Assembly: GCA_028275365.1 (NCBI GenBank)
Contig: JAPWUU010000001.1
Location: forward strand, 38,208 to 102,207
DNA: 64,000 bases
Direction: 5' to 3'
Origin: Candidatus Caldatribacterium sp.
GTDB lineage: Bacteria; Atribacterota; Atribacteria; Atribacterales; Caldatribacteriaceae
Shown here piece by piece: positions 1 through 64,000 of the stretch. Numbering within the stretch: position 1 is the stretch's first letter; the number at the start of each line of letters is the position of its first letter. A program made the position numbers and the translations under genes. The notes beneath the pieces were generated by a model. The model was not told the DNA's origin, did no database searches, and was given only the letters and a program-made list of their open reading frames with translations.

Positions 1-1087
1 AATCCGCATCCCCGTCCACCGTCTTGAAGTAGGGACGGCCATCCCCTTCACGCTTCTTGACGAGAAAGACCGGGTGCTGCTCTTTCGGGGGCAGACCGTC
101 ACCGAAGCCTTTCTCGAGCGCCTCAGACGCCGGGCCATGACTACCGTAGTGGCAGAGGTCATTGAAGAGGTTCGGGAGGAAACGGCGAAAGAAGACGTGT
201 CCTTCGAGGTGAAGATGAAAACGCTTTCCTGCCTTGAGGACACCATGTATGGTCTTGCGCAGGGGCGTCGCGTCTCTCTTGAGCCGCTTGAAGAGCAGGT
301 AGGAGCCATCCTTGAAGAAGTCCGGGCCCACGAGGAACTCGTTATCCCCATCGTTCAGCTGAAGCGGCATGATGACTTCACCTTCACGCACTCACTCAAC
401 GTGGCCGTTATTGCCCTCTTCATTGGGAAGTTCCTGGGCCTTGGGCGGGAAGACCTTGTGCAGCTTGGTCTTGGAGCGCTCCTCCATGATCTTGGGAAGC
501 TTAAGGTTCCCCTGGAGATCCTCCGTAAGCCCTCTGCCTTGAGTGAGGATGAGTGGCGGATTATCTGTGGGCATCCTCTGGTGGCCAAGAATCTCCTTGA
601 TGAGCAGAGAGCCCTTGGGGATCTCGTCAAATTCGTTCCCCTTGAGCACCACGAGCGTCTTGACGGCAGTGGCTATCCCCTTCGGCTTGGGGCGGAGGCG
701 ATCCATCTCTTCCCCCGGATCGTGGCTGTGGCCGATGTGTACGAGGCACTCACTTCGCAACGTCCGTACCGGAAGCCCATGCCGGTGGCCGAAGTTGTGG
801 AGTACCTCATGGGGAATGCCGGGTATAGACTCGACGAACAGGTGGTCCGTGCCTTTGTCGCACACCTTTCCCCGTATCAGGTGGGGGACGTGGTTCGTCT
901 CTCCGACGGTCGGGAAGCAGTGGTGAGCCGTCTCAATCCCGTTTTGCCTTTCCGTCCCCGTGTGACCGTCCGGGTACCCGACGGGAAGGGAGGGTACATC
1001 ACTGAAGAAATCGACCTTGCCAGGTCCCTGACGCTTACCATTGTTGAGGAGCTCTCGGTGAAAAGCCGTGTTCTCCTCCCTTCGTGA
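1..1087 (+). CDS. HD-GYP domain phosphohydrolase, 5' end outside the window
   Basis: This is a putative cyclic-di-GMP phosphodiesterase of the HD-GYP family. The visible protein has the HD signature HDLGK and the GYP signature HHERLDGSGYP, separated by the usual spacing and preceded by a conserved HSLNVA helix. The reading frame is open back to base 2, so the gene starts upstream and the GTG at 74 is internal. The about 90 residues before the HD core and about 65 after it show no domain I recognise. The 3' end overlaps the convergent THEP1 gene by 53 bp. The family is known; cyclic-di-GMP as the actual substrate is inferred. Confidence 0.88.
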   Translation, partial: IRIPVHRLEVGTAIPFTLLDEKDRVLLFRGQTVTEAFLERLRRRAMTTVVAEVIEEVREETAKEDVSFEVKMKTLSCLEDTMYGLAQGRRVSLEPLEEQVGAILEEVRAHEELVIPIVQLKRHDDFTFTHSLNVAVIALFIGKFLGLGREDLVQLGLGALLHDLGKLKVPLEILRKPSALSEDEWRIICGHPLVAKNLLDEQRALGDLVKFVPLEHHERLDGSGYPLRLGAEAIHLFPRIVAVADVYEALTSQRPYRKPMPVAEVVEYLMGNAGYRLDEQVVRAFVAHLSPYQVGDVVRLSDGREAVVSRLNPVLPFRPRVTVRVPDGKGGYITEEIDLARSLTLTIVEELSVKSRVLLPS

Positions 1088-1598
1088 ATGCTCCGACGAG
1101 TTCCCTCACACGGGTAAGGACCTCTTCCCGGTTCTTAGGGGTGAGGAAAAACCGCAGGGTCCCGGGCTGGGCAAAGAGCTCCTGGACTTCGGGGATCCCA
1201 GGGAATCGGGAGGTGGCAAGGAGGAATGCCGCCTCTTTCCAGAGGATATCGAGGAGTTTCCGGAAGTTCCGGGAGAAGAGCTCCATTTTGCCGATCTCGT
1301 CGACAAGAAGTGGTGCTCTCTGCTTTAGGGCATTCTCAAGCTCAGGGAGCACCAGACGCTCAAAATCCTCAACGAACACCGCGTATGTTCCCACCCGCAG
1401 GGGTGAGGCTCCTCCCTTTGTAGCCAGAACGCCACGTTTCCCCGAAAGAGTGACAATCCGAAAACCGGTCCGTATGCGTCCTTCCCGAATCTCCTCGGTA
1501 TAGAAACCGTGGAAGAGCCCGGGGAAGTGTTCGGCCACACGTTTCACCAGGGTGGTTTTCCCCACTCCCGGCCTCCCGAGAATCACAAGACGGGTCAT
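1035..1598 (-). CDS. THEP1-family nucleoside-triphosphatase
   Basis: This is a small P-loop NTPase of the THEP1 family, which hydrolyses several nucleoside triphosphates and is common in thermophiles; its cellular role is unsettled. The N-terminus carries Walker A GRPGVGKTT (residues 8-16), followed by the family-typical GFYTEEIREG stretch. Walker B is LLVDEIGKMELFS near residue 100. The length of 187 aa is normal. The last residues are read from DNA that also encodes the end of the convergent HD-GYP gene. The start has a purine-rich AAGGGGG at suitable spacing. Its neighbour across 38 bp is the divergent beta-lactamase-fold gene. Confidence 0.9.
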   Translation of the reverse strand: MTRLVILGRPGVGKTTLVKRVAEHFPGLFHGFYTEEIREGRIRTGFRIVTLSGKRGVLATKGGASPLRVGTYAVFVEDFERLVLPELENALKQRAPLLVDEIGKMELFSRNFRKLLDILWKEAAFLLATSRFPGIPEVQELFAQPGTLRFFLTPKNREEVLTRVRELVGAFTKGGEHGFSPRAPQQW

Positions 1599-1599
1599 C

Positions 1600-1629
1600 T
1601 TTACGCCCCCTTCCTTTTCCAGTATAGTA
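1600..1629 (+). promoter_or_regulatory. Promoter giving a probably leaderless transcript
   Basis: A -35 TTTACG (1600-1605), an 18-base spacer and a -10 TATAGT (1624-1629) precede the next gene. Its ATG lies only seven bases after the -10, so transcription would start at or next to the start codon. No ribosome binding site is visible. The same bases read on the minus strand give TATACT, a possible -10 for the divergent THEP1 gene. Confidence 0.5.
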
Positions 1630-1636
1630 CTCCGTG

Positions 1637-2449
1637 ATGGGGGATTTCATCAAATTCCTGGGGACAGCGGGAGCGCGTTTTGTGGTCGCAAGGCAGCTCC
1701 GGGCTTCCGGAGGTGTGTGGATTGCCTTCCAGGGCACTGCCCTGCACCTTGATCCTGGACCCGGCGCGCTGGTACGGGCCCTTTCCAGCAAGCCTCCCCT
1801 TGATCCGGCGACGCTGTCGGGAGTTGTGCTTTCCCACCGGCACCTCGACCATTCCGGAGACCTCAACATCATCGTTGAGGCCATGACCCAGGGAGCCACG
1901 AAAGTTCGGGGACACCTCTTTGTGCCTCAGGATGCCCTGGGAGAAGAACCTGTGATTTTCCGGTATCTTCGGGAACACCTTGAAGGTCTCCACATCCTTG
2001 TTGAGGGAGGGGAGTACGCCCTGGGGTCCCTTCGCTTTACGACTCCTCTTCGCCACGTTCACGGAGTTGAAACCTACGGCTTCAAGTTCTTTTTCCCCCA
2101 GGGGGTGGTTGCCTTCATCACCGACACCCAGTTCACGGAGAGATTGTTCTCCGCCTATGCCGGAAGCGACGTCCTGGTCATCCATACCCTGCGGCTTGAG
2201 AGGAGCGACCATCCAGACCTCCTGCACCTGAGCGTTCCTGACGCCGAGCTCCTCATCAGGGAGATTCGTCCGCGTCTGGCCATTCTCACCCATTTCGGGA
2301 TGACGATTCTCCGGGGGAAGCCCTGGGAGATTGCCGAGCGCCTCTCAGAGCGGTGCGGAGTTCCCACCGTCGCCGCTCACGATGGCCTCGTCCTTGACCT
2401 TGGGAGTCTCTCGGTCAGAAGCGGGAAAGCCCAAGATAAAGGCGGCTGA
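1637..2449 (+). CDS. Metallo-beta-lactamase-fold hydrolase
   Basis: This protein of about 270 residues has the metallo-beta-lactamase fold. The metal-binding motif SHRHLDHSGD lies near residue 75, and further candidate ligands are HVHG near 135, DTQF and LTHFG. It looks like the ribonuclease Z / phosphodiesterase-like branch that acts on phosphoesters, but the substrate cannot be named. Either GTG 1634 or ATG 1637 can start it; ATG is used here. The promoter sits so close that translation may be leaderless. The 3' end overlaps the convergent membrane-protein gene by 35 bp. Confidence 0.8.
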   Translation: MGDFIKFLGTAGARFVVARQLRASGGVWIAFQGTALHLDPGPGALVRALSSKPPLDPATLSGVVLSHRHLDHSGDLNIIVEAMTQGATKVRGHLFVPQDALGEEPVIFRYLREHLEGLHILVEGGEYALGSLRFTTPLRHVHGVETYGFKFFFPQGVVAFITDTQFTERLFSAYAGSDVLVIHTLRLERSDHPDLLHLSVPDAELLIREIRPRLAILTHFGMTILRGKPWEIAERLSERCGVPTVAAHDGLVLDLGSLSVRSGKAQDKGG

Positions 2450-3086
2450 GGAACACGGAGAGGTAGGCGAGAATCCCTCCTCCAAGGAGCGTGTTGATGG
2501 CGACCCCAGCAAGAGAGAGGAAGCCAAAAACCCAGAAGAAAAGGTACCCCACAACGAGGAAGAAGAGGGCCACCACGGTGAAGGTGAAACACTCGCCAAG
2601 GTTCTCTACAGCGAGCTGAAAGCTTCGGCGAATTCCCGAAAAGGGGTCGTCCCCTTCAACCACAACCGCCGGGATGGTGAACATCAGGAGGAACCCGAAC
2701 ACCAGTCCCGGGAAGAAGAACCAGAAAGAAAAAAAGCCTACGAGGAACCCCACAACGAGGGCTGCGAAGAATACCTCGGGGAATCTCCGGGAGAACATAG
2801 AGAACGCCCGCCTGAAGCTCACCTCTCCCCGGACCTCAAAATCCCAAAGGAGGAAAGTGACGAAACCCAGGGCAAGGAGCGCCAGAAACAGGGCACAGAG
2901 GACGAAGAAGATGCCCGCTCCCCACTGGAAGAGGAGAACGATCCGGGAGAGTCCCCGGTCCCACACGAGGAAGCTGGCCACGCTGGCGAGAAAGGCCGAA
3001 GGAAGGGCGCACAGAATCGTCTGGGGGTACCGCGTGAGGAAGTCAAAGCTTTTCCGCATTTCACGCCAGAGGTCCACCGTTCCCAT
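2415..3086 (-). CDS. Multi-pass membrane protein of unknown function
   Basis: This is a protein of about 223 residues with five to six long hydrophobic segments separated by short charged loops. The layout resembles DUF-type membrane proteins related to the membrane domain of glycerophosphodiester phosphodiesterases: an amphipathic N-terminus, paired helices, and a FSGIRRSFQLAVENLG-type loop. I do not assign a function. ATG 3086 is preferred over GTG 3092 because the purine-rich AGGAAGGTGG then lies at good spacing. It is transcribed away from the next small membrane protein. Confidence 0.7.
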   Translation of the reverse strand: MGTVDLWREMRKSFDFLTRYPQTILCALPSAFLASVASFLVWDRGLSRIVLLFQWGAGIFFVLCALFLALLALGFVTFLLWDFEVRGEVSFRRAFSMFSRRFPEVFFAALVVGFLVGFFSFWFFFPGLVFGFLLMFTIPAVVVEGDDPFSGIRRSFQLAVENLGECFTFTVVALFFLVVGYLFFWVFGFLSLAGVAINTLLGGGILAYLSVFLSRLYLGLSRF

Positions 3087-3112
3087 ATCCACCTTCCTCT
3101 CTCTTTTTCCTA

Positions 3113-3141
3113 ATCTTATCCTCTTTTCCCGGGATAGGCAA
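3113..3141 (-). promoter_or_regulatory. Promoter for the minus-strand membrane protein gene
   Basis: Read on the minus strand, TTGCCT (3141-3136), a 17-base spacer and TAAGAT (3118-3113) form a sigma-70-like promoter about 27 bases before the start codon. Confidence 0.55.
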
Positions 3142-3202
3142 GGAGGCCTTTTGCCTTTGGCGCTTCTGGAGTAGAATGGAGAAAAAATGGGGAGGGGAGA
3201 AA

Positions 3203-3478
3203 ATGGGAACGTTTTTACGGATTGTGGGTATTGTGGTGATGTGCCTTGGTGTGGTCCTGGCCGTCTTCACCGTTATCGGTGTCCGGGGATGGATAGGGTT
3301 TCTTACCCAGTCCGTTCCCTCGGAGGAGCCTTCCTTTGCTCCACCACCCTTTTCGGACCTCGTCTGGGCAGGAGGTTTTGGGGGGGTTCTCGGGGGGTTC
3401 GGACTTTTCGTCGGTGGGGCATCGCTGTTTTGTCTTGGCACCATCTATAACGAAGTACGGTCACTCAGGGGCCGATAG
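3203..3478 (+). CDS. Small two-helix membrane protein
   Basis: This is a protein of about 91 residues with two hydrophobic segments, one at the N-terminus and one in the glycine-rich C-terminal half, joined by a proline-rich loop. No family is recognised. ATG 3203 has a strong GGAGGGGAG ribosome binding site. ATG 3176 is less likely because it overlaps a possible -10 (TAGAAT, 3172-3177). It lies eight bases before the CoA-disulfide reductase gene and is probably cotranscribed with it, which does not by itself reveal a function. Confidence 0.55.
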   Translation: MGTFLRIVGIVVMCLGVVLAVFTVIGVRGWIGFLTQSVPSEEPSFAPPPFSDLVWAGGFGGVLGGFGLFVGGASLFCLGTIYNEVRSLRGR

Positions 3479-3486
3479 AGAGGGGG

Positions 3487-5208
3487 ATGGCGATGGGGAA
3501 GAGGATAGTCATCATCGGTGGTGTTGCTGGCGGGCCGAAGGTGGCGGCAAAACTCCGCCGTCTGGATCGGGATGCGGAAATCGTCATCATTGAGCGAGGA
3601 AAGTTTCTTTCATACGCAGGCTGCGGGCTTCCGTACTATGTGAGTGGTGAGGTGAAGGAGTACCGGGAGCTCATGGAAACCCCGGTGGGGATCCTTCGGG
3701 ACCCGGAATTTTTCGAGAAATCCAAAGGTATCAAGGTCTACAACCGCACTGAGGCTATCCGAATTGACCGGGAGAGGAAAATCGTTGAGGCCCGGAGGAT
3801 TGACACCGGCGAGATGCTCTCTTTCCCCTACGATTACCTTGTTCTCGCCACCGGGGCAAAGCCCTCTTTCCCACCGATTAAGGCGGTGGACCTGGAGCAT
3901 CCCGACGCCGCTATCAGCGCCAGAGACCTCGGGCACGTGTACACCCTCCACGGGATTGAGGATGCCGAGGCCATCCGCTGGACGATCAAAGAGAAGCTCG
4001 CCAGAAAAGCCGTGATTATCGGCGGTGGGCTCATCGGGATGGAGATGACCGAAAGCCTCGTGAAAAGCGGGCTTGAGGTGACGGTCATCGAGGTCCTTCC
4101 CGAAATCCTCCCCATCCTTGACGAGGATATGGGCATTCTGGTGCGGCGCTACTGTCAGTCTCAGGGCGTGACGGTGAAAGTTGGAGAGCGAGTGGAAGTC
4201 CTCGAAGGACAAGGGGGCGTGGTGAAGCGGGTGATCACCGACAAGGGGGCTTATGAGGCGGACCTTGTCATTGTGGCCACCGGTTTTCGTCCCAACACCG
4301 ACCTTGCCCAGCGAGCGGGTCTTGCCATCGGAGAGGCGGGTGGTATCAAGGTTGACTGCTTCATGCGCACAAGTGACCCCTGGATCTATGCGGTGGGAGA
4401 TTGCGTTGAGATAGAGAATCTCGTGTGCGGGAAGGCAGCCTACATGCCCATGGGGTCTTTGGCCAATAAAGAGGGCCGGGTGGCGGCCATCAACATCGCC
4501 GGAGGCAATGAGGTCTTCCGCGGTGCTCTGAACTCAGTGATTTTCAAGCTCTTCGAGTACACCATTGCCCGTACCGGTCTTACCGTGCGCCAGGCCCAGG
4601 AGCTCGGGTATGACCCGGAGTACGCCCTTGTTCCTGCTCCGGACAGGGCGCACTACTTCCCCGGGGCAAAGCAGGTCATCACGAAACTCGTAGCCGATCG
4701 GCGAAGCGGAAAACTCCTCGGAGCCCAGATTGTTGGACGTGGGGAAGTGACAAAGAGTATCTACGCCATAGCCACGGCCCTCTACTACGGTGGTGTGGTC
4801 GAGGACCTCTCGAGCCTCGACCTTCCCTATGCCCCTCCCTATGCCTCGGCGATTGACAACATTTGCGTGGCGGCGAATGTCCTGCGGAACAAGCTCGAGG
4901 GGAGAATGGTGGGCATTTCGCCTCACGAGGTGGAACGGAAAAGAAAACGGGGAGACGATTTCATCCTCCTTGATGTGCGCACTCCCAAAGAGTACGAGAA
5001 GGTCCGCATTCCCGGGAGTACCCTTATCCCTTTGGGGATGTTGCCGCAGAGACTCGGGGAGCTCCCGAAGGACAAGGAGATTGTCACGTTCTGTGCGGTG
5101 AGCCTGCGGGGGTATGAGGCCTCGCTCATTCTGCGGCATGCGGGGTTCAGGGATGTCAAGGTGATGGATGGAGGGATTGCCTGCTGGCCCTATGAGCTTG
5201 AACCATAG
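3487..5208 (+). CDS. CoA-disulfide reductase / NADH oxidase with rhodanese domain
   Basis: This is an FAD- and NAD(P)H-dependent pyridine-nucleotide disulfide oxidoreductase fused to a C-terminal rhodanese domain, the CoADR-RHD type. Residues 5-20 form the FAD-binding GGVAGG loop. The single redox cysteine is in YAGCGLPYY at about residue 45. A second dinucleotide fold starts near GGGLIGMEM, and ATGFRPNTD and YAVGDC complete the FAD domain. The last 100 residues are a rhodanese unit with the active-site loop CAVSLRG at about 535. Known relatives reduce CoA disulfide, CoA persulfide or polysulfide, so a role in sulfur metabolism or thiol redox balance is inferred. The 573-residue length is normal for the fusion. 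Confidence 0.92.
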   Translation: MAMGKRIVIIGGVAGGPKVAAKLRRLDRDAEIVIIERGKFLSYAGCGLPYYVSGEVKEYRELMETPVGILRDPEFFEKSKGIKVYNRTEAIRIDRERKIVEARRIDTGEMLSFPYDYLVLATGAKPSFPPIKAVDLEHPDAAISARDLGHVYTLHGIEDAEAIRWTIKEKLARKAVIIGGGLIGMEMTESLVKSGLEVTVIEVLPEILPILDEDMGILVRRYCQSQGVTVKVGERVEVLEGQGGVVKRVITDKGAYEADLVIVATGFRPNTDLAQRAGLAIGEAGGIKVDCFMRTSDPWIYAVGDCVEIENLVCGKAAYMPMGSLANKEGRVAAINIAGGNEVFRGALNSVIFKLFEYTIARTGLTVRQAQELGYDPEYALVPAPDRAHYFPGAKQVITKLVADRRSGKLLGAQIVGRGEVTKSIYAIATALYYGGVVEDLSSLDLPYAPPYASAIDNICVAANVLRNKLEGRMVGISPHEVERKRKRGDDFILLDVRTPKEYEKVRIPGSTLIPLGMLPQRLGELPKDKEIVTFCAVSLRGYEASLILRHAGFRDVKVMDGGIACWPYELEP

Positions 5209-5782
5209 GTGGTTGATTGTCCTTGTCGTGTGCGGGGTGGGGTTCGCCATGGTCTTTCTGTTCCTTGCGCTTTCCCCACCCCGTTCTCCCGAGGAGGAGG
5301 CGGATCAGGAAGCTCTCCCGGAGGAAACCCCCGTTTCTTTCCCCATCCAGAGCGAGGGAATCCGAATCCGGGGTTGGGAGCGGGGTATGCTCCGTTTTGT
5401 CCTTGAGGCTAAAACTATGGAGCTTGACAAGGGTGGGACTTTGGGGAAGTGCTCGGGGGGAGTGCGTATCCTCGTTTTTGAGGATAACGGGGAGCTCCGG
5501 GCAACGCTTGAGAGTCATGCCGCCGATGTGAACCTCCTGCGAAAGAACGTGAGGCTCCGGGGGAGTGTGGTGGTGACGTCTTCTTCAGGAGACCGCCTTG
5601 AAACTGAGGAACTCTTCTACTTTAGCTCCGAAAAGACCATCCAAACCCGTTCCCCGGTCCGGGCGTACTTCAAGGAACACTTCTTAGAGAGCGAAGGCTT
5701 CTCAAGCGACGTGGACCTGGTGCACCCAGAGTTCTTCCGTGTTATCCGAGGCACATTTCATCTGGAATCCGCTTCTCCCTGA
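5168..5782 (+). CDS. lptC: LptC-like LPS export protein
   Basis: This resembles LptC, the inner-membrane-anchored periplasmic component of the lipopolysaccharide export bridge. A single N-terminal membrane helix (about residues 15-35) is followed by an acidic, proline-rich linker and a beta-rich domain. The C-terminal half carries the family-like pattern ETEELFYFSSEKTIQTRSPV and ESEGFSSDV. The start at 5168 overlaps the upstream gene by 41 bp; ATG 5192 is an alternative but lacks a well-placed ribosome binding site. LptC implies a diderm envelope. No lptA or lptB lies next to it. The tail overlaps zwf by 41 bp. Confidence 0.72.
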   Translation: MEGLPAGPMSLNHRWLIVLVVCGVGFAMVFLFLALSPPRSPEEEADQEALPEETPVSFPIQSEGIRIRGWERGMLRFVLEAKTMELDKGGTLGKCSGGVRILVFEDNGELRATLESHAADVNLLRKNVRLRGSVVVTSSSGDRLETEELFYFSSEKTIQTRSPVRAYFKEHFLESEGFSSDVDLVHPEFFRVIRGTFHLESASP

Positions 5783-7091
5783 AGAGGATTTCGGGGGTCA
5801 GTACACCTTCCCGGTAGCGACGGAATGCCGGAGGATGAGTTCTCAAGTTTTCTAAAAGCCGGTCGGTGAGGCGCCATGCTTCCTGAATGAACGAGGAGTC
5901 AGGAAAGAGCGTCCGATCGTGGTACAGGAAATCGTGGAGGATTTTCTCGTAGGCCTCTGGAGTACTGGCCTTAAACGCCCCTGAGTAGGTGAAATTCAGC
6001 GTTACCGGAGTGGATTCGAGCTCTCTCTGAGGCTTCCGCACCGAGACCACAAGGTCAATTCGTTCCTCGGGCTGAATTTCGATGATGAGCCGATTTGGCG
6101 GTGTGACCACAGAGTGGAAGAGGACTTCGACGAACGAGCGTTTCTGTGCCGTTTTTTTGCCACTTGCCACATAGAAAGGCACCCCTCTCCAGCGTTCTGT
6201 GTCGAGGAAGAGCGGAAAAAAGAAGAAGGTCTCCCGTAGAGACAAGGGATTCCGAACCTCTTCCCGGTACCCCGCGTACTGCCCAAGCTGAACCTCGCGG
6301 CTCTCAGGAAGGCGTACCTGGGAGAGTAATCTCGCTCGTTCCCGGGAAAGCTGGAAGAAGAAACGGGCGCATTCCTTCTGGTCCTCAGCACACAGGGGAG
6401 GAATGTCAACGGCAAGAAGGGTGAAAAGCTGCAGGAGGTGGTTCTGGAAGATGTCCTTGATTGCCCCGGTCTCCTCATAGAAGGCCCCCCGTTCCCCAAC
6501 ACCCTCCTCTTCGAAGACCCCAATATGGACTTCCTGGACGAACTCCCGGGAGAGAAGTCGCTCAATAAAGAAGTTTTCCGCCTTGAGCACTACGAGGTTC
6601 TGAACAGTGCCTTTGCCCAGGTAGTGGTCCACGTAGAAGACGTGCTCCTCGGGGAAAATGTTCCTCAAGCTTTCCTCAAGGGCAAGGAAATCCCGTTCGT
6701 CTCTCCCGAAAGGTTTTTCCAGGGCCACAAAGAGGTCTTTGGGATTTCTTCCTTGCGTGAGGGCCTCGATGCAGTGGAGGGCATCCCGGTAGAGGGAGGG
6801 GAGGGTGGCGAGGTAGAAGTACAGGGGGCCGTTCCCAAGAAGGGGCGAAATCTTCAGAGCAAGCTCTCCGGGGTTCTCAAGATCCCCCTGAATGTACGTG
6901 AGGCGCTCAAGGAGAGGAGAGGGGCGGGGGAGGAGCTGAGCGACAAAGGCCCGGTACGAGGCGTTGTCTTTGAAGCGGCGCCCCAGGGCCACGACGGTGA
7001 ATTCCTGCTCTTCCGAAAGGGTGGCCAGGGCGGGAAGGATTTTCCGGGTAAAGAGATTCCCTGTAGCGCCAAAGAAAACGAGCGTCCGCAT
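5742..7091 (-). CDS. zwf: Glucose-6-phosphate 1-dehydrogenase
   Basis: This enzyme oxidises glucose 6-phosphate to 6-phosphogluconolactone with NAD(P)+, the entry step of the oxidative pentose phosphate pathway. The Rossmann loop is GATGNLFTRK, a variant of the usual GASGDL. The substrate lysine lies in EKPFG (about residue 125) and the catalytic histidine region is YVDHYLGK (about residue 155). At about 450 residues it is shorter than the typical 490 to 510. GTG 7100 would overlap the upstream stop codon, giving 4-bp coupling; ATG 7091 has a better-spaced AGGATG. It ends an operon with DUF72, an SDR and a cyclase. No 6-phosphogluconolactonase or 6-phosphogluconate dehydrogenase is in the window. 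Confidence 0.9.
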   Translation of the reverse strand: MRTLVFFGATGNLFTRKILPALATLSEEQEFTVVALGRRFKDNASYRAFVAQLLPRPSPLLERLTYIQGDLENPGELALKISPLLGNGPLYFYLATLPSLYRDALHCIEALTQGRNPKDLFVALEKPFGRDERDFLALEESLRNIFPEEHVFYVDHYLGKGTVQNLVVLKAENFFIERLLSREFVQEVHIGVFEEEGVGERGAFYEETGAIKDIFQNHLLQLFTLLAVDIPPLCAEDQKECARFFFQLSRERARLLSQVRLPESREVQLGQYAGYREEVRNPLSLRETFFFFPLFLDTERWRGVPFYVASGKKTAQKRSFVEVLFHSVVTPPNRLIIEIQPEERIDLVVSVRKPQRELESTPVTLNFTYSGAFKASTPEAYEKILHDFLYHDRTLFPDSSFIQEAWRLTDRLLENLRTHPPAFRRYREGVLTPEILFREKRIPDEMCLG

Positions 7092-7096
7092 CGAGG

Positions 7097-7717
7097 TCAC
7101 ATCCTGATAAGCATTGCCCGAGCTGGGGCTCCATCCCCTCCCCGGATTTTTAGAGGAAGGGCGATGAAGAAGTACACCCCGGGGGCGATATCGCGCAGGA
7201 GTAAACCTTCAACCACGACGAGCCCATTCTCGAGGAGCACCCGGTGGGTGGGGTGACCTGGCTGGTCCCGTTCCACTCCCAGGGCATCGATGCCCACGCC
7301 TTTAAGCCTTTTTCCCACCAGGAAGTACGCCGCCCCCTCACTGAGGTACACGAAGTCCTCCTGGGAGGGGTCACTGAAGGAATTCTCGGTTTTGAGGAGG
7401 ACAAAGTGTCCCTCAGAGAGTACCGGTTCAAAGGGCCTCAGGTCCTCCTCGGTAATCACGGGACGGTGACGGATTTCAAGGACCACCGCAGGGCCCATGC
7501 AGAGGGAGAGGGGAATCCGGTCGATGGAGATGTCGGAAGGGAGCATGTGGAGGGGGGCATCCATGTGAGTTCCGGTGTGGGTGTCGAGTATAAGACGGGT
7601 TTCGTTGGCTCCCTCAAAAAGAGTCCGGATGCGCTCAATCTTGGGTCTTCGTTCCTTTCTCCCCCGGTAGGTGGGCATGTCCTCGGCAATCTCAAGGGAA
7701 ATGTCGAAGATTTCCAT
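7097..7717 (-). CDS. Cyclase / kynurenine-formamidase-like metal hydrolase
   Basis: This 206-residue protein belongs to the cyclase family (PF04199), metal-dependent hydrolases that include arylformamidase. The hallmark is HTGTHMDAPLHM at about residues 46-57. A second conserved stretch, GIDALGVER, follows in the C-terminal half. The start has GGAGG eight bases upstream. It is translationally coupled to zwf at its 3' end and preceded by an SDR dehydrogenase. Tryptophan breakdown is not suggested by this context; hydrolysis of a sugar-derived lactone or amide is possible but inferred. Confidence 0.85.
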   Translation of the reverse strand: MEIFDISLEIAEDMPTYRGRKERRPKIERIRTLFEGANETRLILDTHTGTHMDAPLHMLPSDISIDRIPLSLCMGPAVVLEIRHRPVITEEDLRPFEPVLSEGHFVLLKTENSFSDPSQEDFVYLSEGAAYFLVGKRLKGVGIDALGVERDQPGHPTHRVLLENGLVVVEGLLLRDIAPGVYFFIALPLKIRGGDGAPARAMLIRM

Positions 7718-7732
7718 CCATTTTTCCTCCTT

Positions 7733-8500
7733 TCAGGGAGCATAAATCATCTTGACCGTCATCCCTCCGTCGACCACCAGGTTCGTTCCGGTGATGAATC
7801 CCGAAGAGGGAGAGGCGAGGAATACACAGGCCGCTGCAATGTCTTCCGGAGTTCCCACACGCTGTGCAGGATGCTGCAGGTGGTCAATGGGACGCAGCTC
7901 TGGTTCCCGGCGGAGTGCCCTCTTTTTCCAGAGCGAGGTTTCAATCCACCCCGGGCTTATGGCGTTGACCCGGATTTTGCGTTCTCCAAGGGAAATCGCC
8001 AGGGCATGGGTGAGAGCGAGAACTCCACCCTTTGAGGCCGAATAGGCTTCGGTGTGGGGCTCGGACATGAGCGCCCGGGTTGAAGCGATGTTGATGATAG
8101 CCCCGCCTTCCCGAAAGAGGGGGAGAAGGTGCTTAGTGACGAGGAAAATGCCTTTGAGATTCACTCCGAGGGCTCTGTCCCATTCCTCTTCGGTGAGTTC
8201 CTCGAGGGGTTTGCCAATGAAAATCCCCGCATTGTTCACGAGAACGTCGACGGCTCCCCGGGTTTCCCGGACCTTCTGGGCTGCCTGTTCCACATCTTTG
8301 CGGCAAGAAACATCGCAGACCACAGGGTCATATTGGCCCTGCCACTTCTGCCACTCCTCCACGAGTTCCTGCAAGGCCTCTTCATCCACATCCCACACCG
8401 ACACAAAAGCTCGGGCTTCGAGGAATGCCTGGACTATTGCCTTTCCTATGCCCTGGGCTCCTCCAGTGACCACAACGCTTTTCCCGGCGAAGTCGTACAT
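7733..8500 (-). CDS. Short-chain dehydrogenase/reductase (SDR)
   Basis: This is a classical SDR oxidoreductase of 255 residues. The cofactor loop TGGAQGIG is at residues 12-19, NNAG near 90, the catalytic YSASK at about 153-157, and the PG motif in AISPGWIETS. An acidic residue at the end of beta-2 (VWDVDEE) suggests NAD(H) preference, by family knowledge. The C-terminus GTNLVVDGGM is typical of 3-oxoacyl-reductase and sugar-dehydrogenase branches. Its substrate cannot be told from sequence, but the zwf operon makes a sugar or polyol likely. Its ATG directly follows the DUF72 stop codon. Confidence 0.88.
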   Translation of the reverse strand: MYDFAGKSVVVTGGAQGIGKAIVQAFLEARAFVSVWDVDEEALQELVEEWQKWQGQYDPVVCDVSCRKDVEQAAQKVRETRGAVDVLVNNAGIFIGKPLEELTEEEWDRALGVNLKGIFLVTKHLLPLFREGGAIINIASTRALMSEPHTEAYSASKGGVLALTHALAISLGERKIRVNAISPGWIETSLWKKRALRREPELRPIDHLQHPAQRVGTPEDIAAACVFLASPSSGFITGTNLVVDGGMTVKMIYAP

Positions 8501-9403
8501 TCAACCACCTTCTTTCAGGAGTTTTTGCATTTCCAGAGCGTTCCGCACCGCAAAGTCCCGGTAGCAATTGTTGAACATCACGAAAACTTCGGTATTTTCA
8601 GGGAGCCTGGCAAGAATCCGTTTTTTCCACTCGGCGAGCTCCTCGTGGGAGTAGAGGTACCGGAATTTCTCTGAAACCGGGAGGTTCTTCCCCTGCCATG
8701 CTTCTTTGTTCCTCCCATGGAAACGGACGACGGCGACCCGATGCGTCGTCTCGAAGAACGGCGGAACGGTCCAGGGGAGCTCAGGTTCATCAACACACAC
8801 AAGAGCAAAGCCAAGGTCTTTGAGCAGTTTCAGTGTACGGGGGAAGAGGGTTTTCTGTATCCAGCTTCTGTGGCGGAATTCTATGGCTGCGGTAATGCCT
8901 TCGGTGTGGTTGCGGAGCCACTCGAGGTACGCAAAGGATTCGGATTCAGGGCGGAACCAGGGGGGAAACTGGAAGAGGATATACCCGAGTTTTCCCCCCT
9001 CCCTGAGGGGATTCAGGGTCTTGAGGAACGCAAGAAGAACTTCTCCAAGCCACGGTTGGGGAACATCCTTTGTAGAGAATTCCTCTGCCTTTTGCCAGTC
9101 AGGACCAAGGGTTTTCAAAAGGGGAAGAGGCAGAGCTCTTTTCGGCGTGCGGTGGAAGGTGAAGAGGGAGAGCGCCTTCACGTTGAAGAGAAAGCCTTCC
9201 GGTGTCCGCTCTGCCCAGAGAACCGCATTCCTTTCAGAAGGGAAAGCATAGAACGTGGCATCCACCTCTACAGTGTCGAAGTGCTCTGCATAGAAACGGA
9301 GACGCTCTGCCGGAGTCTGAACGGTTTTGGGGTAGAAATCGCTCTCCTCAATCAGCGTCCGATCGGTCCACGAACAGGTCCCCACATGGAACACTGGTGT
9401 CAC
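8501..9403 (-). CDS. DUF72 (YecE-like) protein
   Basis: This protein of about 300 residues belongs to the DUF72 family, a TIM-barrel-like group of unknown biochemical function found widely in bacteria and archaea. The start of the mature sequence, HVGTCSWTD, the segment VEVDATFYAFPS, and ILFQFPPWFRPE, AIEFRHRSW and MFNNCYRDFAV are characteristic. GTG 9403 and GTG 9394 are both possible starts behind AGGAAG; a longer frame continues upstream but contains the promoter. It is the first gene of the operon with SDR, cyclase and zwf. Confidence 0.85.
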   Translation of the reverse strand: MTPVFHVGTCSWTDRTLIEESDFYPKTVQTPAERLRFYAEHFDTVEVDATFYAFPSERNAVLWAERTPEGFLFNVKALSLFTFHRTPKRALPLPLLKTLGPDWQKAEEFSTKDVPQPWLGEVLLAFLKTLNPLREGGKLGYILFQFPPWFRPESESFAYLEWLRNHTEGITAAIEFRHRSWIQKTLFPRTLKLLKDLGFALVCVDEPELPWTVPPFFETTHRVAVVRFHGRNKEAWQGKNLPVSEKFRYLYSHEELAEWKKRILARLPENTEVFVMFNNCYRDFAVRNALEMQKLLKEGG

Positions 9404-9415
9404 CTTCCTGAGGAG

Positions 9416-9444
9416 AGTATAGTACCTCCCGGGGCGTGAGGCAA
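9416..9444 (-). promoter_or_regulatory. Promoter of the DUF72-SDR-cyclase-zwf operon
   Basis: On the minus strand TTGCCT (9444-9439), a 17-base spacer and TATACT (9421-9416) form a sigma-70-like promoter, with the start codon 13 bases further on and AGGAAG between them. Confidence 0.6.
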
Positions 9445-9750
9445 CTGAACAAGTAGATCTGCAACAGGGAGGGTAGGAGAAAAGAGCAGTGTATAGGAAA
9501 GCAGGTATTCTTCTTTCTAGCATGTTCCAGGAAACGGGGAGAGCTCGGGAAAGTGCCCCTTTCCAGTACGGGCGAAGAGGCGATGGAGTAAGGATGGTGG
9601 AGCGACTCAACCGTACCTTCCAGAAGGATTCCCCCTGTCCTGCAATGATAAAGTGGACCTTAACACTATGAGGTTCCAAGGAGAAGACTACACCGGAGCG
9701 CGAGGGAGAGGAGCCCTGGGGAGAGCTGAGGGGATACCGTACTTTAATGC
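9445..9750. other. Stretch without a recognisable gene
   Basis: No frame here encodes anything I recognise on either strand. The stretch separates the DUF72 operon promoter from the promoter of the ATPase/DUF3226 pair. Its base composition is more mixed than that of the neighbouring genes. It may be a scar of the event that brought in the ATPase pair, but no terminal repeat was found. Confidence 0.4.
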
Positions 9751-9779
9751 TTGACTTGTGGGGAGTGAAGCAGTAGAAT
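9751..9779 (+). promoter_or_regulatory. Promoter of the ATPase-DUF3226 pair
   Basis: TTGACT (9751-9756), a 17-base spacer and TAGAAT (9774-9779) form a strong sigma-70-like promoter 45 bases before the ATPase start codon. Confidence 0.65.
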
Positions 9780-9823
9780 CGGATGCACCCGGTGTGGATG
9801 CAGAGAAAGAGGGCATTTGAGCT

Positions 9824-10921
9824 ATGTACCAATCTTTTGAGGTGAGGAATTTTCGGTGTTTCCGCGAATTAAAGCTCGATGAACTGGCCCAAATCAACCT
9901 TGTCGTGGGGGCTAACAACGTTGGCAAAACGGCATTGCTGGAGGCTCTGTTTATCCACTGTGGGACGTACCGTCCTGAGCTGACGTTCAAGGTTAATGCT
10001 TTCCGTGGGGTGGAGCAAGTAAAGGTTGAACTGGGCCGATGGGCTGAAACACCGTGGGATGGCCTTTTCCACCAGTTTGATGTTTCTCAGGCTATCACCT
10101 TGGAAGGAAAGGACACGGTCGCAGGTTGGCGGCTGGTTCGGTTGAGAGTTTTGCGCGATGTATCGGAACTGGCAGAGATAATGGCATCCTTGCACACTGT
10201 GGGAGTAACCCCTGTCCCTTACGGGCACCTGAGGGTTTCCGTGGCCACGGAGATTGCTCAGGTGCTCGAACTGGAGTACACGATGGACGGCAGAGGCGGA
10301 AAGTTTTACGCAGTCATAGACCCGAACGGGGTTCGTTTTGCGCCGATTCCACCTGCTCCTCCTTTTCCGGCTTTCTTTCAGACCTCCCGTGGGCGTGTTT
10401 CTTTTAGGGATGAGGCCGAAATGTTTGGAAATCTGCAAGTTCGGGGTGAGCAGGACGAGGTCCTGAAGGTTCTTCGGCTCATCGAGCCGAGACTCCGCCG
10501 TCTTGAAATGGTGGTTGTTGCCGGAGAACCGATCCTGCATGGAGATATAGGTGGCAACCGCATGATTCCTTTACCCTTTCTCGGGGAAGGTATGGTCCGT
10601 CTGGCGAGTCTGGTTTTGCATATCGGCAATGCACCCGATGGTGTCGTGCTTGTGGACGAAATTGAGAACGGACTTCACCATACCGTTTTGACCTCGGTGT
10701 GGCAGGCTGTTGGGGAAGCCGCGAGAAAGTTCAACACACAGATTTTCGCCACGACTCATAGCCTGGAGTGTGTTATTGCTGCTCACAAAGTGTTCTCACA
10801 GACCCAATCCTGTGAGTTCCTCTTACACCGTCTAGAACGGGTGAACGACGAGATTAGGGCCATCACTTACGATCGGGAAACTTTAAAAGCAGCTATTGAG
10901 GCGGATCTCGAGGTGCGGTAA
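9824..10921 (+). CDS. AAA family ATPase (OLD/AAA_15-like)
   Basis: This 365-residue ATPase is of the SMC/RecF-like AAA_15/AAA_21 group found in OLD nucleases and PARIS-type defence systems. Its N-terminus is the standard YQSFEVRNFRCFRELKLDEL strand pattern. Walker A is GANNVGKT (about residues 30-37), Walker B is VVLVDEIENGLH (about 273-284) and the switch histidine lies in ATTHSLE. It carries no TOPRIM domain of its own. The next gene, read without any gap, encodes a TOPRIM-like DUF3226 protein, so the two together equal a split OLD nuclease. Base composition looks lower in GC than the surrounding genes, suggesting lateral transfer. The defence role is inferred. Confidence 0.85.
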   Translation: MYQSFEVRNFRCFRELKLDELAQINLVVGANNVGKTALLEALFIHCGTYRPELTFKVNAFRGVEQVKVELGRWAETPWDGLFHQFDVSQAITLEGKDTVAGWRLVRLRVLRDVSELAEIMASLHTVGVTPVPYGHLRVSVATEIAQVLELEYTMDGRGGKFYAVIDPNGVRFAPIPPAPPFPAFFQTSRGRVSFRDEAEMFGNLQVRGEQDEVLKVLRLIEPRLRRLEMVVVAGEPILHGDIGGNRMIPLPFLGEGMVRLASLVLHIGNAPDGVVLVDEIENGLHHTVLTSVWQAVGEAARKFNTQIFATTHSLECVIAAHKVFSQTQSCEFLLHRLERVNDEIRAITYDRETLKAAIEADLEVR

Positions 10922-11530
10922 ATGCCCATACAGATTACGTCCCCCTGTGTTCTGGTGGTCGAAGGGGAAGAAGACAAGCGGTTTTTTGAGGCGTTGCTTC
11001 GGTATTTGCAGCTGGAAGCACAGGTGATACCGGTTGGTGGCAAGACCCAACTGAGGTATGGCCTGAAAGCTCTCGTTCAAAGCCCTCGTTTTTATACGGT
11101 AGCTCGCTTAGGAGTGTCAAGAGATGCGGATAGTGCCCCGAGGGCTGCGTTTCAAAGTGTGTGCGATGCCCTGAGGACCCTGGGTTTGCCGTTTCCTGCT
11201 GATCCGTTACATGTTGTGGAAGGCTGTCCTCAGGTTGGCGTCTTGATTTTGCCGGGTCCAGACACGCCGGGTACCCTGGAAGACCTTTGCCTTGAGGCTG
11301 TTGCTCAGGATCCGGCTATGGACTGCGTGGAGAGGTACTTTCAGTGCTTACGACAACAAGCCATTCCTGTGGCCGATAGCAAAATCTCAAAAGCAAAAGT
11401 TCATGCGTTCCTGGCGTCAAAGCCGGAACCGGGGAGACGACTGGGCGAAGCAGCACAGGCCGGTTACTGGCCGTTCGATAACAAGGCCTTTGAACAGGTG
11501 AAGGACTTCCTTAAGCGTTTGTTCGGGTGA
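10922..11530 (+). CDS. DUF3226 TOPRIM-like protein
   Basis: This 202-residue protein matches the DUF3226 pattern, a TOPRIM-related domain. The acidic motif VVEGEEDKRFF lies at residues 11-21 and a DxD motif at about 68-70 (SRDAD), with a later GTLEDL segment. These are the metal-binding positions expected of TOPRIM nucleases. It begins immediately after the ATPase stop codon, so the two are cotranscribed and probably form one complex. In OLD, Gabija GajA and PARIS, an ATPase of this class works with a TOPRIM nuclease; DNA or tRNA cleavage during phage attack is an inference by analogy. Confidence 0.75.
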   Translation: MPIQITSPCVLVVEGEEDKRFFEALLRYLQLEAQVIPVGGKTQLRYGLKALVQSPRFYTVARLGVSRDADSAPRAAFQSVCDALRTLGLPFPADPLHVVEGCPQVGVLILPGPDTPGTLEDLCLEAVAQDPAMDCVERYFQCLRQQAIPVADSKISKAKVHAFLASKPEPGRRLGEAAQAGYWPFDNKAFEQVKDFLKRLFG

Positions 11531-11659
11531 CCTGAGCCCTTGCTCTTACTGCGGGTTTCATTCTGAGCTCCTGGGAGGTTTGGTGTGCAGACGTTTTTCC
11601 GTTACCTTCCACCTGCCCCGGCATGGTAGAATGAAGGAAGTACGAAAGGAGGTCTTGCT

Positions 11660-12760
11660 ATGGCTATAGAAAGGGTTCCAGACCTTCCCCGCAAGATGAA
11701 AGCGGTGGTGAACCACGCTCCCTATGACTTCCGTCTTGAGGAGATTCCGGTTCCAGAGGTTGGTCCTGAGGAAGTCCTCATCCGGGTGGGGGGATGCGGT
11801 ATCTGCGCTGGGGATGTGAAGACCTTCCACGGGAATCCCCGGGTGTGGGGTGGTAATGGCCATCCCCCGTACGTGGTGACTCCAGTCGTTCCAGGGCATG
11901 AGTTCTTCGGCCAGGTGGTGGCCCTGGGAGAAGGGACAAAGGAGAAACACGGCATTGCCCTCGGAGACTGGGTGGCCGTGGAGCAGATTATCCCCTGTGG
12001 GGTGTGCCGCTTCTGCGAGGAAGGGAGCTACTGGATGTGTGAGCGGCACTACATTTTCGGTTTCAAGCGCCATGAGGCCGAGGGAGGATTTGCCGAGTAC
12101 ATGCGCCTGCCCCGAAACTCCCGGATTCACAGGCTCCCGGAAGGGTTCCCTCTCCGGGTTGCACCCTACATTGAGCCTCTGGGATGCGCCATCCATGCCG
12201 TGGACCGGGCGGACATCACCTTCCGGGACGTGGTGGTCATTGCCGGGATGGGGGCCATAGGCCTGGGCATGCTCCAGGTAGCTCGTCTGAGAAACCCCCG
12301 GCTCCTCATCGCCGTCGATGTCATCGAGAAGCGCCTGGACCTCGCGAAGAAACTCGGTGCTGACCTTGTTCTCAACCCGAAAGTCGTGGATGTGGTGGAG
12401 GAGGTCAAGCGCCTCACCGATGGCTACGGGTGCGACGTGTACATCCACGCAAGCGGCAATCCCCAGGGGGTCATCCAGGGGCTTAGCATGCTCCGCCGCC
12501 TTGGCCGTTACGTGGAGTTCAGCGTCTTCAACGCCCCAACGACAGTGGACTGGAGCATCATCGGAGACGTCAAGGAGCTCGATATCCGAGGTGCCCACCT
12601 GAGCCCCTGGACCTACCCTGTGGCTATCCGCTTCCTCCATGAGGGCCTTGTGAAAGCCGATGACATCATCACCCATGAACTTCCCCTTGAGGAGTTCAAG
12701 AGAGGGCTTGAGCTTGCCGAGAAAGGCGATGAAGCCATTCGGGTGGTGCTCAAGCCGTAG
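11660..12760 (+). CDS. Zinc-dependent polyol dehydrogenase, EltD-like
   Basis: This is a medium-chain, zinc-dependent alcohol dehydrogenase of 366 residues. It most resembles the erythritol / L-threitol dehydrogenase branch. Catalytic-zinc ligands lie in GGCGICAGD and GHEFFG, and structural-zinc cysteines in PCGVCRFCEEGSYWMC (about 112-127). The NAD-binding loop is GMGAIGLG. A strong AAAGGAGGT ribosome binding site precedes ATG 11660. A -10-like TAGAAT lies at 11627-11632, but with only a weak -35. The next gene is a SorC-type regulator, consistent with an inducible polyol or sugar catabolic unit. The exact substrate is not visible. Confidence 0.85.
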   Translation: MAIERVPDLPRKMKAVVNHAPYDFRLEEIPVPEVGPEEVLIRVGGCGICAGDVKTFHGNPRVWGGNGHPPYVVTPVVPGHEFFGQVVALGEGTKEKHGIALGDWVAVEQIIPCGVCRFCEEGSYWMCERHYIFGFKRHEAEGGFAEYMRLPRNSRIHRLPEGFPLRVAPYIEPLGCAIHAVDRADITFRDVVVIAGMGAIGLGMLQVARLRNPRLLIAVDVIEKRLDLAKKLGADLVLNPKVVDVVEEVKRLTDGYGCDVYIHASGNPQGVIQGLSMLRRLGRYVEFSVFNAPTTVDWSIIGDVKELDIRGAHLSPWTYPVAIRFLHEGLVKADDIITHELPLEEFKRGLELAEKGDEAIRVVLKP

Positions 12761-12762
12761 GG

Positions 12763-13722
12763 GTGAATCCTTTGCCCAGGCGAAAGGATAATTTTGCCCT
12801 GGCCTGCGAAGTGGCAAAGCTGTACTACTACGAGGACCTCACCCAGGACCAGATTGGTGAGGTCCTCGGCCTTTCCCGACAGAAGGTCTCAAGGCTTCTT
12901 CGCTGGGCAAAAGAGGAAGGCATTGTCCAGATTCGGGTGCTTGACACAGGGGAGGACATGAAGACCCTTGAGGCGCAGCTTCGGGAACGTTTCGGTCTTC
13001 GGGATGTGCGGGTGGCCTCAACCTTCAGCCGTGACCCGGGCCTTGTGGTGAAGCGAATTGCCCAGGTTGCTGCATCGTACCTTCGGGGAGTGGTTGAGCC
13101 CCACACCTCCTTGGGGGTTGCCTACGGGAAAACGCTCTTTGCCATGACCCATTTCCTCGTACCGAAAGCCGTCCCGGGCTTCCAAGTGGTGCAGATTATG
13201 GGAGGGTACGGGAAGCTCAAGGGAGACGTCGTGGCGGTGGAACTCGCCCGGGCCCTGGCGCAGAATTTCGGTGGGAGTGTGGTGTATCTCCTGGCTCCAG
13301 CATTTGCGAAGGATGAGGCAACGCGGGATGCCCTCCTTGGTGATGAGCGTGTGGCTCGAGTTTTGGAACTTGCCCGCAACGTGGATATTGCCCTTGTGGG
13401 GATTGGCGGGGTAACTTCGGGTTCCACCTTGCTGGACACCGGGGACATTTCCCCCCACGAGGTTGAGGAGCTTATCGCCCGGAAAGCGGTCGGGAATATC
13501 TGTGGCAATTTCTATAATGAGCAGGGGGAGCCGGTTCCCTGCCAGGCCGATCGGCGGCGTATTGCCCTGACCCTACAGGAGCTCTCGAGAATCCCAAGGG
13601 TCATAGGGGTAGCGGGAGGAGAGGAAAAGCTCAGGCCTATTCTTGGAGCGCTTCGGGGGAAGTTCGTGAACATCCTCATCACCGATGACGTTACCGCTTC
13701 GGCCCTTCTTGAAAAGGGTTAA
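12763..13722 (+). CDS. SorC/DeoR-type sugar-binding transcriptional regulator
   Basis: This 319-residue regulator has an N-terminal helix-turn-helix (YYYEDLTQDQIGEVLGLSRQ, then KVSRLLRWAKEEGI) followed by a SorC-type sugar-phosphate-binding domain with GVAYGKTLFAM and GIGGVTSGSTLL. Proteins of this family sense a phosphorylated sugar and control neighbouring catabolic genes. It starts two bases after the dehydrogenase stop and is followed by an ABC sugar-importer operon, so these are its likely targets. GTG 12763 is used; TTG 12772 is an alternative and neither has a clear ribosome binding site. Confidence 0.88.
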   Translation: MNPLPRRKDNFALACEVAKLYYYEDLTQDQIGEVLGLSRQKVSRLLRWAKEEGIVQIRVLDTGEDMKTLEAQLRERFGLRDVRVASTFSRDPGLVVKRIAQVAASYLRGVVEPHTSLGVAYGKTLFAMTHFLVPKAVPGFQVVQIMGGYGKLKGDVVAVELARALAQNFGGSVVYLLAPAFAKDEATRDALLGDERVARVLELARNVDIALVGIGGVTSGSTLLDTGDISPHEVEELIARKAVGNICGNFYNEQGEPVPCQADRRRIALTLQELSRIPRVIGVAGGEEKLRPILGALRGKFVNILITDDVTASALLEKG

Positions 13723-13725
13723 CAT

Positions 13726-13754
13726 TTGCGCTCAGTGTTTTCTGGGAGTATAAT
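13726..13754 (+). promoter_or_regulatory. Promoter of the sugar ABC importer operon
   Basis: TTGCGC (13726-13731), a 17-base spacer and a perfect -10 TATAAT (13749-13754) precede the binding-protein gene. AAAGGAGG at 13781-13788 is its ribosome binding site. No clear operator palindrome was found. Confidence 0.7.
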
Positions 13755-13797
13755 TACAACATAGGAGGAACGTCATACCAAAAGGAGGGGTGTGGTT

Positions 13798-15204
13798 ATG
13801 CGGAAGTTCCTTCTGTTCCTCTTTGCCTTCGTGCTTCTCGCAAGTGTAGCCTACGCTTCACCGGTGAAACTCGTCGTTGTCGGGGATGCGGGACATAACC
13901 TGAAACCTTTTGAGTGGTATGCGAAGGACCTGAAGGAGAAATTCGATGTGGAGCTTGAGGTCATTGGTGTTCCCTTTGGAGAACTCTACGAGAAAGAGAA
14001 AGTGGAGCTCATTGCCGGAACTGGCGCTTTCGACATCATGATTGTTTTCCCCAAATTCCTCGCCGAGTTTGCTGCCAACGGTTGGCTCTATCCTCTTGAC
14101 GAATTTGTCGCAAAGCTTGATCCCAAGCTCGACGACGTTACCCCGGGATACCGGGACTTCTACTGTAAATATGGCGGCAAGCTCTATGCTCTCCCCTACG
14201 ACGGTGACGTCCTGAGCCTCTATTACCGGAAGGACCTCCTTGAGAACGAAGAAGAGCGAAAGGCCTTTAAGGAGAAGTATGGGTATGATCTCAAAGTTCC
14301 CGAGACCTGGGATGAGTACCTCGATGTAGCTGAGTTCTTCACCCGGAAGGCCGGAGAGAAGCTCGCCGGAGAGGTCCTGCAGCGAGATTTCTACGGGACC
14401 GCCTACTACGGCCAGAAGGACCAGATTTTCGCCTGGTGGGGGAACATCTTTGCAAGCCTCGGTGGAGTGTACTTCGATGAAGAGACCATGGAGCCGGCCA
14501 TTAACTCTGAAGCGGGAGTGAAGGCCCTGGAGATTATGAAGGAAATCCACAAGTACTGTCCTCCCGATGTCCTGGCCTACGGATACGAAGAACTGAAAGA
14601 CGTCTTCCTCAATGGGGACTGCTTCATGGTCATCCAGTGGCCCTGTGTGGGGAAGAAGGGAGCGGATCCAGCACAGTCAAAGATTGTCGGAAAAATCGGA
14701 GTCTCTCACGTTCCGGGAGTCAAAAAGGATGGCGAGATATACTATCGGGCCATGATGCCCTGTGGGCGAGTTCTGGCCATTGCCGCACAGTCAAAAGACC
14801 CCTGGAAGGCATACCAGGTCATCCACTACCTCTCGGTGGTCACAAGCCTTGATGACGTCTCTACTCCTGAGACTGGCCTTGATCCCTACCGGTACTCTCA
14901 CTTTGCTCACCCCGAGGCCTACGAGATGTTCGCTAATGTCGAGGACGCAAAGATTTACCTTGCTGGTGTCCAGAAGAACATGGAGAAAGGGTACCCCGAA
15001 ATGGTCCTTCCTGGAACGGTGGAGTACGAGGAGACCCTGGGTGTGGCCCTCACCAAGGCTCTCGCCGGGGAGCTCGATCCCAAGAGCGCTTTAGATGAAG
15101 CAGCACAGGCCTGGAGAGATATTCTTGAGCGATTTGGGAAAGAGCAGCAGAAAGCCCTCTACCAAGAGCTTGTGAAAGGCTGGAAAGCCGTGGGTCTCTG
15201 GTGA
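13798..15204 (+). CDS. Sugar ABC importer, extracellular solute-binding protein
   Basis: This is a family-1 extracellular solute-binding protein of about 468 residues. An N-terminal signal peptide of about 20 residues (MRKFLLFLFAFVLLASVAYA) ends before SPVKLVV. The body shows the usual binding-protein pattern: GTGAFDIMIV, LYPLDEFV, ALPYDGDVLSLYYRKDLL and PETWDEYLDVAEFF. It delivers a sugar or oligosaccharide to the two permeases that follow. ATG 13798 is favoured over GTG 13792 because of spacing to AAAGGAGG. A hairpin with a T-run directly after the stop codon should lower expression of the permeases relative to this protein. Confidence 0.92.
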   Translation: MRKFLLFLFAFVLLASVAYASPVKLVVVGDAGHNLKPFEWYAKDLKEKFDVELEVIGVPFGELYEKEKVELIAGTGAFDIMIVFPKFLAEFAANGWLYPLDEFVAKLDPKLDDVTPGYRDFYCKYGGKLYALPYDGDVLSLYYRKDLLENEEERKAFKEKYGYDLKVPETWDEYLDVAEFFTRKAGEKLAGEVLQRDFYGTAYYGQKDQIFAWWGNIFASLGGVYFDEETMEPAINSEAGVKALEIMKEIHKYCPPDVLAYGYEELKDVFLNGDCFMVIQWPCVGKKGADPAQSKIVGKIGVSHVPGVKKDGEIYYRAMMPCGRVLAIAAQSKDPWKAYQVIHYLSVVTSLDDVSTPETGLDPYRYSHFAHPEAYEMFANVEDAKIYLAGVQKNMEKGYPEMVLPGTVEYEETLGVALTKALAGELDPKSALDEAAQAWRDILERFGKEQQKALYQELVKGWKAVGLW

Positions 15205-15211
15205 GATCACC

Positions 15212-15241
15212 GGGGCTGGGGTTCTCCCCCAGCCCCTTTTT
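15212..15241 (+). terminator. Intergenic hairpin with T-run (partial terminator)
   Basis: A perfect 10-bp stem (15212-15221 pairing with 15227-15236), a 5-base loop and five Ts (15237-15241) lie between the binding-protein gene and the first permease. It looks like an intrinsic terminator that some polymerases would pass. Confidence 0.8.
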
Positions 15242-15253
15242 CCGGAGGAAACC

Positions 15254-16135
15254 ATGGGAGGCTTGCGCAAAAGAGACTGGTGGATGGCTTTCCTTTTTGT
15301 CCTTCCGGTGGTTGTGATTCTCCTTGCCATTTCCATCTTCCCGATGGTGTACTCTTTCTACCTCAGCCTCTGCAGATGGGACATCGGTATGGGAGGGCAA
15401 CGGACCTTCATCGGAGCGGGAAACTACCTGAGGCTCTTTTCCGATGCCCGTTTCTTCAACTCCCTGAAGAATACCGGTCGGGTCCTCCTTTTTGGAGTGG
15501 GCACGCAGTTTGCCCTCGGCCTTTCTCTGGCACTCCTTTTGAACCGGAGTTTCCGTGGACGGAGTCTCGTGGTGACCCTCTTCCTCCTCCCCATGATGAT
15601 TTCGCCGGTGGTGGTGGGATGTATCTGGAAAATCATCTACCACTACCAGTACGGTCCTCTCAACTACCTCCTGAATCTCCTGGGGATTCGTTCTGTGAAC
15701 TGGCTGGGAAGTGGAAGCATAAGTCCGTACTCTATAGTCCTTGCAGACATCTGGGAGTGGACGCCTTTTATGGTCATCACCCTTCTTGCAGGCTTGCAGG
15801 CCATCCCCGATGACCTCTACGAGGCGGCACGGGTGGATGGAGCCAACCGCTGGCAGATTTTCTCTGGGGTGGTGTTTCCCCTCTTGCGTCCGGTGGTCAT
15901 CATTGCCATCCTCATTCGGGTGATGGACGCGTTCAAAATCTTCGACCTTGTGGTGCTCCTCACCATGGGTGGTCCGGGTCAGGCTTCAGAGAGCGTGGCT
16001 TTTTACAATTACCTCACCGGGTTCAAGTACTTCAGTATGGGTTATGCCTCGGCTATGAGTTACGTCCAGCTTGCGGTCATTGTGGCCATCGCCAACGTTT
16101 TCCTGCGGTCCTTCAAGGGGAGAGCAGTGGTATGA
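15254..16135 (+). CDS. Sugar ABC importer permease, MalF type
   Basis: This 293-residue inner-membrane permease has about six membrane helices and the EAA loop EAARVDGANRWQIF, which contacts the ATPase. The N-terminus LRKRDWWMAFLFVLPVVV is typical of the MalF/UgpA family. GGAGG precedes the ATG. It overlaps the next permease by 4 bp, so the two are translated together and form the heterodimeric channel. No ATPase gene is in this operon, which implies a shared MsmX/UgpC-like ATPase encoded elsewhere. Confidence 0.92.
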   Translation: MGGLRKRDWWMAFLFVLPVVVILLAISIFPMVYSFYLSLCRWDIGMGGQRTFIGAGNYLRLFSDARFFNSLKNTGRVLLFGVGTQFALGLSLALLLNRSFRGRSLVVTLFLLPMMISPVVVGCIWKIIYHYQYGPLNYLLNLLGIRSVNWLGSGSISPYSIVLADIWEWTPFMVITLLAGLQAIPDDLYEAARVDGANRWQIFSGVVFPLLRPVVIIAILIRVMDAFKIFDLVVLLTMGGPGQASESVAFYNYLTGFKYFSMGYASAMSYVQLAVIVAIANVFLRSFKGRAVV

Positions 16136-16953
16136 GGCGACGGGATGGAGTGACGGTGGCAGTCTTTGTGGGCATATTTGTGCTTCTTGCTGTTGCCCTT
16201 GCTCCTTTTGCCTGGAACGTGCTGACTTCCTTCAAGGAAAAGGGAGAGTACTTCACCTACCCTCCAGTTTTCGTTCCCTCGTCGTTTGACCTTGAGCACT
16301 ACGTGCGGGGGTTGCATCTTGGGGGAGCAAAAGGCATAAAAGACAGCTTCATCATCGCCTCCCTCACCACCCTTCTTGCCATTGCCCTGGGGTCACTTGC
16401 GGCGTATTCCCTTTCCCGTTTCCGCATCGGTGGAGACAACTTTGCCTTCTGGATTCTCTCGGTGCGGATGATGCCCCCCATCGCCTCGGTCCTTCCTCTT
16501 TTCCTTTTCTTCCGGTTTTTGCGGTGGCTGGATACCTACCAGGCGCTCATTTTCACCTATGCGCTCGTGAACATCCCCTTCGCCGTCTGGATGATGAAAG
16601 GGTTCTTCGACGAGCTCCCCGTGGAACTTGAAGAGGCAGCGCTCATCGATGGGTGTGGGAGACTGGGAGCTTTCGTCCGAGTGGCCCTGCCCCTTGTGGC
16701 TCCTGGTCTTGTGGCAACGGCGCTCTTCTGCTTCATGTTTTCCTGGAATGAATTCCTCTTTGCGCTGATTCTCGGGCGATCCCGGGTCGTCCCCATCACG
16801 GTGAACATCGCCGGTCTCATCGGGGGTCACGAAATCCTCTGGGCAGAGATTTCAGCGGTCTCCATCGTGGCCAGTGTGCCCATCATTGTCCTTGCCATTC
16901 TCCTCCAGCGGTACCTCGTTCGGGGTCTTACCCTGGGTGCCGTCAAAGGGTGA
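16132..16953 (+). CDS. Sugar ABC importer permease, MalG type
   Basis: This is the 273-residue partner permease with six hydrophobic segments. The EAA loop is ELEEAALIDGCGRLGAFVRV, and SWNEFLFALIL near the C-terminus is typical of MalG/UgpE proteins. It starts within the upstream stop codon (4-bp ATGA overlap). The 3' end overlaps the convergent ribokinase gene by 11 bp. It is the last gene of the importer operon. Confidence 0.92.
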   Translation: MRRRDGVTVAVFVGIFVLLAVALAPFAWNVLTSFKEKGEYFTYPPVFVPSSFDLEHYVRGLHLGGAKGIKDSFIIASLTTLLAIALGSLAAYSLSRFRIGGDNFAFWILSVRMMPPIASVLPLFLFFRFLRWLDTYQALIFTYALVNIPFAVWMMKGFFDELPVELEEAALIDGCGRLGAFVRVALPLVAPGLVATALFCFMFSWNEFLFALILGRSRVVPITVNIAGLIGGHEILWAEISAVSIVASVPIIVLAILLQRYLVRGLTLGAVKG

Positions 16954-17896
16954 GGGATGGGGATTTCTTCTGCGCTGTCTTCAGCCATTCCAGGAATTCT
17001 TCTCGGGAAGCGAAGGATTTCTGGGTTCCCCGTTTCTCTGTAGAGAGGGCAGCATAGGCGCAGGCAAGGTCAACAGCACGGGGGAGGTCTTTCCCCTCTG
17101 CCAGGAAGTAGGCTAAGGCTCCGAGGAATGCGTCTCCGGCTCCGGTGGTGTCGACCGTCCGGGCCTGGTAGGCAGGGAAAAGGGTGAAGGTTCCTCCGCT
17201 CCCCAGAAGAGCCCCTTTCTCTCCCATGGTTACCAGGACATTCTCTATACCTCTTTCCCAGAGCGTGGCTACTGCCCTCTTCAGGTCCTCCTCCCCTTCG
17301 ATGGGAAAACCGGCGAATCCTTCAAGTTCCCGCTCGTTGGGGACGAAGAGCTTTACGCCGCGGATGCTCTGCCAGTCCAGGGGCTGGAAAGGAGCGGGAT
17401 TCAGAATAACCGGGATGCGAAGCTCCTGAGCCAGAGCAATGGTGGCGTAGACCGTCTCAAGGGGAATCTCGAGCTGCACGAGGATAAAGTGGGATCTGGC
17501 CAGGGCTTCTCTCGCTTTCCAGACGTCTTCAGGAAGTAGGAAGGAATTCGCCCCCGGAATGATGAAAATGCTGTTTCGGCCCTCGGGATCCACGAAGATA
17601 GGAGCGACGCCGCTCGTTTTCCCCGGAACGGTCTTGATGAAACTTGTATCAATCCCGTAGCAAGCGAAATTCTCTTTGACCAGGGGGCCGAAGAGGTCAT
17701 CCCCTACGGCAGTCACCACGACGACCTCTCCCCCGAGTTTGGCCACAGCTATCGCCTGGTTGGCTCCCTTTCCACCGAAACCGATTTCAAAATCCTTACC
17801 GAAGATGGTCTCTCCGACTCTTGGGAAACGGTCCTCATAGTAGGTGACAAGGTCCATCATGTTGCTCCCCACCATGCCGATGACCGGTCGCGCCAT
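16943..17896 (-). CDS. rbsK: Ribokinase-type PfkB sugar kinase
   Basis: This is a PfkB-family kinase of 317 residues, best matching ribokinase, which makes ribose 5-phosphate from ribose and ATP. The N-terminal signature GFGGKGANQAIAVAKLGG and the C-terminal catalytic motif DTTGAGDAFLGAL are both intact. NPAPFQPL and PNERELEGF are typical ribokinase segments. ATG 17896 has AGGAGGGAG nine bases upstream; the frame continues further 5' but without a better start. It is convergent with the ABC permease gene and divergent from the ASKHA gene. Another pentose or a nucleoside sugar remains possible as substrate. Confidence 0.88.
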   Translation of the reverse strand: MARPVIGMVGSNMMDLVTYYEDRFPRVGETIFGKDFEIGFGGKGANQAIAVAKLGGEVVVVTAVGDDLFGPLVKENFACYGIDTSFIKTVPGKTSGVAPIFVDPEGRNSIFIIPGANSFLLPEDVWKAREALARSHFILVQLEIPLETVYATIALAQELRIPVILNPAPFQPLDWQSIRGVKLFVPNERELEGFAGFPIEGEEDLKRAVATLWERGIENVLVTMGEKGALLGSGGTFTLFPAYQARTVDTTGAGDAFLGALAYFLAEGKDLPRAVDLACAYAALSTEKRGTQKSFASREEFLEWLKTAQKKSPSLTL

Positions 17897-18062
17897 GCTT
17901 CTCCCTCCTACTTTCCCGTATACTTCTATGATAGCACAGAGCTCCTGATGCACTGCTCTGGGGTTCTGACCATCCGGCCGCGGGAGAAATTTTTTCTGAA
18001 CGGGTAGCATATCGCAGGGCGTTTGGTTAGAATACCGGAGAGCGTCACTTTTTGGGAGGCCT

Positions 18063-19847
18063 ATGGTTCGCATAAAGGTTCTGCCCTTGGGAAAAACCCT
18101 GGAAGGGGAAGAGGCAGAGAATCTCTTTTTGCTTTTTCAGAGGAAGAACATCCCCCTGGAGTCGTACTGCGGGGGTGTGGGTTCCTGTGGTAAATGTGTG
18201 GTTCGCATTGTGCAGGGGGAAGTCTCTCCTCCCACCTCTCAGGAAGTGCGACATCTTGGAGAGCGTATCGGGGAGGGCTTCCGTCTTGCCTGCCAGGTTG
18301 TGCCCCTGGGGGATGTGGTGTGTGACGTTTCGGCATCTTTCGAGGATACGAAGCCCCTGGTTCTCGGTTCCCCTGAAGAGGGAAACGAGACCTTTTCTGT
18401 AGATGATGTTCCTGTGCGCCGAAAAATCCTGAGGCTCCACAAACCCTCTCTCCACTCCCCAACCTCTCTCAAGGAAGAGCTCGAGGGGATGGTATCTCTT
18501 TCCTCCTTTGAGCGGGTGGCCCTGTCTGGGCTTTCTCTACTTGGGGAAAGGGATGAGGAAACCTTCGAGGTCCTCTGGGACGAGAGGGCCGTTTTTGCAG
18601 TACGGACTCCTCCGAAAGAGACAATCCTCGGGCTGGCCTTTGACCTTGGGACGACCACTGTGGCCTGTGAGCTTTTGGACCTTGCCTCGGGGAGGGTCCT
18701 GGCCTGGGAAGGGGCACTCAACCGACAGGTGCGCTTTGGCGCCGATGTGATTTCGAGGCTCCGAGCCGTTCAGGAACGGTTTGAAAATCTTGAGGCCCTG
18801 CAGAGGGATGTGGTGGAGACGATGAACGCCCTGGCGGGGGTAGTATGCCAGCAAGCTCGTCTTGACCCTAAAGATGTTGTGGCGGTTTCGGTTTGTGGCA
18901 ACACCGTTATGGAGCACCTTTTCCTCGGTCTTTCTCCCCTGAGCATTGGCGTGGTACCTTTTGTCCCCGTACTCCGGGAAGGGTATGTCCTCCGGGCAGG
19001 GGAACTTGCGCTCTCCGTTCACCCCGGGGCTCAGGTGTACGTCTTTCCTGCAGTGGCAGGATACGTGGGAGGGGACGTTCTGGCAGGACTTGGGGCCTTC
19101 AGGGTTCACGAAGCAGAGAGAACAATCCTCTACATCGATATTGGGACCAACGGAGAGACGGTACTCGTGCACCGGGGAGAGGTTTTTGCCTGCGGGACAG
19201 CGGCAGGACCGGCCTTTGAGGGGGCAGGAGTACGTTTTGGGATGCGGGCCTCTTTAGGTGCGATTCATGCCTTCCGCTTTGAGCAGGGGCGGCTCTCTTT
19301 CTCCACCATCGGGGGTGTACCGCCCCGAGGCATCTGCGGCACAGGCCTTCTGGACCTTATGGCCGGTCTCCTTGCTTTTGGTCTCCTTTCCTCAACGGGG
19401 AGGTTTCGCAGGCAGGCGGAGTGGGCATCGTTTTTTGAAGAGGAGCGGGGAGAACGAAGGTTTATCGTATCCCGTGACCCTCTGATTTTCGTCACCGAGA
19501 AGGACATCGAGAACCTCCAGCTTGCCCTGGGGGCAATGAAGGCAGGAAGAGATATTCTGCTGAAAGAGGCTCACCTGAAAAAGGAAGACATTGAGGAGGT
19601 CATCCTTGCGGGGGCCTTCGGGAGTTTCATAAAGCCAGAGAGTGCCCGAATTCTCGGGCTCATTCCCCAAAAGGCCCTGGCCCGTTCCGTGGGGAATGCA
19701 GCCCTTTTGGGGGCAAGGAAAGCCTTGGTGTCGTTGCGTTTTCGGGACGAGGTAGAACGCCTTGCCCGTCGGGTTCACTACATTGAACTTTCGGCTCGTC
19801 GAGACTTTGAAGATGCATTCTGTGATGCACTGCTTTTTGAGAGTTAA
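18063..19847 (+). CDS. ASKHA-domain reductive activator of corrinoid proteins (RACE-like)
   Basis: This 594-residue protein has an N-terminal [2Fe-2S] ferredoxin domain with CGGVGSCGKC at about residues 35-44 and a fourth cysteine in RLACQVV. A linker follows, then a long ASKHA ATPase domain starting at LAFDLGTTTVACEL (about 195). IDIGTNGE, CGTAAGPAFEGAG and ILAGAFGSF are the further phosphate-binding loops. Family members reactivate cob(II)alamin of corrinoid proteins in O-demethylation and methyl transfer. No corrinoid protein is beside it; two UroD-family genes at 48-50.6 kb are possible partners. GGGAGG precedes the ATG, and a -10-like TAGAAT lies upstream. It leads the operon through DeoC. 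Confidence 0.85.
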   Translation: MVRIKVLPLGKTLEGEEAENLFLLFQRKNIPLESYCGGVGSCGKCVVRIVQGEVSPPTSQEVRHLGERIGEGFRLACQVVPLGDVVCDVSASFEDTKPLVLGSPEEGNETFSVDDVPVRRKILRLHKPSLHSPTSLKEELEGMVSLSSFERVALSGLSLLGERDEETFEVLWDERAVFAVRTPPKETILGLAFDLGTTTVACELLDLASGRVLAWEGALNRQVRFGADVISRLRAVQERFENLEALQRDVVETMNALAGVVCQQARLDPKDVVAVSVCGNTVMEHLFLGLSPLSIGVVPFVPVLREGYVLRAGELALSVHPGAQVYVFPAVAGYVGGDVLAGLGAFRVHEAERTILYIDIGTNGETVLVHRGEVFACGTAAGPAFEGAGVRFGMRASLGAIHAFRFEQGRLSFSTIGGVPPRGICGTGLLDLMAGLLAFGLLSSTGRFRRQAEWASFFEEERGERRFIVSRDPLIFVTEKDIENLQLALGAMKAGRDILLKEAHLKKEDIEEVILAGAFGSFIKPESARILGLIPQKALARSVGNAALLGARKALVSLRFRDEVERLARRVHYIELSARRDFEDAFCDALLFES

Positions 19848-19869
19848 CCTGCAGTAGGGGGGTTCACCA

Positions 19870-21159
19870 ATGGCAGTGGTCAAACCCTTTTTGGGGTATT
19901 TCTACGCTCCTTCCCTTGCCAGGGAACGGGGAATCGAAAGACTTGTGGCGCCTCCGTATGACGTGATTTCGGAGAAGGAGAGGAAACGCCTGGGTGAAGA
20001 GGAGTACAACTTCGTGCACCTCATCCTCGGAAAAGACGAGAGCGGCTACAGGAATGTGGCTGAGCGACTCCGTTGCTGGGTTGCCCAGGGGGTGTTTGTG
20101 AAGGACACTGCTTCTTCCCTGTACATTTATGAGCAGGAGTTTGAGCTCAATCCCTTTGGGCACAGGACCCGTACCGGTGTTGTGGCTCTGGTGCGCCTTG
20201 AGGAATTCGAAAAAAGGGTCATTTTTCCTCACGAGCGGACCATGCCGAAGTACTCTCTGGACCGCCTTGAGCTCTTGCGGGCAACACGGGCGAATCTCGA
20301 GCACATCTTCTGTCTCTACAACGACCCCCAGAGGGTGGTGGATGCCCTCTGCGAGGAGCACAAAAAAGAGGAAATGCTCCTTTTTGCCTTCACCGACCGC
20401 CAGGGAGTGGCCCACCGGCTCTTTCGGCTTTCTGATCCTTCGGCCATCGCCACCATCCGGAAGGTCCTCAATCCCCGTACCCTCATCATTGCTGACGGAC
20501 ATCACCGGTATGAAACCTGTCTCATGTACCGGAGGGAGCGGCGGGAGGCTTTGGGAGACCCCCTTGAGGAGATTCCCGAGGACTACACCATGATGACTCT
20601 GGTCAACATTCACAATCCGGGGCTCCTTATCCTTCCGACACACCGGCTGGTCCATGACCTTCCAGAGGAGCGTCTCGCCAATTTCTTCAAAAAATGTGAG
20701 GCCTATTTCGACGTTAAGATTTTCCCCAACGAGCAACAGATGGAGAAGTTCCTGCGAGTGGCCCCTCCGTACACCATTGGGGTCTACGACCGGAAGAACG
20801 AGCAGTGGGGGACGATCACCCTGAAAGACCCCCGGATTATGGACGAACGCCTGGGGGAGGACAACGTGAATCGCCATCTTGACACCACCATCCTTCACGA
20901 ACTCGTCTTTCGGGATATCCTGGGTCTCAACGAAGAGGGCCGGGGAGAAAGTGAATTCGTTGATTACCTCCGGGGGACCAAAGACGTTTTCGCCATCGCC
21001 CGGGAAGAGAACAGGTACCAGCTCGTCTTTGTCATGCGCCCGACACCGATTGAGCAGGTTGAGAAAGCCGTGGCAAAATTCCAGCGGATGCCTCAAAAAT
21101 CCACCTATTTCTACCCCAAGGTGTGGAGTGGTCTCGTCTTCCGGATGCTGGAGGAGTAA
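19870..21159 (+). CDS. DUF1015 protein (SerK/SbnI-like fold)
   Basis: This 429-residue protein matches the DUF1015 family. Characteristic segments are LVAPPYDVISE near the N-terminus, FPHERTMPKYSLDRLELLRATRANLEHI in the middle (broken across blocks in family alignments), and the signature ADGHHRYETCLMYR. Related ParB/sulfiredoxin-fold proteins such as archaeal SerK and SbnI phosphorylate free serine, so a small-molecule kinase is plausible but not shown. It sits between the corrinoid activator and the hexulose-phosphate genes with short gaps. Confidence 0.85.
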   Translation: MAVVKPFLGYFYAPSLARERGIERLVAPPYDVISEKERKRLGEEEYNFVHLILGKDESGYRNVAERLRCWVAQGVFVKDTASSLYIYEQEFELNPFGHRTRTGVVALVRLEEFEKRVIFPHERTMPKYSLDRLELLRATRANLEHIFCLYNDPQRVVDALCEEHKKEEMLLFAFTDRQGVAHRLFRLSDPSAIATIRKVLNPRTLIIADGHHRYETCLMYRRERREALGDPLEEIPEDYTMMTLVNIHNPGLLILPTHRLVHDLPEERLANFFKKCEAYFDVKIFPNEQQMEKFLRVAPPYTIGVYDRKNEQWGTITLKDPRIMDERLGEDNVNRHLDTTILHELVFRDILGLNEEGRGESEFVDYLRGTKDVFAIAREENRYQLVFVMRPTPIEQVEKAVAKFQRMPQKSTYFYPKVWSGLVFRMLEE

Positions 21160-21168
21160 AAGCAGCGT

Positions 21169-21828
21169 ATGCCCCTGCTCCAGATTGCCCTGGATCTCTG
21201 GGAAGAGCACGAAGCCCTTGAGCTTGCCCGTCGTCTTGCTCCCTGTGCAGATATTCTTGAAGTGGGGACGACACTCCTTCTTGCCTGTGGTCTGCGGATC
21301 GTCCAGCGTCTCCGGGACCTTCTGGGGGACAGGGTACCCCTCTTTGTGGATGCCAAGATTGTGGATGCAGGAGAAGAAGAGGCTGAAGCGGTTTTCCGGT
21401 GCGGTGCAGACGTTGTTTCTGTTCTTGGGGGAGCGTCCCGTCCTACCCTTGAGGGCGTACGGAAGGCGGCGAGGCGCTGGGGGAAGCGGTGGATGGTAGA
21501 CACCATTGACCTGCCTTCGGACGTTCTGGAAAAAGCGACCTTTCTGCGGGAGCTTCGACCGGACTTTGTGGGCCTTCATCTTCCCCACGATGTGATCCGG
21601 GAGGAAGAATATGCCTGGCAGAACGTCGAGTCTTCCTCTTTTCCCTGGCAGGATTTTCCGCTCCTTGTGGCAGGGGGTATCACTCCCCGGAACCTCCCCA
21701 GAATCCTTGCATTTTTCCATCCAGAGGTGGTCGTCGTGGGGTCAGCAATTACCCGGAGTTCCCATCCTGAAGAGGTAGCCAGGACCATGAGGAGGATGCT
21801 TGATGAGTATTCGAGAGAAAGTCGCTGA
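21169..21828 (+). CDS. 3-hexulose-6-phosphate synthase-like protein
   Basis: This 219-residue TIM barrel belongs to the orotidine-phosphate decarboxylase / HUMPS superfamily. The DxKxxD metal and substrate motif is DAKIVDAG at about residues 61-68, and the phosphate-binding GGIT and VGSAIT loops are at the C-terminus. The next gene is a 6-phospho-3-hexuloisomerase, which makes hexulose-phosphate synthase the natural call. In non-methylotrophs the pair either fixes formaldehyde onto ribulose 5-phosphate or runs in reverse to make pentose phosphate. It overlaps the isomerase gene by 26 bp. Confidence 0.82.
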   Translation: MPLLQIALDLWEEHEALELARRLAPCADILEVGTTLLLACGLRIVQRLRDLLGDRVPLFVDAKIVDAGEEEAEAVFRCGADVVSVLGGASRPTLEGVRKAARRWGKRWMVDTIDLPSDVLEKATFLRELRPDFVGLHLPHDVIREEEYAWQNVESSSFPWQDFPLLVAGGITPRNLPRILAFFHPEVVVVGSAITRSSHPEEVARTMRRMLDEYSRESR

Positions 21829-22363
21829 GGTCCTGCAGGAAGCCCAGAGCTTGCTTTCCACCCTTGAGGAGAGCGAGGCAGAGCAGGTCCTTTGTGCCCT
21901 CAGAGAATGGCAAAAGAAGCGCCTCTTTTTCTGGGCACGGGGACGCAGTTTCCTGGTCCTCAAGGGGTTTGCCATGCGCCTGATGCACCTTGGGTACGTG
22001 GTGTATATTGTGGGTGAGGTGACCTGTCCCGCCATTCAGGAGGGCGATGTTCTCATCGTGGCTTCAGGTTCAGGGAAGACGTCCTCGGTGCTCCTTTTTG
22101 CCGAGAAAGCCCGAGACCTTGGAGCCAAGGTACTGGCCTTTCTGGGAAGGAGGGGAACGCCTCTTGAGCGTATTGCCCACCACGCTGTGGCCTTTTCCCC
22201 GGAACAAGCAGGTGAAAGCCGGCAGCTCTACACCGGAGGAGGGGGAACGAGGTTTGAGGATGCTCTCTGGCTCTTCTGCGATGCCCTCATCCTCGCCCTC
22301 GTTGAGGAGAGGGAAGGGGAGGCCTACCGCCTCATGATGGAACGCCATGCCAACCTGGAGTGA
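21803..22363 (+). CDS. 6-phospho-3-hexuloisomerase (SIS domain)
   Basis: This protein of about 186 residues is a SIS-domain sugar isomerase matching the HxlB/PHI group, which interconverts 3-hexulose 6-phosphate and fructose 6-phosphate. The sugar-phosphate loops are ARGRSFLVLKGFAMRL and VASGSGKTSSV, followed by RFEDALWLFCDALILAL at the C-terminus. ATG 21803 with GGAGG seven bases before is preferred over TTG 21800. It follows and overlaps the synthase gene, forming the classic ribulose-monophosphate pair. Confidence 0.87.
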   Translation: MSIREKVAEVLQEAQSLLSTLEESEAEQVLCALREWQKKRLFFWARGRSFLVLKGFAMRLMHLGYVVYIVGEVTCPAIQEGDVLIVASGSGKTSSVLLFAEKARDLGAKVLAFLGRRGTPLERIAHHAVAFSPEQAGESRQLYTGGGGTRFEDALWLFCDALILALVEEREGEAYRLMMERHANLE

Positions 22364-22378
22364 GGAGGGAGGAGGAAG

Positions 22379-23140
22379 ATGGTCAGCATTCCCGAGCTTC
22401 GTCGGAGGGTTGAGGACATCCTTGGGGTGGAGATCCCTCTGCGGGCGCGCTTTCCGGAAAAGGAGAACATCCCCGAAAGGGAAGAGGACCTTCAGGGTTT
22501 CCTTGCCCAGCACACCGACCTGACGCTTCTTCGGCCCACGGCAACCAGGCAGGAAGTTCGGGAACTCTGTGAAAAGGCCAGAAAGTACGGGGTTTTCAGC
22601 GTGATTGTGCATCCCTACTATGTCGCTCTGTGTAGTGAAATCCTCGAGGGCAGTGGGGTCCTCGTGGGGGTAGCTGTGGGGTTTCCTCTGGGGCAGAATA
22701 AGCCCGAAATCAAGGCCCGGGAGGCTCGCCTGGCGTTCCAGGAGGGAGCAAGAGAAGCCGACATGGTGGTGAACCTGGCGGCACTCAGGGAAGGAGACTG
22801 GAAGATGGTGTACCAGGACATCCGGGGCGTGGTTGAGGAGATGTCCCCTCACGTGGTCAAGGTGGTCCTTGAGGCAGGATACCTCACCGAAGAAGAAAAG
22901 GCCATCGGGTGCCTCATCGCCTGTGCCGCACGGGCCCATTTCGTGAAGACTGCCACAGGATTCGGACCTTCAGGAGCAACAGAAGAGGATGTCCGCCTTT
23001 TCCGCCAGGTGGTGGGGCCGTATCTTGGGGTAAAGGCAGCAGGGGGCATCAAAACCCGCGCTCAGGCCCTTGCGCTTCTGCGGGCGGGGGCCAACCGCCT
23101 GGGGACATCCTCCCTTGCGGTAGTTACAGGCGAAGGGTAA
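22379..23140 (+). CDS. deoC: Deoxyribose-phosphate aldolase
   Basis: This class I aldolase splits 2-deoxyribose 5-phosphate into acetaldehyde and glyceraldehyde 3-phosphate in nucleoside salvage. The Schiff-base lysine lies in HFVKTATGFGPSGAT (about residue 189) and the second lysine in GVKAAGGI (about 218). It has about 30 more N-terminal residues than the 220-residue bacterial norm. GGAGGGAGGAGG precedes the ATG. It ends the operon that begins with the ASKHA gene; its tail overlaps nrdG by 17 bp. Confidence 0.92.
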   Translation: MVSIPELRRRVEDILGVEIPLRARFPEKENIPEREEDLQGFLAQHTDLTLLRPTATRQEVRELCEKARKYGVFSVIVHPYYVALCSEILEGSGVLVGVAVGFPLGQNKPEIKAREARLAFQEGAREADMVVNLAALREGDWKMVYQDIRGVVEEMSPHVVKVVLEAGYLTEEEKAIGCLIACAARAHFVKTATGFGPSGATEEDVRLFRQVVGPYLGVKAAGGIKTRAQALALLRAGANRLGTSSLAVVTGEG

Positions 23141-23819
23141 CGAGGTCTCGCCGGAGCTCCCTGTTGATGGTGTCCCGCCATTTTTCAAGAAGTGACGGGG
23201 GATAAGGAACGACTTCTTTCGCCTCGGGAGAAAGGGTCTTCTCGCGGTGGAAATTCTGCCAGTACCAGACTGGGGCCTCTCTGAGGAATCTGGCCATCTC
23301 AAGGAGCGTCACAAGATCGTGGAGGGGAGGATAAATGGTCGTCCGGATTTCTGCGCAGGTCCTCCGCTTTAAGACCCTCTGCAGCACTCTCTCCACTACT
23401 TCCCCCCTTCCCCCCACGAGGTCGTATCGTGCAAAAGGCACTTTGAAATCCACACCCCATAAATCCACAAGGTCCTCAAGGGTCAGGAATTCTTCGTAGA
23501 GACTTCCGTTGGTGTCAACCTTGATGAGGTACCCGAGTTCTTTGACCCTTTCTAAGAAAGGCCTGAGTTCCCGGGCCCACAGGAGGGGCTCCCCGCCGGT
23601 GACGCACACCGCATCAAGGAGCCCCAGACGTTTTCTCAGGTATTCGAGGACCTCTTCCCCGTCAATATGGGGGAGGGATTCGCTCTCGGTGACGAGCTCC
23701 GGGTTGTGGCAGAAAGGGCAGCAGAAATTGCACCGGGCAACGAAGAGCACAGTGGCGATTCTCCCTGGATACTCGATGTGACTCACCCTGTGCCACCCCC
23801 GGAAGACCATCGCGGTCAC
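23124..23819 (-). CDS. nrdG: Anaerobic ribonucleotide reductase activating enzyme
   Basis: This 231-residue radical SAM enzyme generates the glycyl radical on NrdD. The CxxxCxxC cluster motif is CNFCCPFC within RCNFCCPFCHNPEL, and the SAM-contacting segment is VTGGEPLL. It is of the longer NrdG type resembling pyruvate-formate-lyase activators. The gene overlaps the end of nrdD by 4 bp, so it is translationally coupled and last in the nrdR-nrdD-nrdG operon. Confidence 0.93.
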   Translation of the reverse strand: MTAMVFRGWHRVSHIEYPGRIATVLFVARCNFCCPFCHNPELVTESESLPHIDGEEVLEYLRKRLGLLDAVCVTGGEPLLWARELRPFLERVKELGYLIKVDTNGSLYEEFLTLEDLVDLWGVDFKVPFARYDLVGGRGEVVERVLQRVLKRRTCAEIRTTIYPPLHDLVTLLEMARFLREAPVWYWQNFHREKTLSPEAKEVVPYPPSLLEKWRDTINRELRRDLVTLRL

Positions 23820-25903
23820 CTCAGGACGTATTCTTTTCGCTCGGTGAACTCCTCCTGCTTCCCTCGGTTCCAGCGCTGGACCGGGCGGTAGTACCCCACA
23901 ACCCGGGAGTAGACTTCCGTTTCCTCACCGCATCTGGGGCACACGGTGACTTTCCCCTTGAGGTACCCGTGCTTTGGGCAGACCGAGAAGGTGGGAGTGA
24001 TGGTGAGGTACGGAATGGGGTAGTTCTCGAAAGCCCGCCGCACAAATCTCTTCACCGCTTCAGGGTCGGGCATTTCAGGGAGGAAGGTGTGAAAGACCGT
24101 CCCACCGGTGTAGAGGACCTGGAGGTCTTTCTGGTGCTCTAAAGCTTCGAAGGGGTCGTCGGTGTAGTCGACCGGAAGATGAGTGCTGTTGGTGTAATAG
24201 GGCTCCGATTCCCCGGCGGTGATGATGTCGGGGAAGGTCCGGCGGTCAATCCGGGCCAGACGGTAACTTGCGCTTTCGGCGGGAGTGGCTTCAAGATTGT
24301 AGAGGTTACCCGTTTCTTCTTGGAAGTCGGCGAGCTTCTCCCGCATGAACTCAAGAACTTTCACCGCAAAGGCTTTGCCTTCCGGATGGGCGATGGAGAC
24401 TCCGAGGAAGTTCAAACAGGCCTCGTTCATCCCCACAAGGCCGATGGTGGAGAAGTGGTTCCGGAATGTGCCGAGGTACCGGCGGGTGTACGGGAAAAGA
24501 CCATTTTTGAGGTTCCGCTCGATGACCTTGCGTTTGATTTCGAGGGCCGTTTTCGCAATGTACATCATCCGCTTGAGGCGGGTGAAGAATTCCTCTTCGG
24601 TTTTACTGAGATAGCCAATACGGGGGAGATTGATGGTGACGACCCCAATAGATCCAGTTTTGTCTGCCGAACCAAAGAGCCCCCCGCAACGGTTCCGCAG
24701 AGTCCTTAAGTCAAGCTGCAGACGGCAGCACATGGAGCGCACATCTCCAGGACGGAGGTTACTCGAGATGAAGTTCTGGAAATACGGGACACCGTACTTT
24801 GCGGTGAGCTCAAAAAGAAGCCGCGCGTTCTCCGAATCCCAGGGGAAGTCGGGGGTGATGTTGTAGGTGGGAATGGGGAAGGAGAAGACCCTTCCTTCGT
24901 AGTCGCCTTCAAGCATAACCTCAAGGAACGCCCTGTTAATCATGTCCATTTCTTTCTGGTAGTCCCCATACGTTCCGAGGTCTGGCCGCTCTTCTCCGCC
25001 AATGATGACTGGGCGATCCTTCATGTCCTCGGGCACAATCCAGTCGAAGGAGAAGTTGATGAACGGTGCCTGGCTCCCCCAGCGGGACGGCACATTCATG
25101 GCAAAGACCATCTGCTGGATGAGCTGCTTTACCGCCTGGTACGAGAGGCGGTCATATCGCACGAAGGGTGCAAGGTAGGTGTCCACAGAGTTGAAGGCCT
25201 GAGCTCCGGCAAACTCCATCTGCATCGTCCCCAGGAAGTTCACCATTTGCCCGGTGAGGGCCGAGAGGTGTTTTGCCGGCCCGGCGGCAATCTTGTCCTT
25301 GACCCCGCCAAAACCCTCCCGGATGAGCTCCTCAAGCGACCACCCGGCACAGTATCCGGCAAGACCATAGGAAAGGTCGTGGATGTGGATGTCCCCGTTC
25401 ATGTGGGCTTCCCGGACTTCATCGGGGTAGATGCGGTTCAGGGTATAGTGGGCCATGACCGATCCGGCGACATGGAGCACGAGCCCCGGATATGAGTAGG
25501 TGGTGTTGGAGTTCTCCTGGGTCCGCCAGTCGGCCTTGAGAAGGTATTCCTGGACGATTTTCTCCACATCGACCACGACCTTCAGGGCTTCCCGGGCCTC
25601 CTGGCGCTTCCGGCGGTAGAGGATGTACGCTTTGGCAACTTTGGCGAACCCGTGCTCAATCAGAGTCTCCTCCACCACGTCCTGGATGGTCTCAATGTCC
25701 ACCACCGTATCCTGCCCGAACTTTTCGAAGAGCTTCTGGGTGACGATGATGCTCAGTTCTCGTGGAGTAGCCTCGTTCTCCTCGCCCACTGCCTGGAAGG
25801 CCTTGTAGATGGCCCGCTCAATGCGTTGCCGGTCAAAGGGAACGATACGTCCATCCCTTTTCCGGACTTCTCGCGGCGTTAGGAGGTTCACAATATCCGT
25901 CAT
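23816..25903 (-). CDS. nrdD: Anaerobic ribonucleoside-triphosphate reductase
   Basis: This is the class III ribonucleotide reductase (695 residues), which makes deoxynucleotides without oxygen. Residues 10-100 form an ATP-cone allosteric domain ([21 protein letters not shown]). The core has the GCGL-like and thiyl-cysteine region [10 protein letters not shown], and the C-terminus has the zinc-binding cysteines CPKHGY and CPRCGEE followed by the glycyl-radical segment [10 protein letters not shown]. It overlaps nrdR by 4 bp upstream and nrdG by 4 bp downstream. Regulation by NrdR through the boxes before nrdR is likely. Confidence 0.96.
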
Positions 25904-26379
25904 ACCGATTCCCCCTTTGAAGCATTCTGTTCCCTGCTTAAGGAAAGCACGATTTCCATGAACTGGTCGATGTCCCGGAATTCCCGGTATACCGAGGCAA
26001 AACGGACATACGCCACCTGGTCGAGAGCCTTGAGTTTCTCCATCACCTTCTCCCCAATTCGGGAAGAGGGAACCTCCTCATACCCCTCCTCCTGGAGTTC
26101 CCGCTCGATGTCGTCCACAATCCGCTCCAGCTCTTCAGACGACACCGGCCGCTTTTCGCAGGCTTTCATAAGGCCGTTGAGGATTTTCTTCCGGTCGAAG
26201 AGCTCTCTCGTCCCGTTCTTCTTGATGACCCGAAGGGGTTTCCGCTCGTACCGCTCGTAGGTCGTGAAACGGCGGTGGCAGGTGGGACATTCTCTGCGGC
26301 GGCGGACCTCGGTACCTCCCTCAATCTCCCGGGAATCAATCACTTTCGAATCATCTGCGCCACAGTACGGACACCGCAT
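25900..26379 (-). CDS. nrdR: Transcriptional repressor NrdR
   Basis: NrdR is the nucleotide-sensing repressor of ribonucleotide reductase genes. This protein of 159 residues has the N-terminal zinc ribbon ([13 protein letters not shown] and [12 protein letters not shown]) and an ATP-cone domain ([19 protein letters not shown]). Its length matches the family. ATG 26379 is clear because the zinc ribbon must start there; GGTGAG precedes it. It is the first gene of the operon with nrdD and nrdG, and two candidate NrdR boxes lie just upstream, implying autoregulation. Confidence 0.96.
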
Positions 26380-26385
26380 GCTTCT

Positions 26386-26433
26386 CACCAATATATAGGG
26401 TTTTTTATTTGCCACAAACACTAAATGTAGTAT
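26386..26433 (-). promoter_or_regulatory. Tandem candidate NrdR boxes
   Basis: Two 16-base sites resemble the NrdR consensus ACACTATATATAGTGT. Site 1 (26386-26401) matches 11 of 16 and site 2 (26418-26433) matches 13 of 16 on the strand shown. Their starts are 32 bases apart, about three helical turns, as in known NrdR-regulated promoters. Confidence 0.7.
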
Positions 26434-26457
26434 ACATGAAGGAGGAGGAATACGCAA
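26429..26457 (-). promoter_or_regulatory. Promoter of nrdR-nrdD-nrdG
   Basis: On the minus strand TTGCGT (26457-26452), a 17-base spacer and TATACT (26434-26429) form a good sigma-70-like promoter. Its -10 overlaps NrdR box 2, and box 1 lies just past the start of transcription. A weaker second candidate (TTGTGG at 26417-26412, TATATT at 26395-26390) lies between the boxes. Confidence 0.65.
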
Positions 26458-26474
26458 GAGGCATGGAGAAGTAT

Positions 26475-26503
26475 TTGGTGTCCTGAAGGAAAGAGGGTAT
26501 AAT
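26475..26503 (+). promoter_or_regulatory. Promoter of ccdA
   Basis: TTGGTG (26475-26480), a 17-base spacer and a perfect TATAAT (26498-26503) precede the CcdA gene. Transcription would begin near 26510, which rules out the TTG at 26506 as start codon. Confidence 0.7.
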
Positions 26504-26529
26504 TCTTGAAAACAGGGGAGTGGTGCTCG

Positions 26530-27237
26530 GTGTCCCAGCTGAACGTTCTGGTGAGTTTCGGTGCTGGTGTTCTGTCTTTTCTCTCGCCCTGTGTTCTGGC
26601 CATTGCCCCGGCGTACCTGGGGTACGTTGTGGGTGTGGAAGCGCTTGAACGTGACCGCCGTGCTACCCTCTTCCACACGGTGTTCTTCGTTCTGGGGTTT
26701 GTCGGCGTGTTTGTGCTTTTGGGTATTGGGGCGTCCATGCTTGGAGGGGCGTTTTTCCGTTACCGGCTCTGGTTCACCCGGATTGCGGGAGCCGTCATTG
26801 TCCTTTTTGGACTTCAGGTCCTGGGGGTAGTGAAGATTCGGGCGCTCTATGCAGAACGGCGCCTTCGGCTTGAGACGTCTTTCGGGGTTTTCCGGAGTCT
26901 CCTCCTTGGGGTCTCCTTTGGCCTGGGCTGGACTCCCTGTGTGGGTCCGGTGCTCGGGTCCATTCTCCTTTATGTCTCTGCACTCGGACGAATATGGGAA
27001 GGAGGATCGTTGCTCCTCGTGTACGCTCTTGGCCTTGCCCTCCCCTTTCTGCTCCTTGGGGCGGGGTGGGGATGGATGACGGGCGTGCTGCGCCGCCTAC
27101 AAAAAGGAGGAAGAATCGTGGAACTTGTAAGCGGCATCCTCCTTATAAGCTTGGGGGTTATGCTGGTGCTGGGGAAAATTGACGTCTTCCTTGGCCTCTT
27201 TGGGTCGTTCAACCCGGAGGCTTGGCTTGTGGAGTAG
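26530..27237 (+). CDS. ccdA: CcdA-type thiol-disulfide membrane transporter
   Basis: This inner-membrane protein of about 235 residues with six hydrophobic helices passes electrons from cytoplasmic thioredoxin across the membrane to periplasmic thiol proteins. The two redox cysteines are in [17 protein letters not shown] (about residue 21) and [13 protein letters not shown] (about 136), the defining CcdA/DsbD motifs. GTG 26530 with GGGGAG nine bases upstream is chosen because of the promoter position. No thioredoxin-fold partner is adjacent. Confidence 0.92.
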
Positions 27238-27250
27238 GGAGCTGAGGGCG

Positions 27251-28075
27251 GTGCCTCTGGCAAAAAGGAGTAGCCAGCCGATTAAAGCGTTTGGAGCAAT
27301 TTCGAAAAAGCTCAATCTCTCTTCTCGGGTGTACCGGGGTGTGCATCCCATCCCCGTGGACCGTATCGTGGGGAGCGTGGGACGGGCTGCCGACCTTCTT
27401 CCAGGATTCCGCCTGCGAAACCCCGATGTCCGTTACTACCGGATCCGGCGGGCCATGGAACGGGGAGAAATCCTTCCGCCAATTATTGTGTACAAGGTTG
27501 GGGATGAGTACTACGTCCTTGATGGGAACCACCGGGTGGCAGTGGCGAAGGAGCTTGGTATGGAATTCATCGACGCCGAGGTGATTGAATTTTTCCCGTC
27601 AGAGCGCCGGGAGAGTAAGACCCTTCGGGCAAAGCGGACGGAATTTGAAAATCTCACGGGTCTCAAGGGAATCGATGCCAGCGAACCCCGGCACTACGAC
27701 TCGTTCCTCAACTACATCAGGGACTATGCCCAGCGCATGGAGCTCTTTTTGGGACGAAAGGTTCCCCTCAAGGAGGCAGCGCTCAACTGGTTCCTCTGTG
27801 TGTACACCCCGGCGGTTCAGGCTATCGTGGAGAAGGGACTTGAGGAGGCTTTCCCGGGGAAAAGCCTTGCGGATATTTTTGCCTACATCATGGACTACAA
27901 GTGGTACAGGAGTCAGAAAGAGGGGTACGACATCGGTTTTGACGCCGCTTTACAGGGATTCGTCGAGGAGATTGTGGGGAAGAAGGACACTGGAGAGGAG
28001 GAAAAGAAGAAGGGTCTCGTGCAGCGGTTCGGAGGAATCCTTGAGGAGGTTCTGCCATGGCTCAAGAGGGAATGA
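27251..28075 (+). CDS. ParB-fold protein, DUF4032-like
   Basis: This protein of about 274 residues starts with a ParB/sulfiredoxin-like fold: PVDRIVGSVGR, then LPPIIVYKVGDEYYVLDGNHRVAVAKELG, where the DGNHR box is the signature. The C-terminal part (LNWFLCVYTPAVQAIVE, then DYKWYRSQKEGYDIGFDAAL) resembles actinobacterial DUF4032 proteins. ParB-fold proteins bind nucleotides or phosphorylate small molecules, so the role is open. The start is uncertain: GTG 27251 is used, TTG codons lie upstream. It overlaps the P-type ATPase gene by 19 bp. Confidence 0.65.
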   Translation: MPLAKRSSQPIKAFGAISKKLNLSSRVYRGVHPIPVDRIVGSVGRAADLLPGFRLRNPDVRYYRIRRAMERGEILPPIIVYKVGDEYYVLDGNHRVAVAKELGMEFIDAEVIEFFPSERRESKTLRAKRTEFENLTGLKGIDASEPRHYDSFLNYIRDYAQRMELFLGRKVPLKEAALNWFLCVYTPAVQAIVEKGLEEAFPGKSLADIFAYIMDYKWYRSQKEGYDIGFDAALQGFVEEIVGKKDTGEEEKKKGLVQRFGGILEEVLPWLKRE

Positions 28076-30648
28076 AGTGGCACGCCCTTTCCTGGGATGA
28101 AGTGGCGAGAACCCTTGGAACGGATACGGTGCAGGGGCTTTCGGAAGAAGAGGCCAGGGCTCGTCTGCTCCAGTACGGGCCCAACGTGCTTTTGCAAAAG
28201 AAAGGCAAGGGCATCCTGGCCATGTTCTTTGAGCAGTTCCGAGATTTCCTGGTGCTCATCCTCCTTGGGGCAGCGGTGATTTCCCTTGTACTGGGTGAGG
28301 TGACGGATTCCCTGGTTATTATGGCCATCCTTGTCGTCAACGCCTGCCTCGGGGTGTTCCAGGAATACCGGGCAGGGAAAGCCCTGGAAGCCCTCAAGAA
28401 AATGAGCGTACCGGAATGCGAGGTCATACGCTCGGGAGTGCCAAAGCGAGTGAGCACGGAGCTTCTTGTTCCTGGAGACATTGTTGTGCTTCGCGAGGGC
28501 GATATTGTTCCCGCAGACCTCCGCCTTCTTGAAGCCAAAGCACTCCGGATTGACGAGGCCAGCCTCACCGGTGAGTCCGTTCCCGTGGAGAAGTCCACCG
28601 AAGTGCTCCCCGAGGATACCCCGCTTCCTGAGCAGGTGAATATGGCGTTTTCCGGGACGGTCGTCACGTACGGGCGGGGGAAGGGCATTGTGGTGGCTAC
28701 GGGTATGGCACGGGAAATCGGGAAGATTGCCGCTCTTCTTGAGGAAGAGGAAGAGACTGTTACCCCCCTACAGAAGCGTCTTGCCGGGTTGGGGAAACTC
28801 CTTGGGCTTCTGACCATCGGTATCTGTGCTCTGGTGTTCCTTCTTGGGGAGTTGCGGGGAGAGCCGCCCTTTGAGATGTTCATGACTGCGGTGAGCCTTG
28901 CGGTGGCAGCGATTCCGGAGGGACTCCCTGCGGTGGTAACGGTGGTACTGGCCCTTGGGGTTTTCCGGATGAGCAGGCACCACGCGATTGTGCGGAAACT
29001 TCCTGCCGTTGAGACCCTGGGATGCACCACGTACATCTGTACAGACAAAACCGGGACGCTCACCGAGAACCGGATGGTGGTTCGAAAGGTGTGGACCTTT
29101 GGCCAGGATCTTAGGTGGCTTTTGACGATTGCCACGCTCTGCAACGATGCGTTCCTGGGGGAAGGGTCTTCCTCCGGCGACCCTACGGAGGTTGCTCTTC
29201 TTGAGTATGCGAAGCACCAGGGCTTTCCCTGGCAGGAACTCCGGATGCGCCACCCTCGTTGTGATGAGATTCCCTTTGATTCTACCCGGAAGCGGATGGC
29301 CACGCTCCACCTTTTTGACGGGCGGTACCTCCTTTTCGTCAAGGGGGCTCCTGAGATACTCCTTGAGCGGTGTTCCCGGTATGAGGCTGATGGGAGTACT
29401 TTTCCTCTCGGAGAAGAGGAGCGGAGAAGGGTCGTTGCAGAACTTGAATCCATGGCGGGAGAGGCTCTGAGGGTTCTGGCTTTTGCTTTCCGTGAGCTCC
29501 CTGATGAGAAGCTCGACGAAGGAAGGGAAGAGGGCCTGGTGTTCGTGGGGCTTATGGGGATGATGGATCCTCCGCGGAAGGAGGTGTACGGAGCGCTTGC
29601 CGAAGCAAAGAGAGCAGGAATCAGGACCATCATGATTACCGGCGACAGCGCACTCACGGCTTCGGCCATTGCCCGGGAACTTGGTCTGCTTGGTCCTGGG
29701 GATGAGGTCCTCACAGGACAGGAACTCGAGTACCTTTCCCACGAGGAATTGCGGGAGCGCATCACAAAAACCAAGGTCTTCGCTCGGGTCTGGCCGGAAC
29801 AGAAGCTTCGCATTGTTGAAGCTTTGCAGGAGAATGGCGAAGTTGTGGCCGTGACAGGAGACGGGGTGAACGATGCCCCGGCCCTCAAGAAAGCCGATAT
29901 CGGCATCGCCATGGGCATCACCGGAACGGACGTAGCTAAAGAAGTCGCCGATATGGTGCTTGCTGACGACAATTTCGCCACCATTGTGCGGGCGGTGAAG
30001 GAGGGGAGGACGATTTTCGATAACATCCGGAAGTTTGTGGTGTACCTCCTCTCCTGCAATCTCGGAGAAATTGGAGTAGTCTTCATCCCGATTCTCCTTG
30101 GGCTTTCCCGACCGCTTGTGCCGGTGCAGATTCTCCTTGTGAACCTCGTCACCGATGGGCTCCCTGCCCTGGCCCTGGGGGTTGAGGTCCCCGAGCCCGA
30201 CCTCATGACCCGTCCACCTCGCCATCCCAGGGAAGGCATTCTGACCCCCCTGTACTTGCGGACCATCCTCTTCGGAGCGGCTTTCATCACCCTGGCGGTT
30301 GTGGTCGCTTTTGTCCTGGGTTTGCGTCTTTGGGAGCTTCACACCGCAAGGACCATCGCTTTTGTCACGCTTTCCCTTGGGGAGCTCTGGCGAGCGTACA
30401 GCTTTCGCTCGGAGCGCCTGAACGCCTGGAAGGTTGACCCGAGAACCAATCTTTTTTTGCTCGAAGCCTGCGGGATTTCCCTCGGCGTGGTGTTGCTCAC
30501 CGTCTTTGTCCCTTTCCTCCGGGGAATTTTCGACACGCATTTCTTGACGTTCTGGCAGTGGATGTTCGCCCTGGGCTTTTCTCTTTTGTCCTTCCTGGCC
30601 TTTGAGATTCGGAAAATCTTTGTGAGGAGGGATAGAAAGTGGAACTGA
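28057..30648 (+). CDS. Cation-transporting P-type ATPase, calcium-pump type
   Basis: This 863-residue P2-type ATPase resembles bacterial calcium pumps (PacL/SERCA-like). The actuator motif is LTGESVPVEKS, the phosphorylation site DKTGTLTENRMV (Asp at about 330), and the hinge TGDGVNDAPALKKADIGIAMG. The fourth membrane helix reads VAAIPEGLPAVVTVVLALG, the calcium-binding PEGLP pattern. An N-terminal cation-ATPase domain (LSEEEARARLLQYGPNVL) is present, and helices 5 and 6 carry LLVNLVTDGLPALALG. Calcium or manganese export is the family role. GAGGAGG precedes the ATG. Confidence 0.93.
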   Translation: MAQEGMKWHALSWDEVARTLGTDTVQGLSEEEARARLLQYGPNVLLQKKGKGILAMFFEQFRDFLVLILLGAAVISLVLGEVTDSLVIMAILVVNACLGVFQEYRAGKALEALKKMSVPECEVIRSGVPKRVSTELLVPGDIVVLREGDIVPADLRLLEAKALRIDEASLTGESVPVEKSTEVLPEDTPLPEQVNMAFSGTVVTYGRGKGIVVATGMAREIGKIAALLEEEEETVTPLQKRLAGLGKLLGLLTIGICALVFLLGELRGEPPFEMFMTAVSLAVAAIPEGLPAVVTVVLALGVFRMSRHHAIVRKLPAVETLGCTTYICTDKTGTLTENRMVVRKVWTFGQDLRWLLTIATLCNDAFLGEGSSSGDPTEVALLEYAKHQGFPWQELRMRHPRCDEIPFDSTRKRMATLHLFDGRYLLFVKGAPEILLERCSRYEADGSTFPLGEEERRRVVAELESMAGEALRVLAFAFRELPDEKLDEGREEGLVFVGLMGMMDPPRKEVYGALAEAKRAGIRTIMITGDSALTASAIARELGLLGPGDEVLTGQELEYLSHEELRERITKTKVFARVWPEQKLRIVEALQENGEVVAVTGDGVNDAPALKKADIGIAMGITGTDVAKEVADMVLADDNFATIVRAVKEGRTIFDNIRKFVVYLLSCNLGEIGVVFIPILLGLSRPLVPVQILLVNLVTDGLPALALGVEVPEPDLMTRPPRHPREGILTPLYLRTILFGAAFITLAVVVAFVLGLRLWELHTARTIAFVTLSLGELWRAYSFRSERLNAWKVDPRTNLFLLEACGISLGVVLLTVFVPFLRGIFDTHFLTFWQWMFALGFSLLSFLAFEIRKIFVRRDRKWN

Positions 30649-31121
30649 AGCTTGTGGCCCTTGAAAACCCTGAAGGGTACAACGTGATTCTCGGGCAGGC
30701 GCACTTTATCAAAACCGTCGAAGACCTCCACGAGGTCCTTGCGACTTCTTCTCCACACCTTAAGTTCGGTATTGCCTTTTGTGAATCTTCTGGGCCCTGT
30801 CTTGTGCGGTACAGTGGGAATGATGAGGAGCTCGTGGAGCTTGCGAAGAAAAACGCCTTACTACTTTCGGCGGGACATGTGTTTGTGATTTTTCTGAAAG
30901 AGGGGTATCCTATTAATGTGCTCAATGCCGTGAAAATGGTCCCTGAGGTGTGTCGCATTTTCTGCGCCAGCGCCAATCCCATTCAGGTCATCCTTGTGGA
31001 AACAGAGCAGGGGAGAGGGGTCCTCGGGGTGGTGGACGGGCTGAAGACCAAGGGAGTGGAGACCGAAGGGGACATTGCGGCGCGGAAGGTCCTCCTCAGG
31101 AAGTTCGGGTACAAGCTGTGA
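30639..31121 (+). CDS. DUF355 adenosine-specific kinase-like protein
   Basis: This 160-residue protein matches the DUF355 family, annotated as adenosine-specific kinase from archaeal structure work. Segments FGIAFCESSGPCLVR, SAGHVFVIFLKEGYPINVL and CASANPIQVILVET are characteristic. It is common in archaea and thermophilic bacteria. GTG 30639 has GAGGAGGG nine bases upstream and overlaps the ATPase gene by 10 bp. Confidence 0.85.
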   Translation: MELKLVALENPEGYNVILGQAHFIKTVEDLHEVLATSSPHLKFGIAFCESSGPCLVRYSGNDEELVELAKKNALLLSAGHVFVIFLKEGYPINVLNAVKMVPEVCRIFCASANPIQVILVETEQGRGVLGVVDGLKTKGVETEGDIAARKVLLRKFGYKL

Positions 31122-31133
31122 TGTGAGGCGAGC

Positions 31134-32246
31134 ATGAAGCGAAGTGGTTTCGCTGACCTGCCACTCCATGGGGGGCAGTGCCCTCCGTGGCTCTTTGAGC
31201 GAATGAAAAGGCTTGGCGGGTGCATCATTGAGGCTATCGTTGCGCTTTTTGGACCCGAGGAATTCCTCCGTCGCATTGCCGACCCGGTGTTCTTCCAGTC
31301 CCTGGGGTGTCTTCTTGGGTTTGACTGGCACTCAAGTGGCCTCACCACGACCCTCTGCGGAGCACTGAAGGAGGCCGTCCGAGGAAAGGAGAAAGACCTG
31401 GGGCTTTACATCTGTGGGGGAAAGGGAGGAACTTCGAGGAAAACCCCTGAAGAAATCCTGCACCATGCCGAAAAGGATGCACTTTCTTTTGGGGAAGAGT
31501 TCGTCACCTACAGCAGGCTCAGTGCCAAAATCGATAACACTGCCCTGCAGGATGGGTACACCCTCTACCACCACGTGTTTTTCTTCACCGCTTCAGGGAA
31601 GTGGTCCGTGGTCCAGCAGGGGATGAATCCCGATACCCGCTTTGCCCGGAGGTACCACTGGCTGGGGGAGCGCGTGGAGGATTTCACCTGCGAGCCCCAT
31701 GCGGGAATCTGTGGCATTCGGGAGGTGGAGGTCCTGAACCTTGTGGCCCGGGAGAGCAAGCCCTGTCAGGAGGGTATCGTGGCGATGCTTGGGGAAGGCT
31801 TTTCTGCCGTCCGGAAAACCGTCTCTGGTGCGCTCCGGCATCTTGCTCTTCCCCGCCGCCATCACATCCGGGAGGAGGATTTCGACCTTTCCCGGATGGA
31901 GAGGACCCTGGCACTCCTTTGTGAAAAGAAGCCGGGGAGTTTTCTCGAGGTTCTGGCCTCCCGGGGTGTTGGGCCCAAGACCCTGAGGGCGCTGGCGCTC
32001 ACTGCAGAGGTGGTTCTCGGAACGCCCCCGAGCTACACCGACCCGGTGAGCTTTTCCTTTGCCCATGGAGGCAAGGACGGTACTCCCTTCCCCGTGGACC
32101 GCAGGGTTTACGATACGACCATTGGCTTCTTCTCCCAGATTGTGGAACGGATGCGGGTCAGCGTCTCGGAGAAGAAACGGATGTATGAGCAGCTGAAACT
32201 CCTTGGAGGAGAGGAGGGAAAGGGATGGATGCTCTGGAAGCATTGA
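31134..32246 (+). CDS. DUF763 protein
   Basis: This 370-residue protein belongs to DUF763, an uncharacterised family typical of thermophiles. The N-terminus RSGFADLPLHGGQCPPWLF is the family signature, and LGLYICGGKGGTSRKTPEE and FTCEPHAGICG follow. A helix-hairpin-helix-like segment (VLASRGVGPKTLRALALTAE) lies near residue 280 and hints at DNA contact. The C-terminus has DRRVYDTTIGFF. The 3' end overlaps the nitroreductase gene by 22 bp. Confidence 0.85.
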   Translation: MKRSGFADLPLHGGQCPPWLFERMKRLGGCIIEAIVALFGPEEFLRRIADPVFFQSLGCLLGFDWHSSGLTTTLCGALKEAVRGKEKDLGLYICGGKGGTSRKTPEEILHHAEKDALSFGEEFVTYSRLSAKIDNTALQDGYTLYHHVFFFTASGKWSVVQQGMNPDTRFARRYHWLGERVEDFTCEPHAGICGIREVEVLNLVARESKPCQEGIVAMLGEGFSAVRKTVSGALRHLALPRRHHIREEDFDLSRMERTLALLCEKKPGSFLEVLASRGVGPKTLRALALTAEVVLGTPPSYTDPVSFSFAHGGKDGTPFPVDRRVYDTTIGFFSQIVERMRVSVSEKKRMYEQLKLLGGEEGKGWMLWKH

Positions 32247-32722
32247 GGACTCGCCGTTCCATCCGGCGCTTCGCTCCGCAGACGGTGGAGCGGGAGAAAA
32301 TCGAAGCCATTATCGACTGTGCCCGGCTTGCTCCTTCGGCGAACAATCTCCAGCCTTGGGAGTTCGTGGTGGTGACGGACCAGAAAAAGCGCGAGGAAGT
32401 TGCCAGACTCACCGATTACGGGAAATTCATCCGCGAGGCTCCGGTTCTTGTTGCGGTGTTCTGCAGGGAGACCAAGTACTACCTTGAGGATGGGTGTGCA
32501 GCCACAGAGAACATCCTCCTTGCCGCCTGGGCACTGGGTTTGGGGTCCTGCTGGGTGGCAGGGGACAAAAAACCCTATGCGGAGGAAGTGCGCCGCCTTC
32601 TGGGGGTTCCGGAAGGGTACCGCCTGGTGAGCCTTGTGGCCATAGGGTATCCGGCTGAAGTACCAAAGGGTCACACGTTCAAGCGGGAACTGCGAGAGGT
32701 TCTCCACTGGGAGAAGTTCTGA
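32225..32722 (+). CDS. Nitroreductase-family oxidoreductase
   Basis: This is a 165-residue FMN-dependent nitroreductase-family protein. The N-terminal FMN-binding RTRRSIRRFAPQTVE, the APSANNLQPWEFVVV segment and WALGLGSCWVAG near residue 105 are diagnostic. Family members reduce flavins, nitro groups or quinones with NAD(P)H; the substrate here is unknown. GGAGAGGAGGG precedes the ATG. Confidence 0.9.
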   Translation: MDALEALRTRRSIRRFAPQTVEREKIEAIIDCARLAPSANNLQPWEFVVVTDQKKREEVARLTDYGKFIREAPVLVAVFCRETKYYLEDGCAATENILLAAWALGLGSCWVAGDKKPYAEEVRRLLGVPEGYRLVSLVAIGYPAEVPKGHTFKRELREVLHWEKF

Positions 32723-32735
32723 GGAGGTGGAGCGG

Positions 32736-33215
32736 GTGCGGGTAGGGGTGCTTTCCGACAGTCACGACCATCTGACTGAGCTCCGGAGGGCCCTGAAGGT
32801 CCTGCAGGAGGAAGGTGCCGAGCTTGTCATTCATGCCGGAGACTACGTGGCACCGTTTTCGGTGGCGGTCCTTGCGGAACTCACCATCCCCTGGTTTGGG
32901 GTGCTGGGCAACAACGACGGGGAGATCCTGGGGATTTTCCAGAAGTCTGAAGGGCGGATCAAGGCCCCCTTCCTGGAACTCGAAGAACGGGGTTTTCGGA
33001 TTTTCGTTTCCCACTTCTACCAGCCAGCAAAACTCGCCTTTGCAAGCGGTCACTATGACCTCGTGGTGTACGGTCACACCCACGAGGCGATCATCAAAGA
33101 GGAGGGGAAAACAATCCTTGTGAATCCCGGAGAGGTGTGTGGTCTTTTGAGCGGGAGGCCAACGGTTGCCCTCTGTGACCTTGAGAAGAGGGTAGCGAAA
33201 CTCCTTGATATTTGA
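32736..33215 (+). CDS. YfcE/MJ0936-type metallophosphoesterase
   Basis: This calcineurin-like phosphoesterase of about 159 residues has the two-metal motifs VLSDSHDH, HAGDYV, LGNNDGE, SHF and YGHTHEA in order, ending in LVNPGE. YfcE and MJ0936 relatives hydrolyse phosphodiesters such as cyclic nucleotides in vitro. GTG 32736 is chosen because GAGGAGG then lies eight bases upstream; GTG 32727 would touch it. Confidence 0.88.
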   Translation: MRVGVLSDSHDHLTELRRALKVLQEEGAELVIHAGDYVAPFSVAVLAELTIPWFGVLGNNDGEILGIFQKSEGRIKAPFLELEERGFRIFVSHFYQPAKLAFASGHYDLVVYGHTHEAIIKEEGKTILVNPGEVCGLLSGRPTVALCDLEKRVAKLLDI

Positions 33216-33247
33216 TTTAATAGTGGCAAATCTCTGGGAGGTTGGGT

Positions 33248-33910
33248 ATGCAGATTCTGCGAGAGCACTTTGTGCGGCAGCTCACCGAGCTCCAGGAAGA
33301 CCTGGTGGGCATGACCCATGCGGCAGAGAAGATGCTCCAGATGGCGGTGGAGTCCCTGAAGGAGCGAGATGTTGAGAAGGCAAGAGAGGTCATCGCCCTC
33401 GATGATGTGGTGGACGATTACAACTTCAAAATCGAAGAGAAGTGCCTGCGCATGATTGCCCTGCAGCAGCCGGTGGCAAAAGACCTGCGGGTGATTGCCG
33501 CTATTTTGAAGATTATCACCGATGTGGAACGCATCGGAGACTACTCCATCGACATCGCCAAGTTCAGCATCCGTCTTGCAGAGAACCCCATCTTTCGGCC
33601 CTTCGCCGAAGTTCCCAAAATGGCGGAAATTGTCATCCATATGCTCGAGGAGACCATTACTGCCTTTCTCCGCCGGGATCTGGGCATCGTCCAGAAAGTG
33701 GTCGACGCCGATGCCCAGGTGGATGCCCTGTACCGGGCTATTCATGAGGACGTGGTGCAGAGTATTGAAGCCGATCCTAAGGTGGCTCGCCAGGCCATCT
33801 GGATTCTCATGATTGCCCGCTACCTCGAGCGCATCGGCGACCATATCACGAACATCACCGAACGTATCTACTACATGGAGACCGGAGAAATGCTCGAACT
33901 CCACCAGTGA
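33248..33910 (+). CDS. phoU: Phosphate signalling protein PhoU
   Basis: This 220-residue all-helical protein has the two PhoU repeats: EDLVGMTHAAEKMLQMAVES, then VIALDDVVDDYNFKIEEKC, and DLRVIAAILKIITDVERIGD, with the second copy ending in MIARYLERIGDHITNITERI. PhoU links the Pst phosphate importer to the PhoR/PhoB two-component system. No pst or phoRB genes are beside it. ATG 33248 has GGGAGG seven bases upstream. Confidence 0.93.
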   Translation: MQILREHFVRQLTELQEDLVGMTHAAEKMLQMAVESLKERDVEKAREVIALDDVVDDYNFKIEEKCLRMIALQQPVAKDLRVIAAILKIITDVERIGDYSIDIAKFSIRLAENPIFRPFAEVPKMAEIVIHMLEETITAFLRRDLGIVQKVVDADAQVDALYRAIHEDVVQSIEADPKVARQAIWILMIARYLERIGDHITNITERIYYMETGEMLELHQ

Positions 33911-33922
33911 GGAGGGAGGAGG

Positions 33923-34501
33923 ATGGAGGAGCGGACCATCTGGTACTTTGAGGCTCCGGGCCCTCAAAATACGGAGAAAACCCTGGAGTGCGCTGTAAAG
34001 AGAGCGAAAGAAGGCAACATCGCCTACCTTGTGGTGGCTTCGAGTTCCGGGGAAACCGCCCTTCGTCTTGGAGAGAAGGCGCGTCAGGAAGGGTACCAGG
34101 GGAAGATTGTAGTGTGCACATACCATGCCGGGTTTTCTGGAGGGGACGAGGTTTCCCTCTCTCCTGAGCGCCGGGCCCTTCTTGAGTCCATGGGGATGAC
34201 CGTGGTGCAGGGATCTCATGCATTGAGCGGCATTTCCCGGTCGTTTCGCCAGCGTTTTGGGGGTTTGAGTATCCCCGAGGTCATTGCCGAGAGTTTCCGG
34301 CGGATTTCAGAGGGGTTTAAGGTTGCGGTTGAGGTAGCCATCATGGCCGCCGATGCGGGGGCAGTCCCCACAACTCAGGATGTTATTGCCCTGGGAGGGA
34401 GTGGAAAGGGGGCGGATACAGCTTTGCTCCTGCGTCCGTGTCACCAGAACTCTTTTTTTGACTTGAAAGTCCGGGAAATTCTCTGCATGCCTCGATCATA
34501 G
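33923..34501 (+). CDS. Stand-alone pyruvate kinase C-terminal-like domain protein
   Basis: This 192-residue protein matches the pyruvate-kinase alpha/beta (C-terminal) domain found alone in many thermophiles. GPQNTEKTLECAVKRAKEG and ASSSGETALRLGEKARQEG are typical, with HALSGISRSFRQRFGG and ALGGSGKGADTALLLRP later. The catalytic barrel of pyruvate kinase is absent, so it is not an enzyme of that step. It may bind a phosphorylated effector. It lies 12 bases after phoU. Confidence 0.8.
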   Translation: MEERTIWYFEAPGPQNTEKTLECAVKRAKEGNIAYLVVASSSGETALRLGEKARQEGYQGKIVVCTYHAGFSGGDEVSLSPERRALLESMGMTVVQGSHALSGISRSFRQRFGGLSIPEVIAESFRRISEGFKVAVEVAIMAADAGAVPTTQDVIALGGSGKGADTALLLRPCHQNSFFDLKVREILCMPRS

Positions 34502-34517
34502 AGAGGAGGAATATGCT

Positions 34518-34958
34518 ATGGGCGTTCTGACCTTCAAGGCATCGGGTGAGTGGGTCGAGGGTTTGCGTATTGACACAAGGGTTAGGAATTTCTCTCTAAG
34601 CTTTGACGAGCCCCCTTCCCTGGGGGGGAAGGATTCGGCGCCCAATCCTGTTGAAGGCATCCTTGCTGCGCTCGTCGGGTGTCTGGGCATTGTGACGGTG
34701 GTGGTAGCCCGGGAGAAGAACCTTCCGGTGGAGAGAATAGCCATCGAGGCAGAAGGCGACCTCGACCCCCGGGGGTTCATGGGGCAGTACGACGTTGTGC
34801 GCCCTGGCTTTCTCTCCATCCGTTTTGTGGTGAAGGTCAGCGGGAAACTCTCTGAGGAGGAGCTGCAACAGCTCCTTGATGAGGTGAAGAAACGCTGTCC
34901 GGTTTCCGATGTTCTGAGTAATGGCACGGAGGTTTCAGGGAGGATTGAAAGGACATAG
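34518..34958 (+). CDS. OsmC-family protein
   Basis: This 146-residue OsmC/Ohr-type protein reduces organic peroxides with paired cysteines. The first cysteine is in PNPVEGILAALVGCLGIVTV (about residue 56) and the second in VKKRCPVSDVL (about 130), the normal positions. It would protect against oxidative damage. It shares direction and close spacing with the genes around it. Confidence 0.9.
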   Translation: MGVLTFKASGEWVEGLRIDTRVRNFSLSFDEPPSLGGKDSAPNPVEGILAALVGCLGIVTVVVAREKNLPVERIAIEAEGDLDPRGFMGQYDVVRPGFLSIRFVVKVSGKLSEEELQQLLDEVKKRCPVSDVLSNGTEVSGRIERT

Positions 34959-34987
34959 GCAGACTGGCCCAAGAAGGATGAAGGAAC

Positions 34988-36025
34988 ATGCGCGCCGCAG
35001 TCTTGGAAGACTTAGATCGTCTCAGCATCATGGAACTTCCTGATCCTTCTCCTGGGGAAGGAGAGGTTCTCGTTCGTGTTCGGGCGTGTTCTGTCTGTGG
35101 CTCGGACATCCGCATTTTCCACTTTGGAAATCCCCGGGTGAAATTCCCCCAGATTATCGGGCATGAGATTGCCGGGGATGTCGTGGCCGTTGGTCCTGGG
35201 GTGACCAAATTCCGGGTAGGGGACCGGGTGGCCATCGGTGCCGATGTTCCCTGTGGAGCCTGCTACTGGTGTCAGAACGGGATGGGCACGAACTGTGCCA
35301 CTAACTACGCCATCGGGTACCAGTTCCCCGGGGGGTTCGCCGAGTACATCCTCCTCAACGCTCTGACCGTTGTCCAGGGAGCAATCCACCGGATACCGGA
35401 TAACCTCTCGTACGACGAGGCCTCCCTCGCCGAACCCCTGGCCTGCGCCATCAACGGCCTTGAGATGAGTCAGCTCGGTGTGGGGGACACGCTCCTTATC
35501 ATCGGTGCCGGTCCCATCGGGTGCATGATGATTGAAATGGGTCGCTTCATGGGGGCAACGAATATCATCGTTATCCAGCGTTCTCTGAAACGCTTGGAGA
35601 TGGCGAAGAAATTCGGCGCCGACCACTACTTCCTTGCCGATGACCCGGACCTTGAGGCGAAGGTGTTCGAGGTGACCGGGGGAGAGGGAGCAGATGTGGT
35701 GATGGTCACCTGTGCCTCTCCCGATGCCCAGGAGATGGCATTACGCCTTGCCCGTCACCGGGCGCGAATTAACTTTTTCGGCGGATTGCCAAGGGATGCC
35801 CGGAACATCTCCATTCCGAGTAACCTCATTCACTACCGGGAGTGCATGGTCCTCGGGACCCACGGGAGCCTTCCCCGCCATCACAGGAAAGCTCTGCAGG
35901 TGATGGCCAAAGGCATGGTACATCCTTCCTGGTACATCACCCACCGCTTCCCCCTTGAGGCCATCCACGAGGCCTTCCGGGTGGCCGAGTCTCACGAGGG
36001 GCTGAAGGTTGTGGTCAACCCATGA
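34988..36025 (+). CDS. Zinc-dependent polyol dehydrogenase (iditol/sorbitol type)
   Basis: This is a 345-residue zinc-dependent medium-chain dehydrogenase. The catalytic-zinc motifs are CSVCGSDIR and GHEIAG; the structural-zinc cysteines are in PCGACYWCQNGMGTNC. The NAD loop is GAGPIGCM. The overall pattern suits L-iditol or sorbitol dehydrogenases, though threonine-dehydrogenase-like enzymes look similar. It overlaps the following dehydrogenase gene by 4 bp, so the two probably act in one polyol pathway with the epimerase after them. Confidence 0.87.
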   Translation: MRAAVLEDLDRLSIMELPDPSPGEGEVLVRVRACSVCGSDIRIFHFGNPRVKFPQIIGHEIAGDVVAVGPGVTKFRVGDRVAIGADVPCGACYWCQNGMGTNCATNYAIGYQFPGGFAEYILLNALTVVQGAIHRIPDNLSYDEASLAEPLACAINGLEMSQLGVGDTLLIIGAGPIGCMMIEMGRFMGATNIIVIQRSLKRLEMAKKFGADHYFLADDPDLEAKVFEVTGGEGADVVMVTCASPDAQEMALRLARHRARINFFGGLPRDARNISIPSNLIHYRECMVLGTHGSLPRHHRKALQVMAKGMVHPSWYITHRFPLEAIHEAFRVAESHEGLKVVVNP

Positions 36026-37047
36026 CCCGGGTCATGAAGGCGCTGGTTCTTGAGGGTAGAGGTCGCCTGCGCCTTGCCGAAGTCCCACTTCCCGAACCGA
36101 GACCCGGGGAAGCCCTTGTCCGGGTCCGGGCCTGTGGCATCTGTGGTTCGGATCTCCCCCGGATTTTCGGGGACATTGCCTACTTCTACCCCCTTATTCC
36201 AGGACACGAATTTTCAGGAGAGGTCGTGGCCGTGGGAGGGAGAGAAGATGAGCGGTGGGTGGGAGAACGGGTGGTGGTGTACCCTCTCCTTCCCTGCCGG
36301 AAGTGCCCCTACTGTGAAATGGGGTGGTATGAGCTCTGCGAAGACTACGGGTACCTTGGCTCTCGTCAGAACGGCGCGTTTGCTGAGTACGTCGTGGTGC
36401 CTGTGGCCAATCTCCTCCCCCTTCCGGGGAACCTTTCCTTTGAGGAAGGTGCCCTCACCGAGCCTGCGGCGGTGGCGTTCCATGCCGTTCGGCGTGTGGG
36501 TGAGATCATAGGGGAAAGCGCAGCCGTGTTCGGTCTTGGACCGGTGGGGCTGCTTCTTGGAATGTGGCTGAAGCTTGCGGGAGTTCGACGACTCATCGGG
36601 TACGATGTGGACGAGCACAAATTCGCCATAGCAAGGAGTCTGGGTTTTGACGTGACGCTTTTCCCTTCCTTTTTCCCCGCAGAGCCTGAAGGCATCGACC
36701 TTGTGGTTGAGGCTTCAGGCAGCGCCAGAGCCCTGGTGGACGCCCTGAAGCTTGTGCGCAAGAAGGGAAAGGTGCTACTTTTGGGGAACCAGGAGAGAGA
36801 GCTCACCCTTCAGCCAGCGGATTTCGGGCACATCCTCCGGAAGGAACTCACGGTCTTTGGGAGCTGGAACTCGAGTTTCACCTTCCTTGATTCCGACTGG
36901 AAAAAGGTTCTCGATCTTGCTGCTGGGGGACGGGTATCCTTTGCCCCGTTGATCTCACACCGTATTCGTCTTGAGGAAGCGCCGGCTTTTCTTTTAGGGA
37001 TGCGGGAACGACGCCTGTCGTACGTAAAGGTGGTGCTTGTCCCGTGA
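36022..37047 (+). CDS. Zinc-dependent dehydrogenase, galactitol-1-phosphate type
   Basis: This 341-residue zinc-dependent dehydrogenase most resembles galactitol-1-phosphate 5-dehydrogenase: CGICGSDLPRIFGDIAYFYP, then PGHEFSGEVVAVG. Structural-zinc cysteines are in PCRKCPYCEMGWYELC. The NAD loop is FGLGPVGLL. No phosphotransferase system is nearby, so the substrate may be another polyol or its phosphate. It overlaps its upstream and downstream genes by 4 bp each, which binds dehydrogenase, dehydrogenase and Rpe into one unit. Confidence 0.83.
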   Translation: MTRVMKALVLEGRGRLRLAEVPLPEPRPGEALVRVRACGICGSDLPRIFGDIAYFYPLIPGHEFSGEVVAVGGREDERWVGERVVVYPLLPCRKCPYCEMGWYELCEDYGYLGSRQNGAFAEYVVVPVANLLPLPGNLSFEEGALTEPAAVAFHAVRRVGEIIGESAAVFGLGPVGLLLGMWLKLAGVRRLIGYDVDEHKFAIARSLGFDVTLFPSFFPAEPEGIDLVVEASGSARALVDALKLVRKKGKVLLLGNQERELTLQPADFGHILRKELTVFGSWNSSFTFLDSDWKKVLDLAAGGRVSFAPLISHRIRLEEAPAFLLGMRERRLSYVKVVLVP

Positions 37048-37712
37048 AGACGAAGATTTCGGCATCTCTGGACTGTGCGAACTACCTCGCCCTCCTTGAG
37101 GATGTCCGGAAACTTGAGCGAGCCGGAATTGAGATGCTCCACATCGACGTCATGGACGGGGTGTTCGTGCCCAATTTTGCCATCGGGACCAACCTCTTGA
37201 AGAAGCTCCGTCCCCAGACCTCGCTCCTTTTTGATGTCCACCTCATGGTGGTGAACCCCGAGGCACATTTCTCGCTCTTTGCTCAGCTTGGGGCCGACAG
37301 TATCACCTTTCATGCTGAGGGAAACCCGCGACTGCACCACCTGGTCGACGCGGTGAAAAGGCTCGGCAAGAAGGTGGGTATTGCCCTGAATCCCTCCACA
37401 AGCCCGGAGTTTTTGCGCTACCTCCTCCCCTACCTTGATCTCGTCCTCTGCATGACTGTGGATCCGGGTTTTGTGGGGCAGAGGTTTGTCCCTGAGGTCG
37501 TGACCAAGGTGGAAGCCATCAGGAAGATGAGCCTTGAGCTTGGTGTTGCCGTTGATATTGCCGTCGACGGGGGGATCAGTGAAGAGACCGTACCCCGGCT
37601 CAAGAGAGCCGGGGCCAATGTGTTCGTGGCCGGGACTTCGAGCATCTTTTCAGGGAGAGAAGACCTCGAAGTGGCGGCGCGGCGTTTCCGGGAGTTCTGC
37701 GAACGTCTTTGA
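37044..37712 (+). CDS. rpe: Ribulose-phosphate 3-epimerase
   Basis: This 222-residue TIM barrel interconverts ribulose 5-phosphate and xylulose 5-phosphate (or a related ketose phosphate). Signatures are MLHIDVMDGVFVPNF, DVHLMVVNPE, CMTVDPGFVGQRF and AVDGGISEETV, with the metal and catalytic His and Asp residues present. GTG 37044 overlaps the dehydrogenase stop codon. It supplies the pentose phosphate pool used by transketolase at 50.6 kb. An allulose-6-phosphate epimerase is an alternative. Confidence 0.9.
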   Translation: MKTKISASLDCANYLALLEDVRKLERAGIEMLHIDVMDGVFVPNFAIGTNLLKKLRPQTSLLFDVHLMVVNPEAHFSLFAQLGADSITFHAEGNPRLHHLVDAVKRLGKKVGIALNPSTSPEFLRYLLPYLDLVLCMTVDPGFVGQRFVPEVVTKVEAIRKMSLELGVAVDIAVDGGISEETVPRLKRAGANVFVAGTSSIFSGREDLEVAARRFREFCERL

Positions 37713-37715
37713 ACC

Positions 37716-38237
37716 CTACCGTTCACCGAAAGCGGCAAACGCCGGTACCCGAAAGAGGCTAAGGATGAGTGCAGTAAAGGCAATGGTGTTGAGCGGTACG
37801 CTCACAAGGCGAGGGACAAGGAGAATCTTCCAGGGCATGTCGAAGAGGGTGTGGAGGAAGTAGGGGGTGAGGAAGAGCCCTACGCCCACCTGGGGAATGG
37901 CCACGGCACAGAACGTCCGAAGGGTCTTTGAGTGAAAGGGAAGAAGCGATACAATGCCCGGAACCACTCCGTAGAGGCTTGAAGTCAGGGTGAAGTGGGG
38001 GAAATACGGCCCCATGGGGCTGAGGACAAAGCCAATGATGTCCGCGAGGGCTCCTGTAAGAGCACCGGAGATGGGTCCAAGGAGCATACCGCTGAGGATG
38101 ATGGGAAGGGTTCCGAAACCAATTCGTATGCCTTCAATGCCACCGATGGCGATGCGGAGGCTAGCGAATCGGGTGAGCACCACGCTCATGGCGATGAAGA
38201 TACCCGTGAAGGCAAGATGGCGAACTTTCTCGCGCAT
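37716..38237 (-). CDS. folT: ECF transporter S component, folate type
   Basis: This 173-residue membrane protein with five to six helices matches the substrate-binding S component of folate energy-coupling-factor importers. It has the short-motif start HLAFTGIFIAMSVVLTRF and the segments RIGFGTLPIILSGMLLGP and GALADIIGFVLSPMGPYFP. It needs the EcfA/EcfT module encoded elsewhere. GGGGAGG lies eight bases before the ATG. Its end lies three bases from the convergent rpe gene. Confidence 0.8.
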   Translation of the reverse strand: MREKVRHLAFTGIFIAMSVVLTRFASLRIAIGGIEGIRIGFGTLPIILSGMLLGPISGALTGALADIIGFVLSPMGPYFPHFTLTSSLYGVVPGIVSLLPFHSKTLRTFCAVAIPQVGVGLFLTPYFLHTLFDMPWKILLVPRLVSVPLNTIAFTALILSLFRVPAFAAFGER

Positions 38238-38270
38238 TGAACAACCTCCCCCTGGCGCTGATTTTTCGGT

Positions 38271-38299
38271 ATTGTACCGTACCCTGAGGGGGCCTGCAA
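38271..38299 (-). promoter_or_regulatory. Promoter of folT
   Basis: On the minus strand TTGCAG (38299-38294), a 17-base spacer and TACAAT (38276-38271) form a sigma-70-like promoter 33 bases before the start codon. Confidence 0.6.
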
Positions 38300-38302
38300 G
38301 CG

Positions 38303-39445
38303 ATGTTGTCTCCTGTTGCCCTGGTGTTCTGCTCGGGTTACGATGAGGAGGAAGTGGAGAGAGCCGTTCGCCGGGGTTTTGCCCTTTTTGGGGGACCGGA
38401 GGCGCTGTGCCCTGGGGTAAAGAGTGTGCTCCTCAAACCCAATCTCCTTGTGGGTGAGGTTCCAGAGCGGGCTGTGACCACCCATCCTGCGGTGTTCCGG
38501 GCGGTGGCAAAGGTGTTCCTGGAAGCAGGGTACCGGGTGGGATTCGGGGACTCCCCTGCCTTCGGGTCACCTGAGAGTGCAGCGAAAAAAGCCGGCATCC
38601 TCGAGGTGGCCCGGGCTCTGGGCGTGGATTTTGCTGATTTTACCCACGGGGTGGAGGTGGATTTCCCGGAGGGTGTACAGCACAGGAAGTTCACCATTGC
38701 CAGAGGAGTCAGGGAGTACGATGCCCTTGTGAGCCTTCCAAAGTGGAAGACCCATGGGCTTACCAGGGTCACGGGGGCGGTGAAGAACCAGCTTGGGTGC
38801 GTTCCGGGGATACGGAAAGGAGAGTACCACTTTCGCATTCCTGATGCTATCCTCTTTTCCCGAATGCTTGTGGATCTCAACCGCCTCCTCCGTCCGGCCT
38901 TCTTTGTTATGGATGCGGTGGTGGCAATGGAGGGTAACGGTCCCCGAAACGGAAAACCACGTTTCATGGGGCTTCTGGCCTTTTCCCGGGATCCTGTGGC
39001 CCTCGATGCCACCCTGGCACGGTTGATTCACCTTGATCCTGCCCTTGTGCCCACCTGTTCTGAGGGTGAGCGCCTTGGTCTGGGAACATGGCGAAGGGAG
39101 GCCATTGTGCTCTGGGGGGATGACCCTGAACGTTTTGAGCAAAGAGATTTTGAGGTCCTGCGGTTGCCCCAGGTGTCTCCCTCGAGGAAACTGTTTCTCC
39201 CCCTTGTGCGACGTTTCCTCCTTCCCTATCCGGTCATCCGGCGAAAGCTCTGCAAAGGCTGTGGAGTGTGTACCGAGGTTTGCCCCGTGCATCCTAAGGC
39301 CCTACGCTGGAGCGAAAGCATTCGCCTCCCTTCCATAGAGTACGCCCGGTGCATTCGCTGTTTTGTGTGTCAGGAGGTGTGTCCCCACGGAGCGATTCTT
39401 GTTGGTGTTCCCCTTGTGCGGAGGGTGCTGGGAAAAATGGCATGA
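38303..39445 (+). CDS. DUF362 iron-sulfur protein
   Basis: This 380-residue protein has an N-terminal DUF362 domain (VLLKPNLLVG, TTHPAVFRAVAKVF, GDSPAFGS, LPKWKTHGLTRVTGAVKNQLG) and a C-terminal ferredoxin domain with two [4Fe-4S] motifs, CKGCGVCTEVCPVHP and CIRCFVCQEVCPHGA (residues about 317-355). Such proteins are predicted electron carriers or maturases of unknown substrate. It sits 33 bases before the VWA gene and is probably cotranscribed with that cluster, which is an unusual partner. Confidence 0.88.
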   Translation: MLSPVALVFCSGYDEEEVERAVRRGFALFGGPEALCPGVKSVLLKPNLLVGEVPERAVTTHPAVFRAVAKVFLEAGYRVGFGDSPAFGSPESAAKKAGILEVARALGVDFADFTHGVEVDFPEGVQHRKFTIARGVREYDALVSLPKWKTHGLTRVTGAVKNQLGCVPGIRKGEYHFRIPDAILFSRMLVDLNRLLRPAFFVMDAVVAMEGNGPRNGKPRFMGLLAFSRDPVALDATLARLIHLDPALVPTCSEGERLGLGTWRREAIVLWGDDPERFEQRDFEVLRLPQVSPSRKLFLPLVRRFLLPYPVIRRKLCKGCGVCTEVCPVHPKALRWSESIRLPSIEYARCIRCFVCQEVCPHGAILVGVPLVRRVLGKMA

Positions 39446-39477
39446 TTCTTCATGTTCTTCTGCGGGAGGTGAGACGT

Positions 39478-40176
39478 ATGGAAGAACGCATAGAGATGGA
39501 TGTGGCGCTGAGCCAGGGTCTGCGTCGTTTACCGGTGTACCTGCTCCTTGACACTTCAGGGAGCATGGCGGGGGCACCCATTCAGGCCCTCCAGGAAGGA
39601 GTGGCATTGTTCAAGCGAGAGGTGGAGAACGACACTTTCGCCCGAGAAACGGTCTGGGTTTCGGTCATTACCTTCGGAAAAGAAGTCGAAAACCTCACCC
39701 GGGGGCTTGTGCCCATTGACCAGCTGACCCTCCCTCCCCTTGAGGCGGGAGGATACACCCCCCTTGGGCAGGCACTTCAGCTACTCATCGAGTCCCTCGA
39801 CCGGGATGTGAAGAAGGCCGTTCCGGGAGGGGAAAGGGGTGACTGGAAGCCTCTCGTCTTCATCCTCACCGATGGGAAACCCACCGACGACTGGCGAACC
39901 CCACGGGAAGAACTGCTAAAGCGGAGGGAGCGTAAGGTGCTCAACGTGATTACCGTGGGCTGTGGTCCGGACATCGATGAGACCACGCTTCGGGAAATTG
40001 CCATTGGACCGAGCTTTAAGATGGACTCCGACGCCGCATCGTTTTCCGCCTTTTTCCGCTGGGTGTCTCAAACTGTGCGCACCGTGAGCAAGACTCTCTC
40101 GCGACCCCAGGGTCAGGGTGAGGGCTCACCCATGCCCATACCCATGCCTCCGGATGTTCTGCAGTACATCCCGTAG
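39478..40176 (+). CDS. VWA-domain protein, TerY-like
   Basis: This protein of about 232 residues consists of one von Willebrand factor A domain. The metal-ion-dependent adhesion site is complete: LLDTSGSMAG (about 22-31), GGYTPLGQAL and ILTDGKPTDDW (about 129). It resembles TerY, which occurs in TerY-phosphorylation triads with a PP2C phosphatase and a protein kinase, exactly the next two genes here. GGGAGGTGAG precedes ATG 39478. It is probably a scaffold or a phosphorylation target. Confidence 0.9.
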   Translation: MEERIEMDVALSQGLRRLPVYLLLDTSGSMAGAPIQALQEGVALFKREVENDTFARETVWVSVITFGKEVENLTRGLVPIDQLTLPPLEAGGYTPLGQALQLLIESLDRDVKKAVPGGERGDWKPLVFILTDGKPTDDWRTPREELLKRRERKVLNVITVGCGPDIDETTLREIAIGPSFKMDSDAASFSAFFRWVSQTVRTVSKTLSRPQGQGEGSPMPIPMPPDVLQYIP

Positions 40177-40220
40177 GGAGGTGTGCGAACATTCCCCAGG
40201 GGTTCATCGTTGGCGATCGG

Positions 40221-41162
40221 GTGCTTTCGTCTTTCAACACCCATCCGGACTGGATTGCCATCTTCGGAGCCCTCGGGCGGTACAGTTTCGTTGGCGGCAG
40301 TGCTGTGGGGAGGTTGCATTCCCGGGAACGCAGGGGTCGGGAAGACAGTCTCCTCGTTCGGTCGAAAGGTGACTGGCTCTGCGCTGCAGTGGCCGATGGA
40401 GTCGGGAATGCCCCGAAGGGCGTGTGGGGGTCGGCGCTGGCGGTGAGTGCCTTCACCGACCGGGTGCTCTTTCACCTCCCCTATAGCTGTACGAGGAAGG
40501 TCCGTCGTGTCTCTGAGACGAGGAGAACCTTCGAGAAAGACTCCGCCTCCCTTTCCCTGGCGGGATGGCACGAGGTGGGGGTGCTCAGCTTTTTCCAGGA
40601 AGGGGAAGTGGAGAAGGGGGAAATCCCTCCCTGGGAGACCGTTCAAGAATACCTTTTTGAAGCCGGTGAGTACACGCACCGGATGCTCCAGGACTTAGCC
40701 CAGCGGGAGGGGAAAGACCCGCAGGATTTCGCCACAACATTGCTTTGCTGCCTTTTCCACGTGGTGGAGGAAAAGGGGGCATTCTTCCACATTGGGGATG
40801 GGGCACTTCTTGGTGTTCGAAAGGACGGGAAGAGTGTGCTCCTGAGCGTTCAGGAAGGGCGCGATACGGGTGAGGTAGAGGTGCTGACCCAGCCCGACTG
40901 GCAGGACTTCTGCCGTGCCGGAACTTTTGATTTCCGGAGGGACTACCTTTCAGCCTTCATGCTTATGACCGATGGTCTTGCTGATGACTGTCTCTACGGG
41001 CCTCCGGAGGACATCACTGATCGTTTTGCCCTGGATATTCTTCGGGAGATTCGTGCGACCTCAAATCGCGAGATGGCGGCACGGCGCCTCGTTTTCTGGC
41101 TGGGAACGTACACACTTCCTGGCAGTTTTGACGATCGAACGCTTGTTGTGGTGTACCGATGA
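40221..41162 (+). CDS. PP2C-like serine/threonine phosphatase
   Basis: This protein of about 313 residues has a PP2C-type phosphatase fold. Metal-binding acidic motifs are VADGVGNAPKGVWGS (about 59), FFHIGDGALLGV (about 193), LMTDGLADD (about 251) and DDRTLVVVY at the end. The start is uncertain: GTG 40221 has no ribosome binding site, and the frame stays open and protein-like back to an ATT at 40191 that lies ten bases after GGGAGG. It should reverse the phosphorylation made by the kinase encoded next, whose start codon overlaps this stop by 4 bp. Confidence 0.82.
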   Translation: MLSSFNTHPDWIAIFGALGRYSFVGGSAVGRLHSRERRGREDSLLVRSKGDWLCAAVADGVGNAPKGVWGSALAVSAFTDRVLFHLPYSCTRKVRRVSETRRTFEKDSASLSLAGWHEVGVLSFFQEGEVEKGEIPPWETVQEYLFEAGEYTHRMLQDLAQREGKDPQDFATTLLCCLFHVVEEKGAFFHIGDGALLGVRKDGKSVLLSVQEGRDTGEVEVLTQPDWQDFCRAGTFDFRRDYLSAFMLMTDGLADDCLYGPPEDITDRFALDILREIRATSNREMAARRLVFWLGTYTLPGSFDDRTLVVVYR

Positions 41163-42520
41163 GGGTCACAACCATTTCTCCTTTTCCGTTTGTGCCGAAG
41201 CGTCTTGAGGTCGAGGGTCCAGTTTTTGTGGGTGGTGAAGGAGAGGTTTACTTCAGCCGCTGCGGGAACTTCGTGGTGAAGGTGTACCACGACAGAACTC
41301 TTCCTCCTGAAAAGGAGGAACTCCTCCGGCGAGTCCTCGCCTTAGGCAAGAACCTGGGGGAAGAGGCCAGTTTTCTTTGCTGGCCTGTGGCGCTGGTGCG
41401 AGAAATTGACGGGTGGCGGAGGATTGGAGTGGTGACGAAACGAATCCCCCGCCCCCCTTTTCGAGAGCTCGTCGATTACATCTTCAGTCCCCGGGAATTC
41501 AAGAGGGCAGTGGAAGAAGGGGCAAACTGGCTCAACTACCTCCAGGTGGCCCACAGCATTGCCCGAACCGTAGCGGCGCTCCACGGGAAGGGATGTGCCC
41601 ATGCCGATCTCCATTTTGGCAACTTCCTGGTGGATATCCGCAAGGGTCTTGCGGTGCTCATTGACCTTGACGGCCTTGTGGTTCCGGGGTTTCTCCCTCC
41701 TCAGGTCGCGGGAATGATGCCTTTCATGGCTCCGGAAGTGGTCATGGGCAGGGAAACCCCAAATCAAAGGACCGACCGGCACAGCCTCGCAATCCTCGTC
41801 TTCCACACGCTCCTTTTCCGAAATCCCCTGCAGCCTCTCGTGTGCTATGCCGAGGATCCGGAAGAGGACGAACGGCTCGGGTGGGGGAAAATGGCACTCT
41901 TCAGCGAGCATCCCCTGGATTTCCGGAATCGTCCCGAACGCCTGGGGATACCACTTTTCCGCCGAGGCACACTCAGTTACCGCATGCTCCCTCCCCACCT
42001 TCAGGAGCTCATTGAGCGGAGTTTTCTCGAAGGCCTTCGTTCTCCTGAGCAGCGTCCCCTGGCGCGGGAATGGGAACGAACACTCTTTTTCGCCTTTTTC
42101 GAGCTCTGGCGGTGCTTGAGGTGCGCCCAGTACTTCCCGTATCCGTACTGGATGCCCCTTCCCCTTCGCCGCTGCCCTTTCTGTGGGGAAGTTGTGCGCC
42201 CTCCCCATCCGGTGGTGTGCAGTGTCCTCGAAAGGAAAGGTCAGGGGGTTCTGGTCGCGGCAAAGCGGAAAATTGTCCTCGGGCACCGGTTTAACCTGGT
42301 GGCCAAAATGCTCCACGGCCAGAGGGAGGACGAAATCCTTGGGGAAGTCCGGTGGAAGGAGGGTGAAGGGTACGTTTTTTCAGGAACGGGTCACTGGCAG
42401 GCGGTTTCACCCTGTGGGGAGTGCCGGAAAGTCGAGCCGGGAGAATGTGTTCTTCTCAGACGAAACCTCCTTTTGGTCTTTGGGGATTTCGCCCTGAGGG
42501 TTGAGGAAGATGGTTGCTGA
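41159..42520 (+). CDS. Ser/Thr protein kinase with zinc ribbon, TerY-P type
   Basis: This 453-residue protein kinase has a glycine-rich loop (FVGGEGEVYFS), the ATP lysine in VVKVYH (about 39), the catalytic loop HADLHFGNFLV (about 149-159), a metal loop IDLDG in place of DFG, and MAPEVV. A zinc ribbon with CLRC (about 319) and CPFC (about 339) follows, then a beta-rich tail of about 100 residues. There is no membrane helix, so it is cytoplasmic. It overlaps the phosphatase gene by 4 bp and the beta-helix gene by 11 bp. Confidence 0.87.
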   Translation: MRVTTISPFPFVPKRLEVEGPVFVGGEGEVYFSRCGNFVVKVYHDRTLPPEKEELLRRVLALGKNLGEEASFLCWPVALVREIDGWRRIGVVTKRIPRPPFRELVDYIFSPREFKRAVEEGANWLNYLQVAHSIARTVAALHGKGCAHADLHFGNFLVDIRKGLAVLIDLDGLVVPGFLPPQVAGMMPFMAPEVVMGRETPNQRTDRHSLAILVFHTLLFRNPLQPLVCYAEDPEEDERLGWGKMALFSEHPLDFRNRPERLGIPLFRRGTLSYRMLPPHLQELIERSFLEGLRSPEQRPLAREWERTLFFAFFELWRCLRCAQYFPYPYWMPLPLRRCPFCGEVVRPPHPVVCSVLERKGQGVLVAAKRKIVLGHRFNLVAKMLHGQREDEILGEVRWKEGEGYVFSGTGHWQAVSPCGECRKVEPGECVLLRRNLLLVFGDFALRVEEDGC

Positions 42521-43352
42521 AGACACCCCTAAGGATGGTCTTGTTGGGCTTCTCGCTGCTTTCCGGGGGGAGGGAAGGCCTTCTCCTGAGGAGGAAGGGG
42601 TGCTGTCCTTTCGGGATTTCCAGCCTGTTTTTCCCGAGGAGTCACTTGTCCCCCCCGGTGGTTTCGTGGTGTTCCATCCAGGGAACTACGTGTTGCAGAG
42701 CCGGGTGGTTCTTGCGCCTCCTTTTTTCCTTTTGGGGATGAAGGGGACGGTGCTTTTCCGGGATGGGGAGGTAGTCCGGGTTGAGGGAAGAGGAGAGGGA
42801 AGAATCCGGGGTGTGGCCTTTTCGCTTCGGGGCCGGCACAAAGGCAACGTGGTGGTGGTCCTGCAGGGCCGGGTAGTGTTTGAGGAATGCCTCTTTCAGG
42901 GAGGTGTGCGGGAAAAGCTGAGCTGGATGGGGAATGGTGTCGTGGTGGCAAAGGACGCCTCGTGTGTCTTTCGCCGCTGTGTTTTTCTGAGGAACGAGGC
43001 AGCAGGAATTCTCGTTGAGAGCGGGTCCCGAGTAGAAGTTGAGAACTCGCTCTTTCTTGAGAACGGGGGAGAGGGGATTCTTCTCCGGCGTGGTACCGCT
43101 GCGGTGGTCCGGAACTCCCGCTTTATCCGGAATGCCTGGGGGGTTACCTGCGGGTCGCTCCTCCTTTTTGAGGGGAACGAGGTGCTGGAGCACACGGTTG
43201 GTGGGGTGTGTTTCCTGAAAGAGGCGGAGGGCATTTTTGCAGGGAACCGGGTTGCTGGCAACCCTCTGGGGGTGATGAAAAGCAGAAGTAGCTGCGTCAT
43301 CTGGGGGACGAATCTCCTTGAGGAGAACCGGGTTGCCCTCCTTGAGGAATGA
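42510..43352 (+). CDS. Parallel beta-helix protein linked to the kinase triad
   Basis: This protein of about 280 residues is made mostly of right-handed beta-helix repeats with the rhythm 'V.V..G..V.F..C.F..N...G', for example ILVESGSRVEVENSLFLENG and ILLRRGTAAVVRNSRFIRN. The N-terminal part resembles a PGNYVLQSRVVL pectate-lyase-like cap. There is no signal peptide, so it is probably cytoplasmic, which argues against a polysaccharide lyase. No catalytic residues are evident. It is translationally coupled to the kinase gene and may be its substrate or sensor. The tail overlaps EamA by 56 bp. Confidence 0.8.
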   Translation: MVAEDTPKDGLVGLLAAFRGEGRPSPEEEGVLSFRDFQPVFPEESLVPPGGFVVFHPGNYVLQSRVVLAPPFFLLGMKGTVLFRDGEVVRVEGRGEGRIRGVAFSLRGRHKGNVVVVLQGRVVFEECLFQGGVREKLSWMGNGVVVAKDASCVFRRCVFLRNEAAGILVESGSRVEVENSLFLENGGEGILLRRGTAAVVRNSRFIRNAWGVTCGSLLLFEGNEVLEHTVGGVCFLKEAEGIFAGNRVAGNPLGVMKSRSSCVIWGTNLLEENRVALLEE

Positions 43353-44172
43353 CGGTCTGTGTGTCCTCAAAGAAGTACCGAAGGAAAACAGCGAAGAGAA
43401 TCACGCCGCCTCCGAGCAAGGCGAAACGTCCTGGAGACTCTCCAAAGGCAAGGAAGACCCAGAGGGGGTTGAGAACCGGCTCGATCATCGGGATTAAGCT
43501 GGCCTCAAGAGCCCTGACTTTCCGTATGGCCTGAGCGTAGAGAAGATAAGAAAGCCCGATTTGCACTGTTCCGAGGAGCACAAGTCCTGTAAGGCTCCGT
43601 CCACCGGGGAGAGGGCCAAAGCAGAAAGGGAGGCCCGCCAGAGCGGCAAAGAGGTTGCCTACGAACACCGACTGCAAGGGTTCAGCGTCTTTTTGCATCC
43701 GCAAGGTGACGATGAGGAGGGCAAAGGCAACGCCGCTGCCGATGGCCACGAAGTTCCCGAGCATGTTCCCCGGGCTCAATTGGTCAAGGAAAAAGAGCAC
43801 CATTCCGCAAACTACAAGGACCACAGAGAACCAGTCAAAGCGAGAGGGAACCTCGCCAAGGAGCCACTGGCTGAGGAGGGCAACATACACAGGAGCGCCG
43901 TACTGGAGAAGGATAGCATTGGCAGCGGTAGTGAGTTTGTTGGCAAGAACAAAGAGCACCACCGTTGCCGCGTAAGCAAGGCCCCCAAGAACCTCAAGAC
44001 GGGTGAGGCGGAGGCGGGGGCGAAAAAAGCACAGGAGAAATCCACAGGCGATGGCACTCCGGACTCCGGCAATCGCCACGGGATTCCAGGTTACGAGTTT
44101 GATGAGAAGGCCACCGAGACTCCAGAACAGGGCAGCGGCAAGGAGGTAGACAATGGCCCGTTTCCGCGACAT
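43297..44172 (-). CDS. EamA-family (DMT) transporter
   Basis: This 291-residue protein has ten hydrophobic helices in two EamA repeats, the drug/metabolite transporter type. The first repeat starts LLAAALFWSLGGLLIKL with NPVAIAGVRSAIA, and the second ends ALEASLIPMIEPVLNPLWVFLAFGE. The substrate is unknown; family members export amino acids or metabolites. It is the last gene of the minus-strand operon that includes the ABC importer and UroD genes. Confidence 0.9.
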   Translation of the reverse strand: MSRKRAIVYLLAAALFWSLGGLLIKLVTWNPVAIAGVRSAIACGFLLCFFRPRLRLTRLEVLGGLAYAATVVLFVLANKLTTAANAILLQYGAPVYVALLSQWLLGEVPSRFDWFSVVLVVCGMVLFFLDQLSPGNMLGNFVAIGSGVAFALLIVTLRMQKDAEPLQSVFVGNLFAALAGLPFCFGPLPGGRSLTGLVLLGTVQIGLSYLLYAQAIRKVRALEASLIPMIEPVLNPLWVFLAFGESPGRFALLGGGVILFAVFLRYFFEDTQTVIPQGGQPGSPQGDSSPR

Positions 44173-44196
44173 GTCCAGGCCCCCGGGTTTTTCCAG

Positions 44197-45192
44197 TTAT
44201 CGATGGGCTTCGCGCTGCTTCTTCTCTATGTACATGCTGGAGAGCACCGAGAAGAGTATCACGAGCCCAAAGACCACGTAGGTCCAGAAGTACGGGATGC
44301 GCATCACCACAAGCCCGTTCTCGATGACCGAGATGGTGAGAGCGCCGATGAAAATCCCCACCATGCTCCCCACACCACCCCGGAGTGATGTACCTCCCAC
44401 GACACTGGCCGCCACGGCTTTCAGCTCCCAGCCTTCTCCTGCCCGGGAGGTGAAACAGGCGGTGCGGGCAATCTGAGCGCAGGCCACAAACCCACAGAGG
44501 ACCCCCACAATCATGAAACAGACCGTCTTCACAAGGTCCGTGTTGATCCCCATGGCCCGGGCGGCATCCCGGTTGTCTCCGGTAGCGTAAATCCAGTTCC
44601 CGAAGCGGTGGTAGTGGAGGAGAATGCCGAGGAAAACGGCAAAGACGATGAACCAGAATGCCTGAGCGGGGAAGACGCCCCCAATTCTTCCCGTGAAGAA
44701 GGGGAGGAAGTACCGGGAAGGAACTGTGGAAACGTCACAACCCTTTTGTTCCCCACCCGAGAAAAGCAAAGCCAGTCCTCGCCACATCATCATGGTCCCG
44801 AGGGTGGTGACGAAGGAGGGTATCTGGGCGCGAACGGTGATGAGGCCGTTGATGATTCCCAAAGCAGCGCCCACGAGGATGGTGGTGAGGGCGACGAAGA
44901 AGAGAGGAACCTGAGCCTCAAAAAGCCGCAAAAACACAAAGGAACAGAAGACGAGGATGGACCCAACAGAGAGGTCGAACTCCCCGCAGACCATGAGCAG
45001 TCCCACTCCCAGAGCGATGATACTGAATTCTGACCCCAGGGAGAGGAGGACCTTGAGGTTGTCGGGGTCCACGAAGCGGTGCTCAGGAGAGAGAATGGCA
45101 AACCCGAGAACCAGCACCACAAGCACAATGAGAACGCTTGAGGAACGAGAAAGCAGCAATTTCCGTCCAAGGCTCATTCTTCCGTCATTCAT
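44197..45192 (-). CDS. Ribose-type ABC importer permease, copy A
   Basis: This 331-residue permease of the RbsC/XylH class has eight to ten membrane helices. Characteristic segments are GVGLLMVCGEFDLSVGSIL, ALGIINGLITVRAQIPSFVTTLGTMM and VGGTSLRGGVGSMVGIFIGAL. It shares long near-identical DNA stretches with copy B (45986-46954). Two different permease genes flank one ATPase gene, suggesting a heterodimeric channel. ATG 45192 is used; ATG 45177 is an alternative. Confidence 0.93.
   Translation of the reverse strand: MNDGRMSLGRKLLLSRSSSVLIVLVVLVLGFAILSPEHRFVDPDNLKVLLSLGSEFSIIALGVGLLMVCGEFDLSVGSILVFCSFVFLRLFEAQVPLFFVALTTILVGAALGIINGLITVRAQIPSFVTTLGTMMMWRGLALLFSGGEQKGCDVSTVPSRYFLPFFTGRIGGVFPAQAFWFIVFAVFLGILLHYHRFGNWIYATGDNRDAARAMGINTDLVKTVCFMIVGVLCGFVACAQIARTACFTSRAGEGWELKAVAASVVGGTSLRGGVGSMVGIFIGALTISVIENGLVVMRIPYFWTYVVFGLVILFSVLSSMYIEKKQREAHR
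44525..44633. repeat. 109-bp block identical to 46302-46410
   Basis: This block inside permease copy A is base-for-base identical with 46302-46410 in copy B, in the same orientation. A second nearly identical block of about 43 bp lies around 44361-44403 and 46139-46181. The rest of the two genes is much more diverged. Confidence 0.85.
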
Positions 45193-45216
45193 CCTTCCAC
45201 GACCCCTTTCCGGTGG

Positions 45217-45969
45217 TTATTCGGCAAAGGCACTTTTGATGACGAGCTGAGAGAGTTCCTCGGGAGAAGTGTCTTTCTTCTTCACATCGGCCATTTTCTT
45301 GCCCCGGGCCATGACCACAAAGCGCTCGGCGATGTCATAGGCGTGGTAGAGGTTGTGGGTGATGAAGATAACCGAAATTCCCTCACGCTGCAGCTGGCGG
45401 ACGAACTCGAGAACCTCTTCAACCTCTTTCACAGAGAGCGCCACCGTGGGTTCGTCCAGAATCACAAGTTTGGCCTTGAAGTGAAGGGCCCGGGCGATGG
45501 CTACACCCTGCCTTTCGCCTCCGGAGAGCGTAACCACAGGAAGGTCTGGAGAGCGCAACCGGAGACCAAGATTTGCCAGGGCCTTCATACTCTCTTCGTT
45601 CATGACCTTCCGGTCGATGATACCCCAGCGTCTTACTGGCTCTCGACCCATGAAGATGTTCCGGGCAATGCTCAGGTTCGGCGCCAGAGCCTGTTCCTGG
45701 TAGACCGTTTCGATGCCAAGTTTTCGGGCATCCCGGGGGGAAGAAATCCGCACTTTCTGGCCTTCGAAGTAAATCTCTCCCTGGTCGGCTTGATGGTACC
45801 CGGAGAGGATTTTGATGAGCGTGGACTTCCCTGCACCGTTGTCTCCGATGAGCCCCACCGTTTCTCCCCGGTAGACCTCAAAGTCCACTCCTCGGAGGGC
45901 GTACACCCGGCCGAACCACTTGTGGATGTTCACCATCCGCACCAGGGGTTCACCATTCTGTCTCTCCAT
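45217..45969 (-). CDS. Ribose-type ABC importer ATPase, single domain
   Basis: This is a 250-residue ABC ATPase: Walker A GDNGAGKST, signature LSGGERQG, Walker B LVILDEPTVALS and switch THNL. Most ribose-class importers use a double-length RbsA; this one has a single nucleotide-binding domain, like FrcA-type ATPases, so it must dimerise. ATG 45969 is preceded by GGGAGAG. It lies between the two permease genes with short gaps. Confidence 0.93.
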   Translation of the reverse strand: MERQNGEPLVRMVNIHKWFGRVYALRGVDFEVYRGETVGLIGDNGAGKSTLIKILSGYHQADQGEIYFEGQKVRISSPRDARKLGIETVYQEQALAPNLSIARNIFMGREPVRRWGIIDRKVMNEESMKALANLGLRLRSPDLPVVTLSGGERQGVAIARALHFKAKLVILDEPTVALSVKEVEEVLEFVRQLQREGISVIFITHNLYHAYDIAERFVVMARGKKMADVKKKDTSPEELSQLVIKSAFAE

Positions 45970-45985
45970 ATCCGTCTCTCCCTTG

Positions 45986-46954
45986 TTATCGTGTTTTCCG
46001 TTCCACGTAACTGTTGAGCACCACAAAGAGGATGGTGGCAATGCCGATGAAAGCACTGATGCCGAACACCGGAACACGCAGGAGGATGAGGCCGTTGTCG
46101 AGGATGGGAATGGTGAGGGCTCCGAGGACAATCCCTGGCATGCTCCCCACACCACCCCGGAGTGATGTACCCCCCACGACACAGGCAGCGATGGCCCGGA
46201 GTTCAAAACCGATACCCTGGGTGGCGGCGAAAGAACCGATGCGTACGGCCTGCATGCAGGCAGAAAACCCACAGAGGACCCCCACAATCATGAAACAGGC
46301 GGTCTTCACAAGGTCCGTGTTGATCCCCATGGCCCGGGCGGCATCCCGGTTGTCTCCGGTAGCGTAAATCCAGTTCCCGAAGCGGTGGTAGTGGAGGAGA
46401 ATGCCGAGGATAACAGCAAAAAGCGCAAACCACAGCGCCTGGACCGGGAAAAAGGACCCCACCGTTCCGGCAAAGGTGCGTTCAAAGAGGGACCCAGAAG
46501 GGACAAGATTACGGATGCCTGCAGGCATCATCTTGGACCAGATATAGAGCACCCCTCGCCAGAACATCATGGTTCCCAAAGTGGTGATAAAGGAGGGCAT
46601 CTTCGTCTTCACCGTGATGAGGCCGTTGAGGAGTCCAAGGAGTGCTCCCACCCCAAGGGCAGCCCAGAAAGCCCAGAAAGGTGCAAACCCACGGTAGAGC
46701 AGGCGAACGAAGACATAGGAACAGAAAGGAAGGACTGAGCTCACAGAGAGGTCGAATTCTCCGCAGATCATGAGCACCCCAACACCCAGGGCAACGACAC
46801 CAAGGTCGGGGAAGAGTTTTCCTAAGGCAGCGAGGTTCCTCCGGTCGACGAAGAGGTAATTGGGAGTCAGGAGGGAGAAGAACATCACAAGACCGATGAA
46901 GACGAGGAAAGTATTGGCTGCCCGATACCGCAGGAAGTTTCGAACCCACTCCAT
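45986..46954 (-). CDS. Ribose-type ABC importer permease, copy B
   Basis: This 322-residue permease is paralogous to copy A, with the same motifs VGVLMICGEFDLSVSSVL, GLLNGLITVKTKMPSFITTL and VGGTSLRGGVGSMPGIVLGAL. A 109-base block in the middle (46302-46410) is identical to copy A. AGGAGG lies ten bases before the ATG. It follows a hairpin after the binding-protein gene. Confidence 0.93.
   Translation of the reverse strand: MEWVRNFLRYRAANTFLVFIGLVMFFSLLTPNYLFVDRRNLAALGKLFPDLGVVALGVGVLMICGEFDLSVSSVLPFCSYVFVRLLYRGFAPFWAFWAALGVGALLGLLNGLITVKTKMPSFITTLGTMMFWRGVLYIWSKMMPAGIRNLVPSGSLFERTFAGTVGSFFPVQALWFALFAVILGILLHYHRFGNWIYATGDNRDAARAMGINTDLVKTACFMIVGVLCGFSACMQAVRIGSFAATQGIGFELRAIAACVVGGTSLRGGVGSMPGIVLGALTIPILDNGLILLRVPVFGISAFIGIATILFVVLNSYVERKTR
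46302..46410. repeat. 109-bp block identical to 44525-44633
   Basis: This is the partner copy within permease B, encoding the segment around IYATGDNRDAARAMGINTDL. Both copies lie in coding sequence and keep the frame. Confidence 0.85.
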
Positions 46955-46972
46955 CTTCTTTCATCCTCCTGC

Positions 46973-47000
46973 AAAAAGCCCCCGGTTGCCCGGGGGCTTT
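46973..47000 (-). terminator. Hairpin with T-run after the binding-protein gene
   Basis: An 11-bp perfect stem (46975-46985 with 46990-47000) and a 4-base loop are followed on the minus strand by a run of Ts. It lies between the binding-protein gene and permease B and should reduce read-through into the permeases. Confidence 0.8.
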
Positions 47001-47005
47001 GGGTT

Positions 47006-47989
47006 TTAGCGGATGTGCTCCGGAGAGAGCTTCTCGATGAGGGCAATCTTCTCCGGGGAGTCCACAAGATACCCACCGGTGTCGATGTTGGGGGTGAAGC
47101 CGTATTTGTTATAGAGGTAGAGGACGTAGACGGCAAAGTACCCCTGGAGGTACTGCTGCTGGTCAATGGTGGCGGTGACGTACCCCTCTTTGATGCCGGC
47201 GAGGGTGTCAGGGGTGGTGTCAAAGCCACCGGCAATGATTTCTCCAGGCTGCTTCCCTGCTGCCTTTAACGAAGCAGTGAGGCGATCCGTGCAGATACCG
47301 CCAAGACCAATGAGGAAAGTCGTCTCGGGGTGGGCAAGGAGGTAGGCTGTCTCCCGGGCTTCCACGGTGGTCATCTCAAGACCACCAGCATCGATGATCT
47401 CGTAAGAAGTGATACCGTACTCTTTCATGGCCTCAAGGATACCGCTGGCGCGGATTTTGGCGTAGTTTGCTCCGGGAACCTCAGCAGCCATGGCTACGTG
47501 GGCCTTGGAGAGGTCAATACCCTTGGCTTTTGCCTCGTCAAAGAGCCGACGGGCCAGTCGGTAGGCTGCGGCTTTCTCGCTCTGGCCGATGTAGCAGAGG
47601 CGAGGATTGCCTACAGCGCCCTCGGAATCATCGTTGTTCATGCCGATGACCGGGATACCCTACTCGAGAGCCCTTTTCACCGGTTCATCCCAGGCGGTAT
47701 CGTCGTTGATGACGAGAGCGATGCCGTTCGGCTTCATGGCCACTGCTTCTTCGAAACGCTTGAGCTGCAGCGTCAGATCGCCACCACAGAGGTCAATGTC
47801 CACTTTGCAGCCGAGTTCCTTTGCGGCGTCCATAGCGCCTTTCTGCACCACAGCCCAGAAGGGGTCATCGCCTCCATGGGTGACGAGACGGAAGTACATG
47901 CCTTCTGCCGGTTTTTTCTCCTGGGCAAAAGCCAGCGTACCCACAAGGACCACAGAGACAAAAAGCACCATAAAGAGATTCCGTCGCAT
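47006..47989 (-). pseudogene. Ribose-type sugar-binding protein interrupted by in-frame TAG
   Basis: The gene encodes a periplasmic sugar-binding protein of the RbsB class: signal peptide MRRNLFMVLFVSVVLVGTLAFA, then THGGDDPFWAVVQKGAMDAA and LKRFEEAVAMKPNGIALVIND. After VKRALE a TAG (47662-47660) interrupts the frame, which continues in the same frame with GIPVIGMNNDDSEGA to the natural end PEHIR. No other defect is seen in about 326 codons. It may be a nonsense mutation, an assembly error or a read-through site. ATG 47989 has GGGAGGG seven bases upstream. The importer would lack its binding protein if the stop is real and not suppressed. Confidence 0.85.
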
Positions 47990-48063
47990 ACTCATCCCTC
48001 CCATCGAAGGTTTTTGAGTGTACCTCATGAGGTTTTGCATACAAAAGAGCCTTCCTTCTTTTC

Positions 48064-49176
48064 TCACCCCCTTTGACTTCCGTAACGGATTGCCTCCTCA
48101 TACATGGCTACGATGTTCTCTGGGGGAACATCGGGCTGGATATTGTGCACCGCACAGAGCACATATCCTCCTCCAGGGGCAAGCTCGTCAATGCGCCTTC
48201 GTACCTCTTCACGAACCGCATCGGGAGTTCCGTAGGGAAGGGTCCATTGCGTATCGATGCCACCCCAGAAGGATAGAACATCCCCAAAGTGCTTCTTGAG
48301 CCACCCCGGGTCCATTCCCGAAGCGCTCACCTGGACCGGGTTGAGGATATCGACGCCAATCTCTACGAGGTCCTCAAGGAAAGGCGTGACGGCACCGCAG
48401 GAGTGGTAGAAGAGAAAAGCCCGGGTGTGCTTTTTGATGGCTTCGTAGAGTCTTTTTTGTCTTGGTTTTACGTACTTTCGGTACATCTCGAGAGACAGTA
48501 AAGGTCCACGCTGCGTGGCGAGGTCGTCCCCCACGAGAACGACATCCACAAGATCTCCCACTTCTCTGAGAAGGAGCTCGAACTGCTGCAGTTCAAAGTC
48601 GAGCACTATGTCCATAATGGCGCAGGCAAGGCCAGGTTGCAGAGCAAGGTCGGTCATGAACTGGGCAAAGCCCCGGAGATACCAGGAAAACTCAAAGCAT
48701 GAACCGATACAGTTGACGATAACCGCTTTGCCTTCCTTTTTTCGGGCTGCAACCTGAGCTCGAAGACCTTCCGGAAGACGGGGTGGGGGAGGGTTATAGT
48801 GCCTCAGTTCTTCCAAAGAGGTAATATGGGCGAGGGGATGGGCGACCATGTCGAAATAGTATCCGGTGAAGCGGCGCTGGACCCCCCAGCAATCCTCCCA
48901 GAGTGATCCTTCCTGGTCCGTGGACCATACCTCCCTGGGAACAAGGTCATACACGTACCGCGTGTCTATGGCAAAATGCTCCAGGATATCCTCAGCAGGC
49001 TGGGCAAGGTACTGGATACGGTCAACAAGAATGTCTTCACAGGGGGTTCCCAGGAAAGAGCAGAGCGCACGGTGCACCTTCAGAGTCATTCCGGTAACCA
49101 CGCCCCCAAGATCCAGGGGCACTCTATCTGGCTCCCTGTGGCGCAGTGCCGTATTCAAGCGCTCTGCGGAGGTCAT
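48064..49176 (-). CDS. Uroporphyrinogen decarboxylase-family protein (methyltransferase-like) A
   Basis: This 370-residue UroD-family protein starts with the typical TSAERLNTALRHREPDRVPLDLGG. Relatives include corrinoid:CoM or tetrahydrofolate methyltransferases (MtaA, CmuA) rather than true HemE. A zinc-site-like FYHSCGAVTPFLEDLVEIG is near residue 260, and NPVQVSASGMDP follows. It leads the minus-strand operon with the sugar ABC importer. A second, longer UroD-family gene is divergent from it. The actual substrate is unknown. Confidence 0.85.
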   Translation of the reverse strand: MTSAERLNTALRHREPDRVPLDLGGVVTGMTLKVHRALCSFLGTPCEDILVDRIQYLAQPAEDILEHFAIDTRYVYDLVPREVWSTDQEGSLWEDCWGVQRRFTGYYFDMVAHPLAHITSLEELRHYNPPPPRLPEGLRAQVAARKKEGKAVIVNCIGSCFEFSWYLRGFAQFMTDLALQPGLACAIMDIVLDFELQQFELLLREVGDLVDVVLVGDDLATQRGPLLSLEMYRKYVKPRQKRLYEAIKKHTRAFLFYHSCGAVTPFLEDLVEIGVDILNPVQVSASGMDPGWLKKHFGDVLSFWGGIDTQWTLPYGTPDAVREEVRRRIDELAPGGGYVLCAVHNIQPDVPPENIVAMYEEAIRYGSQRG

Positions 49177-49197
49177 TCCCCTCCTCCTTCAAAAGAT

Positions 49198-49246
49198 ATT
49201 ATATCTGAAAGAAAGTCCTGCGTACAGTGTTTTTCTCGGGTATAAT
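49198..49246. promoter_or_regulatory. Divergent promoters of the two UroD-family genes
   Basis: Perfect -10 sequences lie on both strands: TATAAT at 49203-49198 for the minus-strand operon and TATAAT at 49241-49246 for the plus strand. Both have weak -35 regions. They lie 43 bases apart, so one regulator could control both. Confidence 0.6.
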
Positions 49247-49273
49247 TGGTTGGGATGGGAGGTGACATGCTGC

Positions 49274-50569
49274 GTGACCGACCAGACAGTGGCTTCGCTG
49301 TACCGGGTATCATTCCGAAGCGAGGAAATTCAGGTGACCCCGAAGGAACGGGAAATCCTCCGGGCTCTGGCCCGCAGGGTTCGGGAGCTCTCGGAACTCC
49401 CGGAGCAGGAGGAGAAACGCAGACTCTGGTACCGCCACAACGCCCTTGAGCGAACCCGCCCGGTAATCTTCTGTGATCCTGAAAACGGCTGGAACGAAAT
49501 CATCCCACCCCAGAGCCTGCAGTGTGAGGGGAGGCTTGCCCGCCACTGGGAGATGTGGCTTCGGAAAGAAATCTTCTGGGGAGAGTCCATGGGGGACGAT
49601 AAAGTAATTGAGCCCTACTTCGACGTTCCCTATATGTACGAGGAAACCGGCTGGGGTCTTGAGGAAAGAATCGTGAAGGTGGAAGCCTGGGGCTCATACC
49701 GCTGGGACCCCCCGCTCAAGGATTACCGGGACATGGAGAAACTCCGCTTTCCCGAAATCCACATCGATGAGGAGGCCAGTGAGAAACTCCTCAACCTTGC
49801 CCAGGAGGTTTTCGGGGACATCCTCATCGTCCGGAGGAAGACTGTCTGGTGGTGGACGCTGGGTATGACCTGGACCCTGGTGAACCTGCGGGGGCTGGAA
49901 CAGATCATGCTTGATATGTACGACCATCCCCGGGAACTCCACGAGCTCATGGCCTTCCTCCGGGATGGGCACCTGAGAAAGCTCGATTTCCTCGAGCAAC
50001 ACAACCTCCTCTCCCTGAATAACGACGGAACGTACGTGGGCTCAGGAGGCTTTGGATACACCACAGAACTCCCCCAGAAGGACTTCGACGGGGTGCACGT
50101 GCGCACCATCGACATGTGGGGGTTTGCCGAGAGCCAGGAGACCTGTTACGTTTCTCCCGAGATGTTCGAAGAGTTCATTTTCCCCTACCAGTACGCTATC
50201 CTTGAGCGCTTTGGTCTCAACTGCTACGGGTGCTGTGAACCGTTGCACTCCCGCTGGCACGTGGTGAAGCGGTTCCCCAGCCTTCGGCGGGTTTCCGTTT
50301 CCCCCTGGGCAGACCTCAGGAAAATGGCGGAGTACCTGGGGAGAGAGTACATCTACTCCATGAAGCCGAGTCCCTCCGACCTTGCGGTTCCGCGCATTGA
50401 TGAAGAGCACATCCGGAAGAAACTCCGTGAAGCCCTGGAAATCACCAAAGATTGCTGTGTGGAAGTCATCATGAAGGACAACCACACAATCGGCGGCAAT
50501 CCGGAGAACGTCATTGCCTGGTGCCGGATAGCAAAAGAAGAGGCGGAGAGGGTTGCCTCTTCCCGGTGA
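49274..50569 (+). CDS. Uroporphyrinogen decarboxylase-family protein B
   Basis: This protein of about 431 residues is a longer UroD-family member. Recognisable parts are NDGTYVGSGGFGYTTELP, a cysteine-rich NCYGCCEPLHSRW that probably binds zinc, and VSVSPWADLRKMAEYLG. GTG 49274 is favoured by the promoter position; GTG 49262 is an alternative. It resembles UroD-like proteins that accompany sugar ABC importers in fermentative thermophiles. It is probably not a heme enzyme, as no other heme genes are near. Transketolase follows after 48 bases. Confidence 0.8.
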   Translation: MTDQTVASLYRVSFRSEEIQVTPKEREILRALARRVRELSELPEQEEKRRLWYRHNALERTRPVIFCDPENGWNEIIPPQSLQCEGRLARHWEMWLRKEIFWGESMGDDKVIEPYFDVPYMYEETGWGLEERIVKVEAWGSYRWDPPLKDYRDMEKLRFPEIHIDEEASEKLLNLAQEVFGDILIVRRKTVWWWTLGMTWTLVNLRGLEQIMLDMYDHPRELHELMAFLRDGHLRKLDFLEQHNLLSLNNDGTYVGSGGFGYTTELPQKDFDGVHVRTIDMWGFAESQETCYVSPEMFEEFIFPYQYAILERFGLNCYGCCEPLHSRWHVVKRFPSLRRVSVSPWADLRKMAEYLGREYIYSMKPSPSDLAVPRIDEEHIRKKLREALEITKDCCVEVIMKDNHTIGGNPENVIAWCRIAKEEAERVASSR

Positions 50570-50574
50570 CTCGT

Positions 50575-50589
50575 CCTCTATAATAGAGG
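50575..50589. promoter_or_regulatory. Inverted repeat centred on a -10 box before tkt
   Basis: A 7-bp perfect inverted repeat (50575-50581 with 50583-50589) encloses TATAAT (50579-50584), 29 bases before the transketolase start. It could be an operator on a -10, or a chance palindrome; the -35 is weak. Confidence 0.4.
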
Positions 50590-50617
50590 GGATAACTGGA
50601 AAAGGGGTGAAGAAGAG

Positions 50618-52669
50618 ATGGGAGCATCGTTAGAGCAACTTGCGGTCAACACCATTCGCATGCTGGCTCTGGATGCCATCCAGAGAGCAAAGTCCGGGCA
50701 TCCAGGTCTTCCGCTTGGGGCCGCACCCATTGGGTATGTTCTCTTCCGACGGTTTCTCAAGCACAGCCCGAAAAACCCTCAGTGGTTCAACCGGGACCGT
50801 TTTATTCTCTCTGCTGGTCATGGGTCGGCCATGCTCTACGCCCTGCTGTACCTCTGTGGGTACGAAAAGATGAGCCTTGAAGAGCTCAGGAATTTCCGCC
50901 AGTGGGGAAGCCACACGCCTGGGCATCCAGAACGGTGCGTGGGGTGCGGCATAGAGACCACTACCGGGCCTCTGGGACAGGGGTTTGCCACCGGAGTCGG
51001 TGTGGCCATTGCCGAGGCGCATCTTGCTGCACGTTTCAACCGTCCTGGCTTTCCCGTCATCGACCACTACACCTATGCGCTGGTGAGCGATGGCGACCTT
51101 ATGGAGGGTGTGGCCTACGAAGCTGCGTCTTTAGCAGGACATCTGAAGCTTGGGAAACTCATTTACCTCTACGATAACAACCACATCAGTCTCTCGGGGG
51201 AGACGCGTATCTGCTTTACCGAGGACGTGAAGGCCCGTTTTCTTGCTCTGGGGTGGCAGGTCCTTGAGGTTGAGGACGGGAACGACCTTGCCGCTTTAAG
51301 CCGGGCTATTGAAGAGGCCAGGAGAGACACCGAACACCCCTCGCTCATCATGGTGACGACGCACATCGGGTATGGAAGCCCAAAGCAGGACACCTTTGAG
51401 GTCCACGGTGCTCCCCTGAAGCCAGAAGAGGCTGTGGCAACCAAGAAGTTCTTTGGCTGGCCTCTTGAGCCTGAATTCTACGTCCCCGAAGAGGTCCTCG
51501 CTCACATGCGGGAGGTTGTCCGTGAGGGAGAAGAAAAGGAGCGGGAATGGCAAAGGCTCTTTGAGGCCTATTCCCGGGAGTATCCGAAAGAGGCGGGAGC
51601 CCTCAGGATGATGATGGAGGGGAAGCTCCCACCAGACTGGGATAAGGATTTGCCGGTGTTTGAGCCGGGTGCTGGGCCGGTGGCTACCCGCTCTGTGGGT
51701 GGGAAGATCCTGAACATCCTGGCTGACCGGATTCCTGGCCTCATCGGGGGTTCTGCGGATCTTGACCCCTCCACCAATACCGTTTTGAAAGGCAAGGGGA
51801 GCTTCCAGGCGCCTGCGTCCGTACCCTCCGGGACCCAGGGACTTGTCGATGGACCCATCGGGTACGAGGGCCGGAACATCGCCTTTGGTGTGCGAGAACA
51901 CGCCATGGGAGCCATCCTGAATGGTATGGCTATCCATGGGGGGCTCATCCCCTTTGGGGCAACCTTTTTCGTGTTCTCCGACTACATGCGTCCTGCGGTG
52001 CGCATTGCGGCCCTCTCCCATTGCAAGGTCATTTACGTGTGGACCCATGACTCGGTGGGTGTGGGAGAAGATGGTCCCACACACCAGCCGGTGGAACACC
52101 TCATGAGTTTTCGGGTTATGCCGAACATAGTGTGCATTCGCCCTGCCGACGCCAATGAAACCCGGGAGGCCTGGAAGGTAGCCATTGAGCGGCAGGGAGG
52201 GCCGGTAGCACTCATCCTCACGCGGCAGAACGTTCCGGTCATCGACCAGAGCAAGTTCGGGAAAGCCGAGGGCCTGAGGAAGGGAGCGTATATCCTGGCC
52301 GACAACTCCCAGGGCAATCCGGAGCTCATCCTCATCGCTTCGGGTTCTGAAGTCCACGTGGCCCTTGAGGCTTATGAGAAACTCGCTCAGGAAGGCGTAA
52401 AGGTGAGGGTTGTGAGCATGCCCTCTTTTGAGCTTTTCGAGGAACAACCGAAGAGCTACCAGGAGGAGATCCTCCCTCCCGGCGTGAAGAAGCGGATTGC
52501 CATCGAGGCTGGAGCAACCCTGGGGTGGTACAGGTATGTCGGGACGGAAGGAGAGGTCATCGGCATCGACTGCTTTGGCGCCTCGGCACCTGGGAAAACC
52601 GTGCTTGAGAAGCTTGGTATCAGCGTGGAGAATCTCCTTGCAAGGGCTAAGGCTATGCTTTCCCGGTGA
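50618..52669 (+). CDS. tkt: Transketolase
   Basis: This is a full-length, 683-residue transketolase, which moves two-carbon units between sugar phosphates with thiamine diphosphate. [18 protein letters not shown], the thiamine motif [20 protein letters not shown] (about 155), and [19 protein letters not shown] near 480 are the classic signatures. It is not split as in many archaea and some thermophiles. It links the HPS/PHI pair, Rpe and sugar kinases to glycolysis. A hairpin covers its stop codon, followed by the PPi-phosphofructokinase gene. Confidence 0.97.
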
Positions 52670-52700
52670 GGTTTTTCCGTTGACCTCACCGGGCTTTTCT
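52662..52700 (+). terminator. Terminator-like hairpin after tkt
   Basis: An 11-bp stem (52662-52672 with 52683-52693) with a 10-base loop includes the tkt stop codon and is followed by a short T-rich run. Strength is uncertain because the T-run is interrupted. Confidence 0.55.
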
Positions 52701-52734
52701 GCTAATTTTCTTGCCGAAAGGGAGGATGTGGTGT

Positions 52735-54030
52735 ATGAGCGCAAAACGACTGGCAATTCTCGTTGGCGGAGGTCCTGCGCCTGGTATTAACGGTGTCATC
52801 GGTTCAGTGACCATCGCTGCCCGGAAGAAGGGCCTTGAGGTAGTCGGGATCTATGACGGCTTCAAGTGGATTTCGAGTTCTTCCTTTGACCCTGCGGTAC
52901 ACACCGTTCCTCTTGACATTTCCCGTGTTTCCCGGATTCATCTTGAAGGTGGGTCTATTCTCCGTACCGCCCGGGATAGCCTCATCAAGGGAGGAACCGT
53001 TGACGAAGCCAAGGTGGCGAATGTCCGGAAGGTCATGGAGTCCCTCAACGTGGGGTATCTCGTTACCATCGGTGGGGACGATACGGCCTTCAGTGCAAGC
53101 ATTGTTGCCAGGGCCATGGAAGGGAGACTCTTTGTCGCCCATGTCCCCAAAACCATCGACAACGACTTGCCTCTTCCCGGCGACATGCCCACCTTCGGTT
53201 TCCAGACTGCCCGGGAGGTGGCTACCGGCATTGTGAAGAACCTCATGGAGGATGCCCGAACGACGAACCGCTGGTACTTTGTGGTCATCATGGGTCGTTC
53301 TGCAGGCCACCTTGCTCTGGGAACGGGGAAGGCTGCAGGAGCCACCCTCACAATTATCCCCGAGGAGTTTGGCGATCGGAAGGTCAGGGTGGAGGATGTC
53401 TGCGATATTATCGAAGCCGCAATGATTAAACGGAAGGCCCTTGGTCGGGACGATGGCATTGCCATTGTGGCAGAGGGTGTGGCGCTGAAGTTTGGGGATG
53501 TGGAGGAGATTGAGAGAATCCTTGGAAAGTCTATCCCCCGTGACCCCCATGGCCATGTGCGTCTTGCTGAGGTCCCCCTTGGGGAGCTTTTGAAAAACGA
53601 AATCACCCGGAGGTTTGAGGAGCGAGGGAAGAAAATCACCATCGTCACCAAGGACGTGGGGTATGAACTCCGCTGCGCTCCCCCAATTCCCTTTGACATT
53701 GAGTACACCAGGGACCTGGGGTATGGAGCTGTGGAGTACCTCTTAAGCGGAAGCTATAGCGAGGAGATGAAGCAGAAAGGTGCCATGATGAGCATCCTGA
53801 ACGGAAAGCTCAATCCCATCCCCTTCGACGAGATTATGGATCCTGTCACGGGACGGACCCGTGTTCGCACGGTGGACATCACCTCCTACGCCTACCAGGT
53901 GGCTCGCTCGTACATGATTCGCCTCGAAAAAGAGGACCTGGAGAATCCCGAGTTCGTGGCTTCCATGGCAAAAGCTGCGAACATGGATGTGGAATCCTTT
54001 ACGAAGCGCTTCGGACACCTTGTCTCTTGA
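52735..54030 (+). CDS. pfp: 6-phosphofructokinase, pyrophosphate-dependent type
   Basis: This phosphofructokinase of about 431 residues phosphorylates fructose 6-phosphate. The phosphate-donor loop reads IGGDDTAFSAS (about 112-122), with Asp in place of the second Gly of the ATP-type GGDGS, and the active-site PKTIDNDL (about 138) has the lysine; both point to a pyrophosphate-dependent enzyme. GRSAGHLALGTG and AEGV are further signatures. GGGAGG lies ten bases before ATG 52735. It is followed by a hairpin. Reversibility with PPi would suit gluconeogenesis and the pentose cycle. Confidence 0.88.
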   Translation: MSAKRLAILVGGGPAPGINGVIGSVTIAARKKGLEVVGIYDGFKWISSSSFDPAVHTVPLDISRVSRIHLEGGSILRTARDSLIKGGTVDEAKVANVRKVMESLNVGYLVTIGGDDTAFSASIVARAMEGRLFVAHVPKTIDNDLPLPGDMPTFGFQTAREVATGIVKNLMEDARTTNRWYFVVIMGRSAGHLALGTGKAAGATLTIIPEEFGDRKVRVEDVCDIIEAAMIKRKALGRDDGIAIVAEGVALKFGDVEEIERILGKSIPRDPHGHVRLAEVPLGELLKNEITRRFEERGKKITIVTKDVGYELRCAPPIPFDIEYTRDLGYGAVEYLLSGSYSEEMKQKGAMMSILNGKLNPIPFDEIMDPVTGRTRVRTVDITSYAYQVARSYMIRLEKEDLENPEFVASMAKAANMDVESFTKRFGHLVS

Positions 54031-56284
54031 AGCCTTTGGAGAGAGGGGAGAACGATACGTATCCCCTCTCTCCTTTGTCCAGTACCCCATCTTCTGGGTT
54101 GCCCTCAGTGTCACCTTGGGATTTGTCGTGGGAACGCTCCTTCGGTTTCCCTTTCTCCCCCTTTGTATTCTCCTTGGGGGGCTTTGTACCGCTCAGGTAC
54201 TCTCTCTGCCTTCCCGTGCCTTTGTGCTCTTTACCCTCGCGGGCTTTGGGGTCTTCGGGATGCTTTTCTCCTCCGTGGTTCTGGACCTTCCCGGAGAGTT
54301 CTTCCGGGGTAAGGAAGGCCAGAACCTCGTCCTTGAGGGGTATGTTGTCGAGAAGGACGGGAGGTTTATCCTTGTCCATCTTCGGGGCTTCCCGGTGTAC
54401 TCGCCGGGGGTTCTTCTCCGGGGGAAGGAAACTGTCCTCCAGCCGCTTCTTTACCACAAGGTGGAGGTTACCGGAATCTTCCGCGGATTTCCTTCTTGCG
54501 CGAATCCTGGAGGGCGAAACCTGCGGGAACACTTCCGAAAAAGGAGAATTGTCGGGTACCTTGAGGTGCAGGAGGTTTCGCCTTCTCCTTCTCAGATCCT
54601 GTGGTTTGCCTTTCTCCGCTGGGTACATGAAAAAAGAGGAATTTTTCTCGATCGCTGGCGCCATCTCCTTCTTGAAACCTCCCCTCTTTTCAACGCCCTC
54701 CTTTTCGGCGTTCGAGACGAAGAGTTCCTGCAAACATTCCCCCTCCTCCGGGAAATCGGCGTGTACCACCTCTTCTGTGTTTCGGGTTTCCACATGGCAC
54801 TTCTTGGGACGCTGCTTTTCTCCATGTTCCAGCGCCTCCTTCCCCGGCGGATGATACTCTTCGGTGTGCTTCCTTTCACCTTCCTGTACCTTGCTTTCTG
54901 CGGTTTTGTGGCCTCGGCATCCAGGGCCTGGATCATGGCGAGTCTTTTGCTTTTGGGCAGAAGGCTTGGGCGTACGGTGACCACGATGGGAGTACTTTGC
55001 AGTGCTTTCCTGGTGATGTTCCTGCTGCAGCCGGAGATGCTCTTTCTCCCCGGTGCACAGCTCTCCTTTGCCTCCACAGTGGGCATTGCTGTGTTTGCCG
55101 CTTTTCTCCCTCGCCGGAAGGAACACAGGAAGTGGCGGGAGCTCTTCTCCCGGTACGTTCTTGGGGTTCTACTTGCCACCGCTTCCGCCACCTTTGCCAG
55201 TTTCCCCTTCCTTGTGGGGAACCGGTTCTCCTTGAGTTCCCTTGTCTTTCTGGGTAACCTCGTTGCGCTTCCCCTCGTTGAGGGGGTGCTTTTCCTCGGA
55301 CTCTGGACGCCTGTTTTGGGGGCCTTTGTCTACGGGCGTCTTTTGCTGGGGTTCTGCCTCCGTTGCCTTTTGCGGATGCTCTTTGGGGTGTCGGTGTTTC
55401 TCCAGAATTCCGTGCCCCACTGGGTTGCCGACTTTTCCAGAGGGCGCGATGCCCTCTGGGGAATGGTCGTCTGGGGGACTATCTTTGTCCTCTGGATTGC
55501 TGCTCTCACCAGGAAACGGGTGTTACTCTTCTTTTCCCTCTGTCCCGTTCTCGGAGGCCTGGTTCTCGGTTCCCTGTGGTTTCCGAAAACGAGCTTCCTG
55601 GTGTTCGACGTCGGTCAGGGTCTTGCCTGTGGATTGTTTGAAGGGAATACTGGGGTATTCATTGACACCGGAGGAATCATCCGGGGGTATGGCAATGTAG
55701 GGGAGAGCATCCTACTCCCTTTTCTACGCTTTCGGGGGATTACCGAAATCCGGGGTATCTTTCTCACCCACGGACACAGGGACCATGCAGGAGGCGTGAC
55801 GGCACTGCAAAAGGTGTTCCCGGAGGCTCCCTGTTTTTCGCCTGCGGATTTTTCTTCCCCGACCCGCCTGCGGCTTTCACCCCACATTCTCCTTGAGGTT
55901 TTTCCGGTCTCTGATGGAGGGGAAAGGGCAGTGGTGTACCGCCTGCACACTCCCTACGGTCGGGTGCTCATTTGTGGGGATGCGGAAGGAATTTTCGAGG
56001 AGATAGCTCCCCGTGATCCCTCTCTGCTCAGGGCAGAGGTTCTGGTGCTTCCCCATCACGGGAGTTACAATACCTCTCTGGAAGCACTCATTCGGGCTTC
56101 GGATTGCCTGTGGGCGGTCATTTCTGTGGGGGAGAATCCCTATGGGCACCCTGACCCCCGCACGGTGGCGCTCCTTGAGAAATTGAGGGTACCGTACTTT
56201 ATCACAAAACGGGATGGAGCGGTAGAGTTTTACCCTCTTTTCCGCCGGGGGAGGATACGGAGATTTGGGAAAGCAGCGATTTGA
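53987..56284 (+). CDS. comEC: ComEC/Rec2-family DNA uptake channel
   Basis: This protein of about 765 residues has the ComEC layout: N-terminal helices, a soluble DUF4131 part (VLEGYVVEKDGRF), the competence domain with YHLFCVSGFHMALLG, many further helices, and a C-terminal beta-lactamase-like domain with LTHGHRDHAGGV (about 594). It would carry one DNA strand across the inner membrane during natural transformation. The start is uncertain: ATG 53987 lies inside the pfp gene, and no good start with a ribosome binding site exists after the hairpin at 54038-54073 (TTG 54116, GTG 54128). It is followed by holA and rpsT, a common bacterial gene order. Confidence 0.85.
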   Translation: MWNPLRSASDTLSLEAFGERGERYVSPLSFVQYPIFWVALSVTLGFVVGTLLRFPFLPLCILLGGLCTAQVLSLPSRAFVLFTLAGFGVFGMLFSSVVLDLPGEFFRGKEGQNLVLEGYVVEKDGRFILVHLRGFPVYSPGVLLRGKETVLQPLLYHKVEVTGIFRGFPSCANPGGRNLREHFRKRRIVGYLEVQEVSPSPSQILWFAFLRWVHEKRGIFLDRWRHLLLETSPLFNALLFGVRDEEFLQTFPLLREIGVYHLFCVSGFHMALLGTLLFSMFQRLLPRRMILFGVLPFTFLYLAFCGFVASASRAWIMASLLLLGRRLGRTVTTMGVLCSAFLVMFLLQPEMLFLPGAQLSFASTVGIAVFAAFLPRRKEHRKWRELFSRYVLGVLLATASATFASFPFLVGNRFSLSSLVFLGNLVALPLVEGVLFLGLWTPVLGAFVYGRLLLGFCLRCLLRMLFGVSVFLQNSVPHWVADFSRGRDALWGMVVWGTIFVLWIAALTRKRVLLFFSLCPVLGGLVLGSLWFPKTSFLVFDVGQGLACGLFEGNTGVFIDTGGIIRGYGNVGESILLPFLRFRGITEIRGIFLTHGHRDHAGGVTALQKVFPEAPCFSPADFSSPTRLRLSPHILLEVFPVSDGGERAVVYRLHTPYGRVLICGDAEGIFEEIAPRDPSLLRAEVLVLPHHGSYNTSLEALIRASDCLWAVISVGENPYGHPDPRTVALLEKLRVPYFITKRDGAVEFYPLFRRGRIRRFGKAAI
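54038..54077 (+). terminator. Strong hairpin after the pfp stop codon
   Basis: A 12-bp perfect stem (54038-54049 with 54062-54073) with a 12-base loop starts eight bases after the pfp stop and is followed by three Ts. It looks like a terminator or processing hairpin but lies within the longest possible comEC frame. Confidence 0.65.
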
Positions 56285-57218
56285 AGACTGGCTTTCGGGA
56301 AATCTTGGGGGTCGTTTCTTCATCCTTGAGCGGCGGGTGAACCAGGCGCGTTTTGAAAACTGGTATGTTCCCGAAATCCTTCGAAAACTCGGGGCTTCCA
56401 GGGTATTTTGGGTGCGAAAGCTTAAGGAGTGGGAGGAAAGGGCAAAGGAGTTCTCTTCTCCCTCGCTTTTCCCCGAAAGGGAGGTTTGCTTTCTGGACCA
56501 CCTTGACGAGGGGGAGGTGCTCCACGTCTTTCGTGAGACGTCCCGGTACCCTGAGGTGTACTTTTTCTTCCTTCCAGGTAGTGACCTTAAGGGGACGGGG
56601 TGGTCAAGGATTCCCTGGATTGTGGTGGAAGAGAGCAGGGAGGTCCTGCAGCATTTTCTCCAGGGTGAAGCGGCCCGGCTTGGTCTTTCGTTCGGGAAAG
56701 GAGTTGAGGAGAGCCTTCTTCGCCTTTTTGAGGAGTACGAACTTCAGGAAACGGAGATTGTGAGTTTTCTCGAGGGATTTCGGGGCAGAAGAGTCCAGAG
56801 AGAAGACGTTGAGGCCTTCTTTGAGAAGAACGAGAAGGTCCTGCTTTTTCGTTTCCTTGACTTCCTTGGAGAGAGGAACACCTCCCTGGCCCTGCAGTAC
56901 GCATACCGCTTGGTTGGCCAGGGATTTCCCTTACCCCTTCTTGTGACTCACCTGGCGCGGCGATTCCGGCTTCTCGCTCAGGTGTTCGAAAAGGGGGAAA
57001 CCCAAAGGGACCTCTGGCAGGGGAAGGAAGTGAATCCTTTCGAAATGAAGAAAATCCAGAAGATGAAAGACGCCTTTGGTCCCGCCGATATCCCACGAAT
57101 TTTTGCCACACTCAGGACGGCCGACAGGCTCCTAAAGACTCAGAGTATTGATCCGCGCCTTTTCTGCGTCCTCCTTGTGACCGGGATCACGCAGTCTGAG
57201 AAGCCATTGCCCGGTTGA
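56265..57218 (+). CDS. holA: DNA polymerase III subunit delta
   Basis: This protein of about 317 residues matches the delta subunit of the clamp loader in layout: an N-terminal Rossmann-like part, a central LLRLFEEYELQETEIVSFLEG helix segment and a C-terminal collar domain with FRFLDFLGERNTSLALQYAYRLVGQG and LVTHLARRFRLLAQV. Sequence conservation is weak, as usual for HolA, but the position after comEC and before rpsT supports it. TTG 56265 overlaps comEC by 20 bp and is a tentative start. The end overlaps rpsT by 32 bp. Confidence 0.8.
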   Translation: MGKQRFEDWLSGNLGGRFFILERRVNQARFENWYVPEILRKLGASRVFWVRKLKEWEERAKEFSSPSLFPEREVCFLDHLDEGEVLHVFRETSRYPEVYFFFLPGSDLKGTGWSRIPWIVVEESREVLQHFLQGEAARLGLSFGKGVEESLLRLFEEYELQETEIVSFLEGFRGRRVQREDVEAFFEKNEKVLLFRFLDFLGERNTSLALQYAYRLVGQGFPLPLLVTHLARRFRLLAQVFEKGETQRDLWQGKEVNPFEMKKIQKMKDAFGPADIPRIFATLRTADRLLKTQSIDPRLFCVLLVTGITQSEKPLPG

Positions 57219-57465
57219 GTTTCTGGGTGAGCCGTGACTTGATGCGAGCTGCCTTGTTCCTGTGGAAGACCCCTTTGCTCACCGCCATATCAACCCGTTT
57301 GTACACTTCGCTGAGGAAGGTCCGTGCCTCGTCAATCTTCCCTGTTTCCAGAAGCTTCAGGAATTTCTTGATGTAGGTTTTCGTTGTTGATTTGATGGCT
57401 TTGTTCCGGAGTCTCCGTTTCTCACTTTTCCGCAGGTTTTTCCACGCAGACTTTGTATTTGGCAT
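57187..57465 (-). CDS. rpsT: 30S ribosomal protein S20
   Basis: This 92-residue, lysine- and arginine-rich protein is ribosomal protein S20 of the small subunit. The N-terminus PNTKSAWKNLRKSEKRRLRN and SKGVFHRNKAARIKSRL near the C-terminus are diagnostic. ATG 57465 is chosen because S20 begins with this segment. It has its own promoter and is convergent with holA. Confidence 0.96.
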   Translation of the reverse strand: MPNTKSAWKNLRKSEKRRLRNKAIKSTTKTYIKKFLKLLETGKIDEARTFLSEVYKRVDMAVSKGVFHRNKAARIKSRLTQKLNRAMASQTA

Positions 57466-57504
57466 GATTCCACCCCTCATTATCCAGGAAATAAGACGAT
57501 GCCA

Positions 57505-57533
57505 ATTGTAACATGGAAGGCCAGGGTTTGCAA
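57505..57533 (-). promoter_or_regulatory. Promoter of rpsT
   Basis: On the minus strand TTGCAA (57533-57528), a 17-base spacer and TACAAT (57510-57505) form a sigma-70-like promoter with a leader of about 35 bases. Confidence 0.65.
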
Positions 57534-57658
57534 CCTCTGGTGTCGGTGTACACCGTATTAGACTGGGAGCTTTCGTCTTCGGCGCAGTCTCTCCGAGAAA
57601 TTCTCCCGTGATGAGAGGATTATAATAGCGATGGGATCACGGGGAGAGGGGAAACCTG

Positions 57659-58246
57659 ATGGCCTTCACGAGGATTGTTCCCGAGATCGGTCCACGGGGG
57701 AAGGGCGTTACCCTGTGGGGAGTACTTTTGGTTCTCTCCCTGCTGCTTTTTGTGGGATGCACCCTCTCGGTGAGGGTTCGGGTAGGGGAGACCGCCAGTG
57801 TGCGTTTGGGCAAAGGGATCGAACTCGAAGGAGGGGATTTTTCCCTCTTCTTCCGAGACGTCCTCGAGGATTCGCGCTGCCCCCAAGGAGTGGAGTGCTT
57901 TTGGGAAGGTAGGGTTGTTGCTCTGTTCGACGTTCAGGGGAATGCAACGGAGGTTGAGCTTGTTGAGTCCAAACTTCCCAAAGCATTGCCTTTTGGGTCA
58001 TACTGTGTCGTGTTTCTGGGCGTTTTTCCTCCACGGACTTCTTTAACCCTTCCGGCAAAGGATGAGTATCGAGTTGTTCTGAGAATAGAACAATGCACAC
58101 TGGAGAGCCCAGGACTGAAAGTTCCGGGGATTCCTTCCGGTTTGCCGGCTAACCTTAGCTCAAAGGCGCCTTTCCTCTACACAAATTTTCCCAAAAATTT
58201 TTTTCTCCCCCCCTTGACAAGAAAAAGGAGAGGGTGTATCCTATAA
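57659..58246 (+). CDS. Small secreted or lipoprotein-like protein with odd C-terminus
   Basis: This 195-residue protein has an N-terminal hydrophobic segment ending in LLFVGC, a possible lipobox although Phe at -3 is unusual. A beta-rich domain follows with DSRCPQGVECFWEG, a motif seen in small secreted proteins of unknown function. The domain seems complete at VVLRIEQC, about residue 146. The remaining 49 residues are Pro/Leu/Lys-rich, unlike the family, and the stop codon lies inside the -10 of the next RNA gene, so the native stop may have been lost. A TATAAT at 57621-57626 lies upstream and GAGGGG precedes the ATG. Confidence 0.65.
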   Translation: MAFTRIVPEIGPRGKGVTLWGVLLVLSLLLFVGCTLSVRVRVGETASVRLGKGIELEGGDFSLFFRDVLEDSRCPQGVECFWEGRVVALFDVQGNATEVELVESKLPKALPFGSYCVVFLGVFPPRTSLTLPAKDEYRVVLRIEQCTLESPGLKVPGIPSGLPANLSSKAPFLYTNFPKNFFLPPLTRKRRGCIL

Positions 58247-58247
58247 T
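58214..58247 (+). promoter_or_regulatory. Promoter of the candidate structured RNA
   Basis: A perfect -35 TTGACA (58214-58219) with a 17-base spacer leads to TATCCT (58237-58242); an overlapping TATAAT lies at 58242-58247. The first choice puts the transcript start at about 58249, where the closing stem of the RNA begins. Confidence 0.65.
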
Positions 58248-58249
58248 CG

Positions 58250-58388
58250 CCATGGGTTCCGAGGAATCGGAAGGTGGCTTGGGACCCTCCAGAGTCCCCC
58301 CGAAAGAGGGGATGAGGAGGAAGCCCGTAAAGAGGCGCAATGCCTCCTGAAAGCACCGGAAGGTTCGTTGGAGCCCATGGTTCTTTTT
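58250..58388 (+). ncRNA. Candidate structured non-coding RNA of about 140 nt
   Basis: The 5' and 3' ends pair as an 11-bp stem with one G-U (58250-58260 with 58370-58380), followed by a T-run (58381-58389) that would end transcription. Inside are a GNRA hairpin (58259-58262 with 58267-58270, loop GGAA), a long irregular arm (58276-58325 with stems GGCTT/AAGCC, CCTCC/GGAGG, TCCCC/GGGGA) and a short hairpin (58332-58336 with 58342-58346). A 4-bp GGTG/CACC helix (58273-58276 with 58354-58357) joins the last two. I do not recognise it as SRP RNA, RNase P RNA, tmRNA, 6S RNA or a known riboswitch. Confidence 0.6.
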
Positions 58389-58484
58389 TACCCCTGTTTT
58401 CCGCAGGTTCCGGACAGGAACCTCTGGAGTTTCCTCCCAGGTGTCACCTGTGGAGTTCTCAACAGGAGAAGCCCCGAGTTCACC
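58389..58484. other. Hairpin-rich stretch between the RNA and the IS element
   Basis: No gene is visible. At least three short perfect inverted repeats follow each other: AGGTTCC/GGAACCT near 58405-58423, CAGGTG/CACCTG near 58439-58451 and TTCTC/GAGAA near 58456-58470. They may belong to the left end of the IS605-type element or to a further RNA. Confidence 0.4.
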
Positions 58485-59714
58485 CATCTTCTCCGTGCCG
58501 GAGGCCCGGCTTTTAAGCCTGGGGAGGAAGGCGTGGTTGACACCTTTTTCAAAAGCGGTACGTAACATGAAACTGTGAAGCTTGTAACGAAAACAGCAAG
58601 GTGCAAACTCCAGGTTGATACCGAACAAGCCGAAACCTTGCGAGAGACCCTGCGGCGGTTTGCTGACGCCTGCAATGACATCCTCTGCATCGCTCAAGAA
58701 AACCGCACCACCAACAAGGTCAAGCTCCAGCACCTCTGCTACCGCACCATCAAAGAAAAGTACAATCTCCAGGCTAACCTCATCATCCGCGCTATCGCCC
58801 GTGTAGCCGAAGCGGCCAGGAAAAAGCGAAAGCCATCGAAACCGAAGAAGTTCAAACCCCCAAGCATGAGCCTCGACCAGCGCACTTTCTCCTTCAACGA
58901 AAAGTGCTGGGAAGTCTCCATCTCCACGGTGGCGGGCAGGCTCAAGCTTCCCCTGGCCATCGGCAACTTCCAGCGCGAGCTCCTGATAGGGCAGAAACCC
59001 ACTTCTGCCACCCTCTGTTACAACAGGCGAACGAAAGCGTTCTCCATCAACATCGTCGTGAACCGGGAAGTGCCCCTCCCGCCACAAAACGGTAACGTCA
59101 TTGGCGTTGACCGTGGTATCTACAACCTTGCCACCACCTCCAATGGTTTGAAATTCTCCGGGCGGCAAGCGATGCATGTCCGCAAACGCTACGCCCGGTT
59201 GCGACAGGCGCTCCAAGCCAAGGGCACGAAGGGGGCGAAACGCCTCTTGCAACGGCTTTCGGGGAAGGAGCGCCGCTTTATGGCCGACCTCAACCACAGG
59301 ATCGCCAAAGCCATTGTCAACTCCTGTACCCCTGGCGATGTGATTGTCATAGAAGACCTGCGGTACATTTGGGAGCGAATTCGTGTCGCTAAAGAGCAGT
59401 GCCTTCTTCGGCACTCCTGGGCTTTCGGGCAACTGGGCAGGTTCATCGAGTACAAGGCTACTGAACGTGGTATTGCTGTGGTTTATGTTGACCCCCACCA
59501 TACCAGCCAGCGCTGCCCGAAGTGCAGGTTTGTTTCCAAAGGCAACCGCAATGGTCATATCTTCCGTTGTGCCTCCTGTGGTTTTCGTGGCCATGCAGAT
59601 CTTGTGGCTGCAACCAATATCCGTCAGGCGTATTGAGACGCGCTGGCGGATGGGCCTCTGTCAGTAGGCCCTGAAGCGGCCTCAAGCTGCAAGCCCCTGG
59701 CTTTAGCTATGGGG
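58485..59714 (+). mobile_element. IS605/IS200-type element with tnpB only
   Basis: Both ends carry the same type of imperfect hairpin with a bulged T. At the left it is CCC-GGCTT-TT-AAGCC-T-GGG (58505-58523); at the right CCCC-TGGC-TTTA-GCTA-T-GGGG (59694-59714), the classic IS605 right-end form. Between them lies one intact tnpB; no tnpA transposase gene is present, so movement would need TnpA in trans. The left boundary is approximate. The right end lies within the 3' end of the hydrolase gene on the other strand. Confidence 0.75.
58575..59636 (+). CDS. tnpB: RNA-guided nuclease TnpB
   Basis: This 353-residue TnpB is intact. RuvC residues are the Asp in IGVDRGIYNLATT (about 179), the Glu in IVIEDLRYI (about 260) and the Asp in GHADLVAATNIR (about 342). 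The zinc finger has CPKC (about 314) and CASC (about 333). TnpB cuts DNA matching a guide carried by the omega RNA transcribed from the gene's 3' end through the right end of the element, and so keeps the element in place. The start is GTG 58575; the ATG at 58568 reads into a stop after three codons. No clear ribosome binding site is seen. Confidence 0.93.
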   Translation: MKLVTKTARCKLQVDTEQAETLRETLRRFADACNDILCIAQENRTTNKVKLQHLCYRTIKEKYNLQANLIIRAIARVAEAARKKRKPSKPKKFKPPSMSLDQRTFSFNEKCWEVSISTVAGRLKLPLAIGNFQRELLIGQKPTSATLCYNRRTKAFSINIVVNREVPLPPQNGNVIGVDRGIYNLATTSNGLKFSGRQAMHVRKRYARLRQALQAKGTKGAKRLLQRLSGKERRFMADLNHRIAKAIVNSCTPGDVIVIEDLRYIWERIRVAKEQCLLRHSWAFGQLGRFIEYKATERGIAVVYVDPHHTSQRCPKCRFVSKGNRNGHIFRCASCGFRGHADLVAATNIRQAY

Positions 59715-59735
59715 TAACTGACTGCAGTGCGGTGA
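59560..59735 (+). ncRNA. Predicted TnpB omega RNA with guide
   Basis: By analogy to IS605 elements, the RNA partner covers the last part of tnpB and the right-end hairpin (59694-59714), with the guide read from the bases just outside the element, about 59715-59735. The hairpin is seen; transcript and exact 5' end are inferred. The guide would be sequence from the end of the neighbouring hydrolase gene. Confidence 0.5.
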
Positions 59736-60519
59736 AATACTCAAAAGCCTTCTGGGGAATACGGTACCGGGGAAGGTAGAAGAGATCGTGCTCGGCGTGG
59801 AACCACTGGATTTCCTTCGGAGCGCGGATTGCTCTGTAGAGCTCGAAAGTACATTCCCCCGGAACGATGGTATCCCGGGTAGCGTTGAAAAGAGAAACCG
59901 GGGTGTCGGTGAGCGCTTCTGCTGCGTTCACGGGGTCGAGGTCCTTCCAGGCTATGGCGACGTCGCGAACCGGTATGCCCCGCTTCCGGAAGTCATAGCG
60001 GATGTTTACGATAGAGTCGAGCATGCTCTCCTCAAAAAGAATTTCAATATTCCCTCCGCCGACGACAAGGGCAATGCCCCTGAATTTCCCATAAAGCGCA
60101 GCGACGACGGTGCCCACAAGTGCCCCAAGGCTCACACCAAGAAAGAAGATTTCTCTCGGGCGAATACTTTCGTGCGTTTCGAGGAAGCGGAGGGCAAAAA
60201 GGGCGTGCTCGAAGGTCCGGAGGAAGGCCTGGTAGTCATCCTCAAGGTCTGTCGAGAGGATGTCTCTGCCGTTGACCCTCCGTTCCCCGTGGTACTCCAT
60301 GTCAATGGCCAGAGCCGCAAAGCCCCTTCGTGCTGCCTCGAGGGCAAAGAAGGTAAGGTTTTCTTTCGACCCCCGGTAGTGGTGGAGGAAGAAGACGGCA
60401 GGATACGGTGGAGGAGCGTTCCGGGGCGTGAGGAAGAGGGCAGGGAGGCCGGGTTGCAGAAAGAAACGGGAGATAGTGTACTCCCTGTGTTCTCTGAAAG
60501 GTGCAAGGTCCGCTTCCAT
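59707..60519 (-). CDS. Alpha/beta hydrolase (dienelactone-hydrolase/acyl-esterase type)
   Basis: This 270-residue alpha/beta hydrolase has the nucleophile elbow FLGVSLGALVG (Ser at about 136), a possible catalytic Asp in NATRDTIVP and a His in HAEHDLFYLP. HHYRGSKENL forms the oxyanion region. Esterase action on an acylated sugar or similar compound is likely; the exact substrate is unknown. AAAGGAG precedes ATG 60519. Its last four codons and the TAG stop lie in the right-end hairpin of the IS element, so the original C-terminus was probably replaced on insertion. Confidence 0.85.
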   Translation of the reverse strand: MEADLAPFREHREYTISRFFLQPGLPALFLTPRNAPPPYPAVFFLHHYRGSKENLTFFALEAARRGFAALAIDMEYHGERRVNGRDILSTDLEDDYQAFLRTFEHALFALRFLETHESIRPREIFFLGVSLGALVGTVVAALYGKFRGIALVVGGGNIEILFEESMLDSIVNIRYDFRKRGIPVRDVAIAWKDLDPVNAAEALTDTPVSLFNATRDTIVPGECTFELYRAIRAPKEIQWFHAEHDLFYLPRYRIPQKAFEYFTALQSVTP

Positions 60520-60948
60520 AATCTTTACTCCTTTCGGTCTTCTGGACTACGCTATTTCCTCTACCGGTCTTTTCTTGTTGACTTACCGCTTATTTATTTC
60601 TATCCGGATTACTGCCGTTGCGTCCCACAGGTTCTCTATCTCTTTTTCGACTCCCTCATCCGCAGGGGCGTACTTTTTGATGAAAGCCCGGAGAGCCGTC
60701 CTTCTTCTCTCCGTCCACAGAGGTAGCCTCACCGAATACTACCACACTTTCGCAGGCCGTTGGAAGCCCTTCGGGAAGGACTCTGGTTTTCCCCACGACC
60801 GTGAGGCACACTTTTGGGTACCGCAGAGGTTGTCTATCCTGTGCCCTTCACTGACTTGTGCTGTGAATGGGGATGGATTAACCGTCTGGGGTTTCGTGTA
60901 CCGGTCAGGTGGCGTCTTTCCATTGCCCGGGCCGGTAAAAGGCCAAGG
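60520..60948. other. Stretch without a recognisable gene
   Basis: Short frames exist on both strands but none looks like a protein: composition and codon pattern do not fit the neighbours and no family motif appears. It may be decayed coding DNA. The only signals are the hydrolase ribosome binding site on one side and the corC promoter on the other. Confidence 0.45.
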
Positions 60949-60977
60949 TGGCAAATCTTGTGAAGATGTGGTAAGAT
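60949..60977 (+). promoter_or_regulatory. Promoter of the CorC/HlyC gene
   Basis: TGGCAA (60949-60954), a 17-base spacer and TAAGAT (60972-60977) form a modest sigma-70-like promoter. It would give a leader of about 140 bases. Confidence 0.45.
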
Positions 60978-60984
60978 AAAGAGC

Positions 60985-61125
60985 AAGACCAGAGAGGGAG
61001 AGGGGATACCGAAAGCAGTGTCTGAAAGCGAGGACCCGGACGAGCGGTTTTCTTTCCCCCTGTATCCCTTTAGGTTTCACCGGAGTGCCGCTTTTTGCCC
61101 TCACCTGTCCCGGAGGATGATGTAA
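60985..61125 (+). promoter_or_regulatory. Structured leader with possible attenuator
   Basis: The leader can form a long-range stem of about 10 bp (61000-61009 with 61062-61071, two G-U pairs). It can also form a second pairing AGCGG/CCGCT (61043-61047 with 61088-61092) that is followed directly by a T-run. This is the layout of a leader that could end transcription early. No known riboswitch core is recognised. GGAGG at 61112-61116 serves the GTG start. Confidence 0.35.
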
Positions 61126-62454
61126 GTGGAGTATCTGGGAACGATCCTTCTCATACTGCTTCTTGTTGCCATGAACGCCTTTTTTGCGGCTTCTGAAATT
61201 GCCCTGATTTCCACCCGGAGGAGCCGTATCCACCTGGCGAAAGGGAAAGGTTCGGAAAAGCAGCTTGAAGCGCTGCACCATCTTCTCGAGAACCCGAGTG
61301 AGTTCCTGGCCACCATCCAGATTGGGGTAACCATGGCAGGGTTTTTCGCAAGCGCCACCGGTGCCATTTCCCTTGCCCGGAATCTCGGAAGGCGCCTTGA
61401 AGCCAGTGGCCTTCCGGTACTTGCGATTCTTGGGGAAGAGATTGCCGTGATCTGCGTCACGGTTCTCATCTCTTTCGTTACCCTGGTCCTTGGGGAGCTT
61501 GTGCCCAAACGCCTTGCCATGGCGCATCCAGAGCGCCTTGCCCTTATTTCCTCCCGGTTCATCTTCTTTCTCTCCCGGGTCCTGCGCCCGGTGGTGGTTG
61601 CCCTCTCGGCATCCACGGATGTTATCTCCCGTCTTTTTGGGGTCACCCAGGAGGCCACGAGTTCTCTAAGTGATGAGGAGCTCAAGCTCTTCATCGCCGA
61701 GCAGCGGACACTTCCTTTAGAGGAGCGGCGGCTCATCAGCGAAGTCTTCGAGTTTGGGGATACCCTGGCGTATGAGGTCATGACTCCAAGGACCGACATG
61801 GTGTGCATTGAGGAGAATGCCACCCTTGGGGAAGCTCTGGAACTTTCGCTGAAGAGCCATTTTTCCCGCCTCCCGGTGTACCGGGAGGATATCGATAACA
61901 TCATTGGTTTCGTCCACATCAAAGACATGCTCCCGGCGTTAAAAGAGGGTGACCTCGAGAAACCGGTGCGGGAAATCCTCCGCCCCATCCATTTTGTCCC
62001 TGCGACGAAGAAAGTCGTGGAGCTTTTGCGCGAGCTGCAGCAGCGGCGCATCCACATGGCCATCGTCCTTGATGAGTACGGAGGAACGGCAGGGCTTGTC
62101 ACCATTGAGGACCTCCTGGAGGAGCTTGTGGGTGAGATCCGGGATGAGCACGACCGGGAGGCCCCTCCGTACCGGAAGATTAGCGACCGCGAGTACCTCG
62201 TGGATGCCTCACTCCCCATAGAGACGGTGAACGAAACCCTGGGGGTACAGATTCCCGAAAGCGAAGAGTCCGAAACCCTGGGGGGTCTTGTTATGGAACT
62301 CCTTGGGAAAATCCCTGAAGAAGGAGAAACAGTCAGCGTCAATGGTTACAAGCTCAAGGTTGAGCGCATGAGGGGGAAGCGCATCGCCACGGTACGCCTC
62401 ACCGTTGAGGAGAAGGGGGAAGAAAACCATGGGGAAGCTCATCATAGCTCATGA
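61126..62454 (+). CDS. CorC/HlyC-family CNNM-CBS membrane protein
   Basis: This 442-residue protein has a CNNM membrane domain with about four helices (NAFFAASEIALISTRRSRI, then GVTMAGFFASATGA), a CBS pair (VMTPRTDMVCIEENATLGEA and HMAIVLDEYGGTAGLVTIED) and a CorC-type C-terminal domain (GGLVMELLGKIPEEGETV). Family members export magnesium or cobalt or sense ATP and magnesium. The start is GTG 61126 with GGAGG nine bases upstream. Its tail overlaps the sugar kinase gene by 26 bp. Confidence 0.92.
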   Translation: MEYLGTILLILLLVAMNAFFAASEIALISTRRSRIHLAKGKGSEKQLEALHHLLENPSEFLATIQIGVTMAGFFASATGAISLARNLGRRLEASGLPVLAILGEEIAVICVTVLISFVTLVLGELVPKRLAMAHPERLALISSRFIFFLSRVLRPVVVALSASTDVISRLFGVTQEATSSLSDEELKLFIAEQRTLPLEERRLISEVFEFGDTLAYEVMTPRTDMVCIEENATLGEALELSLKSHFSRLPVYREDIDNIIGFVHIKDMLPALKEGDLEKPVREILRPIHFVPATKKVVELLRELQQRRIHMAIVLDEYGGTAGLVTIEDLLEELVGEIRDEHDREAPPYRKISDREYLVDASLPIETVNETLGVQIPESEESETLGGLVMELLGKIPEEGETVSVNGYKLKVERMRGKRIATVRLTVEEKGEENHGEAHHSS

Positions 62455-63961
62455 CCTGGGGACTACAGGCAACAAGGCCACGCTCTTTGGCCCGGAGGGG
62501 GAGTGTCTGGCAAGCAGCTTCTTCGGGTACGAGACCTTTTACCCCGATGCGTTATCCGTCGAACAGGACCCTGAAGAGTACTGGAGGGCGGTGGTTTTTT
62601 CCACCCGGGCCCTTCTTGAGAAAGCCAGGGTGAAAAAAGAAGACATCGGCGTTGTTTCCTTCTCCGGCCAGATGATGGGGGCCCTGCCGGTGGATGAGCG
62701 GGGTGAGCCTCTTGACCGGATTATCATCTGGGCCGACCGCCGGGGAGTGAAGGAGGTCGAGTGGGTCCGGGAGAGGATTGCCGATGAAGAAATTTACCGG
62801 ATTACCGGGCATCGCCTGAGCCCCAATTACTCTCTGGCGAAGATTCTCTGGTTCCGGAATCACCGGCCTGAAGTCTACAGGAAGGCGCGGAAGTTCCTCC
62901 TGGCCAAGGACTTTGTGGTCTTCCGGCTTACAGGGCAGTGGGCGACGGATTTTTCCGACGCCTCCGGGACGAATCTCTTCGACATCACCGAGGAACGCTG
63001 GTCCACAAAGATTCTTGAGGCTGTGGGCATTGAAGAGGAGAAACTTCCACCCGTTTTCCCCTCTTTTACCGTGGTGGGGGAGGTGACGAAAAACGCAGCC
63101 GAGGAAGTGGGGCTTTTACCGGGGACGCCGGTGGTGATTGGCGGAGGAGACGGGGCCTGTGCGGCCTGTGGAGCGGGAGTAGTTGAAGAAGGGCAGGCGT
63201 ACAACTACCTCGGTTCCTCTTCCTGGATTGCCCTGGCCTCCCGAAAACCCTTTTACGACCCCGAGATGCGGACCTTCACCTTCCACCACCTTGCTCCGGG
63301 GCTTTTCATGCCCACCGGAACCATGCAGGCCGCAGGAGGCTCATACCAATGGTGCCGGGATACCCTCTGCGGAGAGGAGAAAAAGACGGCGGAGAAACTC
63401 GGGGTAAGTCCTTATTCTCTCATGGACCTCGAGGCTCAGAAAGTTCCGGCAGGAAGCGAAGGCCTCCTTTTCCTCCCTTACCTTCTGGGCGAGCGGGCTC
63501 CCTGGTGGAACCCCCACGCCCGGGGGGTGTTCATCGGACTTACCCCAAGGCACACCAGAGCCCACCTGATTCGGGCCGTCCTTGAGGGTGTGAGCCTGAA
63601 CCTCCGGATTATCCTTGATGCCTTCCGGGAGCAGGGGCTCAGAATAGCAAACATGCGCATCATCGGGGGTGGAGCAAGGGGAGACTTCTGGGCCCAGATG
63701 CTTGCCGATGTCTTTGGTCTTGAGGTCCTTCGCCCCGTGTACCGGGAGGAGGCGACTTCCCTTGGTGCGGCTATCTGTGGAGGAGTGGGGATAGGGCTCT
63801 ATCGGGGGATTGAGGTGGCAAAGGAACTTGTGAGAATCAGGGATCGGTTTGCGCCGCGGGAAGAGGAGAAAAGCGTATACGACCGGGTTTACCCTACCTT
63901 TGTAAGGAGTTACCTTGCCCTACGTGAGGTATTTGAGGAGCTGGGTGAGGATAGGGCGTAA
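62429..63961 (+). CDS. FGGY-family sugar kinase, xylulokinase-like
   Basis: This 510-residue FGGY kinase phosphorylates a ketose or polyol. The N-terminal phosphate loop is HDLGTTGNKATLF, SFSGQMMGALPVD and IIIWADRRG are xylulokinase-like, and the ATPase core has GGGDGACAACGAGVVEEG and IIGGGARGDFWAQMLADV. Xylulose is the best guess; L-fuculose, erythritol or related substrates remain possible given the EltD-like dehydrogenase in the window. ATG 62429 is preceded by a GAAGGGGGAAG ribosome binding site. The gene is complete. Confidence 0.87.
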   Translation: MGKLIIAHDLGTTGNKATLFGPEGECLASSFFGYETFYPDALSVEQDPEEYWRAVVFSTRALLEKARVKKEDIGVVSFSGQMMGALPVDERGEPLDRIIIWADRRGVKEVEWVRERIADEEIYRITGHRLSPNYSLAKILWFRNHRPEVYRKARKFLLAKDFVVFRLTGQWATDFSDASGTNLFDITEERWSTKILEAVGIEEEKLPPVFPSFTVVGEVTKNAAEEVGLLPGTPVVIGGGDGACAACGAGVVEEGQAYNYLGSSSWIALASRKPFYDPEMRTFTFHHLAPGLFMPTGTMQAAGGSYQWCRDTLCGEEKKTAEKLGVSPYSLMDLEAQKVPAGSEGLLFLPYLLGERAPWWNPHARGVFIGLTPRHTRAHLIRAVLEGVSLNLRIILDAFREQGLRIANMRIIGGGARGDFWAQMLADVFGLEVLRPVYREEATSLGAAICGGVGIGLYRGIEVAKELVRIRDRFAPREEEKSVYDRVYPTFVRSYLALREVFEELGEDRA

Positions 63962-64000
63962 AACATTCGCTTTATCTTCGGTTTTTGGCATAAAAATGTA

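Follow-up and report, generated by a model that had tools for sequence, protein, structure and literature searches.

The gene pair and its sequence features

The window, by which we mean the whole stretch of 64,000 nucleotides analysed here, carries an ATPase gene followed immediately by a gene for a second, apparently TOPRIM-like protein. We asked whether these two genes form a defence system in which the ATPase and nuclease halves of an OLD-type protein have been split, as in PARIS. The features to which we refer are as follows.

9423..11621, no strand: inserted accessory block of 2,199 bp flanked by two divergent host genes, for DUF72 and zinc dehydrogenase (from empty sites)
about 9592..9745, + strand: decayed 3' end of a transposase gene with an rve_3 integrase core (from DNA identity and a broken reading frame)
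9751..9779, + strand: promoter-like TTGACT-N17-TAGAAT (from a pattern scan)
9824..10921, + strand: OLD/AbiLi/PDC-M38A-type ABC ATPase, 365 aa, C-terminus LEVR (from the ORF, profile matches and family alignment)
10910..10924, + strand: coupling junction, GAGGTG (codons of E-V), CGG, TAA and ATG (from sequence and family statistics)
10922..11530, + strand: DUF3226 Toprim nuclease-like protein (PDC-M38B), 202 aa, with E14, D68, D70, E120 and K157

Both ORFs were recovered on the + strand at the positions given in the preliminary description; they share one frame with a gap of 0 nt, TAA occupying 10919-10921 and ATG beginning at 10922. The motifs reported there, GANNVGKT and LVDEIENG in the ATPase and VVEGEED and DAD in its partner, were all present. 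In Pfam, the ATPase matched AAA_15 (E 3.2e-22), and the second protein matched DUF3226 (E 2.3e-36) and, weakly and under the cut-off, OLD-like_TOPRIM (E 0.0027).

A promoter of its own had also been claimed for the pair. TTGACT-N17-TAGAAT is indeed found at 9751-9779, but matches of this type occur about as often as in shuffled sequence (2 observed vs a mean of 1.0, sd 0.9), which is near chance. The lower GC that had been noted by eye was reproduced by counting: the insert has a GC content of 0.534 vs 0.568 +/- 0.013 in the remainder of the window, and GC3 is 0.562 and 0.545 in the two genes vs 0.664 +/- 0.032 in 17 other ORFs of the window.

When the two proteins were compared with PADLOC models, the best matches were PDC-M38A for the ATPase (8.7e-58, with AbiLi at 1.2e-53) and PDC-M38B for its partner (3e-14), and the genes of PDC-M38 are adjacent, as they are here. 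The pair is therefore already catalogued as a phage-defence candidate, and a reading of it as a new kind of system is not supported, since PADLOC-DB holds models for both proteins. The Klebsiella, Bipolaricaulota and ANME homologues also received PDC-M38 labels; in their ATPases, the AbiLi score was at least as high as the PDC-M38A score. A literature search by name found no published description of PDC-M38 or DUF3226. As characterized in a portion of PMC12988326, PDC candidates are guilt-by-embedding predictions, most of them unvalidated and many lying outside defence islands; two other PADLOC candidates gave no defence in tests described in part of PMC12409345.

The pair behaves as a unit across genomes

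A search with the ATPase alone returned 80 genome loci, in 76 of which a DUF3226 ORF, with its start codon picked by script, began -22 to +42 nt from the ATPase stop. This agrees with the two-gene unit proposed from the window alone. The most frequent arrangement was a 1-base overlap (34 loci). Of the four exceptions, two loci have their genes 259 and 291 nt apart, L069 is cut by a contig end, and L075 is not a pair. In the reverse search by DUF3226, the ATPase lay upstream in 5 of 6 loci over the cut-off; the exception, L006, has a transposase-like gene upstream of DUF3226. ATPase and DUF3226 distances correlated in a mirror-tree comparison that leaves species history in (r 0.76, n=74), and 1,000 shuffles gave values of at most 0.14. 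Such pairs are spread over numerous bacterial phyla and also occur in archaea.

We clustered 390 neighbours of 78 loci in search of a third component; the largest recurrent cluster covered 4 loci, so we conclude that the pair has no third gene. Scanning the window for Rfam families and for tRNAs gave no hit, so no retron-like ncRNA is indicated by Rfam.

The locus L075, although counted by script, was rejected as a pair, its DUF3226 fragment being fused to a C5 DNA methylase frame 3.5 kb away. The region concerned (L075 13328-15235) holds a second ATPase of the family and then the reading frame that joins the DUF3226 fragment to the C5 cytosine DNA methylase, and may be a gene fusion or a recombination scar. 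Separately, a different ATPase plus Toprim-like pair was seen in the same family of organisms (L008 224-2040, G011:C43), with PADLOC matches to HEC-01A and, weakly, HEC-01B.

The DUF3226 protein is a predicted OLD-type nuclease

AlphaFold2 modelling of the DUF3226 protein with 72 sequences gave a Toprim fold (pLDDT 97.4, pTM 0.92). Both Foldseek and VIA placed Pyrococcus PH0156 (2p62, Z 13.1) first, followed in VIA by the OLD nucleases 6p74 (Z 10.3), 6njv (9.7) and 6nk8 (9.6). Further VIA matches were T7 primase (9.2), GajA (7.4), PARIS 8ux9_A (7.1) and retron Eco2 (6.8), and values below about 9 are to be read as unspecific because several succinyl-CoA synthetase chains reach Z 8 to 9 with the same model; a family missing from the VIA lists was not taken as evidence. 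Hence the TOPRIM-like character first read from motifs was upheld by the fold, whose absence had been named as an argument against the proposal, and by OLD nucleases among the best structural matches.

The catalytic residues of BpOLD are E400, E404, D455, D457, T506, E508 and K562, as described in a portion of PMC6755086. Against E400, D455, D457, E508 and K562 of this set we placed E14, D68, position 70, E120 and K157 of DUF3226. Among 79 genome-locus rows of DUF3226 (incomplete rows included, and L075 also inside), E14 was found in 74, D68 in 75, E120 in 75 and K157 in 76, and all four were kept in each of 18 further rows. Position 70 was D in 47 of the 79 rows, N in 4 and E in 25, so that the second Asp of the DxD motif, in contrast to OLD nucleases, is often replaced by Glu. 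In the model, the last Toprim strand is followed by a helix that begins with E120, as it does with E508 in BpOLD, and K157 stands in a later helix, like K562; the equivalent of T506 is not kept and is mostly Met. The E, DxD, E, K set is otherwise that of the Class 1/2 OLD nucleases TsOLD, BpOLD and GajA. Taken together, conservation and model indicate that DUF3226 is a Toprim protein with a helical part, retaining the two-metal and lysine residues of OLD nucleases (E/DxD/E/K), and we predict it to be a nuclease.

We also noted a Cys-x6-Cys pair, C135/C142, on one predicted helix of DUF3226 (each Cys in 76 of the 79 genome-locus rows). It is kept in the main clade and lost in the Klebsiella form and in most viral-contig forms.

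Comparison with known systems and proposed function

When the ATPase and DUF3226 were joined by reading through the stop codon, the resulting model (pLDDT 92.9, pTM 0.86) had OLD 6p74, GajA and retron Eco8 as its best Foldseek matches, in line with the OLD-like architecture suggested earlier. The junction block (residues 361-370) had a mean pLDDT of 67, and the interface was not used as evidence because the link between the proteins was forced. OLD proteins of Classes 1-3 are single polypeptides, whereas the window encodes two, with TAA and then ATG between them. PARIS (AriA/AriB, 'Class 4' OLD) is like the window pair in that one gene encodes the ATPase and its neighbour the Toprim protein; however, its effector is DUF4435/AriB and the effector here is DUF3226. 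The window effector is not a member of Pfam DUF4435 (E 0.1, 12.8 bits, cut-off 27), and it matched PADLOC AriB at 0.0025 vs 3e-14 for PDC-M38B. Class 4 is reported in a portion of PMC12796447 to be restricted to bacteria, whereas DUF3226 pairs also occur in archaea. In Gabija, a UvrD-like helicase gene, GajB, stands beside the ATPase-Toprim gene; none stands beside the window pair, whose neighbours are DUF72, zinc dehydrogenase and sugar-binding regulator genes, and no Gaj model was among the 10 families matched at E <= 1e-15 by the 56 ORFs of the window. AbiL of Lactococcus is related through its ATPase, as the AbiLi model is matched by the window ATPase (1.2e-53) and, end to end, by an archaeal homologue (2.9e-60). 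Its partner AbiLii belongs to the RloB family (a portion of PMC10440598), and no AbiLii or RloB model was among the Pfam and PADLOC matches of the window DUF3226 protein.

In the passages of the reviews that treat this point (including PMC12796447), PARIS is the only OLD class named as having its ATPase and Toprim parts split. The DUF3226 pair suggests that there is a second split group, broader and extending to archaea, with an active site predicted to be OLD-like and a putative regulatory tail. What is added here to the listed PDC-M38 candidate type is the predicted OLD catalytic set and a tail of apparent dual use.

We consider it probable that the pair is a self-contained, horizontally moving, PDC-M38-type two-gene module that works as a split OLD/PARIS ATPase-gated nuclease defence. 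Gating is proposed by analogy with PARIS, in which AriB, which cuts tRNAs, stays bound to AriA until its release is triggered by a phage protein (described in part of PMC12409363), and with GajA, in which the nucleotide state of the ATPase domain gates the nuclease (part of PMC12796447). By this analogy, the ATPase would form an ATP-bound complex that keeps the nuclease inactive; an infection signal, such as a phage protein or a change in nucleotides or DNA, would free or activate the nuclease; and the active nuclease would cut host or phage nucleic acid, either DNA or tRNA, halting phage growth, often at the cost of the cell. The conserved OLD lysine would fit DNA cleavage, and the AriB precedent indicates that a Toprim protein may cut tRNA.

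A conserved E-x-R tail overlaps a putative ribosome-binding site

Among 79 genome loci, with L075 counted in, the C-terminus of the ATPase was exactly [ED]-x-R in 77 and EVRG in the other two, and this tail is absent from the ATPases of the other Toprim-like pairs in these data (L008 and the second pair of L062). In a 98-row codon table made up of the genome loci, the window, 5 other genome or plasmid rows and viral-contig rows, 92 rows had the [ED]-x-R ending. The tail Glu was encoded by GAG in 71 of 85 cases, vs a fraction of 0.42 in the remainder of the genes, and this preference produces GAGGT-like Shine-Dalgarno matches. The codons of the ATPase tail thus appear often to offer a Shine-Dalgarno-like sequence to the nuclease gene. 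Translational coupling through the tail would have the inhibitor made ahead of the effector or together with it.

A pure Shine-Dalgarno effect was rejected as the full explanation of the tail. A 4-base match was missing in 15 of the 92 E-x-R (or D-x-R) tails, which still kept the residues, and all six codons were in use for the Arg; for these reasons we regard the tail as constrained as protein. Judging from these codon patterns, constraints on the protein and on the ribosome-binding site seem both to act. No p-value is attached to the tail statistics because the rows are related. A bolder reading, which we offer only tentatively and would not yet favour, is that DUF3226 pairs are a separate class of split OLD systems in bacteria and archaea, in which the E-x-R tail serves as a docking or inhibitory latch for the nuclease, while its codons form the ribosome-binding site from which the nuclease gene is translated. 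If this is true, one short stretch couples protein inhibition with protein dosage.

The pair lies in an insert and on mobile DNA

All four congeners lack the pair, and two of them, G001 and G003, show the exact empty site in which GAGTATAG meets CATGGTAGAAT: they read ..AGTATA(G/T)CATGGTAGAAT.., where in the window 2,199 bp separate GAGTATAG from CATGGTAGAAT. These two empty sites make the locus a clean natural case of before and after. In G002 and G004, other inserts stand upstream of this dehydrogenase: an asparagine-synthase-like gene and an rve_3 transposase fragment in the former (G002:C76, L037 1-1757), and a Mutator-type transposase in the latter (G004:C27, L038 4800-6142). The site preceding the dehydrogenase operon looks like a recurrent insertion spot. 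We found no direct or inverted repeats at the flanks of the insert.

The flank had been described as gene-free. This holds in part, but about 9592-9745 contains the decayed end of an rve_3 transposase, which reads VERLNRTFQ.. in a broken frame and whose DNA is 73-84% identical to the transposase ends of G000, G002 and G004; the homologue in L042 matches Pfam rve_3 at 3.6e-16. Further short copies of this decayed end lie in the same genome (G000:C145:15230-15280 and G000:C19:58286-58333). Since the pair adjoins such debris, it could itself have decayed here and lost its function, but both ORFs are full length and E14, D68, D70, E120 and K157 are all present in the window protein, which makes this very improbable.

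Of 50 genomes from the phylum, 2 had a DUF3226 match over the cut-off. In a tree of the ATPase, many of whose deep forks are weak, the window copy grouped with rows from Bipolaricaulota and Armatimonadota and not with the G017 copy, which comes from the same order. Plasmid records matching the DUF3226 protein numbered 130, of which 125 were from Klebsiella; the pair is carried by small ColRNAI-type plasmids, and Klebsiella plasmids of 4.2 kb have it as their main cargo. The Klebsiella pair was matched in 9 of 5,426 E. coli genomes, in every place on plasmids (4.7-kb plasmids). Plasmids of about 4 kb that carry the pair make an E. coli assay practical. Neither protein matched any of the phage records. 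In the Kp13 plasmid pKP13c, the ATPase gene is in pieces.

These data show that the pair is an accessory, horizontally moving module on mobile or accessory DNA. A conserved core locus with no mobile link had been named as evidence against the defence proposal; the empty sites, the presence in 2 of 50 genomes and the plasmids show that the locus is not core. The pair is real, accessory, mobile and well conserved, and it is another member of an already listed candidate type.

Small plasmids devoted to the pair would also suit a toxin-antitoxin-like addiction module, in which the Toprim nuclease would be a toxin, the ATPase its antidote, and the stabilisation of plasmids or islands the main role of the pair. 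Modules that combine a Toprim_OLD toxin with an AAA antitoxin have been described (part of PMC10440598), the pair dominates the cargo of the 4.2-kb Klebsiella plasmids and is also on the 4.7-kb E. coli plasmids, and translational coupling puts the ATPase first. However, many copies reside in genome contigs from phyla that are not related, including complete chromosomes, and there are Klebsiella plasmids that persist although their ATPase gene is broken. We judge addiction as the main role to be unlikely; it and phage defence are compatible with each other.

Genomic context of the pair

The preliminary description had called for a survey of neighbours in defence islands. For 32 loci with long flanks, we compared PADLOC matches at 1e-15 between a random 143 of 189 genes within 3 kb of the pair, genes of > 1,200 aa being left out, and all 132 of 132 genes >= 6.5 kb away (6.5-10 kb). 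Near and far yields were similar among the matches listed, and in both sets most matches were one member per family (near set: best 25 of 54 families). No enrichment near the pair was visible, and we therefore claim none. In the window, the 56 ORFs matched 10 PADLOC families at E <= 1e-15, and none of the ORFs outside the pair was defence-like except for a generic mad3 match. The module travels alone.

The absence of visible island enrichment would also be expected of a non-defence enzyme of chromosome maintenance, and there is a precedent in the archaeal OLD-family protein Cran1, which is described in a portion of PMC12796447 as acting in cell-cycle progression and not in defence. The pair is, however, sporadic, being over the cut-off in few genomes of its phylum, missing from all congeners with clean empty sites, and borne on plasmids; because this distribution is too patchy for a core repair enzyme, we hold such a role to be quite improbable, and ATPase-gated nuclease defence remains the preferred reading.

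Suggestive neighbours were seen in two loci, DUF1156 in L002 and QueC in L005, both with a putative link to defence.
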